Assembly: GCF_012271785.1 (NCBI RefSeq) | Contig: NZ_JAAWVT010000001.1 | Coordinates: 1,054,001-1,118,000 of the forward strand | Reading direction: 5' to 3' | Source: Paeniglutamicibacter terrestris | Lineage (GTDB): Bacteria > Actinomycetota > Actinomycetes > Actinomycetales > Micrococcaceae | DNA: 64,000 nucleotides | Shown: positions 1 through 64,000 of the stretch, piece after piece | Layout: each line of letters opens with the position of its first letter | Position numbering within the stretch: position 1 is the stretch's first letter | The notes under the pieces: generated by a model | Database searches by the model: none | What the model was told of the DNA's origin: nothing | What the model saw: only the letters and a program-made list of their open reading frames with translations | Made by a program: the position numbers and the translations under genes

Positions 1-604
1 CGTCGGTGGGCACTAGGAAGCACTTGACCTTTCCGTCGGCCGTGTCACGGGCGAAGACCGCCAGGACGTCCGCTTGGGCCGCTCCGCCGATCCAACGTTT
101 GGCTCCGTTGATGACCCAGTGACCGCCGCTCTCGTCCTCCTCGAACCGCGCCTCGGTTTCCAGTCCCCCGGCGATGTCCGAGCCATGCTCCGGCTCGGTG
201 AGGGCAAAGACGCCCTTGTACTCGTAGGAGGCGATCTTCGGATCCAGTTCGGCGACCTGGGCGGCGCTGCCGCCAAGGTTCACCGTGGTGCGAAACAGCC
301 CGGACTGGGCGTTGTAGAAGGTGACGACCGAGGCGTCCACTCTGGCCAGCTCGAAGTTCCTGAAGCCCCCGAAGAGGCCGCGGACCAACTCACCATTGGC
401 CAAAACCTCGGCCGGACGCATCATGTCCAGCTGAACCAACGGTTCGATGATCGCCTCGGGAAATTCCCCGCGCTCCCAGTGGTCGTTGAGCACTGGGCGC
501 ACATGCTCATCGAGCACGCCGCGCAGGCGCAACAGTGCCGCGCGCTCCGCAGCGGAAAGCAACCGGGCGAAGCCGTATTGGTCGCTCGGGTAGAAATCGG
601 TCAT
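1..604 (-). CDS. acyl-CoA dehydrogenase, PhdD-like (partial)
   Basis: N-terminal 201 residues of a flavin acyl-CoA dehydrogenase; the gene runs off the left edge. The start ATG overlaps the stop of the upstream amidohydrolase gene as ATGA, which fixes the start and implies translational coupling. The frame shows the family's substrate/FAD loop (ALTEPEHGSDIAG) and the following WVINGAKRWIG strand, closest to the glutaryl-CoA dehydrogenase subgroup. In the Phd pathway of Corynebacterium glutamicum an enzyme of this kind desaturates dihydrocinnamoyl-CoA type esters; that role here is inferred from the neighbours. The catalytic glutamate lies outside the window, so dehydrogenation versus oxidative decarboxylation cannot be settled. 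Confidence 0.85.
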   Translation of the reverse strand, partial: MTDFYPSDQYGFARLLSAAERAALLRLRGVLDEHVRPVLNDHWERGEFPEAIIEPLVQLDMMRPAEVLANGELVRGLFGGFRNFELARVDASVVTFYNAQSGLFRTTVNLGGSAAQVAELDPKIASYEYKGVFALTEPEHGSDIAGGLETEARFEEDESGGHWVINGAKRWIGGAAQADVLAVFARDTADGKVKCFLVPTD

Positions 605-1494
605 TTCCTGTCCAGCCCCAGCACCCGCGCCGCGTTGTCCTTGAGGATCATTGGGCGCACCTCGTCCTTGAGCGGTAACTCCGCGAAGGCGCCGAGCCAT
701 TTCTCAGGGGTGATCAGCGGGTAGTCGGTCCCGAAAAGTACCTTGCGGGATAGCACGTTGTTGCTCATCTTCACCAGGGAGGCAGGGAAGTACTTCGGGC
801 TCCAGCCAGAGAGGTCGATGAACACATTCGCCTTGTGCGTGGCGATCGAGTTGGCCTCGTCCTGCCACGGGACCGAGGGGTGGGCCATGATGATGGTGAG
901 CCCCGGGAAGTCCGCCGCAACATCGTCGAGCAGCAGCGGGTTGGAGTAGCGCAGCTTGATACCGCGCCCGCCCGGAAGCCCCGCGCCCATACCGTTCTGT
1001 CCGGTGTGGAAGATGCACGGAAGCCCGAGTTCCTCCAATGCCGACCAGAGCGGGTAGAACTCTTCGGAAGAGGGGTCAAAGCCCTGCACCGAGGGATGGA
1101 ATTTGAAACCACGCACGCCCAGCTCGTGTGCTTGGCGGCGCGCCTCGATGATCGCGGCCGGGCCGGTGCGCGGATCGACCGAGCCGAACGGGATCAGCAC
1201 GTCGCTGTTGCGTGCCGCCCCTGCCACCAGGTCATCAATCGAGTTCGGTTCGTGACCCAACGCGGTGCGGGCATCGACGGTGAACAACACGGCTGCCATC
1301 TTCGCCTCGCGGTAGACCTCGGCGATGCGGTCCACCGAAGGGGTTCGCTCCTCGGACTTGAAGTATGCGGCCGAGGCCTCGAAGAGATCATCGGGCATGG
1401 CCTTGTGCCCGCACTCGTCGACCTCGAGGTGCACGTGCATGTCGATTGCGGTGATCGCGTCAAGATCGATGTTGGATTCGTAACGGATGCTCAT
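601..1494 (-). CDS. amidohydrolase-2 family hydrolase (PhdC/CouO-like beta-ketoacyl-CoA hydrolase)
   Basis: 297-residue TIM-barrel metal hydrolase of the amidohydrolase-2 family. Visible motifs are MHVHLEVDE (HxH metal motif near the N terminus), GFKFHPS, a histidine in IFHTGQNG, IIMAHPSVPW and GTDYPLI near the C terminus. The chosen ATG has AAAGGGAC upstream; the open frame extends 33 codons further without support. It lies 19 bp after the SDR gene and overlaps the acyl-CoA dehydrogenase. In CouO of Rhodococcus and PhdC of Corynebacterium, members of this superfamily cleave aryl beta-ketoacyl-CoA to a hydroxybenzoate and acetyl-CoA. That function fits the pobA/pca genes nearby but is inferred; a decarboxylase role is the main alternative. 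Confidence 0.8.
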   Translation of the reverse strand: MSIRYESNIDLDAITAIDMHVHLEVDECGHKAMPDDLFEASAAYFKSEERTPSVDRIAEVYREAKMAAVLFTVDARTALGHEPNSIDDLVAGAARNSDVLIPFGSVDPRTGPAAIIEARRQAHELGVRGFKFHPSVQGFDPSSEEFYPLWSALEELGLPCIFHTGQNGMGAGLPGGRGIKLRYSNPLLLDDVAADFPGLTIIMAHPSVPWQDEANSIATHKANVFIDLSGWSPKYFPASLVKMSNNVLSRKVLFGTDYPLITPEKWLGAFAELPLKDEVRPMILKDNAARVLGLDRK

Positions 1495-1513
1495 TGCCGG
1501 CGGGGTCCCTTTG

Positions 1514-2440
1514 CTACTTGGCTGCCGGTTCGGGCTGCAGCTCGGCGGGAAGCTCTGGGAACTTCTCGCCGACAGACTGCTGCATGTCGGCAAACGGGAA
1601 GCGTTCCTGCAAGGTCTCGAAGTCCCACCCGCCGTCGTTGAATGCCGACTCGATGGCTTCGGGGTGGCTCCACAGCTGGAGGCGGTCCCCGCCGGCGCCG
1701 ATGGCCTGACCGGTGATGTTGCCGGCTTCCTCGGTGGCGAGGAAGGCGATGAGTCCGGCGACGTCGTCGGCGGTGCCGAAGCCCAGTTCCTTGCGGAAGA
1801 AGTCCGGCATGGCCTCCCCGCGCTCGTCTGCCTCGACAGCCTTGGCGAAGAAGGGAACGGTTTTGGTCATGGCGGTGGCCGCAACCGGGATCACGGCGTT
1901 GACGGTGACGCCGGCTCGCTTCATTTCCATGGCCCAGGTGCGCACCATGCCCACGATGCCGGCCTTGGCGGCGGCGTAATTGGTCTGGCCGAAGTTGCCG
2001 CGTTGGCCGGTCGGCGAACCGATGGTGATGATGCGCCCGGCGATGTTGTTTTCCTTGAAGTAACCGTAGGCCTCGCGGACGCAGGTGAAGGTGCCGCGCA
2101 GGTGCACGTTGATGACCAGGTCGAAGTCCTCGTCGGTCATCTTCAGGATCGATTTGTCGCGAAGCACCCCGGCGTTGGTGACCAGGATATCCAGGCGGCC
2201 GAAGTTCTCCACGGCGGAGGTGACAAGTGCCTTCGCGGTTTCTGTAGTTCCAACGGGAGCCACGACCGAAACTGCCTTGCCCCCGGCCTCGGTGATTGAG
2301 GCGACAGCCTCGGCTGCCACCTTCTCATCGACGTCATTGACGACCACTGCGGCCCCCTGGCGCGCGAGTTCCTGAGCGTAGCTCAGGCCAAGTCCGCGTC
2401 CACTGCCGGTAACGATTGCAACTTTTCCAGCCAGCGACAT
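1514..2440 (-). CDS. SDR 3-hydroxyacyl-CoA dehydrogenase (PhdB/CouN-like)
   Basis: 308-residue classical short-chain dehydrogenase. It shows the TGSGRGLG cofactor loop near residue 10, NAG, and the YAAAK catalytic Tyr-Lys pair. A C-terminal extension of about 60 residues (GGDRLQLW onward) is longer than in ordinary FabG. The start is set by AAGGAGCAGAC just before ATG; an in-frame extension covers the promoter and is rejected. It is first gene of an operon with the amidohydrolase and acyl-CoA dehydrogenase, diverging from a MarR gene. Inferred reaction: NAD-dependent oxidation of an aryl 3-hydroxypropionyl-CoA to the beta-keto ester. A general 3-oxoacyl reductase is possible, but the operon argues for catabolism. 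Confidence 0.8.
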   Translation of the reverse strand: MSLAGKVAIVTGSGRGLGLSYAQELARQGAAVVVNDVDEKVAAEAVASITEAGGKAVSVVAPVGTTETAKALVTSAVENFGRLDILVTNAGVLRDKSILKMTDEDFDLVINVHLRGTFTCVREAYGYFKENNIAGRIITIGSPTGQRGNFGQTNYAAAKAGIVGMVRTWAMEMKRAGVTVNAVIPVAATAMTKTVPFFAKAVEADERGEAMPDFFRKELGFGTADDVAGLIAFLATEEAGNITGQAIGAGGDRLQLWSHPEAIESAFNDGGWDFETLQERFPFADMQQSVGEKFPELPAELQPEPAAK

Positions 2441-2492
2441 GTCTGCTCCTTCGAGGATAGTTATTGCTCCCGCCGACCTACTCGTGGGAACC

Positions 2493-2510
2493 TTGTTATA
2501 TACATAACAA
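2493..2510. promoter_or_regulatory. MarR-type operator palindrome
   Basis: TTGTTATATACATAACAA: 7-bp arms (TTGTTAT/ATAACAA) around ATAC. Length and symmetry suit a dimeric MarR protein. It lies between the divergent SDR operon and MarR gene and overlaps the -10 of the operon promoter, so binding should repress. The likely ligand is an aryl-CoA, as for CouR/PhdR (inference). Confidence 0.75.
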
Positions 2511-2532
2511 CTTAAACTCTTGAAAAAGTCAA
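2504..2532 (-). promoter_or_regulatory. putative promoter of the SDR operon
   Basis: On the minus strand TTGACT (2532-2527), a 17-bp spacer and TGTTAT (2509-2504). The -10 lies inside the MarR palindrome. Confidence 0.5.
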
Positions 2533-2568
2533 CGATTAAGTTTCTTATCAATCTCGAGGAGCAACACC

Positions 2569-3036
2569 ATGGCGATCAAGCCAGGTACCACCGTGAATAC
2601 TGTCGACCGCTTCCTAGCCAGCGAATTGGCAGGGGACATCGAGTTCCTCACGGCACGAACCCGCTCACTGGGATCATCGCGTGCCAACAAGCTCCTTGAG
2701 CCGCTCGGACTGAAAGTCCGCTCGTACTCCGTATTGTCCCTAGCCTGCAGCAACCTGGCGCCAACACAGCGCGAGCTGGCTGAGTTCCTTTCCCTTGACC
2801 CAAGTCAGATCGTGCCGCTGATTGACCAGCTGGAAGAACGCGGCCTCGTGGAGCGGACTGCCGACCCCCAGGATCGCCGGTCCAAGGTCATCACCGGAAC
2901 CACTCTGGGGGTGCAGCTCTACGAGAAGGCACGCCTGGCAACCGCCGAGGGCGAAGCTCTGGCCATGGCGCGACTCAGTAAGTCCGAACAGGAGACCTTA
3001 CGCGAACTGCTCTCGCGCATGGCGTTCCAGGACTAG
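2569..3036 (+). CDS. MarR family repressor (PhdR/CouR-like)
   Basis: 155-residue MarR-family winged-helix protein. LAPTQRELAEFLSLDPSQIVPLIDQLEERGLVER is the expected helix-turn-helix, followed by the basic wing tip DPQDRRSK. ATG is preceded by GAGGAGC. It diverges from the SDR-amidohydrolase-acyl-CoA dehydrogenase operon with one palindrome between them, so it most likely represses that operon and perhaps itself. CouR and PhdR, which guard the equivalent phenylpropanoid clusters, are MarR proteins that respond to CoA thioesters; a similar effector is inferred. Downstream, 3039-3110 holds an imperfect GC hairpin that may terminate it. Confidence 0.85.
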   Translation: MAIKPGTTVNTVDRFLASELAGDIEFLTARTRSLGSSRANKLLEPLGLKVRSYSVLSLACSNLAPTQRELAEFLSLDPSQIVPLIDQLEERGLVERTADPQDRRSKVITGTTLGVQLYEKARLATAEGEALAMARLSKSEQETLRELLSRMAFQD

Positions 3037-3190
3037 AAGACGCGTGGCGGCCGTGTGCTGACAAAGGAAGATTACCGATCCCGCCCGGCCGCGTCTTGTT
3101 GCACTTTTTACGGCAATGCAAGCCGTCGCAGCCCCGTTGTTACCATGATGCCCAAACTTCAAGTTCAGCCAGAGAAGCGTAAATTATCTA

Positions 3191-3225
3191 ATTTGCGACT
3201 CATACTCACCTAAAGAGCCGCAAAT
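3191..3225. repeat. inverted repeat upstream of the mod operon
   Basis: ATTTGCGACTC (3191-3201) and GAGCCGCAAAT (3215-3225) are inverted with one mismatch and a 13-bp spacer. An AT palindrome AAATTA-TC-TAATTT (3181-3194) overlaps the left arm. The repeat ends 16 bp before the HTH-TOBE start, so it is a candidate operator or leader hairpin for molybdate control. Confidence 0.5.
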
Positions 3226-3241
3226 GAGGCATTATGTGGGT

Positions 3242-3652
3242 ATGACCAAAATTCGAGTCGCCGAAGCCGCACGATTTCTGGGAGTCAGTGATGACACCAT
3301 CCGGCGCTGGACAGAAAACGGAAACCTCAGTCCGCTCAAGGACGATTCCGGGCGACTGGCCGTTGACGGTCTTGAACTGGCCCGCCTAGCCAGAGACCAG
3401 GCTCAGCTACCCGACGATCCATCATCAACCACTTCTTCCGCACGCAATCGTTTTGTCGGACTGGTTACCGGAATCACCATGGATACCGTCATGGCGCAGG
3501 TCGAATTGCAGTGCGGACCATTTCGCGTCGTCTCACTTATGAGCAGCGAAGCCGCCCGCGAAATGAATCTCGAACTGGGTTCCGTCGCCACCGCAGTGGT
3601 CAAGGCAACCACCGTCATCATCGAATCCCCGCAGGGAAAGATCGGCATATGA
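3242..3652 (+). CDS. HTH-TOBE molybdate-responsive regulator
   Basis: 136 residues in two parts: an excisionase/MerR-type helix-turn-helix (VAEAARFLGVSDDTIRRWTENG, residues about 4-25) and one TOBE (mop) domain from about residue 65, which in molbindins binds molybdate or tungstate. ATG at 3242 is chosen because the family starts just before this helix; the ATG at 3224 would sit in the inverted repeat. Its stop overlaps the modA start as ATGA, so it is the first gene of the modABC operon. Likely role: an oxyanion-sensing regulator of its own operon, analogous to ModE but with another DNA-binding domain. A storage molbindin is less likely given the HTH. Confidence 0.8.
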   Translation: MTKIRVAEAARFLGVSDDTIRRWTENGNLSPLKDDSGRLAVDGLELARLARDQAQLPDDPSSTTSSARNRFVGLVTGITMDTVMAQVELQCGPFRVVSLMSSEAAREMNLELGSVATAVVKATTVIIESPQGKIGI

Positions 3653-4461
3653 GCATCCATCACCGCCCCTGGGCCACGATCCTCACGGCAACCGCACTCA
3701 TCCTCGGGCTTGCCGGCTGCGCCTCTGGCACCGTCGACAACGCGGGCAATCAATCCCCGTCGGGAAGCAGCACCACCAGTGAACCGAGCGGTGAGATTAC
3801 TGTCTTTGCTGCGGCCTCGTTAAAGACCACGTTCACCACCCTGGCCGAGAAATTCGAGGCCGCACACCCCGGTACCACCATCAAACTAAGCTTCGCCGGT
3901 TCCGCGGACCTGGTCACCCAGCTCACCGCCGGCGCCCCGGCGGACGTCTTTGCATCGGCAGATACCAAGAACATGTCCAAACTCCAGGACGCCGGCCTTA
4001 TTGCTGACACGCCAATCGACTTCGCCACCAACACTCTGGAAATTGCCGTCCCTGCGTCCAACCCTGCCGCGGTCAATTCCCTTGCAGACTTGGCCGAACC
4101 CGGAATCAAGCTGGTCATCTGCGCGCCGCAGGTACCGTGCGGGGCAGCAACAAAGTCCATCGAGGAATCCGCGGGCATTACGTTGGCACCGGTCAGCGAG
4201 GAATCCTCGGTCACCGACGTAATGGGCAAGGTGACAAGCGGTGAGGCCGACGCTGGGCTCGTGTACGTTACCGACATCAAGACCGCCGGGGACAAGGCCA
4301 AGGGGATCAAATTCCCCGAGTCCTCCGCCGCGGTGAACACCTATCCGATCACCACCGTGAGCACTTCCAAAAATAAGGTTCTGGCCGACGCCTTCATCAC
4401 CTCGATCACCGACACGGAGGGCCAAAAAGTCCTGACCGACGCCGGGTTCGGAACCCCGTAG
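3649..4461 (+). CDS. modA: molybdate ABC transporter substrate-binding lipoprotein ModA
   Basis: 270 residues. A short signal peptide ends in a lipobox (GLAGC), followed by an S/T/P-rich tether and then the ModA fold: [13 protein letters not shown] at the start of the mature domain, [11 protein letters not shown], and [11 protein letters not shown]. These are the Ser and backbone positions that ligate the oxyanion in the family. The protein should be lipid-anchored outside the membrane and deliver molybdate or tungstate to ModB. The start overlaps the upstream gene as ATGA; ModB follows after 8 bp. Confidence 0.93.
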
Positions 4462-4469
4462 GGCCCGGC

Positions 4470-5288
4470 GTGAACCGACGCAGCCCGGCCGGGTATACCG
4501 CGGTTCCCCCTTGGATCTACGCCGTGGCTGGCGTGGGGGCATCTTTTGTTTTGATCCCACTGCTCGCCATGGTCGCCAAGGTCAACTGGTCCCAGTTCAT
4601 CCCCCTCATCACCTCCGAATCCTCACTGACGGCGTTGGGACTGAGCCTACGGACCTCGGCGGCCAGCACGGTGCTGTGCATCGTGCTGGGCATCCCCCTG
4701 GCCTTGGTGCTTGCACGCGGGAATTTGAGAGGCCAACAACTTCTGCGTGCCTTCATCCTGCTGCCGCTGGTGCTTCCGCCGGTGGTTGGCGGCATCGCGC
4801 TGCTTTATACCTTTGGTCGTCAGGGATTGCTTGGCCACAGCCTTGAGCTGGCGGGGTTTCAGATAGCGTTCTCCACCACCGCTGTGGTCATGGCGCAGAC
4901 CTTTGTGGCACTGCCATTTATGGTGGTCAGCCTCGAAGGGGCACTGCGTACCGCCGGGGGTAAATACGAGGCGGTCGCCGCCACCTTGGGCGCCCGGCCG
5001 ACCACGGTATTGCGCCGCGTGACACTGCCACTGGTATTGCCCGGTCTAGCCTCTGGTGCAGTATTGTCCTTTGCCCGCAGCCTCGGGGAATTTGGCGCAA
5101 CCTTGACGTTCGCTGGATCACTGGAGGGAGTCACCCGGACCCTACCGCTGGAGATCTACTTACAGCGCGAGAGTGATGCCGACGCGGCGGTGGCACTCTC
5201 ACTGGTCTTAGTAGCGGTGGCGGCAATTGTTGTCGGGCTCGCTTACGGCAACCCTCAGCGAACGACGAAGGCAAAGGTGCCCCAGTGA
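4470..5288 (+). CDS. modB: molybdate ABC transporter permease ModB
   Basis: 272 residues with about six hydrophobic segments. The permease EAA loop is seen as [22 protein letters not shown], and [13 protein letters not shown] is typical of ModB/CysT permeases. The start is GTG, 8 bp after modA, with a GGGCCCGG-type upstream sequence. The stop overlaps the modC start in GTGA. It should form the homodimeric membrane channel with ModC. Confidence 0.92.
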
Positions 5289-6331
5289 GCTTTCATTTCG
5301 AGGCAACCCTTGCCAGCCGCGACTTCGATGTTTCACTTCATTGTGAACCTGGTGAAACTCTAGCCGTGCTGGGGCCCAATGGAGCAGGAAAATCGACGTT
5401 GCTGGCGATCATTGCTGGCCTGTTGCGCCCCGATGCAGGCAAGGCGTCCATCGGCGAGCGCGTGCTCTTTGATCTCGGTGCACCTGCACGTACTTGGTTG
5501 CCCCCGCACTCCCGCGAAACCGCACTATTGGCCCAGGAACCACTACTCTTTCCCCACCTCAGTGCATTGGAAAATGTCGCCTTTGGACAGCGTAGTCAGG
5601 GGGTTCGCGCGGCAGCCGCACGCAGCAGTGCCCGTGACTGGCTTGCCGCCACGGAGACCGAAGAATTTGCTTCCCGGCGCCCCGACCAGCTGTCGGGCGG
5701 GCAGGCGCAGCGTGTTGCCTTGGCCCGCGCGCTGGCCACCTCGCCCGAACTTTTACTGCTAGATGAGCCCATGGCCGCGTTGGATATCCATTCCGCGCCC
5801 ATGATGCGTCGACTACTCAAGCGCGAATTGGCGCACCGCTTCGCCATCATCATCACCCATGACGTGCTTGATGCGTTGATGTTGGCCGATAAGGTGGCGA
5901 TTCTGGAGGGCGGACGCATTATCGAATTCGGACCAACCCTCGAGGTGCTGAACCGGCCTCGTTCGCGTTTTGCCGCAGGGCTCTCGGGACTCAACCTGAT
6001 CACTGGACCAACACGGGATGAAGGTATTGATACCGACTACGGGTTGATCGCCGGTACCAGTGAATCCCCGCTGCCGCCGGGCACCCTGGCGGCAGCGACC
6101 TTCTCTCCTGCGGATATTTCCATTTATCTGGATCCCCCACATGGCAGCCCGCGCAATATGCTCACCGCGTCCATCACCGAGATCGAGCCGCACGGTGATG
6201 CGATTCGAGTGCGGGCCGGGCAGCTGGCCGCCGACATCACCGTTGCTGCCCTGGCAGATTTGGCCCTTGAACCCGGGATGCGGGTCTTTTTTGTCCTCAA
6301 GGCAACCGCGGTGCGCATCTACCCTGCCTGA
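5285..6331 (+). CDS. modC: molybdate ABC transporter ATPase ModC
   Basis: 348 residues. Walker [10 protein letters not shown] is at about 30-38, Q-loop AQEPLLFP near 85, signature LSGGQ at 136-140, Walker B LLLLDEP near 160 and H-loop THD near 192. A C-terminal TOBE region (about 280-348) can bind molybdate for trans-inhibition. It starts at GTG overlapping the modB stop. ATP hydrolysis here drives ModB. It is the last gene of the four-gene operon; an inverted repeat lies 28 bp downstream. Confidence 0.93.
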
Positions 6332-6359
6332 GTAGGCACCGCACTCGCATCGATCACCC

Positions 6360-6395
6360 GCATCAACAATTATCATTCAATGAGACTGTTGATGC
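6360..6395. repeat. inverted repeat between modC and pobA
   Basis: GCATCAACA (6360-6368) and TGTTGATGC (6387-6395), perfect 9-bp arms with an 18-bp spacer that itself contains CATT-c-AATG. No T-run follows. It may be the modC terminator or an operator for pobA-pca, which otherwise has no visible regulator gene beside it. Confidence 0.45.
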
Positions 6396-6516
6396 ATCGA
6401 CGGTGAGCGTGCCCACAGACTGGTTCCAGACACTTCACCACCGAGGACACCGCGAGCCATGCGCAACGATGCGTTTCGGCCAATGACCTCCCGGTAGAAA
6501 GACTTGGATCCTGCTT

Positions 6517-7707
6517 ATGAGTACAGCGCGCACCATCATCAAGACTCAAGTCGGCATCGTGGGCGGCGGTCCCGCCGGATTAATGCTCTCGCATCTTTTG
6601 GCCAAGACCGGCGTCGAAAACCTCGTTGTTGAGTCCCGTGATCACGAGACCATCCGCAACACCCACCGAGCCGGCATCCTGGAGGCCGGTTCGGTCAAGA
6701 TGCTCACCGACTCCGGCGTCAACGGACGCGTACTGACCCATGGCGACGAGCACACCGGGATCGACCTGCGCTTCAACGGCGAATCCCACCCGCTGGACTT
6801 CACCGACCTGGTCGACGCCACCGTCACGCTCTACGCACAGAACGAGGTCTTCGTCGACCTAGCCGCGGCCCGTAAACGCGATGCCGGCGACGTGCGCTAT
6901 TCCTCCGAGGTCACCGCGGTCTTCGACCTGGAAACCGAGACCCCGAAGTTCCACTTCACCGACGCGGACGGCAACGGCTTCGAGGTGCACTGCGACATTC
7001 TGGTCGGCGCCGATGGCTCGCGGTCCTTCTGCCGCCGCGCGGTTCCCGGCACACAAGACTTCAAGATCGAGTACCCCTTCGCCTGGTTCGGCATCCTCAC
7101 CGAGGCCCCCAAGAGCTCCCCTGAACTGATCTACGCGAACTCCCCACACGGCTTCGCCCTGATCTCCCAGCGCTCGGAGACCGTGCAGCGCATGTACTTC
7201 CAGTGCGACCCGAACGAGGACGTGGATTCCTGGAGCGATGACCGGATCTGGAACGAACTACAGCGCCGCGTCGACGGGTCCGACGGCTTCACCCTGAAGA
7301 CCGGGAACATCTTCGACAAGACCGTGTTGAAGTTCCGCTCCTTTGTCCGCGAACCGCTCTCCCACGGCCGGATGTTCCTGATCGGCGACGCCGGGCACAC
7401 CGTCCCGCCCACCGGTGCCAAGGGCCTGAACCTGGCCTTCGCCGACGTCAAGGTGCTCTTCGAAGCCATCGACTCGTTCTACTCCACCCAGAACTCGGCG
7501 CTGCTGAACGGCTACTCCGATCTGGCGCTGAAACGCGTCTGGAAGGCGCAGAACTTCTCCTACTGGATGACCTCGATGCTGCACACCCCGGTGAACGCCG
7601 ACCCATTTATGGCTAAGCGCGCGCTGGGCGAACTCGATACCGTCACCTCCTCCCGTTATGGGCAGCAATACCTAGCCGAGTCCTACACCGGCTGGCCACA
7701 CTCCTAG
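6517..7707 (+). CDS. pobA: 4-hydroxybenzoate 3-monooxygenase PobA
   Basis: 396 residues, the usual length for p-hydroxybenzoate hydroxylase. It shows the FAD dinucleotide motif GIVGGGPAG near the N terminus, the DG motif VGADGSRS, and the second FAD motif GDAGHTVPPTGAKGLN, all strongly PobA-like. It uses NAD(P)H and O2 to make protocatechuate. It heads a run followed by pcaH after 56 bp. The product of the upstream Phd/Cou-type operon (4-hydroxybenzoate from coumarate-type acids) would be its substrate, linking the two operons (inference). Confidence 0.94.
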   Translation: MSTARTIIKTQVGIVGGGPAGLMLSHLLAKTGVENLVVESRDHETIRNTHRAGILEAGSVKMLTDSGVNGRVLTHGDEHTGIDLRFNGESHPLDFTDLVDATVTLYAQNEVFVDLAAARKRDAGDVRYSSEVTAVFDLETETPKFHFTDADGNGFEVHCDILVGADGSRSFCRRAVPGTQDFKIEYPFAWFGILTEAPKSSPELIYANSPHGFALISQRSETVQRMYFQCDPNEDVDSWSDDRIWNELQRRVDGSDGFTLKTGNIFDKTVLKFRSFVREPLSHGRMFLIGDAGHTVPPTGAKGLNLAFADVKVLFEAIDSFYSTQNSALLNGYSDLALKRVWKAQNFSYWMTSMLHTPVNADPFMAKRALGELDTVTSSRYGQQYLAESYTGWPHS

Positions 7708-7763
7708 CCTTCTCCCGTCTTTTCTCCACCATCTCCGCACGCCCCCACCGAAAGGAGCACGCA

Positions 7764-8597
7764 GTGAGCACCGAAACCACCTCACCCGAGACGTTCAACG
7801 ATTCGCATGTGCTGGATCCAGCAGCCACCACGCTCTCCCAGGAAGCCATCTCCACCGAGATCGCCGACATCCATGAGGCCTACCGCCAGTTAGTTGTTGA
7901 CGGGAAGAAAGCCGAGACGCAGCCGCGTATCGACTTCGCTCCCTACCGTTCCTCACTGCTGCGCCACCCCACCAAGAACCTGCACCACGTGGACCCCGAG
8001 ACCATCGAGCTGCATTCCCCCGCCTTCGGCGAGCGCGACGTGCACGCCCTGGAATCGGATCTGACTATCCAGCACAACGGCGAGCCGATCGGCGAGCGCA
8101 TTGTGGTCGCCGGGCGCGTACTTGACGGTGACGGACGCCCGGTCGCCGGCCAGCTGGTGGAAATCTGGCAGGCCAACGCCGCCGGACGTTACATCCACAA
8201 GCGTGACCAGCACCCTGCCCCGATCGACCCGAACTTCACCGGTGTGGGTCGTGCGATCACCGGCCCCAATGGCGAATACTCCTTCACCACCATTAAGCCG
8301 GCGCCCTACCCGTGGAAGAACCACCACAACGCCTGGCGCCCGGCGCACATCCACTTCTCGCTCTTCGGAACCGACTTCACCCAGCGGATGATCACCCAGA
8401 TGTACTTCCCGGGCGATCCGTTGTTCAGCCTTGACCCGATTTACCAGGCGATCACCGACAAGGATGCCCGCGACCGGTTGGTCGCCACCTACGACCACTC
8501 GATCACCAGCCACGAATGGGCCACCGGCTACAACTGGGACATCGTGCTGACCGGGTCCAACCAGACCTGGATGGAAGACGAAGAGGGAGATCACTAA
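7764..8597 (+). CDS. pcaH: protocatechuate 3,4-dioxygenase beta subunit
   Basis: 277 residues, starting at GTG with AAAGGAG upstream. The intradiol dioxygenase fold is evident from VAGRVLDGDGRPVAG and VEIWQANAAGRYIH. The iron ligands expected in the beta chain are visible: Tyr in GRYIHK, Tyr in KPAPYPWKN, and two His in RPAHIHF. The Fe(III) site cleaves protocatechuate between its hydroxyls to 3-carboxy-cis,cis-muconate. pcaG follows after 1 bp, matching assembly as an alpha-beta complex. Confidence 0.95.
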   Translation: MSTETTSPETFNDSHVLDPAATTLSQEAISTEIADIHEAYRQLVVDGKKAETQPRIDFAPYRSSLLRHPTKNLHHVDPETIELHSPAFGERDVHALESDLTIQHNGEPIGERIVVAGRVLDGDGRPVAGQLVEIWQANAAGRYIHKRDQHPAPIDPNFTGVGRAITGPNGEYSFTTIKPAPYPWKNHHNAWRPAHIHFSLFGTDFTQRMITQMYFPGDPLFSLDPIYQAITDKDARDRLVATYDHSITSHEWATGYNWDIVLTGSNQTWMEDEEGDH

Positions 8598-8598
8598 C

Positions 8599-9192
8599 AT
8601 GACTCAGTCACCTAACACCGGCGCAGCCGCATTGAAACTGGCTCCCACCCCGGGACAGACCATCGGCCCGTTCTACGGTTATGCCCTTCCCTATGAGAAG
8701 GACAACGAACTGGTCAACCAGTCCCGGCCCGGCGCCGTCCGCCTGCACGGCGTGGTCACCGACGGGGCCGGGACCGTCATCCCCGACGCACTGCTAGAAA
8801 TCTGGCAGCCCGACGAGGACGGCAGTATCGTCTCCAAGGACGGCTCGCTGGTGCGCGACGGCTACACCTTCACCGGGTGGGGCCGCACGGCAGTGGACAA
8901 CGTCGGGCACTACACCTTCACCACGCTGAATCCCGGAGCCACCGAGGCCGGCAAGGCACCGTTCATCATGCTCACTGTCTTCGCCCGCGGCCTACTCAAC
9001 CGCCTGTTCACCCGCATCTACCTGCCGGAGGACACCGCGGCACTGGCCAACGATCCGTTGCTGTCCTCACTGGACCCCCAAGCGCGTCAAACGTTGATCG
9101 CCACCCGCGAGGAAGATGGTTCGTTGCGCTTCGACATCTCGCTGCAGGGCGAGGGCGAAACCGTGTTCCTGTCCTACCCGCGCGAGTCGTAA
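8599..9192 (+). CDS. pcaG: protocatechuate 3,4-dioxygenase alpha subunit
   Basis: 197 residues, one base after pcaH. It is the same intradiol fold (LHGVVTDGAGTVIPDALLEIWQ) but without the RPAHIHF iron-binding strand, as expected for the non-catalytic alpha chain; FARGLLNRLFTRIYLP replaces it. It pairs with PcaH. The 165 bp downstream before pcaB are the only long gap inside the pca run. Confidence 0.94.
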   Translation: MTQSPNTGAAALKLAPTPGQTIGPFYGYALPYEKDNELVNQSRPGAVRLHGVVTDGAGTVIPDALLEIWQPDEDGSIVSKDGSLVRDGYTFTGWGRTAVDNVGHYTFTTLNPGATEAGKAPFIMLTVFARGLLNRLFTRIYLPEDTAALANDPLLSSLDPQARQTLIATREEDGSLRFDISLQGEGETVFLSYPRES

Positions 9193-9357
9193 CACTCGCT
9201 CCCTCAAGTGCCCCCGAGCGCCGGGGACTCGCCGTTTTCACGCCCGAACCGGGATGATGGTCACGGTGAGTTCCCGCGTTGCGGGGGCTTTGGCAGTTCA
9301 TTCCCGCCATCTAGCTTCGCCAGCCACATCAACAGACCTCCAGGAGAATCACCGCCC

Positions 9358-10761
9358 ATGTTCCCGGCCGATTACGGACTCTTGACCCCAGCGTGGGCGG
9401 CGACGCCCGTGGCAGATACCACCTCGGATACCGCCTTCGCCCAGGCAATGCTCGACGTGGAGGCCGCCTGGGTCAAGGTTCAGGCCGACGCCTCGCTGTG
9501 CAGCGCCGCTGATGCCCAAGCCGTCGCCGATATCGCCAAGGTTGAGCTTTATGATCTGGCCGAGCTAGCCGGCAAGGGTCCTGATGGGGCCAACGCGCTG
9601 ATCCCACTATTGGGCATGATGCGTGCGCAACTCACCACTTCCGGCGCCCCCGCGACCGCTGCAACCGCACTGCACCGCGGGGCCACCAGCCAGGACGTGA
9701 TCGACAGCGCCCTGATGCTCATGGCAGCCCGCTCCATCACGCTGCTCCGCGCCGACCTGCTAACAGCCGGTGTAGCGCTCTCCGAACTCAGCGCCGCACA
9801 CGCCACCACCCTGTGTGTGGCGCGCTCCCTGACCCAACATGCGCTGCCCACCGTCTTCGGGCTGCGCGCAGCAAACTGGCTCGCAGCCCTCACCGCGGCC
9901 GGGCGCGTCCTTGATGCCGTGTCCCTGCCTTTGCAATGGGGCGGGGCGGTGGGCACTCTGGCCTCACTGCACCAACGCCTGGGCACCTCTCTTCCGTACA
10001 AATCCGAGCATTCCCTGGCCGAACGGGCCCACCAACTTTCCACCGCTCTGGCTACGGAACTTGGCCTGAGCGTCCCGGTCGCCCCCTGGCACACGGTGCG
10101 CCAACCGGTACTGAGCCTGGGTTCCGCGCTGGGTTCGGTCATTGCAGCGGCCGGTACCTTCGGCGCCGACGTACTCACCGCTTCCCGTCCGGAGATCGGC
10201 GAACTGTCCGAACCGCGCGAGGCCGGCAAGGGTGGATCTTCCGCCATGCCGCAAAAACAGAACCCCGTTCACTCGGTACTGCTGCGCAACGCCGCATTTG
10301 CCGCCCCCGCCCACGTTGGAACGCTCTTCACCGCCGCCGGTACCGCAGTGGATGAACGTCCAGACGGCGGCTGGCATGCAGAATGGGCTCCACTGCGCGA
10401 GCTGCTCCGCTTGGCTGGCGGCGCCGGGCACCACGCAGCGAGACTGGCCACGGGACTAGATGTTCACCCCGAGGCCATGGCCCGGAATATGGCCCTGTCC
10501 GGGGACCTTTTGGTATCCGAGCGTATCTCGGCCGTGGTGGCCCCCTTGGTGGACGGCGGCAAGGCAGCGGTGCAAGAGCTGGTCCTTGAATCCTTGCGCA
10601 CCGGCACCCCCCTGCGTTCCCTGTTGCTAGGAGTCCTGCCCTCGGACATGGACAACCACGTGTTCCTGGATGACCTGCTGGACCCGGCCGGCTACCTAGG
10701 CTCGGCCACCGACTTTATTACCCGTATTCGCGACGATTTCAACGATTGGAAGGTCTCATGA
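9358..10761 (+). CDS. pcaB: 3-carboxy-cis,cis-muconate cycloisomerase
   Basis: 467 residues of the fumarase/aspartase superfamily. The signature loop GSSAMPQKQNP and the HRGATSQD helix are both present. CAGGAGAA before ATG at 9358 fixes the start; the open frame continues 50 codons upstream with composition unlike protein. It cyclises 3-carboxymuconate to gamma-carboxymuconolactone. Its stop overlaps the pcaD start as ATGA. Confidence 0.93.
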   Translation: MFPADYGLLTPAWAATPVADTTSDTAFAQAMLDVEAAWVKVQADASLCSAADAQAVADIAKVELYDLAELAGKGPDGANALIPLLGMMRAQLTTSGAPATAATALHRGATSQDVIDSALMLMAARSITLLRADLLTAGVALSELSAAHATTLCVARSLTQHALPTVFGLRAANWLAALTAAGRVLDAVSLPLQWGGAVGTLASLHQRLGTSLPYKSEHSLAERAHQLSTALATELGLSVPVAPWHTVRQPVLSLGSALGSVIAAAGTFGADVLTASRPEIGELSEPREAGKGGSSAMPQKQNPVHSVLLRNAAFAAPAHVGTLFTAAGTAVDERPDGGWHAEWAPLRELLRLAGGAGHHAARLATGLDVHPEAMARNMALSGDLLVSERISAVVAPLVDGGKAAVQELVLESLRTGTPLRSLLLGVLPSDMDNHVFLDDLLDPAGYLGSATDFITRIRDDFNDWKVS

Positions 10762-11573
10762 GCATCCCTACCCTGACCCCATCCCTGCTGCATGCAGCAC
10801 CGGAACTACCCACTCTCATTCTCGGCCCCTCGTTGGGCACCGGTTCGCTGGCCCTCTGGGGACCGGCCGTGCCGTACCTCAAGGACAACTTCCAGCTGGT
10901 GGCCTGGGATCTTCCGGGACACGGCGAGTCGGTTCCCTCGACCGAAGAATTCTCCATGGCCGAGCTGGCCGCGGGCGTCATCAACATGATCCAGGCGCTG
11001 GAAACCGATCAGGTCATCGCCGCTGCCGCACCACTGTTTTACGCCGGTGTCTCCATTGGCGGCGCCATCGCGCTGCAGCTGGCTAACGATTTCCCCGGCG
11101 CCTTTGCCGGGCTCTCGGTCATTTGCTCGGCAGCAAAGATCGGCACCCCCGAGGGCTGGAAGGACCGCGCGGAACTCGTGGCCAAGGCCGGCACTCCGGT
11201 CGTCGTGGCCGGTTCCGCCGAACGCTGGTTTGCCCCCGGTTTCATCGAAGCCAATCCAGTGATCTCCACCGACCTGCTGCACAATCTGCAGGATGCGGAC
11301 CGCTTTGCCTATGCCCATGCCTGTGGCGCATTGGCCGGCTTCGATTTGCGTGAATCTCTGGCCACCATGAGCGACCCGATCCTGGCGATCGCCGGCGCCC
11401 ACGACTCGGTCTGCCCGCCGGCAGATGCCCAGTTCATCGCGCAGCACACGCAAAATGGCCAAGCCGCCACCGTTGATACCGCCGCGCACCTAGCCCCGGC
11501 CGAAGACCCGGCAGCCACCGCCGCACTGCTGAACGACTTCTTCGCCTCGATCACCACGGAGAAAACCGCATGA
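10758..11573 (+). CDS. pcaD: 3-oxoadipate enol-lactonase
   Basis: 271-residue alpha/beta hydrolase. It has an oxyanion region near the N terminus (LILGPSLGTG), a nucleophile elbow GVSIGG, an acid in AGAHDSVCPP and a terminal His in DTAAHLAP. It hydrolyses the enol-lactone to 3-oxoadipate. It overlaps pcaB upstream and pcaC downstream by ATGA. In many actinobacteria pcaD and pcaC are fused as pcaL; here they are separate but coupled. Confidence 0.9.
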   Translation: MSIPTLTPSLLHAAPELPTLILGPSLGTGSLALWGPAVPYLKDNFQLVAWDLPGHGESVPSTEEFSMAELAAGVINMIQALETDQVIAAAAPLFYAGVSIGGAIALQLANDFPGAFAGLSVICSAAKIGTPEGWKDRAELVAKAGTPVVVAGSAERWFAPGFIEANPVISTDLLHNLQDADRFAYAHACGALAGFDLRESLATMSDPILAIAGAHDSVCPPADAQFIAQHTQNGQAATVDTAAHLAPAEDPAATAALLNDFFASITTEKTA

Positions 11574-11986
11574 GCAGCGCCGATCGCCTCCCCTGGGACA
11601 CCTATGATGCGGGCTTAGCCGTCCGCAAGCAGGTCCTTGGCACCGAACACGTGGCCAGGGCCACCAACAACTCCAACGAATTTACCGACGAATTCCAGGA
11701 AATGATCACCCGCTATGCCTGGGGCACCATCTGGACCCGCGATGGCTTGGAGCGCACCACCCGCAGCGCCATCACGCTGACCGCGCTGATCGCCGGCGGC
11801 TATTGGGAAGAGCTCGAAATGCACGTGCATGCGGCCTTGCGCAATGGCATGACGGCGAACGAGATCAAGGAAGTCTTCCTGCAATCGGCCATCTACTGCT
11901 CGGTTCCAGCGGCGAACACCGCGTTTAAGATCGGCAAGAAGGTCTTGGCCGAATACGCGGAACAAGACGCCGCCGCGGCCGAGTAA
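11570..11986 (+). CDS. pcaC: 4-carboxymuconolactone decarboxylase
   Basis: 138 residues of the carboxymuconolactone decarboxylase/AhpD-like family. RYAWGTIWTRDGLERTTRS and the conserved HVHAALRNGMT segment are visible; the latter contains the presumed catalytic His. It converts gamma-carboxymuconolactone to 3-oxoadipate enol-lactone, the step between PcaB and PcaD. The start overlaps pcaD, and a strong intrinsic terminator follows 22 bp after the stop. No pcaIJ or pcaF is present in the window. Confidence 0.93.
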   Translation: MSSADRLPWDTYDAGLAVRKQVLGTEHVARATNNSNEFTDEFQEMITRYAWGTIWTRDGLERTTRSAITLTALIAGGYWEELEMHVHAALRNGMTANEIKEVFLQSAIYCSVPAANTAFKIGKKVLAEYAEQDAAAAE

Positions 11987-12007
11987 GAGCTTTTGCACAG
12001 CGGTATG

Positions 12008-12052
12008 AGAAGGGATCTGGACGATGAAAATCGTGCGGATCTCTTCTTTTTT
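12008..12052 (+). terminator. intrinsic terminator of the pca operon
   Basis: AGAAGGGATC (12008-12017) pairs with GATCTCTTCT (12038-12047) through one G-U, with an inner ACGAT/ATCGT stem and a GAAA loop, followed by a T-run to 12052. The stretch from here to 12265 holds no gene I can recognise. Confidence 0.85.
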
Positions 12053-12265
12053 CTTCCGTGTCATTTCGCTCGCTGGCAACCACCGGCGTTTTCACGGATC
12101 CGGCGTACTCACAAATAAATTGGGTTCACCGGGTTGCTGGTAGGCCACTGCTTTCCATCACAAAAGCAACGTCCCTCAAAGTGCGTCATGCTTTTGGGGA
12201 AGTAATCGCGGCCACGTGCGGTTGTGCAAAGGGACAGTCAGATTTTTTTCCGCGAAAGGAACCCC

Positions 12266-13150
12266 ATGACCATTCTCGTCACCGGCGCCACCGGCCAGCT
12301 CGGCCGCCTTGTTGTTGAAGCACTTCTCGAAAAGGCCGTGCCCGCGGACCAGATCGTGGCCGGTGGTCGAAACCCGGCCAAGTTGGCCGAGCTTGCAGCT
12401 CTGGGTGTGCAGACGCGCAGCATTGACTACTCCGACCCGGCATCGCTGCGCGAGGCATTCACCGGCGTCCACAAGGTCCTGTTGGTATCCGGAAATATCC
12501 CCGGTTCCCGGGTCAGTCTGCACCTAAACGTCATCGAGGCTGCCAAGGACGCCGGTGTGGAATTACTCGCTTACACCAGCATTCCGAATGCCGACTCCAG
12601 CACCATGGCCCTGGCCGTCGACCACCAGGACACCGAGCGCGCGTTGAATAACTCGGGGCTGCCCGTCGCCCTGTTGCGCAATGGCTGGTACCTGGAAAAC
12701 TACACCGACCAGTTGGCCGGCTACCTACAGCACGGGTCGGTGTTTGGTTCCGCTGCTGAGGGTGCCCTGAACGGCGCCACCCGCGCCGATCTTGCCCAGG
12801 CCGCGGCGGCCGTATTGCTGGCCGATGACCAGGGCGGCACCATTCACGAGCTCGGCGGAAGCGACAGCTTCACCCTTGCCGATCTGGCTCAGGAAGTTAC
12901 CGCCGCCACCGGTCAGTCGGTGACCTACCAGGACCTGCCCGAGGAGGATTTCTCCCACGTGCTCATCGGCGCCGGTGTACCCGAAGCTTTTGCCAGGATC
13001 TTGGCCGACAGCGATCGCGGCATTGCCCGCGGCGACCTGCTGGTCCAGGGCAATGCCTTGGAGACTCTGCTCGGCCGTCCGGCCACCACGCTGCGTGAAG
13101 CGGTGCAGGCGAGCGCTTCGGTTGCGGCAGTGACCCAGCCAGCCAGCTAA
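12266..13150 (+). CDS. NmrA-like NAD(P)H-dependent reductase (QorB-type)
   Basis: 294-residue atypical SDR. TGATGQLGRLVV at the N terminus is the NADP-binding loop; LLAYTSIPNADSS and RNGWYLENYTDQL match the QorB / NmrA quinone-reductase group, which lack the usual Tyr-Lys pair. GAAAGGAACCCC precedes the ATG. Its probable job is NADPH-dependent quinone reduction or redox sensing. It stands alone between two terminators; the HxlR regulator gene often found beside such genes is absent. Confidence 0.8.
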   Translation: MTILVTGATGQLGRLVVEALLEKAVPADQIVAGGRNPAKLAELAALGVQTRSIDYSDPASLREAFTGVHKVLLVSGNIPGSRVSLHLNVIEAAKDAGVELLAYTSIPNADSSTMALAVDHQDTERALNNSGLPVALLRNGWYLENYTDQLAGYLQHGSVFGSAAEGALNGATRADLAQAAAAVLLADDQGGTIHELGGSDSFTLADLAQEVTAATGQSVTYQDLPEEDFSHVLIGAGVPEAFARILADSDRGIARGDLLVQGNALETLLGRPATTLREAVQASASVAAVTQPAS

Positions 13151-13171
13151 GTCACCCGCGTATCGTGCGGC

Positions 13172-13209
13172 GGCCTCGGAACCACTAGGTTCCGAGGCCA
13201 CTCGTTTTT
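13172..13209 (+). terminator. intrinsic terminator
   Basis: Perfect 12-bp stem, GGCCTCGGAACC (13172-13183) with GGTTCCGAGGCC (13188-13199), ACTA loop, and a run of five T at 13205-13209. Confidence 0.9.
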
Positions 13210-13299
13210 GGTGCATCCACAATCGACGGACCAAATTTCACGAACCTGCCGGTGGTTCGCGCCCACGATCACCCGGCCCGGGACTCCTAGAATGAAGCC

Positions 13300-14259
13300 A
13301 TGCGCATCGCGATCCTTGATGATTACCAGAATGTTGCCCGTTCGATGGCCGATTGGGAGTCGCTGAACGGCAAAATCAGCGTCTTCACCGAGTTCCTCGG
13401 GCACGACGACGATTCCGTCTGCGAGACACTGCAGGACTTTGACGTGGTGGTGATGATGCGCGAGCGAACCCCGTTCACCGCGCAGCGCCTGCGTCGGCTC
13501 CCCGCGTTAAAGCTGCTGGTTACCACTGGCATGCGCAACGCCGCCATCGATCTTCAGGCGGCGCTGGAGCTGGGCATCACGGTGTGCGGCACTTCCGGTA
13601 GCCCGGCCGCGGCAAGCGAACACACCTGGGCACTGATCATGGCGGCGGCCCGACGTCTAGATCTCGAGCTTTTCTCCGCCGCGCGGCCGCGCACCGCCGA
13701 CCAGCCCTGGCAGCAGAGCCTGGGCACCGAATTGCGTGGAAAGACCCTCGGTCTTTACGGCCTGGGCAAGCTGGGCAGCCAGGTCGCGACGATCGGTCAA
13801 GCCTTCGGGATGCGGGTTATCGCCCACAGCCAGAACCTCACGGCCGAACGGACCACCGAGCTGGGTGTGGAGCTGGTCTCGCAGGAGCAGCTTTTTGCCC
13901 GCAGCGACGTGCTGTCCATCCACCTAAAACTCTCCGAACGCACCACCGCGGTGGTGGGTGCGCAGCAGCTGGCGCTCATGAAGCCCGGGTCCATCCTGAT
14001 CAACACCTCGCGCAGCGCCATCATCGTTCAGGACGCGCTGCTGGCAGCGCTTGGTTCCGGGGCTCCGAAGGTGGCGGCCATCGACGTTTTTGATATTGAA
14101 CCGCTGAAGGAAAACAATCGATTACTGCAAACTCCGGGGGTCATTGCCACCCCGCATCTGGGCTACGTGACGGAGGATCAGTACCGGATCTTCTATTCCG
14201 GTGCTCTCGAGGATATCGCCGCGTGGGCCGCCGGAACACCGATTAACGTGCTCACCTGA
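13300..14259 (+). CDS. D-2-hydroxyacid dehydrogenase family protein
   Basis: 319 residues. NAD-binding GLYGLGKLG is at about 153-161. The catalytic Arg lies in NTSRS, the Glu in DIEPLKENN and the His in TPHLGY, as in the family. It resembles the 'phosphoglycerate dehydrogenase-like' branch but has no ACT domain, so serine synthesis is unlikely; the substrate is some 2-keto or 2-hydroxy acid. TAGAAT at 13288-13293 ends 6 bp before the ATG, suggesting a leaderless transcript. The convergent LysR gene ends 9 bp downstream. Confidence 0.85.
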   Translation: MRIAILDDYQNVARSMADWESLNGKISVFTEFLGHDDDSVCETLQDFDVVVMMRERTPFTAQRLRRLPALKLLVTTGMRNAAIDLQAALELGITVCGTSGSPAAASEHTWALIMAAARRLDLELFSAARPRTADQPWQQSLGTELRGKTLGLYGLGKLGSQVATIGQAFGMRVIAHSQNLTAERTTELGVELVSQEQLFARSDVLSIHLKLSERTTAVVGAQQLALMKPGSILINTSRSAIIVQDALLAALGSGAPKVAAIDVFDIEPLKENNRLLQTPGVIATPHLGYVTEDQYRIFYSGALEDIAAWAAGTPINVLT

Positions 14260-14268
14260 GCTTCGTCC

Positions 14269-15198
14269 TCAGTGGCTCAGCGGCGTAATGCCCAACAGGG
14301 CGTCCTTGACCGCGATCGTGCGCTGGCGCAGCGCCTGTGCCACCGCCGCCACGGCTGGCTGACGCAACGAGTCGGGGCGCAGCACCATCCAATATGGCAG
14401 GTTTTCGGCGAAGTCCTCGGGCAGCAGGCGCACCAAATCCGGGTGGTGATCGGCCATGAAGCAGGGCAGGAAGCCGATTCCGGCGCCGGCCCGCGTGGCC
14501 TCAACGTGGACAAAAACGTTGGTGGAGCTCAGCGAGTCAAGCATCCCGGGCACCAGCCGTCGCGGCGCATCCAGATCGTCAACCTGCAGCATCGAATCAA
14601 CAAAGTACACCAGCCGGTGTTGGCTCAGTTCCTTGATGCCGGCCGGTGAGCCGAACTCCTTGAGATAGCTGACCGAGGCATACATGCCCAAGGTGTAGTA
14701 GCCCAACCGGATCGCCTCGGCCCGGTGCACCTGGGGTTCACCGACCACCACCTCCAGATCCAGTCCGGAGCGGTGCTGTAATGCCCGTCGGGTGACCGTG
14801 ACGATTTCCACGCTGAGGTTCGGGTGCGCACGGCGCAGTTGGGCGACCGCAGGCGCGATGATGAAGGCGCTAAAGCCGTCGGTGGCGGAAATGCGCACCA
14901 CCCCGGAAATCGCATCGGCTTCCGCCTCGCCCGCGTTGATGGTGGCCACAGCCGTTTCCACGTCCTCGGCGGCGCGTACGGCCTTGCGGCCCAGGTCCGT
15001 TAGCTCCCATCCACCCACGGTGCGCGCCAGCGTCCTGCCGCCGAGGCTCTTGTCCAATGCCGCAATTTGGCGCGAGACGGTGGTGTGGTTCAACCCCAGG
15101 GATTCGGCCGCCGTTGTAAAGCGTCCGGTCCGTGCCACGGCAAGCAGGACCAACAGATGATGGGGGTTCGGGGTAGTCCCGGAAACGTGGAGGTTCAT
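14269..15198 (-). CDS. LysR family regulator
   Basis: 309 residues. The N-terminal winged helix includes GRFTTAAESLGLNHTTVSRQIAALD, and the periplasmic-binding-type effector domain begins at about residue 90. ATG at 15198 is preferred because an inverted LysR-like box (15207-15229) would otherwise lie inside the gene; an ATG at 15237 adds 13 residues. It diverges from the MHS transporter and 3-hydroxybutyrate dehydrogenase genes, which it probably activates in response to their substrate. The effector cannot be read from sequence. Confidence 0.85.
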   Translation of the reverse strand: MNLHVSGTTPNPHHLLVLLAVARTGRFTTAAESLGLNHTTVSRQIAALDKSLGGRTLARTVGGWELTDLGRKAVRAAEDVETAVATINAGEAEADAISGVVRISATDGFSAFIIAPAVAQLRRAHPNLSVEIVTVTRRALQHRSGLDLEVVVGEPQVHRAEAIRLGYYTLGMYASVSYLKEFGSPAGIKELSQHRLVYFVDSMLQVDDLDAPRRLVPGMLDSLSSTNVFVHVEATRAGAGIGFLPCFMADHHPDLVRLLPEDFAENLPYWMVLRPDSLRQPAVAAVAQALRQRTIAVKDALLGITPLSH

Positions 15199-15206
15199 AT
15201 CTGCAA

Positions 15207-15229
15207 TTGTGCACCCATTCTCTGCGCAA
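15207..15229. promoter_or_regulatory. candidate LysR binding box
   Basis: TTGTGCA-N9-TGCGCAA, an inverted repeat with one mismatch fitting the T-N11-A pattern, between the LysR gene and the MHS transporter. Confidence 0.55.
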
Positions 15230-15280
15230 CTGGTCATTGCTGCACACCGCTGCCCGTATCCATACTGAGTGAAGTCTTCC

Positions 15281-15296
15281 TGTGTAATGGATCACA
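15281..15296. promoter_or_regulatory. Crp/GlxR-like site
   Basis: TGTGTAATGGATCACA matches TGTGA-N6-TCACA at nine of ten defined positions and is flanked by one more symmetric C/G pair. It lies 60 bp before the MHS transporter start, so cAMP-dependent control is plausible. Confidence 0.5.
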
Positions 15297-15356
15297 GGAC
15301 CCGTCTCGCAATGCCGATATCAACGCCGACATCTGCAGAACATAAGGAGCGCCTTG

Positions 15357-16730
15357 ATGAGCACCAACAAGCTCAGCGATACCCCCGTCTCGGAGAAATC
15401 CGGGCTGAAAAAGATCGTGGCCGCCTCGATGGTGGGCACGGTGGTGGAGTGGTACGAATTCTTCCTCTACGCCACCGCCGCCTCGCTGGTCTTCGGTAAG
15501 TTCTTCTTCCCGAACGCAGGCTCGGAACTCGACGGCATCATCGCGGCGTTCCTGACCTATGCGGTGGGCTTCATCGCCCGCCCGCTCGGTGGCATCGTCT
15601 TTGGCCAGATCGGCGACAAGCTCGGGCGCAAGCACACCCTGCAGGTCACCATCATCATGGTCGGCGTGGCAACGTTCCTGATGGGCTGCCTGCCCGGCTT
15701 CAACTCCATTGGCTACTGGGCACCGGCACTGCTGGTGATCTTGCGCTTCATCCAGGGCTTCGCCGTGGGCGGCGAATGGGGCGGAGCGGTCCTTCTGGTG
15801 GCCGAGCACAGCCCGAATAAATCCCGTGGTTTCTGGTCCAGCTGGCCACAGGCCGCGGTTCCGGTGGGCAACCTGCTGGCCACTCTGGTGCTGTTGGGCA
15901 TGAGCTGGATCCTCCCGGCCGAGCAGTTCCTGTCCTGGGGCTGGCGCGTGGCCTTCTGGGTCTCGGCCTTCATCGTCATCATCGGTTACTACATCCGCAC
16001 CCACGTGTCCGAGGCACCGATCTTCCTCGAGGCCCGCGCCCAGGTGGAAGCCGACAAGGCCGTCAGCTACGGTGTGCTGGAAGTGGTGAAAAAGTACCCC
16101 AAGGGTATCTTCGGCGCCATGGGCCTGCGCTTTGCCGAGAACATCCTCTACTACATCATCGTGTCCTTCACCATCGTGTACCTGAAGACCGTGCACTCCT
16201 ACGACACATCCCAGCTGCTGCTGGCCCTGCTAGTGGCCCACATCATCCACTTCCTGGTCATCCCGCAGGTTGGCCGGCTTTCCGATGCCCTGGGCCGCAA
16301 GCCGGTTTACCTCGCCGGTGCGATTCTCGGCTCCACCTGGGCCTTCTTCGCCTTCCCGATGTTTGATACGCGCAATCCTTGGATCATCATCCTGGCCGTC
16401 ACCATCGGCCTGTGCTTCCACGCCCTGATGTATGCGGGCCAGCCGGCCATCATGGCCGAAATGTTCCCCACCCGCATGCGTTACTCCGGCGTCTCGCTGG
16501 GCTACCAGGTCACCTCGATCGTGGCCGGCTCCATGGCCCCGATCATCGCGACGGCCTTGCTGAAGAACTACGGCTCCTGGCTGCCGGTGGCCATCTACGT
16601 TGCGGCGGCCTGTGCCATCACCGCGATTGCGGTGATCACCCTGAAGGAAACCCGCGGTGTCTCGCTGCACGATATCGACGACGCCGATGCCCGCAAGCAC
16701 GGGTTGAACACGGCCCGGGTCTCCAGCTGA
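15357..16730 (+). CDS. MFS transporter, metabolite:H+ symporter (MHS) family
   Basis: 457 residues with about 12 hydrophobic segments. MHS hallmarks are visible: GTVVEWYEFFLYATAASLVF in the first helix, RPLGGIVFGQIGDKLGRK in loop 2-3, and RFIQGFAVGGEWGGAVLLVAEH. AAGGAGC lies 8 bp before ATG at 15357 (a TTG precedes it). The family carries carboxylates such as shikimate, 2-oxoglutarate and proline betaine. The 3-hydroxybutyrate dehydrogenase gene 52 bp downstream suggests uptake of 3-hydroxybutyrate or a related acid (inference). Confidence 0.88.
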   Translation: MSTNKLSDTPVSEKSGLKKIVAASMVGTVVEWYEFFLYATAASLVFGKFFFPNAGSELDGIIAAFLTYAVGFIARPLGGIVFGQIGDKLGRKHTLQVTIIMVGVATFLMGCLPGFNSIGYWAPALLVILRFIQGFAVGGEWGGAVLLVAEHSPNKSRGFWSSWPQAAVPVGNLLATLVLLGMSWILPAEQFLSWGWRVAFWVSAFIVIIGYYIRTHVSEAPIFLEARAQVEADKAVSYGVLEVVKKYPKGIFGAMGLRFAENILYYIIVSFTIVYLKTVHSYDTSQLLLALLVAHIIHFLVIPQVGRLSDALGRKPVYLAGAILGSTWAFFAFPMFDTRNPWIIILAVTIGLCFHALMYAGQPAIMAEMFPTRMRYSGVSLGYQVTSIVAGSMAPIIATALLKNYGSWLPVAIYVAAACAITAIAVITLKETRGVSLHDIDDADARKHGLNTARVSS

Positions 16731-16782
16731 GCACCCACGAGTTCAACACCTGCACGCAATAGCACCACGTAAGGAACAGTTC

Positions 16783-17583
16783 ATGACCCAGCAGCAAACC
16801 CCACGGATGAGAGCAGCGTCCCCACAGCCGTTGGCGGGGCGGCGGGCCCTGGTCACCGGAGGTGCCAGCGGCATCGGTTTGGCCGTGGTGCACGCACTGG
16901 CGGCCCGCGGCGCGCACGTCATCGTCGCGGATAGGGATCAATCAGGCGCCGAGGCGGTGGCCGCGGAGGTCGGTGGCTCAAGCTGGGCCGTCGATTTGCT
17001 GGATCCGGCCGCCGTGACCGACGAGCGCTTAGCCGAAGAACTCGACGGGGTGGACATCTTGGTCAACAATGCCGGAATCCAGCATGTGAGCCCGATTCAG
17101 GACTTTGACCCGGAAGATTTCCGTCGGATCTTGACCCTCATGGTGGAAGTTCCCTTCCTGCTGATCCGGGCGGCCTTGCCGAAGATGTATGCGCAGGGGT
17201 TCGGCCGGATCATCAATGTCTCCTCGGTGCACGGGCTGCGTGCCTCGGCGTTTAAATCCGCCTACGTCACCGCCAAGCATGGGCTCGAGGGGCTCTCAAA
17301 GGTCACGGCGCTGGAAGGTGGCGAGTTCGGGGTGACCAGCAATTGCGTTAACCCCGGCTACGTGCGGACCCCTCTGGTAGAAAAGCAGCTGACGGACCAG
17401 GCCCGAGTCCACGGCATCGGAGAAACCGAGGTGTTGACCAAGATCATGCTGACCGAAAGCGCCATCAAGCGGCTGATCGAGCCGGAGGAAGTGGCCTCGC
17501 TGGTCGCCTGGTTGGCCAGCGATGAGGCGGCCATGGTGACCGGTTCCAGCTACACCATGGATGGCGGCTGGTCTGCCAGCTAG
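16783..17583 (+). CDS. bdhA: 3-hydroxybutyrate dehydrogenase
   Basis: 266-residue SDR: TGGASGIG loop, NNAGIQHVSPI, YVTAKHGLEGLSK with the catalytic Tyr-Lys, and NPGYVRTPLVEKQL. The latter two blocks are diagnostic for D-3-hydroxybutyrate dehydrogenase, which oxidises D-3-hydroxybutyrate to acetoacetate with NAD. AAGGAAC precedes the ATG. An extra 10-15 residues precede the usual family start. It is co-oriented with the MHS transporter. No acetoacetate CoA-transferase gene is nearby. Confidence 0.88.
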   Translation: MTQQQTPRMRAASPQPLAGRRALVTGGASGIGLAVVHALAARGAHVIVADRDQSGAEAVAAEVGGSSWAVDLLDPAAVTDERLAEELDGVDILVNNAGIQHVSPIQDFDPEDFRRILTLMVEVPFLLIRAALPKMYAQGFGRIINVSSVHGLRASAFKSAYVTAKHGLEGLSKVTALEGGEFGVTSNCVNPGYVRTPLVEKQLTDQARVHGIGETEVLTKIMLTESAIKRLIEPEEVASLVAWLASDEAAMVTGSSYTMDGGWSAS

Positions 17584-17606
17584 TGCCACCCTTGGGCGCA
17601 CCCCAA

Positions 17607-17660
17607 CAACACAGCGGTCCCGGACTAGCGCTAATGCGCTGGTCCGGGACCGCTGTGTTG
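17607..17660. terminator. long perfect hairpin, probable bidirectional terminator
   Basis: A perfect 19-bp stem (17607-17625 with 17642-17660) plus an inner AGCGC/GCGCT stem and TAAT loop, between convergent bdhA and GntR genes. No T-run follows on either strand, so it resembles the U-tract-free 'I-shaped' terminators described for actinobacteria. Confidence 0.75.
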
Positions 17661-17694
17661 TCGCATGAGGGACGCCGTCACGGCGCCGCGATTC

Positions 17695-18348
17695 TTAGCC
17701 GTTGGGCAGTCCGATCTGTCCAAAAAGCGACAGCCGGATCCTGCGAGCCTCGCTCATGTGTTGACTCATGAGTTCCTGCGCCGCGGAACCGTCGCGGCTG
17801 CGGATCGCCTGAACGATGTTGGCATGCTCATCCAGCGACTCGCCCCACCTGGAACCGATCGATAGCGTCGAGGACGGCGCATGAATCTGGTGTGTGGCCA
17901 GGCGGTCCAGCAGATCCTTCAGAATCGGATTGTGTGCAGCACTCCAAAGTGCCGAATGAAAATCGATGTTGGTCCTCAGGCGTGTCCGATCATCGGGCTC
18001 CGACAAAGCTCGATCGCGTTCGACCAGACCCTCGAGCCGAATGAGGTCCATCTCGGTGCGGGCCGCAGCCGCTTCCAGCGCGGCCTGCCCTTCGAGCAAT
18101 ATCCTCAGGTCGTAGACCTGCATGAGCTGTTCCGGGGTGATGTCCCGGACCTGGAGACCTCGGGTCCCGCGTTCAAGCAATCCCTCCTGCGCCAACCTGC
18201 CCAACGCCTCGCGCACCGGGGTACGCGAAACACCGAAGCGTGAGGCCAGGGCTACTTCCTTAAACGCGGTGCCCGGACGGTGGGAGCCATGCAATATTTC
18301 GGCACGCAGTTCGGCATGGATCGTCTCCGAATCAACCTTTGCCGCCAT
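17695..18348 (-). CDS. GntR family regulator, FadR/FCD type
   Basis: 217 residues. The N-terminal GntR winged helix is seen in RPGTAFKEVALASRFGVSRTPVREALGRLAQEGLLE, with an all-helical FCD effector domain from about residue 80 containing metal-binding-type His in NIDFHSAL and HANIVQAI. It lies 50 bp downstream of tcuA on the same strand. FCD regulators commonly respond to carboxylates, so control of tcuA through the GTGTATACAC site is a reasonable inference. Confidence 0.85.
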   Translation of the reverse strand: MAAKVDSETIHAELRAEILHGSHRPGTAFKEVALASRFGVSRTPVREALGRLAQEGLLERGTRGLQVRDITPEQLMQVYDLRILLEGQAALEAAAARTEMDLIRLEGLVERDRALSEPDDRTRLRTNIDFHSALWSAAHNPILKDLLDRLATHQIHAPSSTLSIGSRWGESLDEHANIVQAIRSRDGSAAQELMSQHMSEARRIRLSLFGQIGLPNG

Positions 18349-18398
18349 CTGAACCCACCTCCGCCCCCATTCCTGGGGGCTCCGTCGTAATTTCTTGC

Positions 18399-19892
18399 CT
18401 AGGCCAGCGTACCGGCACGGCGCCCGAACACGACTCCGGCGGCCAGCCCGGAGCCACCGGGGTAGTTCGCGGAGAAGAGGCCGCCGAGCATTTCGCCGCA
18501 GACGTACAGCCCGTCGATGTGCTCGCCGTTCTCGTTCAGCACCCGTCCGTGGGTGTCGGACTTCAGCCCGCCGAAGGTGAAGGTGATGCCACAGGTGACC
18601 GGGTAGGCGTAGAACGGGCCCGTCTCCAGCGGCATGGCCCAGTTACTCTTCGGCGGACTCACCTTGGCAGCGCGGCCATCGAGCACGTTCGGATCGTAGG
18701 TGATCGAGGTGTCGATGGAGCCGTTGAAATCACTGACGGTCTTGGACAGGGCGGCGGCGTCCACGCCCAGCTTGTCCGCCAGTTCCTCAATGGTGTCGGC
18801 GATGACCTCGGAGATACCGGGCATCTCGTACTCTTCTGCACGCAGCAGGGGGCGCAGCGAGGCGTCAAAGACCTGGTAGGCGACGGAATCCGGCTGCTGC
18901 AAGATGACCCGTCCGTACTTGGCATAGGTAAGGTTGCGGAAATCCGCGCCCTCGTCCAGGAAACGCTCGCCACGGTTGTTCACGATGATGCCCAACGGGT
19001 AGCTCTGGCGAGTCAGTCGGTTGGTCAGTTCACGATTTGACTCGTTTTTTGCGGTGAAGGCATCCCACTGCACGGAGTGGCAGGTTCCCCAGTCGCCGCC
19101 CTTGACCGCGCCGGCGGCCAAGCCGGCGGTGATCATCTCGCCATGGTTGAAGGCGGTGCCACGGATCTTGGCGTTCTGCCAGCCCTCGCCGAGGTGTTCG
19201 CGGCGCATTTCCGGGTTCGATTCGAAGCCTCCGGCCGCCAGGATGACGGACTCGGCGCGCAGTTCCTGCACGCTTCCGTCCTCGCCGCGGACCTTAACGC
19301 CCTTGGCAACGCCATTTTCGAGAATGATGTCAAAGACATCTTGTCCGTAGCGGACCTCGGTGCCGAGCTTCTCGGCAACAGCGACGTGGTCGGCCATCAG
19401 GCCCTCGCCGCCGCCGACGTTTCCGACATGCAGGCCACCCCAGAAGAGGAAGGTGCCGTCCTCGCGTTCGTAGGCTTGGCGCTCGTACATCAGGCGGTAC
19501 TTCAAGCCCAGGCCCTGGAGCCAGCGCAAGCCCGGTGCGGCCTCGTTGACCAAAACCTCGGTCAGCTCCGGGTCGTTGCGTCCCTCGGTGACCTTCTTGA
19601 GGTCGGCCGCATAATCGGCGGCGGAGTACGGCGGGACCTCGGAAACGGCGTGGCGCTCGTCGGCTTCGATGAAGTCGCTCAGGTCCTCGATGCCGTTGTG
19701 GGCGATGCGGGTGGCACCGGCGGTGTAGTAGCTGTTGCCGCCAAAGAGTTCGCGCGGTGCCTTCTCGAGCAGCAGCACCTTGCGGCCGCGCTCGGTTGCA
19801 GCGTGGGCCGCGGTGAATGCGGCGTTGCCGCCGCCAACGACGATTACGTCGGCCACGTTTGCGGCGCCTACTTCAGTTGCTGTGCTGCCCAT
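18399..19892 (-). CDS. tcuA: FAD-dependent tricarballylate dehydrogenase TcuA
   Basis: 497 residues of the fumarate reductase/succinate dehydrogenase flavoprotein family. It has DVIVVGGGNAAFTAAHAA near the N terminus, LLLEKAP, GGNSYYTAGATRIAH and a C-terminal GLYVCGEMLGGLFSANYPGGSGLAAG. TcuA oxidises tricarballylate to cis-aconitate. AGGGAGAT precedes ATG at 19892; the 22-codon upstream extension covers the promoter palindrome. Its usual electron-transfer partner TcuB is not in the window. It follows the CitAB-like two-component genes on the same strand and shares the locus with tctCBA, consistent with tricarballylate or a related tricarboxylate as substrate. Confidence 0.85.
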   Translation of the reverse strand: MGSTATEVGAANVADVIVVGGGNAAFTAAHAATERGRKVLLLEKAPRELFGGNSYYTAGATRIAHNGIEDLSDFIEADERHAVSEVPPYSAADYAADLKKVTEGRNDPELTEVLVNEAAPGLRWLQGLGLKYRLMYERQAYEREDGTFLFWGGLHVGNVGGGEGLMADHVAVAEKLGTEVRYGQDVFDIILENGVAKGVKVRGEDGSVQELRAESVILAAGGFESNPEMRREHLGEGWQNAKIRGTAFNHGEMITAGLAAGAVKGGDWGTCHSVQWDAFTAKNESNRELTNRLTRQSYPLGIIVNNRGERFLDEGADFRNLTYAKYGRVILQQPDSVAYQVFDASLRPLLRAEEYEMPGISEVIADTIEELADKLGVDAAALSKTVSDFNGSIDTSITYDPNVLDGRAAKVSPPKSNWAMPLETGPFYAYPVTCGITFTFGGLKSDTHGRVLNENGEHIDGLYVCGEMLGGLFSANYPGGSGLAAGVVFGRRAGTLA

Positions 19893-19938
19893 CGTGCATC
19901 TCCCTGTCCGGACCCCGCTCGGAGCCTTCTGGATACGA

Positions 19939-19948
19939 GTGTATACAC
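19939..19948. promoter_or_regulatory. GTGTATACAC palindrome upstream of tcuA
   Basis: Perfect 10-bp palindrome, 47 bp before the tcuA start, with a related half (TTTGTATA on the minus strand) 11 bp further upstream. FCD-type GntR regulators often bind GTATAC-centred sites, so this is the best operator candidate for the GntR gene. Confidence 0.55.
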
Positions 19949-19989
19949 AAATATACAAAGAGCGCTACCCCTCCAAATTTCATCCGGAC

Positions 19990-20742
19990 TTACTTTTGCG
20001 GGCGCACTCCCGAGCCGATCCAGCGGTAGCGGTGTTCCGGACGTCCCGGGGCGCCATACTTCGCACGCAGTTCGGTCATCCCGCGCCCGGTCATCATCTC
20101 CAGGTATCTCCGAGCGCTGACTCGCGAGATTCCACAGATTTCGGAGATCTCGCTGGCCGAGAGATCCCCGGCATCACCCGCCTTCAATGCCTCGCGCAGC
20201 GCCTGGCCCACCAACTGGACCGTCGGTTGAGAGAACCCCTTGGGCAACGGCGCGTCCTCTCGCTCGGCAGTTCCCGTCGAACGATCCTCGCGGCGCTTGT
20301 CCGGGCCCCCGGCGCGGAGCATGGAGTCAATGTCTCCCTGGTCAAGCGTCGGACCACTGCGCTCCGCGGCCTCGGCCTTGGAGGTTCGAAACGCTTCGAG
20401 TCTGCGGTTGAAGTCACTCACGGTAAAGGGTTTGACGAGGTAATCATCAACGCCGCGGCCCACAGCGAAGCGCACGGTATCGCGCTCACTGGCGGCGGTG
20501 ATCATAATGACGCCCGTGTTGTACCCGCTGCCACGCAGATCTTCCAGCACCTGCAGGCCGTCCATATCGGGCAGGTGCACATCGAGCAGGATCAGGTCGA
20601 CTCGGCCCTCCTCAAGGAAAGCCAGCACCGGTCCGCCGCGGTCCAGCACGCCCGCCACCACAAACCCATCCAACGCACCCACATAGCGGGAGTGGAGGAG
20701 TGCAATATCCGGATCGTCGTCGACTATCAATGTCCTAATCAT
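19990..20742 (-). CDS. CitB/DcuR-type response regulator
   Basis: 250 residues. The receiver domain has acidic DDD at 8-10, phospho-acceptor Asp54 (LLDVHLPDMDG) and Lys in YLVKPF. The C-terminal domain contains a helix-turn-helix (LSASEISEICGISRVSARRYLEMM) typical of the CitB family. Its start overlaps the kinase stop as ATGA. It should activate tricarboxylate or dicarboxylate transport genes; the divergent tctCBA genes are the obvious target. DNA binding is probably at AT-rich sequence upstream of tctC. Confidence 0.88.
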   Translation of the reverse strand: MIRTLIVDDDPDIALLHSRYVGALDGFVVAGVLDRGGPVLAFLEEGRVDLILLDVHLPDMDGLQVLEDLRGSGYNTGVIMITAASERDTVRFAVGRGVDDYLVKPFTVSDFNRRLEAFRTSKAEAAERSGPTLDQGDIDSMLRAGGPDKRREDRSTGTAEREDAPLPKGFSQPTVQLVGQALREALKAGDAGDLSASEISEICGISRVSARRYLEMMTGRGMTELRAKYGAPGRPEHRYRWIGSGVRPQK

Positions 20743-22337
20743 GCCTGTTCCTCAGCTCGATGACCCGGCAACATGCTGGCTGCGGACCAATTCCATTCCA
20801 CGGTAATTTTGGCCCCGCCCAGCTCCCCGGTGGCCACCGACACCGTACCTGCACGTCGCCGAATGACCCGGTCAACCAGTGCCAGCCCAATGCCGCGGCC
20901 GACACCGGCCTTGCTACTCACCCCGCGACGAAAGATCTCAGCAACGGCATCCGAGGCAATGCCCGGCCCACTGTCTTCCACACAAATCATCAAACGCTCC
21001 GGCCCGGCACTCAACAGTAGCCGCACCGCTCCGCCATCACCTGCGGCCTCGATCGCGTTACTGAGCAGGTTTCCCACCACCGTCAGGGTGTCCTCGTCGG
21101 CCCGCCACTCCGGCTCGGTCTCGGACTCCGGATCCACCAGCAGCCGAACCCCTGCTTCGCGGGCCCCCGCCGCATTGGCGCCAACAAGACCCGAGAGCGC
21201 GGGATCCTTCAGCACCCCCGCGTCGACGCCACGGGCGGCTCCGCTGATTCGCTCCAGATAGGCGGCAGCCTCCCCCGGCTCGCCAAACGACAGATAACCC
21301 GAAAGGACGTGCAAGCGGTTGGCGAATTCATGGGCCTGCGAACTCAAGGCGTCGGCAAGACTTCGCTGACCCTTCAATTCGCGCAGGGTCGATTCTAATT
21401 CGGTCCGGTCCTGAAGGGTCAATGTTCGACCCAGCGATTTACCCCCAGCCAGTGCCTCGCGACGGGTTGCCACCAGAATGCGTTCCCCCGAGAGGACATA
21501 CTGGGTTTGCTCGGCTTCCGGGGCTTCGCTACTGAGCTGCGCATGGACGTTCGGATCGAGCACGTCCGCGGCCCTGGCACCCAGAACCTCACCTTCAAGC
21601 CCCAGCAATCGCCGAGCCTCGTCATTGACCAGGGTCAATCTACCCTGGGTATCAACGCCCAGAACACCATCGTGCACACTGAACAGCAGCGCCTGCTGCG
21701 ACTGCAGCAAGCCCGCGACAGCCTCGGGCTCCACCCCATAGATCCGCCGGCGGACAACACGGGCCGTCAGCGCCGAAGCAATCGTTCCCAGCGCCGCAGC
21801 ACCCAGGATCCAGGGGGCGACATCTCCAACGATTTCCAGCAGTTCCCCACGGATCTCGCTCTGCAGAATCCCCACGGAGACGGTCCCGACGATTTTCCCC
21901 TCAAACCACACCGGTTCCTTGGCCCGCAGCGTCACACCCTGTGGCCCAACCTCTGTGCCGCGGAACGATTCCCCGGCTCGCACCGGGTCGTGATCCGATG
22001 ACACCTTCTCCCCGATGCGCTCCGGATCCGGGTGAGCCACGCGAATCCCTGCCAGGTTCGCCACCGTGACGAACTGGACACCGGAAACCGACGTCGCAAG
22101 ATCCGCGATCGGTGCGATCACCTCCGTGGCCTCGGGGCTGCCCAAATGCGATTGAACCGCCTCTTGGGCCGCGATTTGCACCGCCACCGTGTACACCCGA
22201 TCGAAGGCGACCTCCTGGGTTCGATGGTCCTCGAAGACCAGGATCACGACGGACACCGCGCCCATCAGCCCCAGCACGATTCCCAGCTGCATTGCCAGCA
22301 ACTGTGCCCGCCTGCGGTGTTTTGATAGGGAAAGCAC
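20739..22337 (-). CDS. CitA/DcuS-type sensor histidine kinase
   Basis: 532 residues, starting at GTG. One membrane helix lies near 16-32, an extracytoplasmic sensor of about 135 residues follows (CitA/DcuS PAS-like; the family binds citrate or C4-acids there), then a second helix near 170-195, a cytoplasmic PAS, the phospho-acceptor helix LSSQAHEFANRLHVLSGYL, and a HATPase domain with NLLSNAIEA and DSGPGI. It is coupled to the response regulator by ATGA and diverges from tctCBA. It probably senses the substrate of TctC and TcuA. Confidence 0.88.
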   Translation of the reverse strand: MLSLSKHRRRAQLLAMQLGIVLGLMGAVSVVILVFEDHRTQEVAFDRVYTVAVQIAAQEAVQSHLGSPEATEVIAPIADLATSVSGVQFVTVANLAGIRVAHPDPERIGEKVSSDHDPVRAGESFRGTEVGPQGVTLRAKEPVWFEGKIVGTVSVGILQSEIRGELLEIVGDVAPWILGAAALGTIASALTARVVRRRIYGVEPEAVAGLLQSQQALLFSVHDGVLGVDTQGRLTLVNDEARRLLGLEGEVLGARAADVLDPNVHAQLSSEAPEAEQTQYVLSGERILVATRREALAGGKSLGRTLTLQDRTELESTLRELKGQRSLADALSSQAHEFANRLHVLSGYLSFGEPGEAAAYLERISGAARGVDAGVLKDPALSGLVGANAAGAREAGVRLLVDPESETEPEWRADEDTLTVVGNLLSNAIEAAGDGGAVRLLLSAGPERLMICVEDSGPGIASDAVAEIFRRGVSSKAGVGRGIGLALVDRVIRRRAGTVSVATGELGGAKITVEWNWSAASMLPGHRAEEQA

Positions 22338-22397
22338 GTCGATTCGAGCCCCTTCGATTTCTCGTTAACTTTGTTTTCTTTATTGTTCTTATGACCT

Positions 22398-22420
22398 AAA
22401 GCACATTTTCGCTGTGCTTT
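22398..22420. promoter_or_regulatory. perfect inverted repeat between the kinase gene and tctC
   Basis: AAAGCACA-N7-TGTGCTTT, in an AT-rich stretch 42 bp before the tctC start. A candidate operator for the response regulator or a catabolite regulator. Confidence 0.5.
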
Positions 22421-22461
22421 GCATCACCACTCTGACACCTTAGTGGTCGAGGGACCTGCCA

Positions 22462-23484
22462 ATGACACCCGGTCCACCACCCATGAGATTACGGATGAAA
22501 ATGAGCAAGAGCATAATCAAGAAGACCCTATACGGTGCCGTTGTCGCCGTCGTGGCAGGTCTGGCCCTGGTCAATGCGGCAGCAAGTGGTGGTGAGTCGA
22601 CCGCACGGTCAAAGCTCGTCCTCATGGCTCCGGCAGCCCCCGGCGGCGGGTGGGACGGTTTTGCCCGCGAGTCGCAGCAGGCCATGAAGTCCGGCAGCGT
22701 CGTTAACAACGCCCAGGTCGTCAACGTGCCGGGTGCCGGTGGAACCATCGGCTTGAGTCAATTTGTCCAGATGGAAGGCCGTCACGACATGTTGATGGTC
22801 ACCGGCGGAGTCATGGTCGGCGCCATTGAGCTCTCCAATTCCGAGACGACCTTCGAGGACATCGTTCCCATTGCCCGGCTCGCCGATGACTACGCGGTGC
22901 TGGTAGTTCCCGCCAAATCTGAATTCAAAACCCTCGATGACTTCACCGAGCGATGGAAGGCGAATCCCGGAGGAACATCAATCTCCGGTGGCTCGCTGGG
23001 GTCCATCGACCACCTACTGACCGGCTTGGTGGCACAAAAGATCGGCATTGATCCGATCAAAACCAACTACATCGCGTATTCCGGTGGCGGCGAGGCACTG
23101 ACCTCGATGCTTTCCGGAACGACCGTCGGCGGGATGTCGGGCTACAACGAAGTAGCCGATCAAATCGAATCCGGCAGCCTGCGCGCCCTGGCAATTTCCT
23201 CGGAAGAGCGCCTGCCCGGTGTGGATATCCCGACCTTCAAGGAACAAGGCGTTGACGCGGCGATGGCCAACTGGCGCGGTGTCGCCGCAGCTCCGGGCAT
23301 CACCGAGGAGCAAAAGCAGGAATTTGTGGACATCGTTACCGAATTTCGCCAGACCGAACACTGGCAGGGTGCGCTGGAACGCAACAGCTGGACGGACAGT
23401 TTCATGACCGGTGGCGAATTTGAAGAATTCATTGACTCCGAGGTCGCCGTGACCAAGGAAATCGTGGAAGGGCTTGGACTGTGA
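22462..23484 (+). CDS. tctC: tripartite tricarboxylate transporter substrate-binding protein TctC
   Basis: 340 residues. The signal peptide has a rather long basic N-region (MTPGPPPMRLRMKMSKS) and a hydrophobic core ending near AAAS. The mature domain has the Bug/TctC fold: APGGGWDGFAR, VNVPGAGGTIGL, GSIDHLLTG, and GGEALTSMLSG. GAGGGA 7 bp upstream supports the 22462 start; ATG at 22495 is an alternative. It captures a tricarboxylate outside the cell. Its stop overlaps the tctB GTG. Confidence 0.9.
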   Translation: MTPGPPPMRLRMKMSKSIIKKTLYGAVVAVVAGLALVNAAASGGESTARSKLVLMAPAAPGGGWDGFARESQQAMKSGSVVNNAQVVNVPGAGGTIGLSQFVQMEGRHDMLMVTGGVMVGAIELSNSETTFEDIVPIARLADDYAVLVVPAKSEFKTLDDFTERWKANPGGTSISGGSLGSIDHLLTGLVAQKIGIDPIKTNYIAYSGGGEALTSMLSGTTVGGMSGYNEVADQIESGSLRALAISSEERLPGVDIPTFKEQGVDAAMANWRGVAAAPGITEEQKQEFVDIVTEFRQTEHWQGALERNSWTDSFMTGGEFEEFIDSEVAVTKEIVEGLGL

Positions 23485-24122
23485 AAACCACCAATGACGC
23501 CACCGCCACCGTGCGGAGCGCAGAGGACTACCCGGTGCGTATCACCAGCTTCTGGTCGGGCCGAAGCGAGCTAATCGTCCCAGCCCTGGTCTTCGCACTG
23601 GCCGGCTTCCTGACTTACGGAACTGCGACCATGGACGTGATGGGCACCAGTATTCCGGGACCGCAGTTCTTCCCCACCATCGTCTGCGTGCTTTTGTTCG
23701 TCGTGGCGGCCATCCACACGGTGCAGATCCTTCGCACTCGTCGCTTCCCTCAGGAGGAAAGCGAAGGGCAGAACGCCGATTTCTCCACCGACTTGCTCGG
23801 CGACCTCGCCGACACGGAGCGTAGCTCCATCTATGGGGCAACTACTACGCCATCGGCCACCGGAAAGCGGAAGGCCTACTCGGACTGGAAGACACTGGGC
23901 ATGACCGTGGGAGCAATTGCCGCGTTCATCCTGGCACTGCCCGTACTGGGCTGGATCCTCAGTGCAGCCGGCCTGTTCTGGGTCATCTGCCGCGCATTGG
24001 GAAGCCGACGTCCGTTATTCGACCTCAGCGTCGCCATTCTCTTCTCCTCGGTCATTCAGCTGGCCTTTAATGCCGGGCTCGGCCTCAACCTGCCCTCCGG
24101 TTTCCTGGAAGGACTGATCTGA
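23481..24122 (+). CDS. tctB: tripartite tricarboxylate transporter small membrane protein TctB
   Basis: 213 residues, with GTG overlapping the tctC stop. About four hydrophobic segments: two N-terminal (LIVPALVFALAGFLTYG and FFPTIVCVLLFVVAAIH), then a polar loop of about 60 residues, then two C-terminal. This is the TctB/DUF1468 layout. The loop is longer than in many TctB proteins. It forms the membrane complex with TctA, whose gene follows after 1 bp. Confidence 0.88.
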   Translation: MKTTNDATATVRSAEDYPVRITSFWSGRSELIVPALVFALAGFLTYGTATMDVMGTSIPGPQFFPTIVCVLLFVVAAIHTVQILRTRRFPQEESEGQNADFSTDLLGDLADTERSSIYGATTTPSATGKRKAYSDWKTLGMTVGAIAAFILALPVLGWILSAAGLFWVICRALGSRRPLFDLSVAILFSSVIQLAFNAGLGLNLPSGFLEGLI

Positions 24123-24123
24123 C

Positions 24124-25668
24124 ATGGATTCTATTTCCCTGCTCATGGAGGGCTTCTCGCAGGCCCTAACGCCCATAAATCTCATGTGGGTGGTGATCGG
24201 TGCGATCCTCGGAACGGCCGTGGGCGTTTTGCCCGGGCTCGGTTCGGCCATGGCCGTCGCATTGCTGCTTCCCATTACTTTTTCTCTTGATCCGACCGCG
24301 GCATTCATCATGTTTGCCGGCGTCTACTTTGGTGGTCTTTTCGGGGATTCGACCTCCGGGATTCTGCTTAATACACCAGGCAATTCATCCGCCATCGCCT
24401 CCACCTTCGAGGGCCATCGCATGGCACTTGATGGCAGAGCGGCGAAGGCCCTGGCCACCGCGGCCATGGGAGCCTTCATCGGTGGTCTCATTGCCACCAC
24501 GGTGGTCGTTTTCTTCGCCCCGGTGCTCGTGAAGATGGCAACGGCATTCGGTCCCGCCGAATACTTCGCGCTCGCGGTCTTCGCTTTCCTCGCTATTTCC
24601 TCGGTGGTCTCCGATTCCGTGGTCAAGGGCCTGATGTCCCTGGGCATCGGTCTAGTCCTTGCCCTGGTCGGCGTCGACGGCCCCTCCGGTACGCCCCGCT
24701 TCACCCTCGGTATGCCGCAGCTCTTCGACGGCATGTCCATCGTGGTGATCACCGTCGGGTTGCTGGCACTGGGTGAAGTCCTGCATATCGCCTCACGTAT
24801 CCACCGCGACGGGACCGCCGTCCGCATTGAATCCAAGGGCCGCCCGCGGCTGGAGCTCAGCGACATCCGTAGGGCCATGCCCGCTTGGTTGCGTGGCACC
24901 GCATTCGGCGTTCCCTTCGGCGTTATTCCCGCCGGCGGTTCCGAGGTTCCCACGTTCATGGCCTATGGCCTGGAAAAGAAGCTCGCTGCCCGCAACGGCG
25001 ACACCGATTTTGGTAGCACCGGGTCGATCCGTGGCGTTGCTGCCCCGGAAGCCGCGGCTAATGCCACGGCCGGCACCGCCATGGGAGCGCTTCTTGCTCT
25101 CGGCCTGCCTACCTCGGCAACGGCTGCCATCATGTTGGCTGCTTTCCAGCAGTATGGGATGCAGCCGGGCCCGTTGCTGTTCGAACGCAGCGGTCCGATG
25201 GTCTGGACGTTGCTCGCGTCACTGTTCATTGGTCTGGTTGTCCTGCTGGTCTTGAATATGCAGTTCGCGGTGCTCTGGGCCAAGCTGCTGCTCATCCCCC
25301 GGCACTACCTCTACGCGGGCATCGCGGTGCTCTCGGTACTGGGTGTCTACGCGATCAGTTCCTCGATCATCGACCTGTGGATCCTGTTGGGCGTGGGCCT
25401 GCTGGGCTTCATGATGCGCCGCTACAAGTTCCCGCTCGCCCCGGTACTGATCGCGGTCATTCTTGGCCCGCTGGCCGAGACGGAATTGCGACGCGCACTG
25501 ACTGTCTCGGAAGGCAATCTGTCGATCCTGATCGACAGCCCGGTCACCATGGTGCTGTACGGACTGTTGGCCATTACCTTGGTGATCACCGGCATCCAGC
25601 ACGTGCGTCACAGCAGGGCTGCTCGAAGCACGGCACCGAAATTCGATGCCGATCGGCTCGGCGTCTAG
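24124..25668 (+). CDS. tctA: tripartite tricarboxylate transporter large membrane protein TctA
   Basis: 514 residues with about 11-12 hydrophobic segments. Two TctA signatures are clear: GVLPGLGSAMAVALLLP near the N terminus, and the second copy GVIPAGGSEVPTFMAYG with PEAAANATAGTAMGALLALGLP. These form the internal-repeat transport core. It is driven by an ion gradient and fed by TctC. It is the last gene of tctCBA; a 22-bp hairpin follows. Confidence 0.93.
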   Translation: MDSISLLMEGFSQALTPINLMWVVIGAILGTAVGVLPGLGSAMAVALLLPITFSLDPTAAFIMFAGVYFGGLFGDSTSGILLNTPGNSSAIASTFEGHRMALDGRAAKALATAAMGAFIGGLIATTVVVFFAPVLVKMATAFGPAEYFALAVFAFLAISSVVSDSVVKGLMSLGIGLVLALVGVDGPSGTPRFTLGMPQLFDGMSIVVITVGLLALGEVLHIASRIHRDGTAVRIESKGRPRLELSDIRRAMPAWLRGTAFGVPFGVIPAGGSEVPTFMAYGLEKKLAARNGDTDFGSTGSIRGVAAPEAAANATAGTAMGALLALGLPTSATAAIMLAAFQQYGMQPGPLLFERSGPMVWTLLASLFIGLVVLLVLNMQFAVLWAKLLLIPRHYLYAGIAVLSVLGVYAISSSIIDLWILLGVGLLGFMMRRYKFPLAPVLIAVILGPLAETELRRALTVSEGNLSILIDSPVTMVLYGLLAITLVITGIQHVRHSRAARSTAPKFDADRLGV

Positions 25669-25696
25669 GCTCGAAAACACCAACAAGAAACATCCT

Positions 25697-25743
25697 GAAA
25701 GGAGCAGGTGCTCACGATCGAATCGTGAGCACCTGCTCCTTTC
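25697..25743. terminator. 22-bp perfect hairpin after tctA, probable bidirectional terminator
   Basis: 25697-25718 is perfectly complementary to 25722-25743 with a 3-base loop. Stem ends are GAAAGG/CCTTTC. No flanking T-run. It lies between convergent tctA and the F420-type reductase gene. Confidence 0.75.
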
Positions 25744-25818
25744 CCGCGACGGGATGCTATCGGGGCTCGCACGCGAACCCCGATGCACGATCCCGCCATA
25801 GCGCCGCCGGGGAGACTG

Positions 25819-26460
25819 CTAGATGGTCCGCGGAGCCTTGGCCAGATTATTCGTCAGTTCCTCAACGTTTTGGCGCGGCCCATAGGCCGGGCGGTCGCGT
25901 TCCACCCGCCAGCTCTCGGCCAGCGGGCCGATGTTAACTGTGTCGAATCCGAATTCGTCGTAAAGCCGGGTGATCAGCGCCGCGGCGTCCTCGTGGTCGC
26001 TCGCGGTGGCTAAGGCACGGCGATTTTCGGTGCCGGTTGGCGTCCCCGTCGTGGTGATTTCCGCCGCGCCGATGTGGTTAAAGCCCTTGGCCACCTTCGA
26101 GTCCTTCAGGTATTCCTGAACCAGGCTGGAGGTGGTGGTTTCACCGGCATCCAGTGCCGCGATGTGCCCGTCGCGCTCCCAGTAGTAGTTGATCGTGTCG
26201 ATCACGATCTTGCCGGACAGCTCCTCGACGGGAAGGTCCTTGTAGTTACCCAGCGGAATGGTGACCACTGCGAAGTCGCCCGCTGCCCCGGCCTCGGAGG
26301 CCGTGGCGGCCCGCGCCTTCGGTCCGAGTTCGGCCACCAGGTCCGCGAGCGTTTCTGGTCCGCGCGAATTGCCGATGACCACGTCATATCCCAGCTCTAC
26401 GGCCTTGCGTGCAACCTGGGATCCGATGTGTCCTGCTCCGATGATTCCGATGATAGTCAT
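25819..26460 (-). CDS. F420-dependent NADP reductase-like protein
   Basis: 213 residues. The N-terminal Rossmann motif GIIGAGHIGSQVARKA and VVIGNSRGPETL match the NADP_oxidoreductase_F420 domain, with AVVTIPLGNYKDLP following. Related short bacterial proteins are NADPH-dependent reductases rather than true F420 enzymes, so the substrate is uncertain. No strong ribosome site; GGAA is 8 bp upstream. It stands alone, with the divergent GNAT gene 105 bp away. Confidence 0.8.
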   Translation of the reverse strand: MTIIGIIGAGHIGSQVARKAVELGYDVVIGNSRGPETLADLVAELGPKARAATASEAGAAGDFAVVTIPLGNYKDLPVEELSGKIVIDTINYYWERDGHIAALDAGETTTSSLVQEYLKDSKVAKGFNHIGAAEITTTGTPTGTENRRALATASDHEDAAALITRLYDEFGFDTVNIGPLAESWRVERDRPAYGPRQNVEELTNNLAKAPRTI

Positions 26461-26565
26461 GCCGGTTCCAACGGTGTCGACGGCCGGTTCATTCCATTCT
26501 TACGGCAGGTTAAGCGCCCAGCCAGCTCTGGTCGGGCACGGGGTGCACGGGGCAGAATTGATACC

Positions 26566-27159
26566 ATGTCCAACGCCGCGCAAGACAGCCATTGGGAATG
26601 CCATCCGGTCACCCCAGATCGTTTTGAGGATTTCGGCGATGTCATCAATCCGACTCGACGAGATACCCACTGCTGGTGCCTGTCACACCGACTGGGTGTC
26701 AAGGACATCGAGGAGCTCGGCGGACGCAGCCGCGAAACGGCCATGCGCAAACTCTGCGATCGGGAAAACCCACCCGGGGTTCTCACCTACCGCAACGGCG
26801 AGCCCGTCGGATGGTGCAGCATCGGCCCTCGCGCCGAGATCCCGCGACTGGTGGTCTCCAAGTTGATCCGGCCCGTGGATGCGGTTCCGGTGTGGAGCAT
26901 CATTTGCGTGGTGGTGCGCAGCGGTTACCGCAGGCAGGGCGTCACCGAGCAGCTGCTCGAGGGTGCCATCGCCTACGCGGCCTCCCGTGGGGCGCCGGCC
27001 ATCGAGGCGCACCCCGTGGATCCGGACGGCAGGATGGACACCACGATGGCCTTCGTCGGAACCCGGACAATGTTCGAGCGGGTGGGCTTCCGCGTCATCG
27101 GCACCACCGACGCGGTGGCCAGCCGGATGCCGCGGCTGATCATGCGACGAGATCTCTGA
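26566..27159 (+). CDS. GNAT family N-acetyltransferase
   Basis: 197 residues. The acetyl-CoA loop is seen as VVVRSGYRRQGVTEQLLEGAI (Q/R-x-x-G-x-G/A form). An N-terminal CWCLSHR segment and C-terminal TMFERVGFRV complete the fold. The start is the ATG after GATACC; CAGAAT 7 bp upstream could be a -10, so the mRNA may be leaderless. Such proteins with a WC-rich N terminus are usually annotated only as GNAT; the substrate is unknown. Confidence 0.8.
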   Translation: MSNAAQDSHWECHPVTPDRFEDFGDVINPTRRDTHCWCLSHRLGVKDIEELGGRSRETAMRKLCDRENPPGVLTYRNGEPVGWCSIGPRAEIPRLVVSKLIRPVDAVPVWSIICVVVRSGYRRQGVTEQLLEGAIAYAASRGAPAIEAHPVDPDGRMDTTMAFVGTRTMFERVGFRVIGTTDAVASRMPRLIMRRDL

Positions 27160-27188
27160 GCGAGCTCCCCACGACTCCTTCTCGTTTT

Positions 27189-27986
27189 TTAAGTCAGTGA
27201 CCAGGAGCGCTTGGAAAGCCCGAACCAGAAACCGTCGATGGCGGTCTTGGCCTCAATGCCACCGGAGGCATAAGCCGCACCCAGTGCAACGTAAAGCGGT
27301 GCCCAGTGCTCGGAACGCGGGTGCGCCTCGCGGGCGGCCGGGGCCTTGTGCAGGAAATCGAGGATCGAATCCACATCCCCGCGACCCAGCGCTTCCTCGG
27401 CCCAGTGATCAAATTCGCTGGAGGCGGCCGGCGGTGCTGAATCGGGGCCGCCCGCAGGGTTGAACCAGCGCAGATTGTGCGTGGTGAAGCCGGAGCCGAT
27501 AATCATGGTGCCGCGATCGCGCAGTGGTGCCAGCGACTGGCCCAGGGCGAAGAGGCCCTGCGGATCCAGTGTGGGCATCGACATCTGCACCACCGGAACA
27601 TCCGCGTCGGGGAACATTTCCTTCAGCGGGACGTAAGCTCCGTGGTCAAGGCCGCGGGTCTCGTCGCGTTCGACATGATGGCCGTGGTTTCCCGTTAATC
27701 GGGCGACCTCGTCGGCCAGTTCCGGTGCCATCGGCGCGTCGTAGCGCACGTCGTAGTAGTGCTGCGGGAAGCCCCAGAAGTCGTAGACAAGTTCCTGCTT
27801 CTGGCGCGTGGCACTGAGCGACACGGGAGCATTTTCCCAGTGAGCGGAAATCATCAGGATGTCCTTGGGCTTTTCCATGGTGTCGGACCATGCCGCCAAC
27901 TCGGCGGTCCAGGTGGCGTCGTCGGCAAGCGGCGGGGCACCGTGGGAGAGGAAGAGTACCGGGGGGCGGTCGGCTGCAGTAGTCAT
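27189..27986 (-). CDS. LigB-family extradiol dioxygenase (DODA-type)
   Basis: 265 residues of the class III extradiol ring-cleaving dioxygenase family, DOPA-dioxygenase branch. Probable metal ligands are visible: His in LFLSHGAPP, His in ISAHWE, and His in GSGFTTHNLRW. RGLDHGAYVPLKEMFPDADVPVVQ is a family block. It would open an ortho-diphenol next to the hydroxyls using Zn or Fe. The actual substrate is unknown; no other ring-cleavage pathway genes adjoin it. ATG at 27986 fits a leaderless promoter. Confidence 0.85.
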   Translation of the reverse strand: MTTAADRPPVLFLSHGAPPLADDATWTAELAAWSDTMEKPKDILMISAHWENAPVSLSATRQKQELVYDFWGFPQHYYDVRYDAPMAPELADEVARLTGNHGHHVERDETRGLDHGAYVPLKEMFPDADVPVVQMSMPTLDPQGLFALGQSLAPLRDRGTMIIGSGFTTHNLRWFNPAGGPDSAPPAASSEFDHWAEEALGRGDVDSILDFLHKAPAAREAHPRSEHWAPLYVALGAAYASGGIEAKTAIDGFWFGLSKRSWSLT

Positions 27987-27992
27987 GCGATC

Positions 27993-28022
27993 AGCATACA
28001 CCTAAAATGGTTGAGCCTTCAA
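27993..28022 (-). promoter_or_regulatory. leaderless promoter of the LigB gene
   Basis: Minus strand TTGAAG (28022-28017), 18-bp spacer, TATGCT (27998-27993), then 6 bp to the ATG, placing the start site at the A of ATG. Confidence 0.5.
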
Positions 28023-28187
28023 GTAATTTAAGTTCAAACATTTCTCTCGTTGCCACCACAGCTCAGAACGGGAAGTTGGCAACTCTTAGCGCATACTCAG
28101 CCCGCTTCATGCTCTCAAACGTGGGACCAGACCGTCTAGGCTCCAAACAACGCCTCGCCCCCGCCCCCAGGAGTCGCGGGTGCTGAC

Positions 28188-28826
28188 CTACTCGGGCCAG
28201 GCCGATCCGCGAATGACCTCCACGAAGTCGCCGCGCTGGAATCCCGGGAGGTAGTGCGCCAGTACGTCGGCCTTCACGTTGCCGAAGGTCGTGTCGGGGC
28301 GGTCCTTGAGGCCGTTCGTGAAAGCCGCCAGGATTTGGTTCTTGAAATCCGGGCGCGGGTGCGCATCCACGACAGCATTGCGCTGTTCGTCGGTGATCGC
28401 GTCATAGCCGAGTCCCAGCACGTCGAGTTCGACGCCGCGGGTGACCAAGGCGATCTCCGGTGCCATGTGCAGCGGGATTTCCGGGGTGGTGTGCAGCGCG
28501 ATGCCCGACCAGACCTTGTCCGCCGCCTCGCCGGTGATGCCGTGTTCACTCAGGAAGCGACGAGCCTCATCGGCGGCGTCAATCTCGAAGCGTTGGTCGG
28601 TTCGGCGGTACTTGTCCGTGAGCCCGAGATCGTGGAACATCGCCCCGATGTACAGCAGCTCGGGATCGTATTGAAGCCCCTGCTCCCGGCCGCGCAGTGA
28701 ACCGAAGATGAATACCCTGCGGGAGTGGTCATAGACGAGTTCGGTCGCAGCCTCGCGGAGCAAATCGGTGGCGTCCTTGGCCATCTTGCTGTCTGGGATC
28801 CGGATGCCTGCAATGGTCTCGGTCAT
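28188..28826 (-). CDS. HD domain protein (cyanamide hydratase-like)
   Basis: 212 residues. The HD-superfamily metal motif is FHDLGLT in the middle, with a first His in VYDHSRRVF and a later HTTPEIPLH. The same arrangement occurs in fungal cyanamide hydratase and related HD proteins of unknown substrate. ATG at 28826 is set by homology; the 63-codon upstream extension runs through the divergent gene's start. It diverges from a GlxA-like AraC regulator that probably controls it. Confidence 0.75.
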   Translation of the reverse strand: MTETIAGIRIPDSKMAKDATDLLREAATELVYDHSRRVFIFGSLRGREQGLQYDPELLYIGAMFHDLGLTDKYRRTDQRFEIDAADEARRFLSEHGITGEAADKVWSGIALHTTPEIPLHMAPEIALVTRGVELDVLGLGYDAITDEQRNAVVDAHPRPDFKNQILAAFTNGLKDRPDTTFGNVKADVLAHYLPGFQRGDFVEVIRGSAWPE

Positions 28827-28891
28827 GGATGCTTGCCGCCTTCTGTTTCGTGTTCTGCGAATGTTGTACTTCCCATTTTGGCCCAACGGAC

Positions 28892-28942
28892 TAGGCTGAG
28901 GACATGTCTTTTTTGCCCACTCTCCCTCGATTTCGGACATGA
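28892..28942 (+). promoter_or_regulatory. leaderless promoter and 12-codon leader ORF before the AraC gene
   Basis: TAGGCT (28892-28897) lies 6 bp before ATG at 28904. That ATG opens a 12-codon frame, MSFLPTLPRFRT, whose TGA (28940-28942) overlaps the regulator's ATG (28939). It reads as a leaderless uORF that couples translation to the regulator. Confidence 0.45.
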
Positions 28943-29895
28943 TCACCAGAATCGGCATCCTCGTCTTCGACGGCATGACCATGCTCGATGCCAGCGGGCC
29001 CGCAGAGGTGTTCAATCTCGCCGATCCGGCGCGCCAACACTATGACCTCGTATTCATCTCGCCGGCGGGCGGGCGGGTCGTATCCTCCTCGGGGATGGAC
29101 CTGGGCCAGACGCTCACCGCCGACGACGCCGGAGAAGTGGACACGCTGCTCGTCGCCGGCGGACCGCTACTCCCGGAGGGCCGCATCAACGAGGAACTAC
29201 TCTCGTCCGTCGCTTCGCTTGCCTCCGGCGCGCAACGGGTCGCATCGGTGTGCACGGGCGCCTTCGTCTTGGCGGAGTTGGGATACCTCGACGGGCGCCG
29301 CGCGACGACCCATTGGCGGCACGCGCAAACCCTGGCAACCCGTCATCCGCTCGTGACGGTCGAACCCGACGTCATCCATGTCCGCGACGGACGTTACCTG
29401 ACCTCGGCGGGAATCAGCGCCGGTATCGATCTGGCCCTGGCCATGGTCGAGGAGGACCTCGGGGTGGAAATCGCCCGAGAAACGGCCCGTGAGCTGGTGA
29501 TGTTCATGCACCGGCCCGGCGGGCAAACCCAGTTCTCGACCGCCTTGAGCACACCCCCGGCGCAAAACGGAGCGTTGCGGACCCTCATGGAGACGGTCCT
29601 AGCCAATCCCGCGGAAGAACATACCGCCACATCCATGGCCGCGACCGTCGGGGTGAGCGTGCGCCACCTGAACCGGCTGTTCCAAGCCGCGGCGGCCACG
29701 ACACCGGCACGTTGGCTCGAACGGGTCCGCGTCGACTCGGCCCGCGCCCTGATACTAGATGGCCACTCGATGACGCAGGTAGCGCAATTGAGTGGCTTCG
29801 GAAGCGACGAAACGCTCCGTCGGGCGTTCGCCCGGCAACTTGATACAACGCCGAGTAGCTTCCGCGATCACTTTGCCACGACCAGGCGGGACTGA
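28939..29895 (+). CDS. GlxA-like AraC family regulator (DJ-1/PfpI + AraC)
   Basis: 318 residues. The N-terminal DJ-1/PfpI-like domain (ILVFDGMTMLDASGPAEVF to about 190) has the nucleophile-elbow Cys in ASVCTGAFVLAELG. The C-terminal AraC domain has two helix-turn-helices (SMAATVGVSVRHLNRLFQ and SMTQVAQLSGFGSDETLRRAF). This is the GlxA/FtrA architecture. It is divergent from the HD protein and separated by about 110 bp, so that is its likely target. No ribosome site before the ATG; translation is probably coupled to a short upstream ORF. Confidence 0.88.
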   Translation: MITRIGILVFDGMTMLDASGPAEVFNLADPARQHYDLVFISPAGGRVVSSSGMDLGQTLTADDAGEVDTLLVAGGPLLPEGRINEELLSSVASLASGAQRVASVCTGAFVLAELGYLDGRRATTHWRHAQTLATRHPLVTVEPDVIHVRDGRYLTSAGISAGIDLALAMVEEDLGVEIARETARELVMFMHRPGGQTQFSTALSTPPAQNGALRTLMETVLANPAEEHTATSMAATVGVSVRHLNRLFQAAAATTPARWLERVRVDSARALILDGHSMTQVAQLSGFGSDETLRRAFARQLDTTPSSFRDHFATTRRD

Positions 29896-30187
29896 AGGCC
29901 TCCGCCCTCGCGATATCAGGTGCCGATAAGCATGTGGACAGCCACTCCTTTTCCGCGGGTGGTGCAACACTTCAAGCTGGTCCCGTTCCAGAGCATCCCC
30001 TGTCTGGTAATTCGCGGCGCACCGCCCATCCATGCTCCCCGCCGTGGAACCGGTCGCATTGGTCGAGGACCATGCTCCAGATTTCTGCTGTGCAGAATGT
30101 CTTGGTGTCGGGACGACGGCCGGCCCTACGGTTGATGAAACAGATCACATCGCCGCCCCAGGGTGCGCAGCAGATTCAAGGAGCAGC
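29896..30187. other. gene-free stretch before mobA
   Basis: No coding frame with family similarity. An open frame in register with mobA runs back to 30032 but has shadow-like composition. Presumably it holds the mobA promoter; no clear operator seen. Confidence 0.5.
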
Positions 30188-32101
30188 ATGCAGTTCTACC
30201 AAGATGGCTACCGCCCGGGCGACCCGGATATCCGCCGCGCAGCTCCCGGACGCCGCACCCCAGGGACCTTGCCCACCCAGGTCGACGTCCTCATCGCCGG
30301 CACCGGCCCCGCCGGTTCCGTCCTTGCCGCTCAGCTGGCCGAGTTCCCGGACATCTCCACCCTTGTTGTCGAACGCCGCGAAGCAGCCCTCGAGCTGGGC
30401 CACGCTGACGGGGTGGCCTGCCGCACCGTGGAGATGTTCAACGGCTTTGGTCTGGCCGAAGCCCTGATGCGCGAGGCCTACTGGGTTAACGAGACCAGCT
30501 TCTGGGGCCCCGCATCTGGCGACGGGATCGAGCGCACCGGACGGATCCAGGACGTCGCCGACGGCCTCTCCGAATACCCTCACGTGATCGTGAACCAGGC
30601 CCGCATGCAGGACATGCTCTTCGAGCACATGGCCAACTCCCCCAGCCGGCTGGTCCCCGACTACGGACTGGAGCTCATCGACGTGGTGATCGCCGACACC
30701 GGCGACTACCCCGTCACCGCAAGACTGCGCTGCACCGGCGAGAATCCCGGCAACGAGATCACCGTGCAGGCAAAGTATGCGGTGGGCTGCGAGGGCGCGC
30801 GCTCGAACGTGCGCCGCTCGCTGGGCATCAAGATGCAGGGGGATGCCCGTAACCACGCCTGGGGTGTGATGGACATGCTGGCCGTCACCGATTTCCCCGA
30901 CATCCGCCTGAAGTCCGCCATTCAGTCGGCCTCCGGCGGATCCATTCTGCTGATCCCGCGCGAGGGCGGCTATCTGGTGCGGCTTTACGTCGACTTGGGC
31001 GATATCGACCCGGGAGACCGCGAGGCCCGCGGGCGTTTCACCGCCGATTCGGTCATCGAGGCCGCACAAAAGATTCTGCACCCCTACACGCTGGACGTGA
31101 AGGAAATCGCCTGGTGGAGCGTTTACGAGGTGGGCCAGCGCATCGCCGAGCGGTTCGACGACGTGTTGCCCGGGGACCGCGGCACCCGGACCCCGCGCGT
31201 GTTCATCGCCGGGGACGCCTGCCACACGCATAGTGCCAAGGCCGGTCAGGGCATGAATGTGTCCATGCAGGATGGCTTCAATCTGGGCTGGAAGCTGGCG
31301 GCCGTGCTGCAAGGCCGCAGCCCAGAATCCCTGCTGGACACCTACTCCGCCGAACGCCAGGTCATCGCCCAGGAGCTGATCGACTTCGATTTGAAATGGT
31401 CCACCGCGATGGCTGCCAAGCCCAAGGACCCGGCGAACCCTGAGGCCGGGGGCATGGACGCCGCCGAACGCCAGTCCATCTTCACCCAGGGCGGGCGGTT
31501 CACCGCGGGCTTCGCCACCGACTACGCCCCGAGCATGATCACCGGGGAAGACACCCACGAGCACCTGGCCACCGGATTCCCGGTCGGCGAGCGCTTCCAC
31601 TCCTCCGGCGTCATCAGGCTTGCCGATGCCAAGTCGCTGCAGCTCGGGCACCAGGCTCTGGCCGACGGCCGCTGGCGGATCTACGCCTTCGCCGACGCCG
31701 TCCGCCCCGACGCCAAGGATTCGCGTCTGGCCGCATTCAGCACCTACTTGGGGCAGGATCCGTCCTCCCCGGTGCGCACCTTCACCCCGGCGGGTGCCGA
31801 CGACGACGCGGTCTTCGACGTGCGTGCGGTGCTGCAGCAGGGACACCGCGAGGTGGAGCCAGGTGATGTGCCAGCATTCCTCTTCCCACGCAAGGCACCG
31901 CTGGGACTCATCGACTACGAGAAGGTCTTCACCGCCGACGCGGCGAACGATATCTTCGAGGCCCGCGGCATCAACCGTGAGCACGGCGCGATTGTGGTGG
32001 TCCGTCCCGACCAGTACGTGGCTCACGTGCTACCCCTTGATGCCCACGCGGAGCTGGCGAGTTTCTTCGCCGGCATCATGAGCACCCCGACGCTACCGTA
32101 G
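30188..32101 (+). CDS. mobA: 3-hydroxybenzoate 4-monooxygenase MobA
   Basis: 637 residues, the length of phenol-hydroxylase-type flavin monooxygenases. FAD motif GTGPAGSVLAAQ, then ELGHADGVACRTVEMF, GCEGARSNVRR, and the second FAD motif VFIAGDACHTHSAKAGQGMNVSMQD. The N terminus MQFYQDGYRPGDP and the C-terminal thioredoxin-like part match 3-hydroxybenzoate 4-monooxygenase, which makes protocatechuate using NADPH and O2. AAGGAG precedes ATG at 30188 by only 4 bp. It has no adjacent regulator or transporter but would feed pcaHG. Confidence 0.9.
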   Translation: MQFYQDGYRPGDPDIRRAAPGRRTPGTLPTQVDVLIAGTGPAGSVLAAQLAEFPDISTLVVERREAALELGHADGVACRTVEMFNGFGLAEALMREAYWVNETSFWGPASGDGIERTGRIQDVADGLSEYPHVIVNQARMQDMLFEHMANSPSRLVPDYGLELIDVVIADTGDYPVTARLRCTGENPGNEITVQAKYAVGCEGARSNVRRSLGIKMQGDARNHAWGVMDMLAVTDFPDIRLKSAIQSASGGSILLIPREGGYLVRLYVDLGDIDPGDREARGRFTADSVIEAAQKILHPYTLDVKEIAWWSVYEVGQRIAERFDDVLPGDRGTRTPRVFIAGDACHTHSAKAGQGMNVSMQDGFNLGWKLAAVLQGRSPESLLDTYSAERQVIAQELIDFDLKWSTAMAAKPKDPANPEAGGMDAAERQSIFTQGGRFTAGFATDYAPSMITGEDTHEHLATGFPVGERFHSSGVIRLADAKSLQLGHQALADGRWRIYAFADAVRPDAKDSRLAAFSTYLGQDPSSPVRTFTPAGADDDAVFDVRAVLQQGHREVEPGDVPAFLFPRKAPLGLIDYEKVFTADAANDIFEARGINREHGAIVVVRPDQYVAHVLPLDAHAELASFFAGIMSTPTLP

Positions 32102-32241
32102 CCCGACCTCGTCCGTGCGGCCGGGGCAGGGTCTCGCGGCGCGGACGAAGGGATATGGACGCGGCGGGTCTGGCGCGCCGGGGAGCTGCAGGGCGCCAGG
32201 GTGATTTCCCTGCTGCGGGCCACCGGCCACGTAAACGGCAA

Positions 32242-32288
32242 GAGGCCGGGCCGCGGCCGACCCAGGGGATCGACTGCGGCCCGGCCTC
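32242..32288. terminator. hairpin terminator between mobA and the 2HCT gene
   Basis: 13-bp perfect stem GAGGCCGGGCCGC (32242-32254) with GCGGCCCGGCCTC (32276-32288), between convergent genes. No T-run. Confidence 0.65.
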
Positions 32289-32308
32289 ATCCACCGGTTC
32301 CGGCGGAA

Positions 32309-33724
32309 TCAGGAAGCGATGGCTAGCAGCGGGACCAGCAGCGAGGTCACGAACAGCACCAGCGCGCCGCCAAGTCGGTTGGTCAGCGCGGCGAACGGCA
32401 TCAGGTGCATGCGGTTCGCCGCACTGAGCACCGCGACATCCCCGCTGCCCCCGGTGTCGGCCATGACCAGCCCCGGGGTAATGGATGCCTCAACGAAGTT
32501 GAACTTCATGAGCCACCCCAAGAAGCCGGAGGTCAGCGTCGCGATCAGCACCGTGGCAACCGTCAGAACGATGAACTTCGGGTTACTCAACGAGGTAACA
32601 ACCTCGCCCATGTCGATGTAGCTGATACTCACGCCCACTAGCAGTGCCGGAACCATGGTGGCACCCACCATGTCACCCCAGTCAGCGGTGGATTCTTCAA
32701 TATCCTTGGGCAGCCAGCCGAAGATCTTCACGGCGGCCGCAGCAATGATGGTCCAGGCATAGGGGTGCAAGACCTCAAGGAACGAACCGACCAGCTGGCC
32801 GAAGATGAACAGCGCGCCGGCGAATAGCAGGCCCTTGCCCAGCGCAATGAATGAGGAAGCCTCGTTTTTCGGCGGCAGCGACAACTCGGACTTCTTGCCC
32901 TTGATGCGCATCAGCTCTCCGTGGCCATTGAAGCCCACAAAGAACTGCTTGCGACTCTTGCCTAGGCCGTTGTAGATGCCGGCAATGATGATGCAAACGA
33001 TGTTGGCCACCACCACGGCGGACATCAAATCGCCCATGAACGTCGAGGAGTCCAGGCCGGTGCGCGAGGCATACATCTCGCTCATCGGCAGCGCACCCAC
33101 ACCCAGACCGCCGGCCATGATCGGGGCGGCAATAAACAAGATCCCCTCCATAAAACCGAATCCGGTGGCGGCACCCAGCAACCCAATCAGCACAAATGTG
33201 GCCACCAGGCAGCCGACCAGCGGCACCGCAAAGCGCGGTCCGGCCTTCAGCAACAGGGCTCGAGGCATACCCAGGATGGAGCCGGCGATGATCGTGATGA
33301 CAAAGAAGTCCAGGAATCCATGTCCCTTCACGAAGTTCTCCACAACTTCCACGAGGTTCGCCGGCAACAGGTTAAAGGACATGAGCGTCGCGGGGATGAA
33401 GGTGCACAAGACCGTGGGCAGCCCGTAGTCACGTACCACCGGGAAGAGGTTGCCGATCCAGATCAGCAGCCCACCGAGCAGGATGGTGACGGTAAAACCC
33501 GAGAGCATCGAATCCGGGAGCTTGCCGGTGAGCGCGGCGATAAACACCATGAGCGCGAGCACGAGGAACAGTGCTGCCGGAAGACTGGCGATCCGCGGGC
33601 CGCGCGGACCGGGGAAATGCGTGCCGCGTAGCTTGCCCACGCTCGGTTCGACCCTGCGCTGTACGCCGGGTTCCTCGGGGTGTTGTGCAGCAAGGGTGGA
33701 AGCGGAATTTTCAATCTGAGACAT
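32309..33724 (-). CDS. 2-hydroxycarboxylate transporter (2HCT family)
   Basis: 471 residues with about 11-12 hydrophobic segments. It matches the 2HCT family (CitP, MaeP, CimH, CitS): GFGFMEGILFIAAPIMAGGLGVGALPMSEMY contains the first glycine-rich re-entrant motif, and FVEASITPGLVMADTGGSGDVAVLSAANRM the second. Substrates of the family are citrate, malate, lactate or citramalate with Na+ or H+. GAGGAC precedes ATG at 33724. It lies 81 bp downstream of the lyase gene on the same strand, suggesting import of that pathway's hydroxyacid. Confidence 0.87.
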   Translation of the reverse strand: MSQIENSASTLAAQHPEEPGVQRRVEPSVGKLRGTHFPGPRGPRIASLPAALFLVLALMVFIAALTGKLPDSMLSGFTVTILLGGLLIWIGNLFPVVRDYGLPTVLCTFIPATLMSFNLLPANLVEVVENFVKGHGFLDFFVITIIAGSILGMPRALLLKAGPRFAVPLVGCLVATFVLIGLLGAATGFGFMEGILFIAAPIMAGGLGVGALPMSEMYASRTGLDSSTFMGDLMSAVVVANIVCIIIAGIYNGLGKSRKQFFVGFNGHGELMRIKGKKSELSLPPKNEASSFIALGKGLLFAGALFIFGQLVGSFLEVLHPYAWTIIAAAAVKIFGWLPKDIEESTADWGDMVGATMVPALLVGVSISYIDMGEVVTSLSNPKFIVLTVATVLIATLTSGFLGWLMKFNFVEASITPGLVMADTGGSGDVAVLSAANRMHLMPFAALTNRLGGALVLFVTSLLVPLLAIAS

Positions 33725-33805
33725 CGTCGTCCTCGCAGAATGATGGGGCGCACCGGCGCCTGTTTCAGGCATCTCGGCGGGCAGTGGATGGGAGTGTATT
33801 AGGTT

Positions 33806-34684
33806 CTAGTGCCCGGTTAGGGCGTTCACGGGCAGCGCCGCGGAGTTGGACACCGCGTCGCGGCCCAGCTGCACGGCACGGTTCAGTGCCGCTTCGTCGA
33901 TGCCGGTCTCGTGCCCGGCGGCGTGCAGGTGGGCAACAAGTTCCTCGGTGGCCAAGTTGCCCGCGGCACCCGGTGCAAACGGGCAGCCACCGTAGCCGCC
34001 CAACGCGCTATCGAAGCGGGTGATGCCGGCATCTATGGCCGCATCAACAGTGTCCAACGCCTGGCCATGGGCGTTGTGCAGGTGCAGATAGTAGGTCAGC
34101 TCCGGCTCGGCAGCCTGGATGTAACGCACCGAATCCATGAGTCGAGCGGTCGGCGTGGTGCCCAGGGTGTCGGCCAGGCCGATTTGAGTGATGCCCATGT
34201 CCTTGAAGGCGCGCACCACCCGCAACAGGTGCTCCGGATCAATCTCTCCCTCAAAGGGGCAGGTAAACGCGGTCGAGATCCCGGCAAAGAAGTTGATACC
34301 CGGGTGCGCTGCAACATCGGAGGCGAGGGAGGCGAGTGCTTCCTCAACACTGGCCCCAGCGTTTGCACTGCTATGTGCCTGACTGGCGGAGGTCACCACC
34401 TGAATGTCGGTCGCCCCGGCCGCGATAGCACGCACGATCCCCTTGCCATTGAGCGCTAGGGAAGTGAAGCTCGCCCCATTTCTTACCGGCAATCCGGACA
34501 GGACCTCGGCGGCATCCCCCATCTGTGGCACCCGGGCGGGATTCACGAAGGAAGCGACCTCCAGCCGCTTCACGCCGGCGCTAAGTAGGGAATCGACGAT
34601 GGCCAGCTTGTCAGAGGTGGCGACAATGACGTTTTCATCCTGCAAGCCGTCGCGCAGGAAGACGTCGGTGATCTGGATCCGCAT
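33806..34684 (-). CDS. HMG-CoA lyase-family lyase (possible citramalyl-CoA lyase)
   Basis: 292-residue TIM-barrel of the HMG-CoA lyase family. It has the DGLQDE metal-binding start, the LHLHNAHG His pair, and the active-site Cys loop GGCPFAPGAAGNL. It starts 1 bp after the CoA-transferase stop. The family cleaves HMG-CoA to acetyl-CoA and acetoacetate, but (R)-citramalyl-CoA lyase of Chloroflexus aurantiacus belongs here too. With a class III CoA-transferase and a 2-hydroxycarboxylate carrier, cleavage of a citramalyl-CoA-type ester to acetyl-CoA and pyruvate is my preferred reading. Leucine breakdown is the alternative, but none of its other genes are here. Confidence 0.85.
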   Translation of the reverse strand: MRIQITDVFLRDGLQDENVIVATSDKLAIVDSLLSAGVKRLEVASFVNPARVPQMGDAAEVLSGLPVRNGASFTSLALNGKGIVRAIAAGATDIQVVTSASQAHSSANAGASVEEALASLASDVAAHPGINFFAGISTAFTCPFEGEIDPEHLLRVVRAFKDMGITQIGLADTLGTTPTARLMDSVRYIQAAEPELTYYLHLHNAHGQALDTVDAAIDAGITRFDSALGGYGGCPFAPGAAGNLATEELVAHLHAAGHETGIDEAALNRAVQLGRDAVSNSAALPVNALTGH

Positions 34685-34685
34685 G

Positions 34686-35921
34686 TTAGTTGGCCTCCTT
34701 GAGACCCAGTGAGTTGATTTGCTCCGTGCTTAGCCCGGCCAATTCCGCCAGCACCTCATGGGTGTGTTCGCCGAGTTCCGGGCCGATCCAGTTGACGCGG
34801 CCCTCGTGCCCCGGCAATTTGGGAACCACACCGGGGAAGCGGATCAGTTCTGGTTCGTCATCGATGATCACCTCGTGGGTCTGAATCATGTCACGGGCTA
34901 GGTAATGCTCGTCCTTGGCGATCGATGGGGCGTCATAAACGGGCCCGGCGGGCACACCGGCGGCGTCCAGCGCCGTGAGAACATCGGCCAGCGGCATCGA
35001 GGAGGTCCAGTCGGCGATGGCACGATTAAGTTCGGTCTCGCGCGCCCCTCGTCCCTCGGTCGTGAGCAGGGTTTTGTCATCGGCGAGGTCATCGCGGTCG
35101 ATGGCCTTCATGAGGCGAATGAACACCGAGTTAGAGTTACCGCCAATCACCACCTCCAAATCATCCCCGCACGGGTAGGAACCCGTGGGCACCACACCGG
35201 GCAAGGCCCCACCGGTGCGCTTGCGGACCATGCCGTAAGCGTCGTAGTCCGGGACCAAGGACTCGAGTAGGGAGAAAACCCCCTCGTAGAGTGCCACGTC
35301 AACAATCTGCGGGCCTTCGCTCTTGACGCCCTGCGCCTTTTGGAACATCAACATGAGGGCGCCGATGACACCGTAGAGTCCGGAAACGGTATCCCCTACG
35401 CTCGCGGCGGCCCGGCCTGCCGGACGATCCGGTTCGCCGGTGATGTATCGCAGACCGGCGAAGGACTCGGCGGAGCTGCCGAAGCCTGCACGATTTTTGT
35501 ACGGGCCGGTTTGTCCGTAACCGGAGATGCGCACCATGACCAGATTGGGGTTCACTGCGTGCAGCTCTTCGGGACCAAGACCCCACTTTTCTAGAGTGCC
35601 CGGGCGGAAGTTCTCGATGACCACGTCGGTCTTTGCCACGATGCTCAGCACCGCCTCCCGACCGAGTTCGCTGCGCAAATCCAAAGCGACAGATTTCTTA
35701 TTCCTCCCGAGGGTACGGAAGAGCATCGAGGTGGTGCCGCGCGTTTTCCGCCAGTCGCGCAATTCGTCACCGCCGTTCGGCTTTTCGATCTTGATGACTT
35801 CGGCACCGAAGTCACCGAAGAGTCGGGCGGCAAACGGGGCCGCAATGAAGCTGCCCAATTCCAGTACGCGGATCCCGTCAAGCGGCAAGGTACTGCCCGG
35901 GAGGTGAAGATTCTCTGTCAT
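34686..35921 (-). CDS. class III CoA-transferase (CaiB/BaiF family)
   Basis: 411 residues. LDGIRVLELGSFIAAPFAARLFGDFGAEVIKIEKP at the N terminus is the family block, and the catalytic Asp is expected in SVGDTVSGLYG. The family moves CoA between carboxylic acids through an aspartyl-CoA anhydride. AAAAGGGC precedes ATG at 35921. It is first gene of an operon with the lyase and probably the 2HCT carrier, diverging from an IclR regulator. It probably activates the imported hydroxyacid with CoA from succinyl-CoA. Confidence 0.9.
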   Translation of the reverse strand: MTENLHLPGSTLPLDGIRVLELGSFIAAPFAARLFGDFGAEVIKIEKPNGGDELRDWRKTRGTTSMLFRTLGRNKKSVALDLRSELGREAVLSIVAKTDVVIENFRPGTLEKWGLGPEELHAVNPNLVMVRISGYGQTGPYKNRAGFGSSAESFAGLRYITGEPDRPAGRAAASVGDTVSGLYGVIGALMLMFQKAQGVKSEGPQIVDVALYEGVFSLLESLVPDYDAYGMVRKRTGGALPGVVPTGSYPCGDDLEVVIGGNSNSVFIRLMKAIDRDDLADDKTLLTTEGRGARETELNRAIADWTSSMPLADVLTALDAAGVPAGPVYDAPSIAKDEHYLARDMIQTHEVIIDDEPELIRFPGVVPKLPGHEGRVNWIGPELGEHTHEVLAELAGLSTEQINSLGLKEAN

Positions 35922-36187
35922 GGTGATTGCCCTTTTCTCGGTGACGCCCCTAGCGACTTCCCATCTAATGGGATACGCTTCTCTGTGAGCAGGAAAACCA
36001 TAACAAGTGATCCACGGCACAGCAAGGGTTTGGCGGATCCAAAAAATGAAACCGGCGACCACCTGCCTCAAGAACCAGACAAACAGTGACGTCACCAGCC
36101 AATGTCGATGCCGGGGCAGTACGTAGGACACTTTCACGACAACAAGCCAAATGCTCGTCCGGCAGCCCACCAGCAGGAGAAAGCCCC

Positions 36188-36844
36188 ATGACCGAATCGA
36201 CAACCACCAGCAATCGCATGCTTGAACGAGTGGCGTTGGTCCTTGATGCACTCGACGACTCCTCCGCATCGGCCAGCGAATTAGCCAGACGCACGGGATT
36301 GTCGGTCTCAACAGTTCACCGCCTGGCACTATCCATGGTTGACTACGGCTTTTTGCGTCGCGTTGCGGACGGGAACTTCAAGCTCGGGCAGCGCTTTGTC
36401 CGCTCTGCTTTAGAATCGATCGCCTTGCCGATCCTCACGGAGCTGCGCAACAAAACCGGGGAAACCAGTCAACTATGGATACGCCGCGGCGATCGACGAT
36501 TCTGCCAAATCACGGTGGACAGTCAACATGAGCTCAAGGCAACCCTTCCGGTGGGCTCAAGCTTGGACTTGCCCAACGGGTCTAGCGGGCGGCTACTCAC
36601 CCATGATCTCGAGGCGCTGGAATCCGTGGCGGAACATGGCTGGGTCGAATCAGTGGGGCGCCGCACCCCGGGCTTGGGTTCCGTTAGCGCTCCGGTCATG
36701 CTGCGTGACCAGATGATTGCCACGCTCTGCTTGGCGGTGCCGCTGAGCCGTGTGACCGAATCCCCCGGTCGGGACTTTGGTGAATCCGTCGCACGTGCGG
36801 CGCTACAAATTGGTACCGAATTGGACATGAGCAAGAAGCTGTAG
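36188..36844 (+). CDS. IclR family regulator
   Basis: 218 residues. N-terminal winged helix (SASELARRTGLSVSTVHRLALSMVDYGFLRR) and a GAF-like IclR effector domain from about 85, ending earlier than the typical 250 residues. AGGAGA lies 7 bp before ATG at 36188. It diverges from the CoA-transferase/lyase/2HCT genes and is the likely local regulator. It ends 18 bp from the convergent LAL gene. Confidence 0.87.
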   Translation: MTESTTTSNRMLERVALVLDALDDSSASASELARRTGLSVSTVHRLALSMVDYGFLRRVADGNFKLGQRFVRSALESIALPILTELRNKTGETSQLWIRRGDRRFCQITVDSQHELKATLPVGSSLDLPNGSSGRLLTHDLEALESVAEHGWVESVGRRTPGLGSVSAPVMLRDQMIATLCLAVPLSRVTESPGRDFGESVARAALQIGTELDMSKKL

Positions 36845-36862
36845 CCACTCCCCCCTCGACCC

Positions 36863-39181
36863 TTAGAGACCCCATGCCCGCGCGTTGTCTAGGGCATGTT
36901 CCATGTCCGAAGCCTCCAGTTTCCGGTAGAGGCTACGCATTTGGGTCTTGACCGTGTTTTCGGACCGGTAACCTGCCTCGGCAATTTGTCGTCGACTCAT
37001 TCCTGCACGCAGCTGCCTCAGGACCTCCTGTTCGCGTGCGCTGAGTACCGGTCGCTTGGGCATCGGTGCGGGCGCGAGATCCAGCGCATAACCTAGGCGT
37101 TGAAACTCTTCCGGCTCAAGTACCACCGAACGCCCGACCTCGGACCACCCGGGAACCATGCCCAAAATCGACAGCTCGTAAAGTACTCCCGATTCTTGGT
37201 GCAGTCGCTGTAAACGTTGCACCAGCTCTGGAGTGAGGCCTTGAGGGTTCCGTGCGGCGAGATCCAAATACAGGGCAAGGTTCCCCCTGCGCCGCAAACC
37301 CGGGGTAACCGGGACATCTTCAAGGGCAGCCAGCGCCGCGTCGGGATTTCCGTTCAACAGGTGGCCGAGCGCCACGAGCAGTGGATCCCTATTTTCGGCT
37401 CCGCCTCCACGGCGCATCACGCCGCCTTGCAGAATCTCCACCAGCATCAGCGTATCGTCGAACAGCCGCCGGGCCAGCGGGGAGGCCGCCGTGTAGCGAC
37501 GCTCCGCCCGGAGCGAGGAGATCAGCGTCTTCGCGGCCTCAAAATTGCCAACATTGATCTTTTGCAGCGCCAGTTGCTGGGCCTGCACGGGCCAGAATTC
37601 GTCGTGGTCCGGCTTCGGAGGCAACACATCCATGGTCTGTTCAAAGCCCTCATAGTCGAGGCGAGCCAGCGCCAGATAAGCGCGGGCCATGGTTGCACAG
37701 CGGGCCACCAGGCCCCGGCCACAGCTAACATCCCCGATGGTGGCATCATGCTCGGCCAACCAGCGGGCCGCGGCAGCGCTGTCACCTTCCAGTACGTTGA
37801 GCAGGGCCAACTTTCCGGTCACGTCCGCGAGCAGGACGGCCTTCCCAGAGATCTGTGCCCAGTGGAAGCCCGACTCATAGGCCTGGCGCGCTTCGGAATC
37901 TTTACCCGCTAGATATAGAGAAATTCCTGCTTGGAGTTCGGTCAATGCCACCAGCGCCGGATTGAGCCTTTGGGCATCGAGTCCCCGATGCAGCGTCGCT
38001 CGCAAGCGTGCCGCAGCAGTCCCAGCTTCGATATACAACCCCGACATTCGAAGATTAACCGTCTCCAGCATGCCCACGGTCAGTGCGTGGGCATTGGGCT
38101 TGTTAGCCAGCCGTAGCGCATCCTGATGCAGGCGTTGGGCAGTGTGGTTTGTCGCGTAGTCCGGCTCCAACCCGGGGGGCCGAAGAGAAATTGACTGCCT
38201 GTCCACCGAACCGAGAATACGCAGGCCAACTCGCATATATTCGGTCTGTTCCGCAATGAAGTGCGGAATCTTTGACGCAATAATGTCCAGTTGCCGGGGA
38301 TTGCCGATGAAAACATCCACCCAATGCTCCAGCAACAGGTCCAGCAACGCCGGCCAACGCCGATGGGCCACGGCAGAATCCACGGCCGCCTCCACCCCAT
38401 GGATTGCCGCCATGGCGTTGACGGCAGCTCTTTCCAGAGCCACAACACGTCCGCTGCCACGCAATCCGACGCGTTCCACCAATATCTGCCGCACCATCCG
38501 CGGCATCATCCAGCCGCCTAGACCGTCGGGCTGCACCAGACCCGCCTGGACGAGATCCTCCAGCGTGTGCACCACCGGGGAAAATTCGCCATAGAAGGCC
38601 TCAACCGTGCGCCCGTCGAATAGGGGCAAGAACGCGGCGTCGCCCAAAGCCCCGGTGGGGTCACGGTGAGCCAGCCAGCGGGCCAATCCTCCCGCGATGC
38701 TCTGCCGGGCGCGAGTGCTGGCCTGCGGATCATCGGAAAGGATGAGCAGGGCCGCCAGCCATCCCCCAGTCAATTGGTGGAGGCGGTGTGCATCGGGCTG
38801 ATCGGCCCGCGTTTCCGAGCCAACAAACTGCCCGATTTCCGCGAGATTCAACAACAGGTCCCCTTGATTGGCGACGAGGCACGGGGTACGCGAGGTCAGA
38901 GCCCAGATCGAAGCCGCTGGCGGCAGGATGACGGCAAGGTGCAGCCCGGGATCCGAATGAAGCCGTTGCACCAGGTGATCCACTGCGAGGACCACGTCAA
39001 TTCCCCCGCCGGACCAGTCAAGTACTTCGCCGGAGCGGTTCCCGAGCCACGAGCGCGCAAAATACCCGCGGCCTGTCCCGGCCGCGGACCTGATGAAGAG
39101 CAACCTGCAGTTTCCATCGGCCCGCGAGAGGAATCTGGGCAGGGCAGGATGAACATCCGGCAGACCGGAGGCAGCCCCCAT
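36863..39181 (-). CDS. large LuxR-type (LAL/MalT-like) regulator
   Basis: 772 residues. The C-terminal LuxR helix-turn-helix (LSAREQEVLRQLRAGMSRRQIAEAGYRSENTVKTQM) is clear. The middle is helical and TPR-like. The N-terminal ATPase-like part is degenerate: where MalT has a Walker A lysine, this protein reads SAAGTGRGYF (about 32-41), with no GKT/GKS. GGAG 4 bp before ATG at 39181 fixes the start; the open frame runs 102 codons further. Targets are unknown; neighbours are IclR (convergent) and SulP (divergent). Confidence 0.82.
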   Translation of the reverse strand: MGAASGLPDVHPALPRFLSRADGNCRLLFIRSAAGTGRGYFARSWLGNRSGEVLDWSGGGIDVVLAVDHLVQRLHSDPGLHLAVILPPAASIWALTSRTPCLVANQGDLLLNLAEIGQFVGSETRADQPDAHRLHQLTGGWLAALLILSDDPQASTRARQSIAGGLARWLAHRDPTGALGDAAFLPLFDGRTVEAFYGEFSPVVHTLEDLVQAGLVQPDGLGGWMMPRMVRQILVERVGLRGSGRVVALERAAVNAMAAIHGVEAAVDSAVAHRRWPALLDLLLEHWVDVFIGNPRQLDIIASKIPHFIAEQTEYMRVGLRILGSVDRQSISLRPPGLEPDYATNHTAQRLHQDALRLANKPNAHALTVGMLETVNLRMSGLYIEAGTAAARLRATLHRGLDAQRLNPALVALTELQAGISLYLAGKDSEARQAYESGFHWAQISGKAVLLADVTGKLALLNVLEGDSAAAARWLAEHDATIGDVSCGRGLVARCATMARAYLALARLDYEGFEQTMDVLPPKPDHDEFWPVQAQQLALQKINVGNFEAAKTLISSLRAERRYTAASPLARRLFDDTLMLVEILQGGVMRRGGGAENRDPLLVALGHLLNGNPDAALAALEDVPVTPGLRRRGNLALYLDLAARNPQGLTPELVQRLQRLHQESGVLYELSILGMVPGWSEVGRSVVLEPEEFQRLGYALDLAPAPMPKRPVLSAREQEVLRQLRAGMSRRQIAEAGYRSENTVKTQMRSLYRKLEASDMEHALDNARAWGL

Positions 39182-39537
39182 TTGACTCCTGCTCCTCATG
39201 CACTTTTTCCCGGCCCGACGCCGGGCTATTTGGTACCTCATCCTAAGCGGCAATCCCCCTATCCTGCCCTCCTCATGCCGGTATAAATCGGACTCCGATT
39301 CCGCTGCCGGAGTCGCTGTGGAAATCAGCCGCGCAAGCGTACCGAGCCGCCGCTGGCGAAGTCTCAGGTGGGCGCTGATAATCCGATCCATTCCACCCAC
39401 CGATCGAGCTGCCCGTACCTCCCCTAGAATTGGACTTGATTCCGGTTTTCCCGCACTGCCACGGTCTATCAGTTCTTCGAACGCCACGTGTCCTTCGGGA
39501 TTAGCCGATCCACCGCACCTGCCTTTTCGAACGGACC
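39182..39537. other. gene-free stretch between the LAL and SulP genes
   Basis: 356 bp. Open minus-strand frame continuous with the LAL gene, but without a ribosome site or family similarity. Presumed divergent promoters; I see no strong operator or hairpin. Confidence 0.5.
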
Positions 39538-41049
39538 ATGTTCATGCCCTCCTTGCCCGCCTCCGCGGCCATCCCCTCACCGGATGAACGCCAATCGATC
39601 CGACGCACCCTACGCTCCCCCAAGCGTCTGGGCATCGAGATCCTCGGCGGACTGGTGGTGGCACTGGCACTGATCCCGGAAGCAATCGCGTTCTCCGTCA
39701 TCGCGGGAGTTGACCCGCGCGTGGGACTGTTCTCGGCTTTCACCATGGCCGTGACCATCGCGTTTGTGGGTGGCCGCCCGGCGATGATCTCTGCAGCCAC
39801 CGGTGCCGTGGCCCTGGTCATCGCACCCCTGGTGGCTAGTCACGGGGTGAATTATTTGGTGGCCGCAATCCTGCTGGCCGGAGTCTTCCAGATCCTCTTG
39901 GCGGTGCTGGGCGTGGCCAAATTGATGCGCTTTATCCCCCGACAGGTCATGGTCGGGTTTGTGAACGCCCTATCGATTCTGGTGTTTATAGCGCAACTTC
40001 AGGAACTCATCAATGTGCCCTGGATGGTTTATCCCCTGTTGGCACTTGCGCTGCTGATCATCTTCGGCCTGCCGAAGCTCACCACCAGGGTCCCCGCCCC
40101 ATTGGTGGCCATCGTGATGCTCACGCTCATCACGGTACTCGGAGCCATCACCGTTCCCACCGTGGGCGACAAGGGCGCCCTACCCACCAGCCTGCCCGAG
40201 CTATTTTTCCCGCAGATCCCACTGACCTTCGAGACCCTCAAGGTCATCGCCCCCTATGCACTTGCCGTGGCCTTCGTGGGCCTGCTCGAATCTCTGATGA
40301 CGGCCAAGCTGGTGGACGATGTGACGGACACCCGCTCGAGTAAAACCCGGGAGGCTTGGGGTCAAGGGGTGGCCAACCTGGTCACCGGCTTATTTGGCGG
40401 TATGGGTGGCTGTGCCATGATCGGCCAGACCATGATCAACGTGAAGGTCTCCGGAGCGCGAACGCGCATCTCCACCTTCCTGGCCGGAGTCTTTTTGCTG
40501 GTGTTGGTGGTCGTCTTTGGTGACGTGGTGGCGCTGATCCCGATGGCCGCACTCGTGGCGGTGATGATCTTCGTTTCCTGGGCGACCTTCGACTGGCACT
40601 CGATCCGGCCCAGCACGCTGCGGCGCATGCCCAAGAGCGAAACCGCCGTCATGATCATCACGGTGCTGGCCACGGTGTTCTCACACAACTTGGCCGTCGG
40701 GGTGGGCGCCGGCGTGCTCAGCGCGATGGTGCTCTTCGCCCGCCGAGTGGCGCACTTTGTCACGGTGACACGTACCGTGGATGCGGCGGGCGAAACCGCC
40801 ACCTACACGGTCAACGGCGAGCTCTTTTTTGCCTCGTCCAACGACCTCTACACCCAGTTCCAGTACGCACTGGACCCGGCGCACGTGGTCATCGACATGC
40901 ACGCCTCGCACCTCTGGGACGTTTCCACGCTGGCTGCGCTTGAAGCCATCACCGCCAAGTATGAGGCCGCCGGCAAACTGGTTCAGATCGTGGGCCTCAA
41001 CGAGGCAAGCGCCGCCATGCGCCAGCGCATGGCCGGACACCTGGGCTAA
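39538..41049 (+). CDS. SulP family anion transporter with STAS domain
   Basis: 503 residues. About 11-12 hydrophobic segments from GIEILGGLVVALALIPEAIAFS onward, with the SulP blocks GGRPAMISAATGAVALVIAPL and GLFGGMGGCAMIGQTMINVKVSG. A C-terminal STAS domain begins near 410 (TYTVNGELFFASSNDLYTQF). The family carries sulfate or bicarbonate in bacteria; the Gly-rich G-G-M-G-G-C-A block resembles BicA-like carriers, but specificity is unresolved. ATG at 39538 or 39544; neither has a good ribosome site. Confidence 0.88.
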   Translation: MFMPSLPASAAIPSPDERQSIRRTLRSPKRLGIEILGGLVVALALIPEAIAFSVIAGVDPRVGLFSAFTMAVTIAFVGGRPAMISAATGAVALVIAPLVASHGVNYLVAAILLAGVFQILLAVLGVAKLMRFIPRQVMVGFVNALSILVFIAQLQELINVPWMVYPLLALALLIIFGLPKLTTRVPAPLVAIVMLTLITVLGAITVPTVGDKGALPTSLPELFFPQIPLTFETLKVIAPYALAVAFVGLLESLMTAKLVDDVTDTRSSKTREAWGQGVANLVTGLFGGMGGCAMIGQTMINVKVSGARTRISTFLAGVFLLVLVVVFGDVVALIPMAALVAVMIFVSWATFDWHSIRPSTLRRMPKSETAVMIITVLATVFSHNLAVGVGAGVLSAMVLFARRVAHFVTVTRTVDAAGETATYTVNGELFFASSNDLYTQFQYALDPAHVVIDMHASHLWDVSTLAALEAITAKYEAAGKLVQIVGLNEASAAMRQRMAGHLG

Positions 41050-41088
41050 ACACCGACGGGGGTAGATCATCGCAATTCCAGTGGTTAT

Positions 41089-41103
41089 ATGCCTCAAAGG
41101 CAT
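41089..41103. terminator. short hairpin between SulP and XRE genes
   Basis: ATGCCT-CAA-AGGCAT between convergent genes. Short stem without a T-run; weak. Confidence 0.25.
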
Positions 41104-41172
41104 CGAATGGCCCGAAAATTCCTGGGCATCCGCCGCTAACGAGAATTCGGTGCGATACGCGGGCACGATCGT

Positions 41173-42069
41173 CTAGTGGTCGGCGGATTTCTTGGTGGTG
41201 GGGTCGGTGATGTGCGCGGCGTATTCGGTAGCTGCCCAGGAAGCGAGCAGCCGCAACGCCTGTTCGGAGCCGGTGCCAGGTTCGGCGGCGTAGATGGTGA
41301 GGGTCAGTCCGGGCTCAGCCGCCATTTCCAGACCTTCATACGCCAACGTGATTTCACCAACGATCGGGTGGTGGAAGGTCTTGGAACCGGCCCCGTGGTG
41401 GCGGACGTTGTGGGCGCTCCACAGGCGCCGAAAGTCCGCCGAACGGGTGCTCAGTTCACCAATGAGATCGTGGAGATCCTTGTTGTGCGGATCGCGTGAT
41501 GCCTCGGTGCGCAGAATGGCGACGTTGATTTCAGCAAAGAGTTCCCAGTCGGGGTAGAAATCGCGGGCCCGAGCGTCGAGGAAGGCGTGTCGGGCAATGT
41601 TCGGCGGCTGCCCGGGCATGTCATAAACGTCCTTGTAGAAGGCACGGGCCAGCGGGTTGACGGCGAGGATGTCCATGCGTCCATTGCGCACAAATGCCGG
41701 TCCCGCAGTGATGGCGTCCAGCACCCACTGCAGGGATTGGTGCGCCGCCCAGGTTTTGGGATTCCGTCGACGCGGAGGCCTAGCCACGGGGCTGGCCGCG
41801 TGGGCGAGGTCAAAGAGATGGGCTCGTTCGGCTTCGTCAAGCCGCAACGCCTTGGCGAGAGCATCGAGGATTTCGGGTGAGACACCACTGATGGAGCCGC
41901 GTTCGATGCGGGTGTAGTACTCGATGCTGACACCGGCCAGGGTGGCGACTTCGTTTCGGCGCAGTCCCTTGACCCTCCGGTTGGTGCCGGTGGGGAGGCC
42001 AACCTGTTCGGGAGTGACGTTGGCTCGGCGCGAGGAGAGAAATTCGCTGACTTCCGATCGATTGTCCAT
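41173..42069 (-). CDS. XRE family regulator with MmyB-like domain
   Basis: 298 residues. N-terminal XRE helix-turn-helix (LRRNEVATLAGVSIEYYTRIERGSISGVSPEIL), then the MmyB-like ligand domain with WVLDAITAGPAFVRNGRMDILAVNPLARA. This pairing is very common in actinobacteria and usually controls a neighbouring oxidoreductase or efflux gene. It diverges from an MFS efflux gene 265 bp away, the likely target. Confidence 0.88.
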   Translation of the reverse strand: MDNRSEVSEFLSSRRANVTPEQVGLPTGTNRRVKGLRRNEVATLAGVSIEYYTRIERGSISGVSPEILDALAKALRLDEAERAHLFDLAHAASPVARPPRRRNPKTWAAHQSLQWVLDAITAGPAFVRNGRMDILAVNPLARAFYKDVYDMPGQPPNIARHAFLDARARDFYPDWELFAEINVAILRTEASRDPHNKDLHDLIGELSTRSADFRRLWSAHNVRHHGAGSKTFHHPIVGEITLAYEGLEMAAEPGLTLTIYAAEPGTGSEQALRLLASWAATEYAAHITDPTTKKSADH

Positions 42070-42333
42070 GCTCCCACGGTAGACGAGACCAGCGCTCGGT
42101 GGGAGTCCCTCTCGGTACCACCATCGTCAGAGACTCCTTCCCGCGGTCAACGAGTCGGCGCCCAACCAATTCTCGATCCATTCCACGTCACTTTGTCGGC
42201 GAAGGGGGCACTGTTGGTACCCCTCCCCACGCGGACTCCCGCAGCGGGCGAACCTGCTGTTTGATGGAGATGAGAAAGCCAGCAACCCACGTGCCGGTGG
42301 CGCTAGCCGCCACAGCAAGCAGGGAGAACAACC

Positions 42334-43608
42334 TTGACCAAAGAACCCATCTCGAGCCGCGCCGAAAGCGACGGTGCCACTCCCAGAATCGGCGCGGGAG
42401 CGACAAAACTTGCCGAAGCGCTACCGTCCACAACCGTGTTCCCGCCAGTTCCAGAGGACCGGCTGCCCGTGCCAGCACTGCTCGTCATGGCACTCATGGG
42501 GTTCATCCTGATTGCCACCGAAACCATGCCGGCGGGTCTGCTGCCGCAGATCGCCAGCGGGCTGGGCATCGCCGAGGCCACCGCGGGTCAAATGGTCAGC
42601 GCCTACGCGCTGGGCACGGTAGTTCTCACGATCCCCGCCATCGCACTGACCCGCGGGATGCGACGCAAGCCCGTTTTCCTCGTAGCCATCGCCGGCTTCC
42701 TGGTGACAAACATCGTCGCGGCAGCCTCAGCGGACATCGCACTTTCCTTGTCGGCCAGGTTCGCCGCCGGAGCCTTTTCCGGACTGGCGTGGGGCATGAT
42801 GGCCGGTTACGCACGCCGCATTTCCGCTCCGAAGTTCGCCGGACGGGCCCTGGCCATTGCCTCGATCGGCACCCCACTCGGCCTGGCCGTGGGCACGCCC
42901 CTCGGGTCATGGCTGGGCACCACCTTCGACTGGCGCTTCTCCTTCTGGGCGCTGTCCGTGCTGACGGTTCTCACGGGCCTGCTCGCACTGGCAATCGTTC
43001 CCGATGCACCGGGCCAGCGCGCCGAATCCCAAACCCCCATGGTGCGCGTGTTCGCCATCCCCGGGGTATCGGTGATCCTCGTGGTCATCTTCGCGTGGAT
43101 GCTGGCGCATAACACCCTCTACACCTACATCGCCGCCTATCTGCGCACGACGAATCTCGCCATCACGGTGGATGTGGCACTGGTGGTGTTCGGTGTGTCC
43201 GCCCTGATGGGCATCTGGATTACCGGTGCCCTCATTGACCGGGCACCGAGGCCACTTATCCTGGCCAGCCTCTCCCTCTTCTTGGTCGCTGGTCTCATCT
43301 TCATCGCCGGAAGCCAATCACTTGTTGCCGTGCTGGTGGCTCTTGCCCTGTGGGGCATCGCTTTCGGTGGGGCGGCGCCGCAATTGCAGAGTGCCATCAG
43401 TGCCGCCAGCGGAGAGAACGCGGATATCGCCAATTCCCTGCTCGGTGTCGCATTCAACGTCGCCATCTTCTGCGCGGGCATCGTGGGTGCCGTTTTGATC
43501 AGCGCCGCCGACGGTGCAATCCTGCCCGTCCTGATGGTCACCTTGGCAGCAGCGGCCCTGACCATCGCTCTCATGGCTCGTCGTTACGCTTTCCCTTCTG
43601 CTCGTTAG
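42334..43608 (+). CDS. MFS efflux transporter, DHA1 family
   Basis: 424 residues with about 12 hydrophobic segments from residue 50. GLLPQIASGLGIAEATAGQMVSAYALGTV is the start of the drug:H+ antiporter-1 (AraJ/chloramphenicol-exporter-like) fold, with motif C-type glycines later. It starts at TTG, supported by AGGGAG 7 bp upstream. A GTGGCG/CGCCAC hairpin (42297-42313) sits just upstream of the ribosome site. Divergent from the XRE gene; probable exporter of a small metabolite or drug. Confidence 0.85.
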   Translation: MTKEPISSRAESDGATPRIGAGATKLAEALPSTTVFPPVPEDRLPVPALLVMALMGFILIATETMPAGLLPQIASGLGIAEATAGQMVSAYALGTVVLTIPAIALTRGMRRKPVFLVAIAGFLVTNIVAAASADIALSLSARFAAGAFSGLAWGMMAGYARRISAPKFAGRALAIASIGTPLGLAVGTPLGSWLGTTFDWRFSFWALSVLTVLTGLLALAIVPDAPGQRAESQTPMVRVFAIPGVSVILVVIFAWMLAHNTLYTYIAAYLRTTNLAITVDVALVVFGVSALMGIWITGALIDRAPRPLILASLSLFLVAGLIFIAGSQSLVAVLVALALWGIAFGGAAPQLQSAISAASGENADIANSLLGVAFNVAIFCAGIVGAVLISAADGAILPVLMVTLAAAALTIALMARRYAFPSAR

Positions 43609-43691
43609 GCCCCCGGCAAACGAGTCAGCCGCACAAGACCCGCCGCACCCCACATCGAATACCACCGACCAGAGTCCAGGAGACTCGACGA

Positions 43692-44228
43692 ATGTCTAGA
43701 AATCACATCACTGCCGGAGCCCTGGGGCTCTTGCTGGCCCTCACCGGTTGCGCTCAGACCGGGGCCGACATTCCCTCGACCCCGGCAACTGGCACGGCGC
43801 CAGGCTCCAGCTCCGCGACGAGCCCGACAGCGCCCGAATCAACAGCCTCGGAAACAGGTACCGAACAGTTACCCGTCGTGCGCTTCACCTCGGGGCAAAC
43901 GTCCATTGATGTCACCATCACACCGGATAACCCCACCGCCAAGGACTTCCTCTCGATGCTCCCGCTCACCGTACCTGTCGAGGAATTCGCGGGGCGGGAG
44001 AAGCTCGCCGATTTGCCGCGGGAACTCGCGACCGAAGGTTCCCCGGGTTCGGACCCCGTGGACGGTGACTTAATCTACTTCAAGCCGTGGGGAAACCTCG
44101 GTTTCTACTACAACACCGCGGGCATCGGCTATTCGGAGCAAACCATCCACCTTGGAACCTATGACGCCACGGCCGAAGAATTGAAACTTCTTGAGGGCAG
44201 TGACATCACGATCTCTCGTCTCGACTAA
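43692..44228 (+). CDS. lipoprotein with cyclophilin-like domain
   Basis: 178 residues. Signal peptide with lipobox LTGC at residues about 17-20, then a 40-residue S/T/P/G tether, then a domain of about 110 residues. VRFTSGQTSIDVTITPDNPTAKDFLSMLP, GDLIYFKPWGNLGFYYN and the end are typical of the cyclophilin-like (DUF/Cyclophil_like2) family of unknown function. AGGAGA precedes the ATG. It lies 83 bp after the MFS gene and 60 bp before the PQQ enzyme, likely co-transcribed. Confidence 0.78.
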   Translation: MSRNHITAGALGLLLALTGCAQTGADIPSTPATGTAPGSSSATSPTAPESTASETGTEQLPVVRFTSGQTSIDVTITPDNPTAKDFLSMLPLTVPVEEFAGREKLADLPRELATEGSPGSDPVDGDLIYFKPWGNLGFYYNTAGIGYSEQTIHLGTYDATAEELKLLEGSDITISRLD

Positions 44229-44288
44229 GTCGGGAACATCGACCACTCTAGGACCATCGCAAGAACCCGGAATCGTCAGGAGAAAACC

Positions 44289-45437
44289 TTGAAGAAACTA
44301 CGAACAGCATCGCTGCTGGCCGCCGGAGCCGGGATCAGCGTCCTGCTGACCTCTTGTATCCCAACGCCTCCGGCCCAGCCCTCGCCCCCGCTCACCTCAT
44401 CGGCCGAGACCTCAACGCCGCCCTCGTCACCCTCCACGTCGGCGTCGGGAACGGGATCGGGATCGGCCGGGGCCGCGACACCCACAGGCACGCCACGGGT
44501 AGTCTCCAGCGACCTAGAGGCGCCCTGGTCGGTGGTATTCCGTGACGGCACAGCTTTGGTCAGCGAACGCGACAGTGCTCGCATCCTTGAACTGGCCGAG
44601 GACGGCAGCTCGCGTGCCATCGGGACAGTTCCCGGGGTGGCCGGTTCTGGCGAGGGCGGCCTGCTGGGCCTAGCGGTTGATGAGCAAGGACGGCTGTATG
44701 TCTACTCGACGGGTGCCGAGGAAAACCGAATCCAACGCTTTGATATCACCGGCGAGCGCGGCGCCCTGGCGCTGGGTGATGCCGAGACGATTCTTGATGG
44801 AATCCCCTCGGCGAGCTACCACGACGGAGGTCGCCTGGCCTTTGGCCCGGACGGGATGCTCTATGCCACCGTGGGTGATGCCGGACAAGCCAGCCAGGCC
44901 CAGGACGTGGAGTCCTTGGCCGGCAAGATCCTGCGAATGACCCCAGATGGCAGCGCCCCCAATGACAATCCGTTCGACGGTTCGATGGTCTACAGCTATG
45001 GGCACCGCAACCCGCAGGGACTCGCGTGGGCCAAGGACGGGACGATGTTTGCCACCGAGTTCGGCCAAAACACCTGGGACGAGCTGAACATCATCACCCC
45101 CGGCGCCAACTACGGGTGGCCAACGGTCGAGGGCATTCAGGAGGCCGAGGGATTCACGAACCCGGTGCAGCAGTGGACCCCCGATACGGCCAGTCCCAGC
45201 GGCATGACCCACGTGGATGGGACGCTGTTCATCGCCAACCTGCGCGGCTCGGTGCTACGCACGGTGCCGGTCAATGACCCCACCACGTTCACCGACCATT
45301 ACGCCGGGCAGTACGGCCGCATTCGCGATGTCACCCTAGCCCCAAACGGGGAGTTGTGGTTCCTGACCAACAACACCGATGGTCGCGGGACGCCGAGTCC
45401 AGAAGATGACCGCATCCTCGGCGTGGATCTGGAGTAG
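44289..45437 (+). CDS. PQQ-dependent sugar dehydrogenase-like lipoprotein
   Basis: 382 residues, TTG start with CAGGAGA upstream. Lipobox LLTSC and a long S/T/P/G-rich linker, then a six-bladed propeller of the soluble glucose/sorbosone dehydrogenase family: LEAPWSVVFRDGTALVSERDS, GEGGLLGLAVD, YHDGGRLAFGPDGMLYATVGDA with the catalytic-type His, and YSYGHRNPQGLAW. It would oxidise sugars outside the membrane if PQQ is available. I see no PQQ genes in the window, so the enzyme may depend on external PQQ or bind another ligand. Confidence 0.85.
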   Translation: MKKLRTASLLAAGAGISVLLTSCIPTPPAQPSPPLTSSAETSTPPSSPSTSASGTGSGSAGAATPTGTPRVVSSDLEAPWSVVFRDGTALVSERDSARILELAEDGSSRAIGTVPGVAGSGEGGLLGLAVDEQGRLYVYSTGAEENRIQRFDITGERGALALGDAETILDGIPSASYHDGGRLAFGPDGMLYATVGDAGQASQAQDVESLAGKILRMTPDGSAPNDNPFDGSMVYSYGHRNPQGLAWAKDGTMFATEFGQNTWDELNIITPGANYGWPTVEGIQEAEGFTNPVQQWTPDTASPSGMTHVDGTLFIANLRGSVLRTVPVNDPTTFTDHYAGQYGRIRDVTLAPNGELWFLTNNTDGRGTPSPEDDRILGVDLE

Positions 45438-45441
45438 AAAT

Positions 45442-45873
45442 CTACACCGGGGCGCTCATCAATGCGGCTTCAAGCCAGGCACGCTCGGTGTCATTCAGCG
45501 CGCGTGAGGACACCCCGTCCTCCGCCAACGCCACCATCACCGTCGTGCAATCAAAGGTTGCGGCTTCATTCTGGATACCCACGTGGCGCACGGTGAACGA
45601 CTTCGTACCAATGCGTGTTACCGCCATCTGGATGCGGAATTCGGGCTGGTAGTGCACCGGACGCAGGTAATTTATGGTCAGTGTCGCAACTACCGTTCCG
45701 AACTTGAAGCGCCCAGCGGGTTCAAAGCCACGGGTCCAACGTATCCGCGCCTCTTCGATGAGCGTGATGATCCGCGCATTGTTCACATGTCCCAGGACAT
45801 CCTGATCCGACCAGCGCAAGGGCATCTCAAATTCGAAGGGCCAGGGAAGGTGTGTCAGCGTCTCATTGCTCAT
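45442..45873 (-). CDS. acyl-CoA thioesterase, 4HBT hotdog family
   Basis: 143 residues, single hotdog fold. MPLRWSDQDVLGHVNNARIITLIEEARIRW carries the family Asp and HVNN motif. It should hydrolyse an acyl-CoA; chain length cannot be told. It is convergent with the PQQ enzyme with only 4 bp between the stop codons and no terminator there. No strong ribosome site before the ATG at 45873. Confidence 0.85.
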   Translation of the reverse strand: MSNETLTHLPWPFEFEMPLRWSDQDVLGHVNNARIITLIEEARIRWTRGFEPAGRFKFGTVVATLTINYLRPVHYQPEFRIQMAVTRIGTKSFTVRHVGIQNEAATFDCTTVMVALAEDGVSSRALNDTERAWLEAALMSAPV

Positions 45874-45965
45874 GGAACCATTTCACCAGAAAGCCCGGTT
45901 CGACTGCCTACTTGTGACAAAAACAAATACCGTGCTTCGGTCACGGAACCGAGTAGATTTGGGGT

Positions 45966-46412
45966 ATGACCGATGCCAGACACCGCGGAAACCCCGACGA
46001 GAAACCCACCAGCGCCCAGCGCAATGAGTTCGCTCGCACCTCCACTCAACGTGCGGCCGCCCGCAATGGTATGTCGCTGGATGAATACAAAAAATACGCC
46101 TCGTCGGTCGGCACCAGAACCCATCCACTGTGGAAGCCGGGCGGATTGCTGTTCCTCGCCATCCTGATGACCGCGATCCTCGGTTTCCTCTTGGTGCTGG
46201 CCGGCATCGCTTGGGTGAACGACGGCGAAAATCTGCTGGCTTCATTGTGGTTCATCATGCTGCTGCTCGTCGCACTGACCGTATGGGCCTGGGTCTTGAC
46301 GGCACACGAGTACCGGGCCGCACGCCTGCGAAAACGCGACGGAGTGAGCCTCATCGGCGAGGGTCGCAGTTCCGTGCCCGATTCCCCCGATCCCGGCGGT
46401 CCTTACGTCTAG
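45966..46412 (+). CDS. small membrane protein of unknown function
   Basis: 148 residues. A polar, basic N-terminal 55 residues (RGNPDEKPTSAQRNEFARTS) precede two membrane helices (about 60-85 GGLLFLAILMTAILGFLLVLAG and 92-112), then a basic/proline C-terminal tail. I do not recognise a family. TAGATT (45954-45959) ends 6 bp before the ATG, so the transcript is probably leaderless. It diverges from the thioesterase gene. Confidence 0.65.
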   Translation: MTDARHRGNPDEKPTSAQRNEFARTSTQRAAARNGMSLDEYKKYASSVGTRTHPLWKPGGLLFLAILMTAILGFLLVLAGIAWVNDGENLLASLWFIMLLLVALTVWAWVLTAHEYRAARLRKRDGVSLIGEGRSSVPDSPDPGGPYV

Positions 46413-46446
46413 TCGCTGCGGCCCCGCCCGGGATGGTGTTGAGCCA

Positions 46447-46860
46447 TCACTCGGTCGGGAACTCAATGATCTCGCTGCGGATCAAGAAACGCTTGCCTTC
46501 CGGGGCCTCCACGGAGAAACCGGACCCACGCCCCGGCACCACATCGATGGTCAGCTTGGTGTGCTTCCAGTACTCGAATTGTTCGCGGCTCATCCAGAAA
46601 TCCAGGGTGCCCAGCGGCCCGCCGTCGGCATCGGGCAGCGTGAAGACGCCCAGCAAAATATCCGAATCCCCGGTCTTAAAGTCACCATCCGGGAAGCACA
46701 TCGGTGAGGACCCGTCGCAGCAACCCCCGGACTGGTGGAACATCAGCGGCCCGTGCCTCTGCCACAGCAAACGCAGCAGCTCCGCGGCCTCCTCGGTCAT
46801 CGCTACCCGGGAAAAATCTTCCCCAGCGATCGCTGCAGCTGACTCAATGGCTGTTTCCAT
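46447..46860 (-). CDS. DUF779 protein, aldehyde-dehydrogenase-associated
   Basis: 137 residues. The conserved GPLMFHQSGGCCDGSSPMCFPDGDF, with a Cys-Cys pair and a third Cys, and later LDFWMSREQFEYWKHTKL, define DUF779. The family is found next to acetaldehyde dehydrogenases and often fused or co-transcribed; its role is unknown, possibly thiol or metal handling for the dehydrogenase. It is the last gene of the ald-adhP-DUF779 series, 135 bp after adhP. Confidence 0.85.
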   Translation of the reverse strand: METAIESAAAIAGEDFSRVAMTEEAAELLRLLWQRHGPLMFHQSGGCCDGSSPMCFPDGDFKTGDSDILLGVFTLPDADGGPLGTLDFWMSREQFEYWKHTKLTIDVVPGRGSGFSVEAPEGKRFLIRSEIIEFPTE

Positions 46861-46915
46861 GACGCACTCCCTCGTGAGAACCCAATCGCGAAACTTGCTG
46901 ATAAAACACCGAAGC

Positions 46916-46944
46916 CCGGCACCGTTCCATGACGGTGGTGCCGG
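46916..46944 (-). terminator. hairpin between adhP and DUF779
   Basis: CCGGCACC (46916-46923) pairs with GGTGCCGG (46937-46944); an alternative CACCGT/ACGGTG pairing overlaps it. In the minus direction TTTT follows 9 bp later. A partial terminator or attenuator. Confidence 0.4.
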
Positions 46945-46995
46945 ACCCAGATGCAGACCTGTTGTTTTTTCGTGGCCGGTGCTAAGCCAAGTCTC

Positions 46996-48027
46996 CTACG
47001 CTTGTCCGACGTAGTCGATGACCACCCGACCGTCGATCTTCGCGTGAATCATCTCATCGAGCACCGCGTTCATGTCCTCCAGCGGACGGGTGTGGAAGGT
47101 CGGCTTGATCTTGCCCGCCGCATAGAACTCCAACGCCTCGATCATGTCTTGGCGCGTGCCGACGATCGAGCCGCGGATCGTTAGACCCTTGAGCACGATG
47201 TCGAAGATCGGTGCGGGGAATTCTCCCGGGGGCAGACCGTTGAACACGATGGTTCCCCCGCGCCGGGTCATCGAGATGGCCTGACCGAAGGCCGCCGGGT
47301 GTACGGCCGTCACCAAGACACCGTGAGCACCACCCACGGCGGCCTGAATGGCCTCCGCCGGATCCTGTGCGAAGGCGTTGACGGTAATTTCGGCACCGTG
47401 GCTGCTGGCCAGTGCCAGCTTCTCCTCGGCGACATCCACCGCGATCACGCGCATGCCCATCGCTACCGCGTACTGCACGGCGATGTGGCCCAGGCCGCCA
47501 ATACCGGAGATGACAACCCATTGCCCGGGCCTGACCTCGGTCTGCTTCAATCCCTTGTAGACCGTCACGCCGGCGCAAAGCACCGGGGCAATCTCATACG
47601 GGTCGGATCCTTCCGGGATGTGAGCGGCAAATTTCGCGTCGACCAGCATGTATTCGCCGAAGGATCCGTTCATCGAATAGCCGCCATTCTGCTGGGACTC
47701 GCAGAGAGTTTCCCAGCCGGTGCGGCAAAATTCGCAGTTTCCGCAGGCACTGGCCAGCCAGGCGTTACCCACTAAATCCCCCACCTTGACCTCGGTGACT
47801 CCCTCACCGATTTTCACCACGTTGCCCACGCCCTCATGGCCGGGGATCAGTGGGAGGTTCGGCTTAACCGGCCAGTCGCCGTGAGCGGCATGCAGGTCGG
47901 TGTGGCATACGCCGGAAGCGATGACCTTGACCAGTGCCTGGCCCGGACCTGGCTCCGGGATCGGCGCTGTTCCTATTTCAAGTTCTTCGCCGAAGGTGTT
48001 AACAATGGCTGCTCGCATGGTGTTCAT
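46996..48027 (-). CDS. adhP: zinc-dependent alcohol dehydrogenase AdhP
   Basis: 343 residues of the MDR family. The catalytic zinc ligands are Cys in ASGVCHTDLH, His in PGHEGVG and a later Cys. The four structural-zinc cysteines lie in CGNCEFCRTGWETLC. The NAD site is SGIGGLGHIAVQYA. It oxidises ethanol and other primary alcohols to aldehydes. AAGGAGCACCAG precedes ATG at 48027. It lies downstream of the aldehyde dehydrogenase, which would take the product on to acetate, but a hairpin separates the two genes. Confidence 0.93.
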   Translation of the reverse strand: MNTMRAAIVNTFGEELEIGTAPIPEPGPGQALVKVIASGVCHTDLHAAHGDWPVKPNLPLIPGHEGVGNVVKIGEGVTEVKVGDLVGNAWLASACGNCEFCRTGWETLCESQQNGGYSMNGSFGEYMLVDAKFAAHIPEGSDPYEIAPVLCAGVTVYKGLKQTEVRPGQWVVISGIGGLGHIAVQYAVAMGMRVIAVDVAEEKLALASSHGAEITVNAFAQDPAEAIQAAVGGAHGVLVTAVHPAAFGQAISMTRRGGTIVFNGLPPGEFPAPIFDIVLKGLTIRGSIVGTRQDMIEALEFYAAGKIKPTFHTRPLEDMNAVLDEMIHAKIDGRVVIDYVGQA

Positions 48028-48161
48028 CTGGTGCTCCTTGATTTGGCCGGTGGCGCGCAGGCAGCGGTGGGCTTGAAGATGTGCTTGCCCTGGCCGCTAC
48101 ATCCGCGCCACCGAAGAAAGGTGGGGCTCGGGGGAAAAATGGTGAAGCAGGTTGGTGGACT

Positions 48162-48216
48162 ACCGCGCAGCCGTGGGTGAGACGTTCAGGTTGAACCTCT
48201 CACCCACGGGTGCGGT
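48162..48216 (-). terminator. hairpin after the aldehyde dehydrogenase gene
   Basis: CCGTGGGTGAGA (48171-48182) pairs with TCTCACCCACGG (48198-48209), with an outer ACCGC/GCGGT and an inner GTTCA/TGAAC. It lies 9 bp after the ald stop, so adhP may have its own promoter or rely on read-through. Confidence 0.65.
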
Positions 48217-48224
48217 GCTGCTCT

Positions 48225-49748
48225 TTAGAAGAAGCCGAGCTTGTCTTCCGAGTAGGAGACGAGCAGGTTCTTGGTCTGCTGGTAGTGATCAAGCATCATC
48301 TTGTGGTTTTCGCGTCCGATGCCCGAGGACTTGTAGCCGCCGAACGCCGAGTGCGCGGGGTAGGCGTGGTACTGGTTGACCCAGACGCGCCCGGCCTGGA
48401 TGTCGCGGCCCGCACGGTAGGCGGTGTTGCCGTTGCGGCTCCACACCCCCGAGCCCAGTCCGTAGAGCGTGTCGTTGGCGATCTCGATCGCCTCGTCGTA
48501 GCCGGAGAACTTCGCCACCGAGACGACGGGGCCGAAGATCTCCTCCTGGAAGATGCGCATCTTGTTGTGGCCCTCGAAGATGGTCGGCTGCACGTAGTAG
48601 CCACCCTCCAAATCCCCGCCAAGTTCCGCGCGTCCGCCACCGGTGAGCACCTTGGCTCCCTCGGCCTTACCAATGTCCAGGTAGGAGAGGATCTTCTCCA
48701 ACTGATCGTTGGAGGCCTGGGCACCCATCATGGTCTCGGTATCCAGCGGGTTGCCCTGCTTGATGGCCTCGGTGCGCTTGATGACCTCGGGCATAAACGT
48801 GTCGTAGATCGACTCCTGGATCAGGGCGCGCGACGGGCAGGTGCAGACCTCGCCCTGATTCAGCGCGAACATCGTGAAGCCTTCCTTGGCCTTGTCGTAG
48901 AACGCGTCGTCCTTGTCGGCGATGTCCTCGAAGAAGATGTTCGGCGACTTGCCACCGAGCTCCAGGGTTACGGGGATGAGGTTTTCGGAGGCGTACTGCA
49001 TGATGAGTCGGCCGGTGGTGGTCTCTCCGGTGAAGGCGATCTTGCGGATGCGCTTGTTCGAGGCCAACGGCTTACCGCATTCAACACCAAATCCGTTGAC
49101 GACGTTCAGCACGCCGGCCGGCAACAGATCGCCGATCAGCTCCATGAGCACCAGGATCGAGACCGGGGTCTGTTCCGCGGGCTTGAGCACGATGGCGTTG
49201 CCGGCTGCCAGCGCCGGTGCCAGCTTCCAGACGGCCATCAGGATCGGGAAGTTCCAGGGGATGATTTGTCCGACGACGCCCAGTGGTTCGTGGAAGTGAT
49301 ACGCGGTGGTGTTCTCATCCAGCTGCGAGAGGCTGCCTTCTTGGGAGCGGATGCAGCCGGCGAAGTAGCGGAAGTGGTCGATGGCCAGCGGCATGTCGGC
49401 GTTGATGGTCTCGCGCACCGCCTTGCCGTTGTCCCAGCTTTCGGCGACGGCCAGCATTTCCAGATTCTCTTCCATGCGGTCAGCGATCTTGTTCAGGATC
49501 ACGGCGCGAGACGCCGGGCTGCTCTTGCCCCACGGTCCGGCCGCGGCTTCTGCCGCATCCAGGGCCGCTTCAATGTCCTCGGCCGTACCGCGGCCTACCT
49601 CGCAGAAGCCCTTGCCGGTGACTGGGGTGATGTTCTCGAAGTACTGCCCCTTGACCGGCGCCACCCACTGCCCGCCAATGAAGTGCTCGTAGCGGGACTT
49701 GAAGTTGACCAGGGATCCTTCGGTGTTCGGGTTGGCGTAGACCGTCAT
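48225..49748 (-). CDS. acetaldehyde dehydrogenase (ExaC/Ald type)
   Basis: 507 residues of the NAD aldehyde dehydrogenase family. [36 protein letters not shown] gives the catalytic Asn and cofactor site, [11 protein letters not shown] the Gxxxx[11 protein letters not shown] the Glu, and [10 protein letters not shown] the nucleophile Cys. The Cys-flanking sequence is that of the ExaC/acetaldehyde dehydrogenase group. AAGGAGTCATC precedes ATG at 49748. The upstream region has a perfect Crp/GlxR site and two palindromes. Confidence 0.92.
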
Positions 49749-49786
49749 GATGACTCCTTGTTATCGGTGGTAACACTGCTCTTGGA

Positions 49787-49802
49787 TGTGAGCCTACTCA
49801 CA
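49787..49802. promoter_or_regulatory. perfect Crp/GlxR consensus site upstream of ald
   Basis: TGTGAGCCTACTCACA, ten of ten defined positions of TGTGA-N6-TCACA, 39 bp before the ald start. In Corynebacterium glutamicum ald and adhA are GlxR targets, so the same logic is plausible here. Confidence 0.65.
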
Positions 49803-49805
49803 CTC

Positions 49806-49823
49806 ACGTTGCGGCAACGTTGC
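49806..49823. promoter_or_regulatory. overlapping palindromes upstream of ald
   Basis: ACGTTGC-G-GCAACGT (49806-49820) overlaps GCAACGTTGC (49814-49823). These stacked GCAACGT half sites, 3 bp from the Crp/GlxR site, are the best candidate operator for the GAF-domain regulator at 51787-53085. Confidence 0.55.
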
Positions 49824-49975
49824 ATCATCGGCGCTAGGTTGCGCACACGTCGATTTGCGCACCGCTTCACTTCCCCGCACCGGTTGATCCCGACCTCCGG
49901 CTGCACTCCGCTGCTTCTCCCCACATACCACTTCCTCGGCCGTGCGTGGTGTGTTCTGCGGCGCAGACTGGGTCC

Positions 49976-51778
49976 ATGAATTCTTCCGCCGCACCCAGCG
50001 CCTCAGGGAGGCAAGCACGCATCAGTACCACGGTCAGGAACCTGGCCGCGGTCCTCCTTCACGCGCGCTCGACCCTGGAAGAACTCACCACCCTGAACCC
50101 CGACGCGGCCTCCAGCGCCCTACTCCTGGGCCTGCTCGAGAACACCCAACGCACCATCGCCTACGGCCAACTCCACGCCACCTTCCACGCCGAGGTCAAC
50201 CAGATCTACCGCCTAGACCCCGAGACCGCCGCTCATCTTGATGCCCTCGCCGCCACCCCACAAGCCCTCGCCGATGGCACCACCGACGTACCGCCGGAGC
50301 GGATGTGCACGGGGATGGCTCAGCACCGCAATACCGCCGCCTACCTCCAAGCCCACCTCCACATCTCCGCTTCCGAGGCCCGCCGCCGACTCACCGGTGC
50401 ACGCCTGTTGGTCGCCCCCGCCCCAACACCCGGACTTGCTACCGCGCTCCCGGGACCAGCCAATGACCCCTCCAGCACCGATGGCACCGTGGGTACGGAG
50501 TCGATCCTGGCTCCTCCACTCTTTCCGGTGCTGGCGCAGGCAGCCGCCGATGGAACCGCGGATGTTGGCAACCTCGCCCAACTGGCCGGACGGCTGGAAG
50601 GCATGCAGCCGCGTATCCATCAACGCGAAGACGCTTCGCAGCTGAACACCGCCATCGAAGAATCCCTGGCCCACGAGGCGCGCACCGCCGAACCTCGAAA
50701 CGCGCACAAGGCCCTGAGCGATTGGGGTGCCTATTTGGAAACGAACGGGGCACCGATGACCGATGAAGAGATTCGGGCCAAGCGGGGCATGTTCTACCGC
50801 GGCGTGCGCGAAGGCTTCGCTGAGTATCTGCTGAGGTGTGACCCGATCGATGCCGAATCGATTGAGTCGTTTGGTGAAGCCTGGTCCAACCCACGCTCGA
50901 ACAAAGTCCCACCGGTTTCTGCTTCCACCGCCGGACCACACACCGCCGGCGCCGGAAATCTTGACGCCAACGCCCACGAAACCGCTCGCAAGCCCGTGAC
51001 CCGCCCCGTGGCACCTGCCGGGATTCCGGCTCCGGCGTGGGCGATTGCCCCGGGGACGGCCCCGGATCAGGTGCCGCTAAGTTCGTGGGTCGATGGGGTA
51101 CCGACCAGCAACGGCACAGATAACACCAACTACACCAACACCAGCGCCGGTGAGATGCTGGGTTTGGTGGATACACGCACTACCCCGCAACTCTTACTCG
51201 ATGGCATCATTGCCTCGATCAACGGATCGCTCACCGGTACCGCCCTGAGTGAATCCGGTGGTCTACCGGTCAGGGTCGGGGTGCTCATCGACTATCAATC
51301 ACTCCTGGGCCAGTGCGAAACTGCGGGCATCACCGGGCACGGCCGGGTCATTTCGGCGGCGAATATTCGCCGACTGGCCTGCGATGCTGGGATTTTGCCC
51401 GCGGTGCTGGGCAGTAAGGGTGAGATTCTGGATTTGGGTCGTGAGGTGCGCGGATTCTCCCCGGCCCAGCGCAAAGCCCTAGCGATACGTGATCGAGGGT
51501 GTTGCATCCCGGGGTGTCATCGTCCGGCGTCCACCACCGAGGCTCATCATGTGAAGTCTTGGCTAGATGGCGGGGTGACAAGTGTTGATAATGGGGCCTT
51601 GACGTGTGGTTATCATCATTTGCAGATTCATGCGGGGTTGATCACGCTGAGGATGATCGACGGGATTCCGTATGTGGTTGCTCGGGCGGGTCAGCCGCGT
51701 GGTGATCCGGAACGTAATTTGTGGTGGCATCCGGAGTTGCGGACGGTGGGGTTTATCCCACCACTATTCACCGACTAA
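49976..51778 (+). CDS. DUF222/HNH endonuclease (13E12 repeat family)
   Basis: 600 residues. N-terminal DUF222 helical region (about 30-420, with a low-complexity stretch near 315-400), then an HNH nuclease module: CCIPGCHRPASTTEAHHVKSW, Asn in SVDNGALTC and YHHLQIH. The family is multicopy in actinobacterial genomes (13E12 repeats of Mycobacterium) and behaves like a dispersed element; its role is not established. ATG at 49976 is chosen, GTG at 49946 is possible. It lies in the opposite orientation between ald and its probable regulator. Confidence 0.85.
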   Translation: MNSSAAPSASGRQARISTTVRNLAAVLLHARSTLEELTTLNPDAASSALLLGLLENTQRTIAYGQLHATFHAEVNQIYRLDPETAAHLDALAATPQALADGTTDVPPERMCTGMAQHRNTAAYLQAHLHISASEARRRLTGARLLVAPAPTPGLATALPGPANDPSSTDGTVGTESILAPPLFPVLAQAAADGTADVGNLAQLAGRLEGMQPRIHQREDASQLNTAIEESLAHEARTAEPRNAHKALSDWGAYLETNGAPMTDEEIRAKRGMFYRGVREGFAEYLLRCDPIDAESIESFGEAWSNPRSNKVPPVSASTAGPHTAGAGNLDANAHETARKPVTRPVAPAGIPAPAWAIAPGTAPDQVPLSSWVDGVPTSNGTDNTNYTNTSAGEMLGLVDTRTTPQLLLDGIIASINGSLTGTALSESGGLPVRVGVLIDYQSLLGQCETAGITGHGRVISAANIRRLACDAGILPAVLGSKGEILDLGREVRGFSPAQRKALAIRDRGCCIPGCHRPASTTEAHHVKSWLDGGVTSVDNGALTCGYHHLQIHAGLITLRMIDGIPYVVARAGQPRGDPERNLWWHPELRTVGFIPPLFTD

Positions 51779-51786
51779 CACGGGAG

Positions 51787-53085
51787 TCAAAGGCCTTCCA
51801 AGGCCGCGACGATTAGTGCGCGATGTGGCGACTTGGCCGGAAGCACCTGCAAGGTGGTGGTGAGGACTTCCTCATCACCTTGCACCTCGGGCAGCTCCAT
51901 GAAACGCAACAGCTGCGCATCATTACCGTCCTGCAACATAGCCTGACGGAGAGCGGCAAAAACTTGCTCACGGATCGATTCAATGCCCGGTGCCATCGAG
52001 CGAACGAGGACCGGCCCCGCATAATGATCCAGTGCGACGTCCAGCTGCCCGCTTTCAATGGCCCGTAAAACCTCGCGGGCATCACAAAGCAGCGGCTGCG
52101 GCAGGCGATACGGTCGCGAGAGCGGCACAATCCTCGGGTCAAAATCCGCCATGGCCTTCCGCAAACGAACGAATTCCGCCCGCAGGGTCCCCAAATCGGC
52201 GGCGTCAGGATTGATATGCAATAACTCGACGAGCTCCTCGCCTGTCAGCCCACGCGGATGCCACGAAAGCAAAACAAGCAACTCGGCATGCCGGGTGCCC
52301 AACTCCAGGGTCGCCTCGCCGCGCCGGAGTTCCGCTCCGACTCCAGTCGTCACGGCCAGAATTGGCGTTGAGGAAGGAGTCGGGACTCGCTTGTCCCCAC
52401 TCACACCCACGAACGTTTTCCGCGGCACCTCGAGATGGTCCTCGTGCCATCGCAATTCAGATTCTGCTGCGGCGACCGCTGCTTTGAGGAGCGCGAGGGA
52501 ATAGCCACCCACCGCTGCTTCTCCACCGGTCAGGTCAACCACCCCCAACAGCTCGCCACTATCAGGAGAGCGAATGGGAACCGCAGAGCAACTCCAGTGA
52601 TGGGCAATGGAATCAAAGTGTTCGGCACCCGAAACTTGAACTCCCCGACCGGTGACCAGTGCTGTTCCCGGCGCAGAGGTCCCAACGGCCCGTTCTGACC
52701 AGTCCGATCCAGGCACAAAAGCCATTGCTTCGGCCGCTCGCAAAACTTGACTCTCACCCTTCACCCACAGAAGTCGGCCCGTCGGATCGCCGATGGCCAG
52801 AAGAAGGCCCGCATCGCGAGTCGTATCAAGAAGTAAACGATCAAAGACCGGCAACACCAACCTCAACGGTGAGGCGCTACGTAACTCATGCAAGGCGTCA
52901 TCACTCAGTACCGTATGAGCGTTGGAGGCTGCTATCTCTTTGTACTCAAGGGAACGCATCCATGATTCACGGACAACATCGCGTAATTGCCACGCCACAT
53001 GATTATCGGGTCCGCCTCCAAGAGTCTCATGTGCGGCCAAAGCATGGCGCTGCAGCGCCATGGCGGCAGGAGTGATCAGAGACAT
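51787..53085 (-). CDS. GAF-domain regulator of the aldehyde dehydrogenase type
   Basis: 432 residues. N-terminal region with RESWMRSLEY, as in AcoR-like activators, then a GAF domain (about 75-205: LLLAIGDPTGRLLWVKGES, FVPGSDWSERAVGTSAPGTAL, AEHFDSIAHHWSCSAVPI). The C-terminal part is a winged-helix-like domain (GRHAELLVLLSWHPRGLTGEELVELLH) rather than a Fis helix, and there is no AAA+ module, so it does not act with sigma-54. Such proteins flank exaC-type dehydrogenases in actinobacteria. The HNH gene now separates it from ald. Confidence 0.78.
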   Translation of the reverse strand: MSLITPAAMALQRHALAAHETLGGGPDNHVAWQLRDVVRESWMRSLEYKEIAASNAHTVLSDDALHELRSASPLRLVLPVFDRLLLDTTRDAGLLLAIGDPTGRLLWVKGESQVLRAAEAMAFVPGSDWSERAVGTSAPGTALVTGRGVQVSGAEHFDSIAHHWSCSAVPIRSPDSGELLGVVDLTGGEAAVGGYSLALLKAAVAAAESELRWHEDHLEVPRKTFVGVSGDKRVPTPSSTPILAVTTGVGAELRRGEATLELGTRHAELLVLLSWHPRGLTGEELVELLHINPDAADLGTLRAEFVRLRKAMADFDPRIVPLSRPYRLPQPLLCDAREVLRAIESGQLDVALDHYAGPVLVRSMAPGIESIREQVFAALRQAMLQDGNDAQLLRFMELPEVQGDEEVLTTTLQVLPAKSPHRALIVAALEGL

Positions 53086-53140
53086 CATTGGCCTTCCGTG
53101 GTGTGGAGACATCGAGTGAGAGCAGCAATACAACTCTCGA

Positions 53141-53156
53141 CGTGATCCCCTTCACG
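53141..53156. promoter_or_regulatory. Crp/GlxR-like palindrome upstream of the GAF regulator
   Basis: CGTGATCCCCTTCACG: perfectly symmetric 5-bp half sites, one base each from TGTGA/TCACA, 56 bp before the regulator start. Confidence 0.4.
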
Positions 53157-53368
53157 ATTTAGGCCCAAGCTTAGGGGAGATTTCGCGGCAAAAGAACCCC
53201 GCGGGGATTCGCACAGCTCAGTACCCGGGATCTGCCCGACATCATTTTCACGACCTGACCCACTCCATTGCGTATGAATTTTCTCTTGCCTTGCCACTGG
53301 CGAACGCGGATCATTGGTGCCGGAGACGTCCCGTCCATTCATGGTTCCCCAAGAAAAGGAGCGGCCCC

Positions 53369-53785
53369 ATGGCCCGCATGATTTTCGTTAATCTACCCAC
53401 CAAGGATCTCGCGGCATCGGATGCTTTTTATGCCGGTTTAGGATTCGAAAAGAACACAGATTTCTCCAACGAAGTAGCCACCGCCTGGATGATCACCGAA
53501 ACCATCTGGGTCATGGTGCTTTCCGAGGAGTTCTACTCCTCGTTCTTGCGTAACGGGGACAAAGCAACCTACGGAGCAGGACCGCGTGAGGTCCTCAACG
53601 CCATCAGCGGGGAGACCCGCGAGGAAGTCGACGAGTTTGCCCGCCTAGCCCTCGCCCACGGAGGCACCATCTACCGCGAGGCCGCCGAGGAGTTCCCGGG
53701 CATGTATTCGGTAGCGTTCCTTGACCCAGACGGACACGAATGGGAAGTCGGATGGATGGACATGGAAGCCACGCCAGGAGCCTAA
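53369..53785 (+). CDS. VOC/glyoxalase superfamily protein
   Basis: 138 residues. One vicinal-oxygen-chelate domain (MIFVNLPTKDLAASDAFYAGLGF at the start, FLDPDGHEWEVGWMD at the end). The N-terminal metal-ligand His of glyoxalase I is replaced (VNLPTKDL), so a catalytic metal site is doubtful; related proteins are annotated as 'glyoxalase-like' only. AAAAGGAGC precedes ATG at 53369. It lies divergent from the GAF regulator, with a hairpin downstream. Confidence 0.8.
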   Translation: MARMIFVNLPTKDLAASDAFYAGLGFEKNTDFSNEVATAWMITETIWVMVLSEEFYSSFLRNGDKATYGAGPREVLNAISGETREEVDEFARLALAHGGTIYREAAEEFPGMYSVAFLDPDGHEWEVGWMDMEATPGA

Positions 53786-53802
53786 AGAAGGCCCAAACGC
53801 AG

Positions 53803-53851
53803 CATGAGAGTGTGCCGCCGAGACACAGGTTCTTGGCGGCACACTCTCGTG
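53803..53851. terminator. bidirectional hairpin terminator
   Basis: 53803-53819 pairs with 53835-53851 (17 bp, one G-U), between the convergent VOC gene and the small Cys protein gene. No T-run. Confidence 0.7.
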
Positions 53852-53879
53852 GATAAAATGTTGGTTTTGCCTGCCGCTG

Positions 53880-54050
53880 CTATTTTGCCGTGCAGGCCTC
53901 GTTGGCGCAGCCTGCATCCCTCGGCGCCCAATGCGCCTGGCCTTCACCCTTGTCTTCCCAGACGACGTGCCGATGCTGGCCGCAAAGTTCGCAGGAAGGC
54001 GCCAGATAGGTGGCGCGTTCCGCATCCGAGTACAACTTGTAGTCACCCAT
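53880..54050 (-). CDS. 56-residue four-cysteine (zinc-ribbon-like) protein
   Basis: Short gene below common ORF length cut-offs. It begins MGDYKLYSDAERATYLAPSC; cysteines form CELC near residue 20 and a second C-x4-C near the C terminus, which could hold one zinc. AGGGAGAAAAAC before ATG at 54050 is an excellent ribosome site, and a hairpin terminator lies just downstream. Codon use matches the neighbours. I do not recognise a named family. The ATP-grasp gene ends 66 bp upstream on the same strand. Confidence 0.7.
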   Translation of the reverse strand: MGDYKLYSDAERATYLAPSCELCGQHRHVVWEDKGEGQAHWAPRDAGCANEACTAK

Positions 54051-54116
54051 GTTTTTCTCCCTTGAACCACCAAGACCTAAAGTGCACTCACTCTACGCCG
54101 AGTTGAGAGAAGAACT

Positions 54117-55385
54117 CTAGGATGCCGGGTGGTGCCGTTTGAACTTTCGGAAGTGATTCAGCGTGCTGACAAGGATGTAGAACCAACGCCGTGGGTTGGT
54201 TTCCTTTTTGTAGTAGAGGGGGTGGCTGTATTGCTTGGTCGATATGAGCTCATCAACACCGGCCTTCATGTCGCGTGGCACATAGCGGCGCAAGAGTCGC
54301 AAGGGCAGGATGTTATAGAGGTGGCGATTGGTGGCCACCTGCAGTTCGTCCCCACCGGTGAGCCCACCGCGAAGGTACTCCTCAACATAGAAGCGCGTGA
54401 CGTTGTGACCGGCGGCGGTGACGTAGAAGTGGTTGCGGCCCAACCGCGGATTCAATTCGAAGAACTTGTACGTGCCGTCGCGCGGATCAAGCTTCATGTC
54501 GAACATGGAGAAGCCGGTCCAACCCAGTTCCTCAAGCATGCGGATTCCCTCAACAACGGCGACATCGTTCGGCTGGGCAACGATGGCAGCCGAGTTCCCC
54601 AGCGCACCCGGGGCGTGCTCTTCCACGATGACGCGCCCGCACGAAACGAAACGAACCTTGCCTTCGCGATCGCTGAAGAACGTGGCCAGATGCATGCCGC
54701 TATCCCCACCGGGGATCAGGTCCTGAACGATGAGGGTGCCTGCATAGCCCGCAAGGGTGGCTTTGCTGATGAGCTCGGTAAGCTCAGCAAGGGATGCAAC
54801 GGTGTGGACTTTTTTCTTGCCGGCGAATTTCAGCTGCCCCCAGGCCACTCCATCCGAAGGCTTCACAATGGCTGGAAAAGGAACGCCCTCGGCCGCTAGT
54901 TCCGCCTCGATTTTTGCCCCATCAACCGAGCCGTTTGCGCAGTCGTGCACCACTGTGGCCGGGTAGCTGACGCCGAGTTCCCGGCATAGCTGATAGAAGG
55001 CATCCTTTTCCGTGGCCCTGTCCAGTTCCGCATTCCCTACATAGGGGATGGTGAACCATTCGGACAGTTCATCGGCGTGGGTGGCGATGAATCGAATGTG
55101 CTGGTCGGCAGCACCGAGCAGTAACAATGGTCGTTTGGTCCCATTGGAGCCGCCGAACTCGCGGCCCAAATTCGCGACGAAAGCTGCGAAGGCGGCAGCG
55201 TCGTCCTGCTGCTCAAAGGGACGTGGCAGCAGGATTTGTGAGTGCTCAGTGATTCCGGTGAGTACCGAGGGGACCAAGACCGAATGGACGTCGTACTGTT
55301 CGTGAAACTCCCGCGCCAACGAGTAGGCGCCGATGTCACCGCCCAAAATGACTGGGACAAAGGGCTGGTTCTCGTTGATCTGCAT
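54117..55385 (-). CDS. ATP-grasp carboxylate-amine ligase, D-aspartate ligase (AslFm)-like
   Basis: 422 residues. FVPVILGGDIGAYSLAREFHEQY, DAFYQLCRELGVSYPAT, GYAGTLIVQDLIPGGDSGMH, LGWTGFSMFDMKLDPRDG and FFELNPRLGRNHFYVTAAGHNVTRF follow the layout of Enterococcus faecium D-aspartate ligase, with the ATP-grasp Mg-binding D/E/N residues in FFELNPRLG. That enzyme adds D-Asp to the lysine side chain of the peptidoglycan precursor. A cross-bridge ligase for Asp or Glu would suit the A4alpha walls of Arthrobacter relatives (inference). It diverges from csoR. Confidence 0.8.
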   Translation of the reverse strand: MQINENQPFVPVILGGDIGAYSLAREFHEQYDVHSVLVPSVLTGITEHSQILLPRPFEQQDDAAAFAAFVANLGREFGGSNGTKRPLLLLGAADQHIRFIATHADELSEWFTIPYVGNAELDRATEKDAFYQLCRELGVSYPATVVHDCANGSVDGAKIEAELAAEGVPFPAIVKPSDGVAWGQLKFAGKKKVHTVASLAELTELISKATLAGYAGTLIVQDLIPGGDSGMHLATFFSDREGKVRFVSCGRVIVEEHAPGALGNSAAIVAQPNDVAVVEGIRMLEELGWTGFSMFDMKLDPRDGTYKFFELNPRLGRNHFYVTAAGHNVTRFYVEEYLRGGLTGGDELQVATNRHLYNILPLRLLRRYVPRDMKAGVDELISTKQYSHPLYYKKETNPRRWFYILVSTLNHFRKFKRHHPAS

Positions 55386-55417
55386 GAACCAAAACTATCA
55401 ACCCCCAACAAATCGCA

Positions 55418-55432
55418 TACCCCATGGGGGTA
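55418..55432. promoter_or_regulatory. CsoR operator box 1
   Basis: TACCCCATGGGGGTA, matching the A-T-A-C-C-C-C..G-G-G-G-T-A pattern of CsoR sites, just upstream of the -35 of the csoR promoter. Confidence 0.7.
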
Positions 55433-55433
55433 C

Positions 55434-55461
55434 TTGACAATATACCCACCGGGGGTATTGT
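55434..55461 (+). promoter_or_regulatory. csoR promoter, probably leaderless
   Basis: TTGACA (55434-55439), 16-bp spacer, TATTGT (55456-55461); 7 bp then separate the -10 from the ATG at 55469. No usable ribosome site, so a leaderless mRNA is likely. Confidence 0.65.
55442..55458. promoter_or_regulatory. CsoR operator box 2
   Basis: ATACCCACCGGGGGTAT, an imperfect palindrome filling the spacer and overlapping the -10. Apo-CsoR bound here blocks polymerase. Confidence 0.75.
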
Positions 55462-55468
55462 TAAAGGC

Positions 55469-55798
55469 ATGGAAAACACTGCCCCAGCACTCGACAAGCA
55501 CGTCGGGCACGGATATACCGCGAATAAAGAAGCACTGCTGAAGCGGCTCAGCCGCATTGAAGGTCAAGTTCGCGGCGTCAACAAGATGGTCAGCGAGGAC
55601 AAGTACTGCATCGACATCCTCACGCAAATTTCTGCCATCAATGCCGCCCTGCACAAGGTGAGCCTGGGGCTAGTTGAGGAGCACATTTCCCACTGCGTTG
55701 TGAATGCTGCAGAGAAAAGCATTCAAACCGATGACAAATCCTACGTGGACGAGAAGGTCGCAGAGGTCACCACCGCTATTGGGCGACTTCTGCGCTGA
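55469..55798 (+). CDS. csoR: copper-sensing repressor CsoR
   Basis: 109 residues, all helical DUF156 family. LLKRLSRIEGQVRGVNKMV is the DNA-binding helix. Copper ligands of the Cys-His-Cys type are visible: Cys in KYCIDIL, and His and Cys in EEHISHCVV. Copper binding releases DNA. Start at ATG 55469, with an in-frame extension lying in the operator. It is first gene of csoR-copZ-copA. Confidence 0.92.
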   Translation: MENTAPALDKHVGHGYTANKEALLKRLSRIEGQVRGVNKMVSEDKYCIDILTQISAINAALHKVSLGLVEEHISHCVVNAAEKSIQTDDKSYVDEKVAEVTTAIGRLLR

Positions 55799-55846
55799 GC
55801 TCCCTTCCACCTTTAGAACACGACGCACCACCACCAAGGAGAAACC

Positions 55847-56188
55847 ATGAGCGAAGAATCTAGCTGCGGTTGCGGCGGCTGCGGTTGCGGAAGCAACTCA
55901 AGCAACTCAAGCAACTCAAATGAAGGACTCACCATCACCATGCGACCGGAGGACACCGTGACCCAGAACCACATCACCCTGAAAATTGACGGCATGACCT
56001 GCGGGCACTGCGTTGCCTCCGTCACCGAGGAACTGCGGGAAATCACTGGCGTCACCGAGGTCGAGGTCTTCCTCTCTGCCGGCGGCACATCCACCGCAGA
56101 GATCACCACCATTGCTCCGGTAGAAGAAGAAACCCTGGCCCAAGCGGTTCAGGAAGCCGGCTACACCCTAGTTTCCGCTAGCGCCTAA
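55847..56188 (+). CDS. copZ: copper chaperone CopZ with Cys-rich N terminus
   Basis: 113 residues. The C-terminal HMA domain (about 41-113) has the Cu-binding MTCGHC loop (GMTCGHCVASVTEELREI). Before it is an unusual N-terminal tail with CGCGGCGCG (Cys 7, 9, 12, 14), then a Ser-Asn linker encoded by three exact copies of the 9-mer AGCAACTCA (55892-55918). The tail looks metallothionein-like. AAGGAGAAACC precedes the ATG. It delivers Cu(I) to CopA or buffers it. Confidence 0.88.
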   Translation: MSEESSCGCGGCGCGSNSSNSSNSNEGLTITMRPEDTVTQNHITLKIDGMTCGHCVASVTEELREITGVTEVEVFLSAGGTSTAEITTIAPVEEETLAQAVQEAGYTLVSASA

Positions 56189-56206
56189 GCAGCATCGCGG
56201 ATCCGT

Positions 56207-56226
56207 CGGGGAGCACCACTCCCCCG
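56207..56226 (+). other. hairpin between copZ and copA
   Basis: GGGGAG-CACCA-CTCCCC (56208-56224). It may tune the relative amounts of CopZ and CopA or stabilise mRNA; no T-run. Confidence 0.35.
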
Positions 56227-56260
56227 CTCGGCCAACAAACGATCACACAGGAATGGAATC

Positions 56261-58567
56261 ATGAGCAACGAGGTCACCTTCCCCACCAACCAGCGCATCA
56301 TCGAATTAGACATTCAGGGCATGACCTGCGCATCGTGTGTTGGCCGGGTGGAACGGAAACTCGGCAAGATCGACGGCGTTGAGGCCCTGGTTAATCTGCC
56401 GCTGGAATCGGCCAAGGTCACCGTCCCTGAATCGGTGAGCACGGAGCAAATCATTGCAACGGTTGCCGCCGCGGGTTACCAAGCTAGCGTGAAAGTTGAC
56501 CCATTCGCCGTCACCGAAGCGGTTGCAGCGGTAGCCACTGGAGCGGCCGCGGAAGCTGGGTCGGGAACTACGTCCGGTACGCCCGTGGCCCATGGCATGA
56601 ACCACGCTGAGGAACCCGCGGGGAACGATCTCAAAAAGCGTCTGATCGTCGCCGCCGTCTTCACCGTCCCGCTGTTCGACATCTCCATGGTCCCTGGTGC
56701 ACAGTTCCCGCATTGGGGTTGGGTAGCGCTCGCCCTAGCCACCCCCGTGGCGCTTTGGTCCGCATGGCCTTTCCACCGGGCAGCGGCCATTAATGCCAGG
56801 CACTTGGCCTCCACCATGGACACCTTGATCTCTCTTGGGGTACTCGCGGCCTACCTTTTCTCCCTGGCACAATTGGTCATCGATCCGATGATGACTGCTC
56901 ACACCGGCATGAAGATGAGCGATCACCAGCTCTACTTCGAGACCGCCGGAGTGGTGGCAACCTTCCTCTTACTCGGTCGCTATCTGGAGGCACGGGCCAA
57001 GTCGAGGGCCGGGGATGCACTGAAATCGTTGCTGGATCTTGGCGCGAAGGAAGCAGTGGTGCTGCGCAATGGAGTCGAAACGAGGATTCCCGCCGCCGAA
57101 CTGATCCCCGGAGATGAGTTTGTCGTGCGTCCGGGTGAAAAGATCGCCACCGATGGATTTGTGGTCACCGGGCAGTCGGCCGTTGACACCGCGCTGGTTA
57201 CCGGCGAATCGCTTCCCGTCGAAGTCGGGCCCGATGACACAGTCATTGGGGCCACTATCAACACCTCGGGCCGACTGCTGGTGCGTGCCACCCGCGTTGG
57301 CAGGGACACGACGCTGGCCCAGATGGGGCGCCTCGTTTCTGAGGCGCAAACCGGCAAGGCTCCCATCGCACGGCTGACGGACAGAATTTCGGCCATCTTC
57401 GTTCCCATTGTGCTGGGAATTGCGCTTCTCACCTTTGTCCTCTGGCTGGCGTTCGGCGGAGATCTGAACACCGCGTTTTCCGCTGCTGTCGCGGTATTGG
57501 TCATCGCCTGCCCCTGCGCCCTCGGCCTGGCCACGCCCATCGGACTGTTGGTGGGCACCGGGCGGGGCGCTCAGCTGGGCATCTTGATCCGCGGTCCGCA
57601 GGTCTTGGAAGACACTCGGAAGATTGACACGGTGTTGCTGGATAAAACAGGCACCATCACCGAGGGCAACCTTGCCGTGATGTCCACAGAACCGACAGCC
57701 AACGTTGACTCCCGCACGCTACTGGCACTGGCCGGAGCCGCCGAAGCAGGATCCGAGCATCCCATCGCCCACGCAATAACCGCCGCGGCAGCTCGTCAAT
57801 CCCCACTTGTGGCGGCCACCGAATTCACGTCGGCCCCCGGCGGCGGCGTGCGAGCGAGCGTTGGGGTGCACACCGTGGTTGCCGGTCGAATGAGCTGGTT
57901 AGAGGAAAACGGCGTCGCCCTAGGCGACGAGCACCATGCTCTGCTGCGCACAGCTCAAGAATCGGGAGCCACCTCCATCATGGTCGGGGTCGATGGCACC
58001 TTTGCAGGACTTATCAACCTCTCCGACACCATCAAACCCACCTCCGCGGCGGCGATTGCCCGGCTCAAGGAGTTGGGATTGCGCCCGGTTCTGCTCACCG
58101 GTGACAATTCCGCGGTGGCCACAAGGGTTGCGGCCCAGGTCGGAATCGCAGCTGAAGACGTCTTTGCCGATGTCTTCCCGGAGGGAAAGGTCCTAGCCGT
58201 ACGCACGTTGCAAGCGCAGGGCCAGGTGGTGGCGATGGTCGGCGACGGCGTAAACGACGCATCGGCACTGGCCCAAGCGGATCTGGGCATCGCGATGGGG
58301 TCGGGTACGGATGTGGCCATCGAGGCCGCGGACCTAACCATCATGGGGAACGACCTCACGCAGGTCGCCCAATCCATTGAGCTCTCTCGTAAGACGTTGG
58401 GCACCATCAAAACGAACCTGTTTTGGGCCTTCGCCTACAACACAGCGGGAATTCCCATTGCGGCTCTTGGCTTGCTCAACCCGATGATTGCCGGCGCGGC
58501 CATGGCTGCCAGTTCAGTCCTGGTGGTGGCAAACTCGTTGCGGCTGCGCAGCTTTGGCCGCAAGTAA
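56261..58567 (+). CDS. copA: Cu(I)-exporting P-type ATPase CopA
   Basis: 768 residues. One N-terminal HMA domain with MTCASC (Cys 23 and 26), about eight membrane helices, the actuator TGES (314-317), the intramembrane CPC motif (417-419), phosphorylation DKTGT (Asp 461), the HP motif (500-501), and GDGVND near 660. A His/Met/Glu-containing linker (HGMNHAEEP) precedes the first helix. It pumps Cu(I) out of the cytoplasm. AGGAA lies before the ATG. A GC hairpin terminates it. Confidence 0.95.
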   Translation: MSNEVTFPTNQRIIELDIQGMTCASCVGRVERKLGKIDGVEALVNLPLESAKVTVPESVSTEQIIATVAAAGYQASVKVDPFAVTEAVAAVATGAAAEAGSGTTSGTPVAHGMNHAEEPAGNDLKKRLIVAAVFTVPLFDISMVPGAQFPHWGWVALALATPVALWSAWPFHRAAAINARHLASTMDTLISLGVLAAYLFSLAQLVIDPMMTAHTGMKMSDHQLYFETAGVVATFLLLGRYLEARAKSRAGDALKSLLDLGAKEAVVLRNGVETRIPAAELIPGDEFVVRPGEKIATDGFVVTGQSAVDTALVTGESLPVEVGPDDTVIGATINTSGRLLVRATRVGRDTTLAQMGRLVSEAQTGKAPIARLTDRISAIFVPIVLGIALLTFVLWLAFGGDLNTAFSAAVAVLVIACPCALGLATPIGLLVGTGRGAQLGILIRGPQVLEDTRKIDTVLLDKTGTITEGNLAVMSTEPTANVDSRTLLALAGAAEAGSEHPIAHAITAAAARQSPLVAATEFTSAPGGGVRASVGVHTVVAGRMSWLEENGVALGDEHHALLRTAQESGATSIMVGVDGTFAGLINLSDTIKPTSAAAIARLKELGLRPVLLTGDNSAVATRVAAQVGIAAEDVFADVFPEGKVLAVRTLQAQGQVVAMVGDGVNDASALAQADLGIAMGSGTDVAIEAADLTIMGNDLTQVAQSIELSRKTLGTIKTNLFWAFAYNTAGIPIAALGLLNPMIAGAAMAASSVLVVANSLRLRSFGRK

Positions 58568-58594
58568 AATATAGAAACTACCTAGTCATCAGCG

Positions 58595-58632
58595 CCGGAG
58601 CCGGCCACCCCAGCAGGGGTGGCCGGCTCCGG
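58595..58632. terminator. 17-bp perfect hairpin after copA
   Basis: 58595-58611 pairs perfectly with 58616-58632 across an AGCA loop, between convergent copA and the EamA gene. No T-run. Confidence 0.75.
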
Positions 58633-58680
58633 TTCGGGCGGGCTCTGCGAGGCCGAGCAGCGGTCGAGGAAGCACGTCAG

Positions 58681-59694
58681 CTAGGGACTTCGCAATTCAT
58701 CGGCACGCACCAACAACACTCCGCCAACAATGAGTAGCCCACCGAGCAGCTGGATGCCCGCGGGCAATTGCCCTAACAACATCCATGCCCACAGCACAGC
58801 AAAAAGCACTTCGGTGAGCGAGATGAACGAAGCAAGCTTCGAACCCAACGCTCGGGCGGCCATGATCCCGCTGACGTACGCCAAGACGGTGGAAAACAGG
58901 ATCAAACCGCCAAGGGCGACCCACCATTGTGTTTCCCAGTTCGCCAAGCGAACCGGAACGAACGTTATCTTCATTTCCAGCAGGCCGATCAGGGCCAACA
59001 GGCCCATCATCGCGGCGCCGACGAATAACCCTCCGGTGGCAAGCGCGATCGGTGGCAGGGCACCATCGGCTCGCGCACTGACAAAGAAGTACACCGTCAG
59101 GCCCACCGCCGCGCCAATTCCCCAGAGCACGCCGATCGGATCCACCTTCGCCTCTCCGGTGAGGTCTAGGACCGCCACCAGCCCACCCAACGCCAGCAGT
59201 GTGCCACCAATGGTCATGAACTTTGGTGTTTTTCGATGCCGCACCCACAGGAAAAGCACGATCATGACGGGAGCCAGATACTCAAGCAGCAGGGCTACCC
59301 CCACATCAAGGCGTTCAACCGCCAAGAAGTAGAAGAATTGGCAGGCGCCTACGCCAAAGAGGCCGAAGAGCAAGATGGACTTCCAGTTGCTGGCCACCAG
59401 TGACCATTTCCCACGCATCACCAGGAGCGTAGGAACCAATAGCACCAGCGCAGCACCGGTCATGCGGAGCGTTACCGCGGCGGCCGGACTCCATCCCGAA
59501 TCTAGTAGCGATTTGGCGAAGGACCCCGAGAGACCGAAAACAGCGGATGAGAAGAGGGCGATACCTACGCCGCCCATACGCGGACGGGCTTGCACTCGTG
59601 GGGTTGCTCCGGTCATTACAGATGATGCGGAGACTTCTTCTCTTGGCACGCGGCCACGCTCCCTAGGGATATCGCTCGTCGACACCCTGGTCAT
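58681..59694 (-). CDS. EamA family (DMT) transporter
   Basis: 337 residues with ten predicted helices in two EamA repeats (about 40-165 and 190-330), opening with GGVGIALFSSAVFGLSGSFAKSLLDSGWSP after a basic 39-residue N terminus. RhtA-like exporters of amino acids or metabolites belong here; the substrate is unknown. The start at 59694 lacks a clear ribosome site; ATG at 59616 is possible. Confidence 0.85.
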   Translation of the reverse strand: MTRVSTSDIPRERGRVPREEVSASSVMTGATPRVQARPRMGGVGIALFSSAVFGLSGSFAKSLLDSGWSPAAAVTLRMTGAALVLLVPTLLVMRGKWSLVASNWKSILLFGLFGVGACQFFYFLAVERLDVGVALLLEYLAPVMIVLFLWVRHRKTPKFMTIGGTLLALGGLVAVLDLTGEAKVDPIGVLWGIGAAVGLTVYFFVSARADGALPPIALATGGLFVGAAMMGLLALIGLLEMKITFVPVRLANWETQWWVALGGLILFSTVLAYVSGIMAARALGSKLASFISLTEVLFAVLWAWMLLGQLPAGIQLLGGLLIVGGVLLVRADELRSP

Positions 59695-59797
59695 CGCGTG
59701 GCGACAAATCTCGTGTCAGGAGTAAATGAATGTATGCTCATGACACTAGGAGTTCCACCGCACTTCCGTCAATCCGCGCACATGCACAGGAGTCATA

Positions 59798-60352
59798 ATG
59801 ATCTTTGCCCCTGACACAGAGACGTCTCTTGGTTCGATCGTGGCACTGATTAATTCGGCGAGCGATTCAGCTGACAACCTGACGACGCTCAAGGATCTCG
59901 ACGATTTCCTCGCCGATCAGAAATTCACCGGCTCGCGTACTCACGATTCCGCGGAACTACGCTCGGTGCGTCAACTACGTAGCCAGCTCGCCGGGCTCTG
60001 GCAATGCGCCGAGGCCGAGGCCGTGGAACAGGTCAACAACATCCTGCGTAATGCTCGGGCCATGCCACAGCTGGTCAAACACGACGGCTGGAATTACCAC
60101 ATTCATGCCACGACTCCTGAGGCACCATTAAGCGAGCGCATGGCTGTCGAAGCTGCCATGGCCTTGGTCGATGTACTTCGCTCCGCGGAGCTGTCACGCC
60201 TTCGCGTGTGCGCAGCACCGGATTGTGAAGCTGTACTGCTTGACCTGTCCCGAAATCGATCCAAACGCTATTGCGACACCGGAAATTGTGCCAATCGTGA
60301 GCACGTCCGGGCATATCGACAGCGAAAATCCCAGCAAAAACTCGAAGTGTGA
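59798..60352 (+). CDS. CGNR zinc-finger protein
   Basis: 184 residues. N-terminal ABATE-type stress-associated domain (helical, about 10-125), then a C-terminal CGNR zinc finger: CAAPDCEAVLLDLSRNRSKRYCDTGNCANREHV, with four Cys and the C-x-N-R turn. Such proteins are putative transcription regulators. It diverges from the EamA gene, which is its likely target, and precedes an unknown gene by 57 bp. Confidence 0.85.
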   Translation: MIFAPDTETSLGSIVALINSASDSADNLTTLKDLDDFLADQKFTGSRTHDSAELRSVRQLRSQLAGLWQCAEAEAVEQVNNILRNARAMPQLVKHDGWNYHIHATTPEAPLSERMAVEAAMALVDVLRSAELSRLRVCAAPDCEAVLLDLSRNRSKRYCDTGNCANREHVRAYRQRKSQQKLEV

Positions 60353-60370
60353 ACATACACTGGAGCCAGA

Positions 60371-60404
60371 GCCGAAGTTGCCTTCGGCCTATCGACCGAA
60401 GGAG
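60371..60404 (+). promoter_or_regulatory. two mutually exclusive hairpins over the ribosome site
   Basis: Stem 1 GCCGAAG (60371-60377) with CTTCGGC (60382-60388). Stem 2 CCTTCGG (60381-60387) with CCGAAGG (60396-60402), which covers part of AAGGAG (60399-60404). They cannot form together, so translation of the next gene may be switchable. Confidence 0.5.
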
Positions 60405-60409
60405 TAACC

Positions 60410-60739
60410 GTGAACAGCGCAGAACTACCGCAATCGCACGCCGCTGACGAGTACGAGGCCGATTTGGAGAAATCCAACGAAGGTCCGGTACGTGCCGCAG
60501 TTCGCTGGGCAGCAGGCTTGGTGGATGGTTTCTTCGGCGGCGACGGATCCGAGGTCGTGGGCGCATCCGTCGTGGTGCACCGGCTCGATAATAAGGCGGA
60601 GGTACTGCGCCTGGATGCTGGAAGCATCGAGGAAGCAGAATCCCTCGTCGTGATGGTGCGTTCGGATCTGGAGGAGCTCTCTCACGAGGAGTTCCTAGAC
60701 CGTTGGGGCGGGCGAGACAGCGCCGAACCCGTGGCCTAA
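60410..60739 (+). CDS. small acidic protein of unknown function
   Basis: 109 residues, GTG start with AAGGAG 5 bp upstream. Acidic overall, soluble; VRWAAGLVDGFFGGDGSEVVGASVVVHRL in the middle and an Asp/Glu-rich end (SDLEELSHEEFLDRWGG). No family recognised. It follows the CGNR gene and is separated from it by the alternative-hairpin leader. No membrane segment or signal peptide. Confidence 0.65.
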   Translation: MNSAELPQSHAADEYEADLEKSNEGPVRAAVRWAAGLVDGFFGGDGSEVVGASVVVHRLDNKAEVLRLDAGSIEEAESLVVMVRSDLEELSHEEFLDRWGGRDSAEPVA

Positions 60740-60818
60740 GCTCCGGCTCCCCCAACCGCCCTCAGCGCAGGCTCCGGAACCGAAGAACTAGCCGCGGAGC
60801 GGCGTTGAGAGCGGAAAT

Positions 60819-61220
60819 TCATTCACTGTCACCTTCGGCGCGCTTAAAGCGCTTCTCCGAGCGCTTTATGAGAGGAATGAACACCAGCAGCCCCAGCGCC
60901 GAGATCACTGCTGCGCTTAATGCCGGCAAATACTCCGTAAAGAAGAACCGGTAGCCCATGGTGATGACCCAAATTCCGATGACAAACTGAAGTGCCTCTC
61001 CAGCGATCGGTTGACCGGGCAGATAACGATCAAAGAGTGGTTCAAGGATCGAGTCTGCGAGCATGACGGCCAGGAGAGTGCCAACGCAGATGTACAGGAT
61101 CCATGGCAGGGCACCGTCCATGATCGATTCCGGCCCGAAGACCAACACCGTTAGGCCGATGCCTGCAACAAATGGCAGGGCAACAAAAGCGATCACACAG
61201 ATGACAAACGCGCTCATCAC
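60819..61220 (-). CDS. membrane protein of unknown function
   Basis: 133 residues with about four hydrophobic segments (FVICVIAFVALPFVAGIGLTVLVF, WILYICVGTLLAVMLADSI, FVIGIWVITMGYRFFF, LSAAVISALGLLVFIPLI) and a basic, then acidic, tail. No family recognised. Start at 61220, or the next ATG one codon later. Transcribed on the minus strand, convergent with the small acidic protein gene. Confidence 0.6.
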   Translation of the reverse strand: MMSAFVICVIAFVALPFVAGIGLTVLVFGPESIMDGALPWILYICVGTLLAVMLADSILEPLFDRYLPGQPIAGEALQFVIGIWVITMGYRFFFTEYLPALSAAVISALGLLVFIPLIKRSEKRFKRAEGDSE

Positions 61221-61392
61221 CGCAAAGATTGACGCCTTCTCAAAAACCGTTTTAATCTGGTTGCTGATGAATTGCTCCCGCGCTCTTGTCTAGACTTCCG
61301 AGGGTTCGGCCCCTGCCGCGCGCCTGTTGTGGCTGGTCAACTCAGGTTATCAAGCAATCCATGCGCACCACGAAGAACGCTTCTTAAACACT

Positions 61393-61424
61393 GATGCCGC
61401 CCAGGGTTTCCCGGGCGGCATCAA
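61393..61424. terminator. hairpin terminator downstream of the 101-residue gene
   Basis: TGATGCCGCCC (61393-61403) pairs with GGGCGGCATCA (61414-61424). It lies 15 bp after the stop of the minus-strand gene at 61439. Confidence 0.65.
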
Positions 61425-61438
61425 TGACGAGTGTCTTC

Positions 61439-61744
61439 TTAGTGCTGGTTCTTCGGCTTGGAGTCCGGAGTGATCGAGGACTTGTTAACGCCCGATCCGG
61501 TGCCCAGGTCCTCCGGATTTTCCTTGCCGGCCATCGTCATCACGGAGATCACCAGCAGGCAGGCGACAAAGGTGACGCCAAAGGCCACCAGTCCGATGTC
61601 CAAACGCCACGGGTTATCGGTTCCGCCGGTACCGGCGATAGTGGCGATAACGCCAGCGATGATCGCCATGACCAGCGAGAAGGATAGGGGTGCCTTGATG
61701 CTCTGCTTCCAAGACTTCGATTGCTCGGCTGGGGTATTGCCCAT
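61439..61744 (-). CDS. small two-helix membrane protein of unknown function
   Basis: 101 residues. Polar N terminus, then SFSLVMAIIAGVIATIAGTGG and IGLVAFGVTFVACLLVISVMTMAG as membrane helices, and a polar Lys/Pro-rich tail. AGGAGG 7 bp before ATG at 61744 decides the start over the upstream in-frame ATG at 61774. No family recognised. It lies 38 bp after the neighbouring membrane protein gene on the same strand, likely co-transcribed. Confidence 0.7.
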   Translation of the reverse strand: MGNTPAEQSKSWKQSIKAPLSFSLVMAIIAGVIATIAGTGGTDNPWRLDIGLVAFGVTFVACLLVISVMTMAGKENPEDLGTGSGVNKSSITPDSKPKNQH

Positions 61745-61782
61745 GGAAGGCCCTCCTACAGGTTTTTGATTCATCGTCTAGT

Positions 61783-62361
61783 CTAGCTCCAAAGCCCGGG
61801 TGTGGGTTCTTTGGCTGCGTGCCTGAGGCCAAAGGCCGAGATCAGCTCAAACACGGTCAAGATGATCGCGCCACCGCCGGCCAAACCAAGCAGTGCATGA
61901 GCATCCATGCCCATACCTAGCAGCAGCGCACCACCGACCCCCAACGACACAAAGCCGGTGACCAGCTGGTCCTTGAAAGGCACGAACTGAGCACGATGCT
62001 TGGCATAAACCACGATCTCCAGCACACCGGCAACGATCCACGCGGTGGAGGCAGCGATCACTATCACCGTGATGTCGGGACGGAACGCCATGACCAGACC
62101 GGCGAGCAGCATTAGGGCTGCTGCGATGGCATAGAGGCCACGGACCGGCTTCGGCGCGCTCGGTGCGCAGGCGTAGTCCCAGATGAACTTGGCGCTGATG
62201 ACCATGAAGGCGGCCAGCGAATAGGCAAGCACCTGGTTGTTGGCGTGGGGCCAGAAAATGGATACGAGCGCGAAGACGGCGGCGGTCAACGCTCGCCCCA
62301 TCACGGGCGTCGCGACTTCGGCGGCTATGGTTGCGGGAATCTTTACGGCAGGCACACGCAC
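61783..62361 (-). CDS. multi-pass membrane protein, DUF308/HdeD-like
   Basis: 192 residues with about six hydrophobic segments (for example AYSLAAFMVISAKFIWDYA, GLYAIAAALMLLAGLVMAF, LGLAGGGAIILTVFELISAFGLR). The arrangement resembles the HdeD/DUF308 repeat family, but the match is by pattern only. It begins at GTG; no ribosome site, and TAGACT lies just upstream, so leaderless initiation at this or a nearby GTG is possible. Confidence 0.6.
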   Translation of the reverse strand: MRVPAVKIPATIAAEVATPVMGRALTAAVFALVSIFWPHANNQVLAYSLAAFMVISAKFIWDYACAPSAPKPVRGLYAIAAALMLLAGLVMAFRPDITVIVIAASTAWIVAGVLEIVVYAKHRAQFVPFKDQLVTGFVSLGVGGALLLGMGMDAHALLGLAGGGAIILTVFELISAFGLRHAAKEPTPGLWS

Positions 62362-62398
62362 CAGTCTACCGGCGATACGCGCTGCCTCTTATTCCTCT

Positions 62399-63643
62399 TT
62401 ATTCGCGTCCCGCCCGGCGACGAATCAGTTCGGGACCGAGGTCAGCAATCTTCGCGGCACCCATTAGCTGCATGGTCACGCGGATTTCCTTGGCCAATAG
62501 TTCGATGACTCGGTCCACGCCCTGTTCTCCACCTGCCATCAACCCGTATAGGTAGGCGCGTCCGATGAGGACAAAATCAGCCCCGGCGCAGAGTGCTGCA
62601 ACGATATCGGCACCCGACATGATCCCCGAATCCAGAATAATCTCGATGTCCGTTCCCACCTCGGCTCGGACATCGGCCAGCGCCTCATAGGAGATCGGTG
62701 CACGATCAAGCTGGCGGCCACCATGGTTGGAGACCACCAATCCATCGGCGCCCGCGTCCACCGATTTGCGAGCATCCTGGGCGGTCAGCACGCCCTTCAC
62801 GAACAGCTTGCCGGCCCAGATGGAGCGAATCCACTCCAGGTCGGCAAAGGAAAGTGTGGGGTCAAACATCGAGTTGATCAGCGTCGGCAGATCGGTGCTG
62901 GTATTGGACAGTGAGGCGAACTTCAACGAGTCGGTACTCAAGAAGTTGAACCACCATTCCGGGCGGTAGGACGCATCAAGCACGGTTTTGAGGTTCAGCC
63001 GCGGCGGGATCACCATGCCGTTGCGGGCATCGCGCAGGCGCTGACCCGCCACCGGAGTATCGACGGTGACCAGCAAGGTGTCGTAGCCATGTGCTGCGGC
63101 ACGCTCCAGCAGCTTGCGCGACTTCTCCCGGTCCTTCCACAAGTACAGCTGGAACCAGCGGCGGGATTCGGGAGCAGCAGCCGCCACTTCCTCCAGCGAT
63201 CGGGTGCCCATCGTGGAGAGCGAAAAAGGAATTCCTGCGCGTGCTGCAGCGCGCACTGCTCCGGTTTCCCCTTCGGCATGCATAAATCGGGTGAAACCGG
63301 TGGGCGCGATGCCAAAGGGCAGCGCCGAGGGACCGCCGGCAATGACGGTGGATAAATCGGCGTCGGCGGTACCGTGCAGGATACGTGGGATCAGCTCGAT
63401 GGAATCGAAGACCGCACGGGACCGGGTGTAGGTCAGTTCGCGCTGCGCGGCACCGTCCACGTAGTCAAAGGCCGCGGTGGGTGTCCTGCGCTTGGCGATG
63501 GCGCGCAGGTCCCACACATCGGCGGCTTTGGCCAGACGAGCCGCACGGCGGTCCAAGTTGATGGGTTCAAACTTCATCAGCGAGCGAAGTTCGGAGATCT
63601 GCGGAAGTCGACGCTTCATGGGGTATATCCGGCTTTCTGTCAT
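62399..63643 (-). CDS. FMN-dependent 2-hydroxyacid oxidase/L-lactate dehydrogenase family
   Basis: 414 residues, TIM-barrel FMN enzyme. AAFDYVDGAAQRELTYTRSRAVFD, LPFGIAPTGFTRFMHAEGE, LYLWKDREKSRKLL, LLVTVDTPVAGQRLRDARNG, VSNHGGRQLDRAP with the catalytic His, and ILDSGIMSGADIVAAL cover the fold. It is similar to actinobacterial LldD-like proteins and oxidises an L-2-hydroxyacid such as lactate. Starts at 63643 or 63619 (MKRRLPQISEL). No operon partner in view. Confidence 0.87.
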   Translation of the reverse strand: MTESRIYPMKRRLPQISELRSLMKFEPINLDRRAARLAKAADVWDLRAIAKRRTPTAAFDYVDGAAQRELTYTRSRAVFDSIELIPRILHGTADADLSTVIAGGPSALPFGIAPTGFTRFMHAEGETGAVRAAARAGIPFSLSTMGTRSLEEVAAAAPESRRWFQLYLWKDREKSRKLLERAAAHGYDTLLVTVDTPVAGQRLRDARNGMVIPPRLNLKTVLDASYRPEWWFNFLSTDSLKFASLSNTSTDLPTLINSMFDPTLSFADLEWIRSIWAGKLFVKGVLTAQDARKSVDAGADGLVVSNHGGRQLDRAPISYEALADVRAEVGTDIEIILDSGIMSGADIVAALCAGADFVLIGRAYLYGLMAGGEQGVDRVIELLAKEIRVTMQLMGAAKIADLGPELIRRRAGRE

Positions 63644-63784
63644 GGAAATGTTATTTAGGGTTCAGCAGATGCAGGTAGTGCGAGTGGTGAACACCGCCGA
63701 AATATCAGGTGGCGGCCGGATGCATTTTCCCGTTAGCCGTGCTGACCCATATTGCGGCAATCAGCGGGCTTTGCCTGCTGAGGT

Positions 63785-64000
63785 TCAAGCACCGAGGCGC
63801 ATCCACGCATCGTTGCGCACCCGCCAACTCAGCGTGATGGCACGAGCGGCCATGAACCCTACCCCGAACGCCACCCAAATCCACCCGACGGCCGATACAC
63901 CCGCATGTTCAAAGCGTGTAATTACAACGAGCATCGGAAGGTAGACCAGCAGAGTGATCAGTCCGGCAATCGCCAGATAGCGCGCATCCCCAGCACCAAT
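63785..64000 (-). CDS. MATE (DinF-like) efflux transporter, C-terminal end (partial)
   Basis: Last 71 codons of a gene that continues beyond the right edge. The frame reads GAGDARYLAIAGLITLLVYLPML, then GWIWVAFGVGFMAARAITLSWRVRNDAWMRLGA and stop. This is the final two helices of the DinF-type MATE family in actinobacteria, which export cationic drugs or metabolites with Na+ or H+. Identification rests on this end only. Confidence 0.7.
   Translation of the reverse strand: MGAGDARYLAIAGLITLLVYLPMLVVITRFEHAGVSAVGWIWVAFGVGFMAARAITLSWRVRNDAWMRLGA

What the first reader, a model, noticed from the sequence alone, without database searches (positions are those of the whole stretch)
32309..36844. Possible 2-hydroxyacid (citramalate-type) uptake, CoA activation and cleavage cluster
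A 2HCT carrier, an HMG-CoA-lyase-family enzyme and a class III CoA-transferase lie in tandem, with a divergent IclR regulator. None of the leucine-degradation genes that normally accompany HMG-CoA lyase are present. In Chloroflexus aurantiacus a class III CoA-transferase and an HMG-CoA-lyase homologue make and cleave (R)-citramalyl-CoA. Adding a hydroxycarboxylate carrier gives a complete three-gene route from external citramalate (or a similar acid) to acetyl-CoA and pyruvate.
Basis: partly seen in the sequence, partly recalled or inferred. Interest (0 to 1): 0.7.

Follow-up and report, generated by a model that had tools for sequence, protein, structure and literature searches.

The report
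Uptake-and-splitting operon for malate-like acids
Soil bacteria related to Arthrobacter carry a compact operon that probably imports a malate-like acid, tags it with coenzyme A and splits it with an enzyme that databases call HMG-CoA lyase but that looks different from the leucine-degrading enzyme; which acid it uses is still open.

Summary
The genes are real: class III CoA-transferase, HMG-CoA-lyase-like enzyme and 2HCT carrier in one direction, IclR regulator divergent. The lyase does not look like a leucine-pathway HMG-CoA lyase: it lies in a clade of CoA-transferase-linked lyases (support 100/99) and lacks pocket residues kept in nearly all leucine-linked ones (Arg165 38/38, Tyr167 37/38), with catalytic residues intact. 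In Micrococcaceae 18 of 20 orthologous lyases have the carrier within 240 bp. A palindrome, TCCCA-N5-TGGGA, lies 37 bp before the operon and before many orthologous ones (33 matches in 48 loci, 0.8 expected). It also precedes a dehydrogenase pair (isopropylmalate/tartrate-dehydrogenase-like plus D-2-hydroxyacid dehydrogenase) that in some relatives stands beside an orthologous carrier without the CoA genes. Import, CoA activation and cleavage are the best reading, by inference; citramalate as substrate is not established. Such dehydrogenases oxidise secondary alcohols and citramalate is tertiary; structure 6nds, titled with CoA and 3-methylmalate, falls outside the leucine clade. A (2R)-malate such as 3-methylmalate, tartrate or D-malate fits better; citramalate is the main rival. 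Nothing was assayed. A new variant of a known kind.

The parts
32309..33724 (-). 2HCT-family 2-hydroxycarboxylate carrier, 471 aa (alternative start at 33772, 487 aa)
   Evidence: PF03390 E 3e-125; CitS structures E 6e-46; R428, S405 and Y348 of CitS kept, R402 replaced by T and N186 by L
33806..34684 (-). HMG-CoA-lyase-like retro-Claisen lyase, 292 aa, not of the leucine type
34686..35921 (-). class III (CaiB/Frc) CoA-transferase, 411 aa
   Evidence: PF02515 E 5e-103; PDB kin 4ed9, 10uh, succinate-HMG CoA-transferase 9br7; start from orthologs
35922..36187 (.). divergent intergenic region
   Evidence: sequence
35959..35973 (.). predicted IclR-type operator TCCCA-N5-TGGGA, 37 bp before the CoA-transferase start
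   Evidence: only match in 64 kb, 0.06 expected; 33 matches in 48 other loci, 0.79 expected
36188..36844 (+). IclR-family regulator, divergent
   Evidence: PF09339 and partial PF01614; best NCBIfam match BhcR, 60 bits, far below its cut-off of 350

Best explanation
This is a regulated catabolic operon for a 2-hydroxydicarboxylic acid of the malate family. The 2HCT carrier imports the acid. The class III CoA-transferase moves CoA onto it from a donor such as succinyl-CoA or acetyl-CoA. The HMGL-family lyase then splits the 3-hydroxyacyl-CoA by a retro-Claisen reaction into an acyl-CoA and a 2-oxo acid. The divergent IclR protein controls the operon through TCCCA-N5-TGGGA. In relatives an orthologous carrier and the same operator also serve a second, dehydrogenase route, so the acid most likely has a secondary (2R)-hydroxyl: a 3-substituted malate such as 3-methylmalate or tartrate, or D-malate. 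The products would then be glyoxylate plus propionyl-, glycolyl- or acetyl-CoA. Shown by computation: gene identity, conserved linkage, a lyase clade distinct from leucine enzymes, altered pocket, shared predicted operator. Inferred: uptake, CoA activation, cleavage, regulator binding, and the substrate.
For: Linkage: 18 of 20 Micrococcaceae lyases lie 79-240 bp from a 2HCT gene; in the order sample 6 of 7 2HCT genes sit beside a CoA-transferase/lyase pair. A natural lyase-CoA-transferase fusion occurs in Roseomonas. Lyase identity: leucine-linked enzymes keep R165 38/38, Y167 37/38, N140 38/38, D236 38/38; CoA-transferase-linked ones keep them in 6, 4, 8 and 22 of 67; R41, H233, H235 and N275 are invariant in both. 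Trees. Shared operator before the CoA-transferase (20 of 33 matches) and before the IPMDH-like gene (9 of 33). Carriers beside CoA genes, beside both sets, or beside dehydrogenases only are interleaved in one 27-row clade (SH-aLRT 100) with matching binding residues. 6nds, whose title names CoA and 3-methylmalate, groups outside the leucine clade with a CoA-transferase-linked lyase.
Against: The window genome has no ortholog of the IPMDH-like or D-2-hydroxyacid dehydrogenase genes (best hits 38% and 31% identical), so the link between the routes comes from relatives only. A shared carrier and operator do not prove one substrate, since 2HCT carriers can be broad. G821 has the dehydrogenases beside its carrier and the CoA genes elsewhere without a carrier (L176, L177). 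L171 has no operator match at up to one mismatch, and its dehydrogenases lie 6-7 kb from the carrier. Four CoA-transferase-linked lyases (L009, L158, L159, L161) lie on the leucine side of the tree (two of them also). The ligand of 6nds is known to me only from the entry title and may come from the crystallisation mix. PMC5719810 (passages) counts 2HCT carriers of Brevibacterium as citrate importers. I found no measured activity for an enzyme of this clade.
Confidence: 0.57

Rival explanations
1. One reading: the acid is (R)-citramalate, activated and cleaved to acetyl-CoA and pyruvate. The dehydrogenases in relatives would serve a different acid carried by the same carrier.
For: HMGL-family enzymes act on (S)-HMG-CoA, whose geometry matches (R)-citramalyl-CoA by the correspondence given in PMC6689899 (passages). 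CoA-transferase/lyase pairs of other lyase lineages sit beside a LeuD-LeuC/aconitase-like protein, an ICL/PEP-mutase enzyme or MmgE/PrpD, all compatible with alkylmalate chemistry (recalled).
Against: Shared operator and interchangeable carriers with an IPMDH/tartrate-dehydrogenase-like enzyme, which should not oxidise a tertiary alcohol. Pyruvate, the product expected from citramalate, needs neither the D-2-hydroxyacid dehydrogenase nor the TPP enzyme that recur in relatives.
Confidence: 0.25
2. The acid is a larger 2- or 3-alkylmalate such as isopropylmalate, cleaved to acetyl-CoA and a branched 2-oxo acid that the TPP enzyme of relatives decarboxylates.
For: IPMDH-family enzyme and TPP enzyme in the extended clusters of relatives.
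Against: The IPMDH-like enzymes carry (P/A)(E/N)GLELGAQV(E/D)MR in place of the leucine-rich isopropyl-contacting loop (roles recalled). The window genome lacks these genes.
Confidence: 0.08
3. An ordinary HMG-CoA lyase of leucine or HMG catabolism that happens to lie beside a transporter.
For: NCBIfam subfamily model NF004283 is passed (269.7, cut-off 246); the closest fold is human HMG-CoA lyase. HMG itself could be a substrate, since 9br7, a succinate-HMG CoA-transferase, is among the kin of the CoA-transferase.
Against: Pocket signature and phylogeny; no leucine genes among the neighbours scanned; a 2HCT carrier is rare in the phylum (1 of 396 genomes, the window's own) and tightly linked.
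Confidence: 0.05

Closest known systems
Leucine-pathway HMG-CoA lyase (human 2cw6, P. aeruginosa 2ftp, Brucella 1ydn)
   Different: Window lyase has D37, G140, F165, G167, G201, N236, A237 where the human enzyme has E, N, R, Y, S, D, T; separate clade; CoA-transferase and carrier in place of carboxylase genes
6nds, 'HMG-CoA lyase' of Acinetobacter baumannii with CoA and 3-methylmalate (entry title)
   Same: Also lacks R165, Y167 and S201; groups outside the leucine clade
   Different: 35% identical; its nearest row is a different CoA-transferase-linked lyase, L157
(R)-citramalyl-CoA lyase and citramalate CoA-transferase of Chloroflexus (recalled, not seen in any call)
   Different: Sequence not obtained; no comparison made
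Itaconate degradation ict-ich-ccl (P. aeruginosa, PMC12290011, passages)
   Same: CoA-transferase, then a citramalyl-CoA lyase giving acetyl-CoA and pyruvate
   Different: That lyase is (S)-specific and, by recall, of the CitE/PF03328 family; the pathway has a hydratase; the window operon has neither
Tartrate dehydrogenase route (P. putida 3flk; Agrobacterium ttu genes, recalled)
   Same: IPMDH-family dehydrogenase plus a hydroxyacid reductase, as in route B of relatives
   Different: The route B enzyme tested is below the TTC cut-off (273.6 against 470.4) and has Phe for the conserved Tyr; the window lacks route B
CitS citrate/sodium symporter (PMC4718727, passages)
   Same: 2HCT family, GGXG motifs, R428
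   Different: R402 to T and N186 to L

Membership tests
Leucine-pathway HMG-CoA lyase | HMGL TIM-barrel fold and catalytic residues (R41, D42, H233, H235, C266, N275; roles recalled) | tested here: met
Leucine-pathway HMG-CoA lyase | Pocket residues conserved in leucine-linked enzymes (R165, Y167, N140, S201, D236, T237) | tested here: not met
   F, G, G, G, N, A in the window; leucine-linked rows 38, 37, 38, 36, 38, 38 of 38
Leucine-pathway HMG-CoA lyase | Groups with solved leucine-type enzymes | tested here: not met
Leucine-pathway HMG-CoA lyase | HMG-CoA cleavage activity | not testable with these tools
   needs assay
(R)-citramalyl-CoA lyase of Chloroflexus type | Sequence kinship to Rcl | not tested
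(R)-citramalyl-CoA lyase of Chloroflexus type | Adjacent class III CoA-transferase (feature recalled) | tested here: met
   1 bp gap; 30 of 30 loci
(R)-citramalyl-CoA lyase of Chloroflexus type | Citramalyl-CoA cleavage | not testable with these tools
   needs assay
2HCT carriers (TC 2.A.24) | PF03390 match, GGXG motifs, substrate arginine R428 of CitS | tested here: met
2HCT carriers: CitS citrate symporter | Second citrate arginine R402 and N186; NCBIfam CitS cut-off | tested here: not met
   T and L at these sites; 264 bits against 600
Class III CoA-transferase | PF02515 full length; Asp aligned with 4ed9 in a D-x2-(S/T)-G stretch | tested here: met
   (that this Asp is the catalytic one is recalled)
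IclR regulators | IclR HTH plus effector domain | tested here: met
   the effector domain match is partial (best stretch covers profile 8-71 of 174)
Tartrate dehydrogenase (route B gene of relatives) | NCBIfam TTC cut-off; conserved general-acid Tyr (role recalled) | tested here: not met
   273.6 against 470.4 for L066; Phe in 13 of 13 module-linked sequences

The most novel reading that the evidence does not exclude
The clade is a CoA-dependent lyase for tartrate or 3-methylmalate: the CoA-transferase makes tartryl-CoA or 3-methylmalyl-CoA and the HMGL-type enzyme splits it to glyoxylate plus glycolyl-CoA or propionyl-CoA. It would be a catabolic route running in parallel with an oxidative IPMDH-type route under the same operator, the two heads being swapped freely behind one carrier during evolution.
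Probability: 0.3. Interest if true: 0.65.

Novelty: new variant of a known kind. Interest (0 to 1): 0.5.

Why it matters
A set of bacterial proteins that carry the annotation 'hydroxymethylglutaryl-CoA lyase' appears to be a different family with another substrate, recognisable by the loss of Arg165/Tyr167 and by an adjacent class III CoA-transferase. A gene pair with the same two annotations rises about 2-fold in one and 8- to 9-fold in another plant-associated bacterium exposed to root exudate (PMC5789663, passage; its sequence was not compared with the window's), so such modules may be a general route for plant acids. One small assay panel would settle the substrate.

Tried and rejected
Rejected: (1) Citrate as the carrier's substrate: R402 of CitS is lost, and the window holds a TctA gene with a cache-domain sensor kinase at 20.7-25.7 kb. 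This is an argument, not a test. (2) Leucine role: see membership test. (3) The paralogous module L006 as a source of the substrate clue: its lyase is only 33% identical, it has a GntP carrier and no operator match. (4) Other operator sites in the genome: 9 sites in all, 2 for the control pattern. Of the 8 outside the window operon I inspected 5; each lies inside an ORF and not before a gene, by my reading. 3 were not inspected. (5) Single-sequence AF2 model: poor (pLDDT 47.5), replaced by the alignment-based one. (6) Consensus promoter and terminator scans gave nothing above chance: 1 found against 0.8, and 2 against 3.9. (7) Papers: in the listings of all ten searches I saw no paper that assigns a substrate to a CaiB/HMGL/2HCT operon; only CC0, CC BY and CC BY-SA PubMed Central papers were searched. 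PMC3150298 (passages) lists the Mcl lyase of Chloroflexus; a search of its text for 'CoA lyase' gave nothing on an HMGL-type enzyme, so the Chloroflexus precedent rests on recall. Passages of PMC7970118 and PMC4213383 held nothing on this module.

Limits: genomes and loci are related, so counts are not independent. The 48 loci include comparison loci without the module. L065 and L178 seem to be the same contig (both 60,253 bases), so 32 of the 33 operator matches are distinct. The expected number 0.79 assumes independent bases. The 131-row tree is a quick one with long branches; the 44-row tree uses a subset that I chose from those rows. Seven duplicate or fragment rows were dropped before the pocket table and trees. 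The row labelled 'Legion' in my scripts is 6nds, in truth Acinetobacter baumannii. On this second check I corrected the wording on carrier identity (61-74%, not near-identical), on the genes read by eye and on the root-exudate pair, added the results against my reading, and lowered the main confidence from 0.58 to 0.57.
Full report
What is there. Window 32309-36844 holds, on the minus strand, a class III CoA-transferase (34686-35921), an HMGL-like lyase (33806-34684) and a 2HCT carrier (32309-33724), with an IclR regulator divergent (36188-36844). The genome is closest to Paeniglutamicibacter (lyase 88% and 86% identical in two named species).

Conservation. In 30 loci around close relatives of the lyase (28, plus L008 and L013) the CoA-transferase and the lyase are present in 30 of 30. 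A carrier is present in 29: 20 of 2HCT type and 9 of a MatC/CitM-like type; the remaining contig ends. Among 295 Micrococcaceae genomes, 20 have the lyase (E at most 1e-80) and 36 the carrier (E at most 1e-20); 19 have both and 18 lyases lie 79-240 bp from a carrier. The exceptions are G821 (genes 1.8 Mb apart) and G704 (a MatC/CitM-like carrier instead). The 2HCT family is rare in the phylum: 1 of 396 sampled genomes, the window's own. In the order sample 6 of 297 genomes hold 7 carriers; six of the seven lie beside a CoA-transferase/lyase pair, including a second, distantly related 2HCT/lyase combination in L145-L148. The seventh, L163, lies beside a different IPMDH-family dehydrogenase.

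Regulation. A palindrome TCCCA-N5-TGGGA lies at 35959-35973. It is the only one in 64 kb, 0.06 expected. In 48 other loci (736,689 bases, some of them comparison loci without the module) there are 33, against 0.79 expected for independent bases: 20 lie 37-62 bp before the matched start of the CoA-transferase, 9 lie 37-110 bp before that of an IPMDH-like gene, 2 lie before the carrier and the TPP/IclR genes of L172, and 2 lie in L074. One-mismatch forms sit at the expected places in L050, L063, L064, L176 and L180; no match at up to one mismatch is seen in the Rhodococcus, Amycolatopsis, L144-L148 or L006 loci. That IclR binds it is inferred.

A second route behind the same carrier. An IPMDH-family dehydrogenase (7 of 30 loci), a D-2-hydroxyacid dehydrogenase (5 of 30) and a TPP enzyme (10 of 30) recur beside the module; L007 carries the first two and another type of TPP enzyme. 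The IPMDH-like type is rare: 1 of 396 genomes of the phylum sample at E up to 1e-100. In L170, L172 and L176, and more loosely in L171, the carrier (61-74% identical to the window's) stands with these genes and without CoA-transferase or lyase. The genomes behind L170-L172 have no lyase at E up to 1e-80; that behind L176 has the CoA-transferase and lyase elsewhere, without a carrier (L177). Carriers of the contexts are interleaved in one clade of 27 rows (SH-aLRT 100; 14 with CoA genes, 9 with both, 3 with dehydrogenases only, 1 unclassed; the 'both' label of L144 rests on a 35% homolog). In that clade the sites aligned with CitS 186, 402, 405 and 428 are L, T, S and R, except I at 186 in L144 and L180 and S at 402 in L180; site 348 is Y or F; L054 is cut short. 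So the acid should suit both routes. IPMDH-family enzymes oxidise a secondary (2R)-alcohol (recalled); citramalate is tertiary. The IPMDH-like enzymes have their own loop and Phe in place of the conserved Tyr in 13 of 13; the one tested scores near both isopropylmalate and tartrate dehydrogenases without passing either cut-off. The D-2-hydroxyacid dehydrogenase is nearest glyoxylate reductases and phosphoglycerate dehydrogenases. These facts fit tartrate or 3-methylmalate better than citramalate, but the window genome has no ortholog of the two dehydrogenases, and its best TPP relative is 46% identical and lies elsewhere.

Wider contexts. Other CoA-transferase/lyase pairs, with more distant lyases, occur with TTT carrier proteins and an ICL/PEP-mutase enzyme (L158, L159, L161), with TRAP carriers (L160, L011), with MmgE/PrpD and acyl-CoA dehydrogenase genes (L011/L155), and as a lyase-CoA-transferase fusion beside a LeuD-LeuC-like protein (L162). 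In two beta-rhizobia a pair with these annotations rises in root exudate: 7.86- and 8.95-fold in one, 2.12- and 1.98-fold in the other; the authors ascribed it to isoprenoid catabolism (PMC5789663, passage). In M. tuberculosis leucine breakdown uses a CitE-like lyase without sequence kinship to HMG-CoA lyase, Rv2498c (PMC6689899, passages), so the lack of leucine genes nearby is by itself weak evidence; this genome has five PF03328 matches.

Verdict. The general mechanism (import, CoA activation, cleavage, IclR control) is the best reading. The named substrate is not established, and evidence from relatives leans to a secondary-alcohol malate. The work is comparative only; no activity was measured.

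Noticed in passing
G000:C1:1237728-1242369 (locus L006:8729-13370): A paralogous module in the same genome: GntP permease, CoA-transferase, HMGL-like lyase (33% identical) and IclR.
   Followed up: partly
window 20739-25668: TctA-type tricarboxylate carrier gene (24124-25668) and a sensor kinase with a single cache domain (20739-22337), probably a citrate uptake system near the operon.
   Followed up: no
window 30032-32101: Phenol 2-monooxygenase-type flavoprotein just downstream; a relative (56-89% identical) is near the module in L048, L051 and L056.
   Followed up: no
window 36863-39487: Large LuxR-type regulator beside the IclR gene, also next to the module in L047 and L048.
   Followed up: no
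L162:5974-8241: Natural fusion of HMGL-like lyase and class III CoA-transferase in Roseomonas, beside a fused LeuD-LeuC/aconitase-like protein.
   Followed up: partly
L066:3413-4525 and 12 others: IPMDH-like dehydrogenases with Phe in place of the conserved active-site Tyr in 13 of 13, a possible subfamily that oxidises without efficient decarboxylation.
   Followed up: partly
L163:7676-12499, L179: A distant 2HCT carrier beside another IPMDH-family dehydrogenase, a lactone-hydrolase-like amidohydrolase and an aldehyde dehydrogenase.
   Followed up: no
G771:C1:3922611-3923198: In a genome of the same genus only residues 276-471 of the carrier match and no lyase passes the cut-off, which suggests a decaying module.
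   Followed up: no
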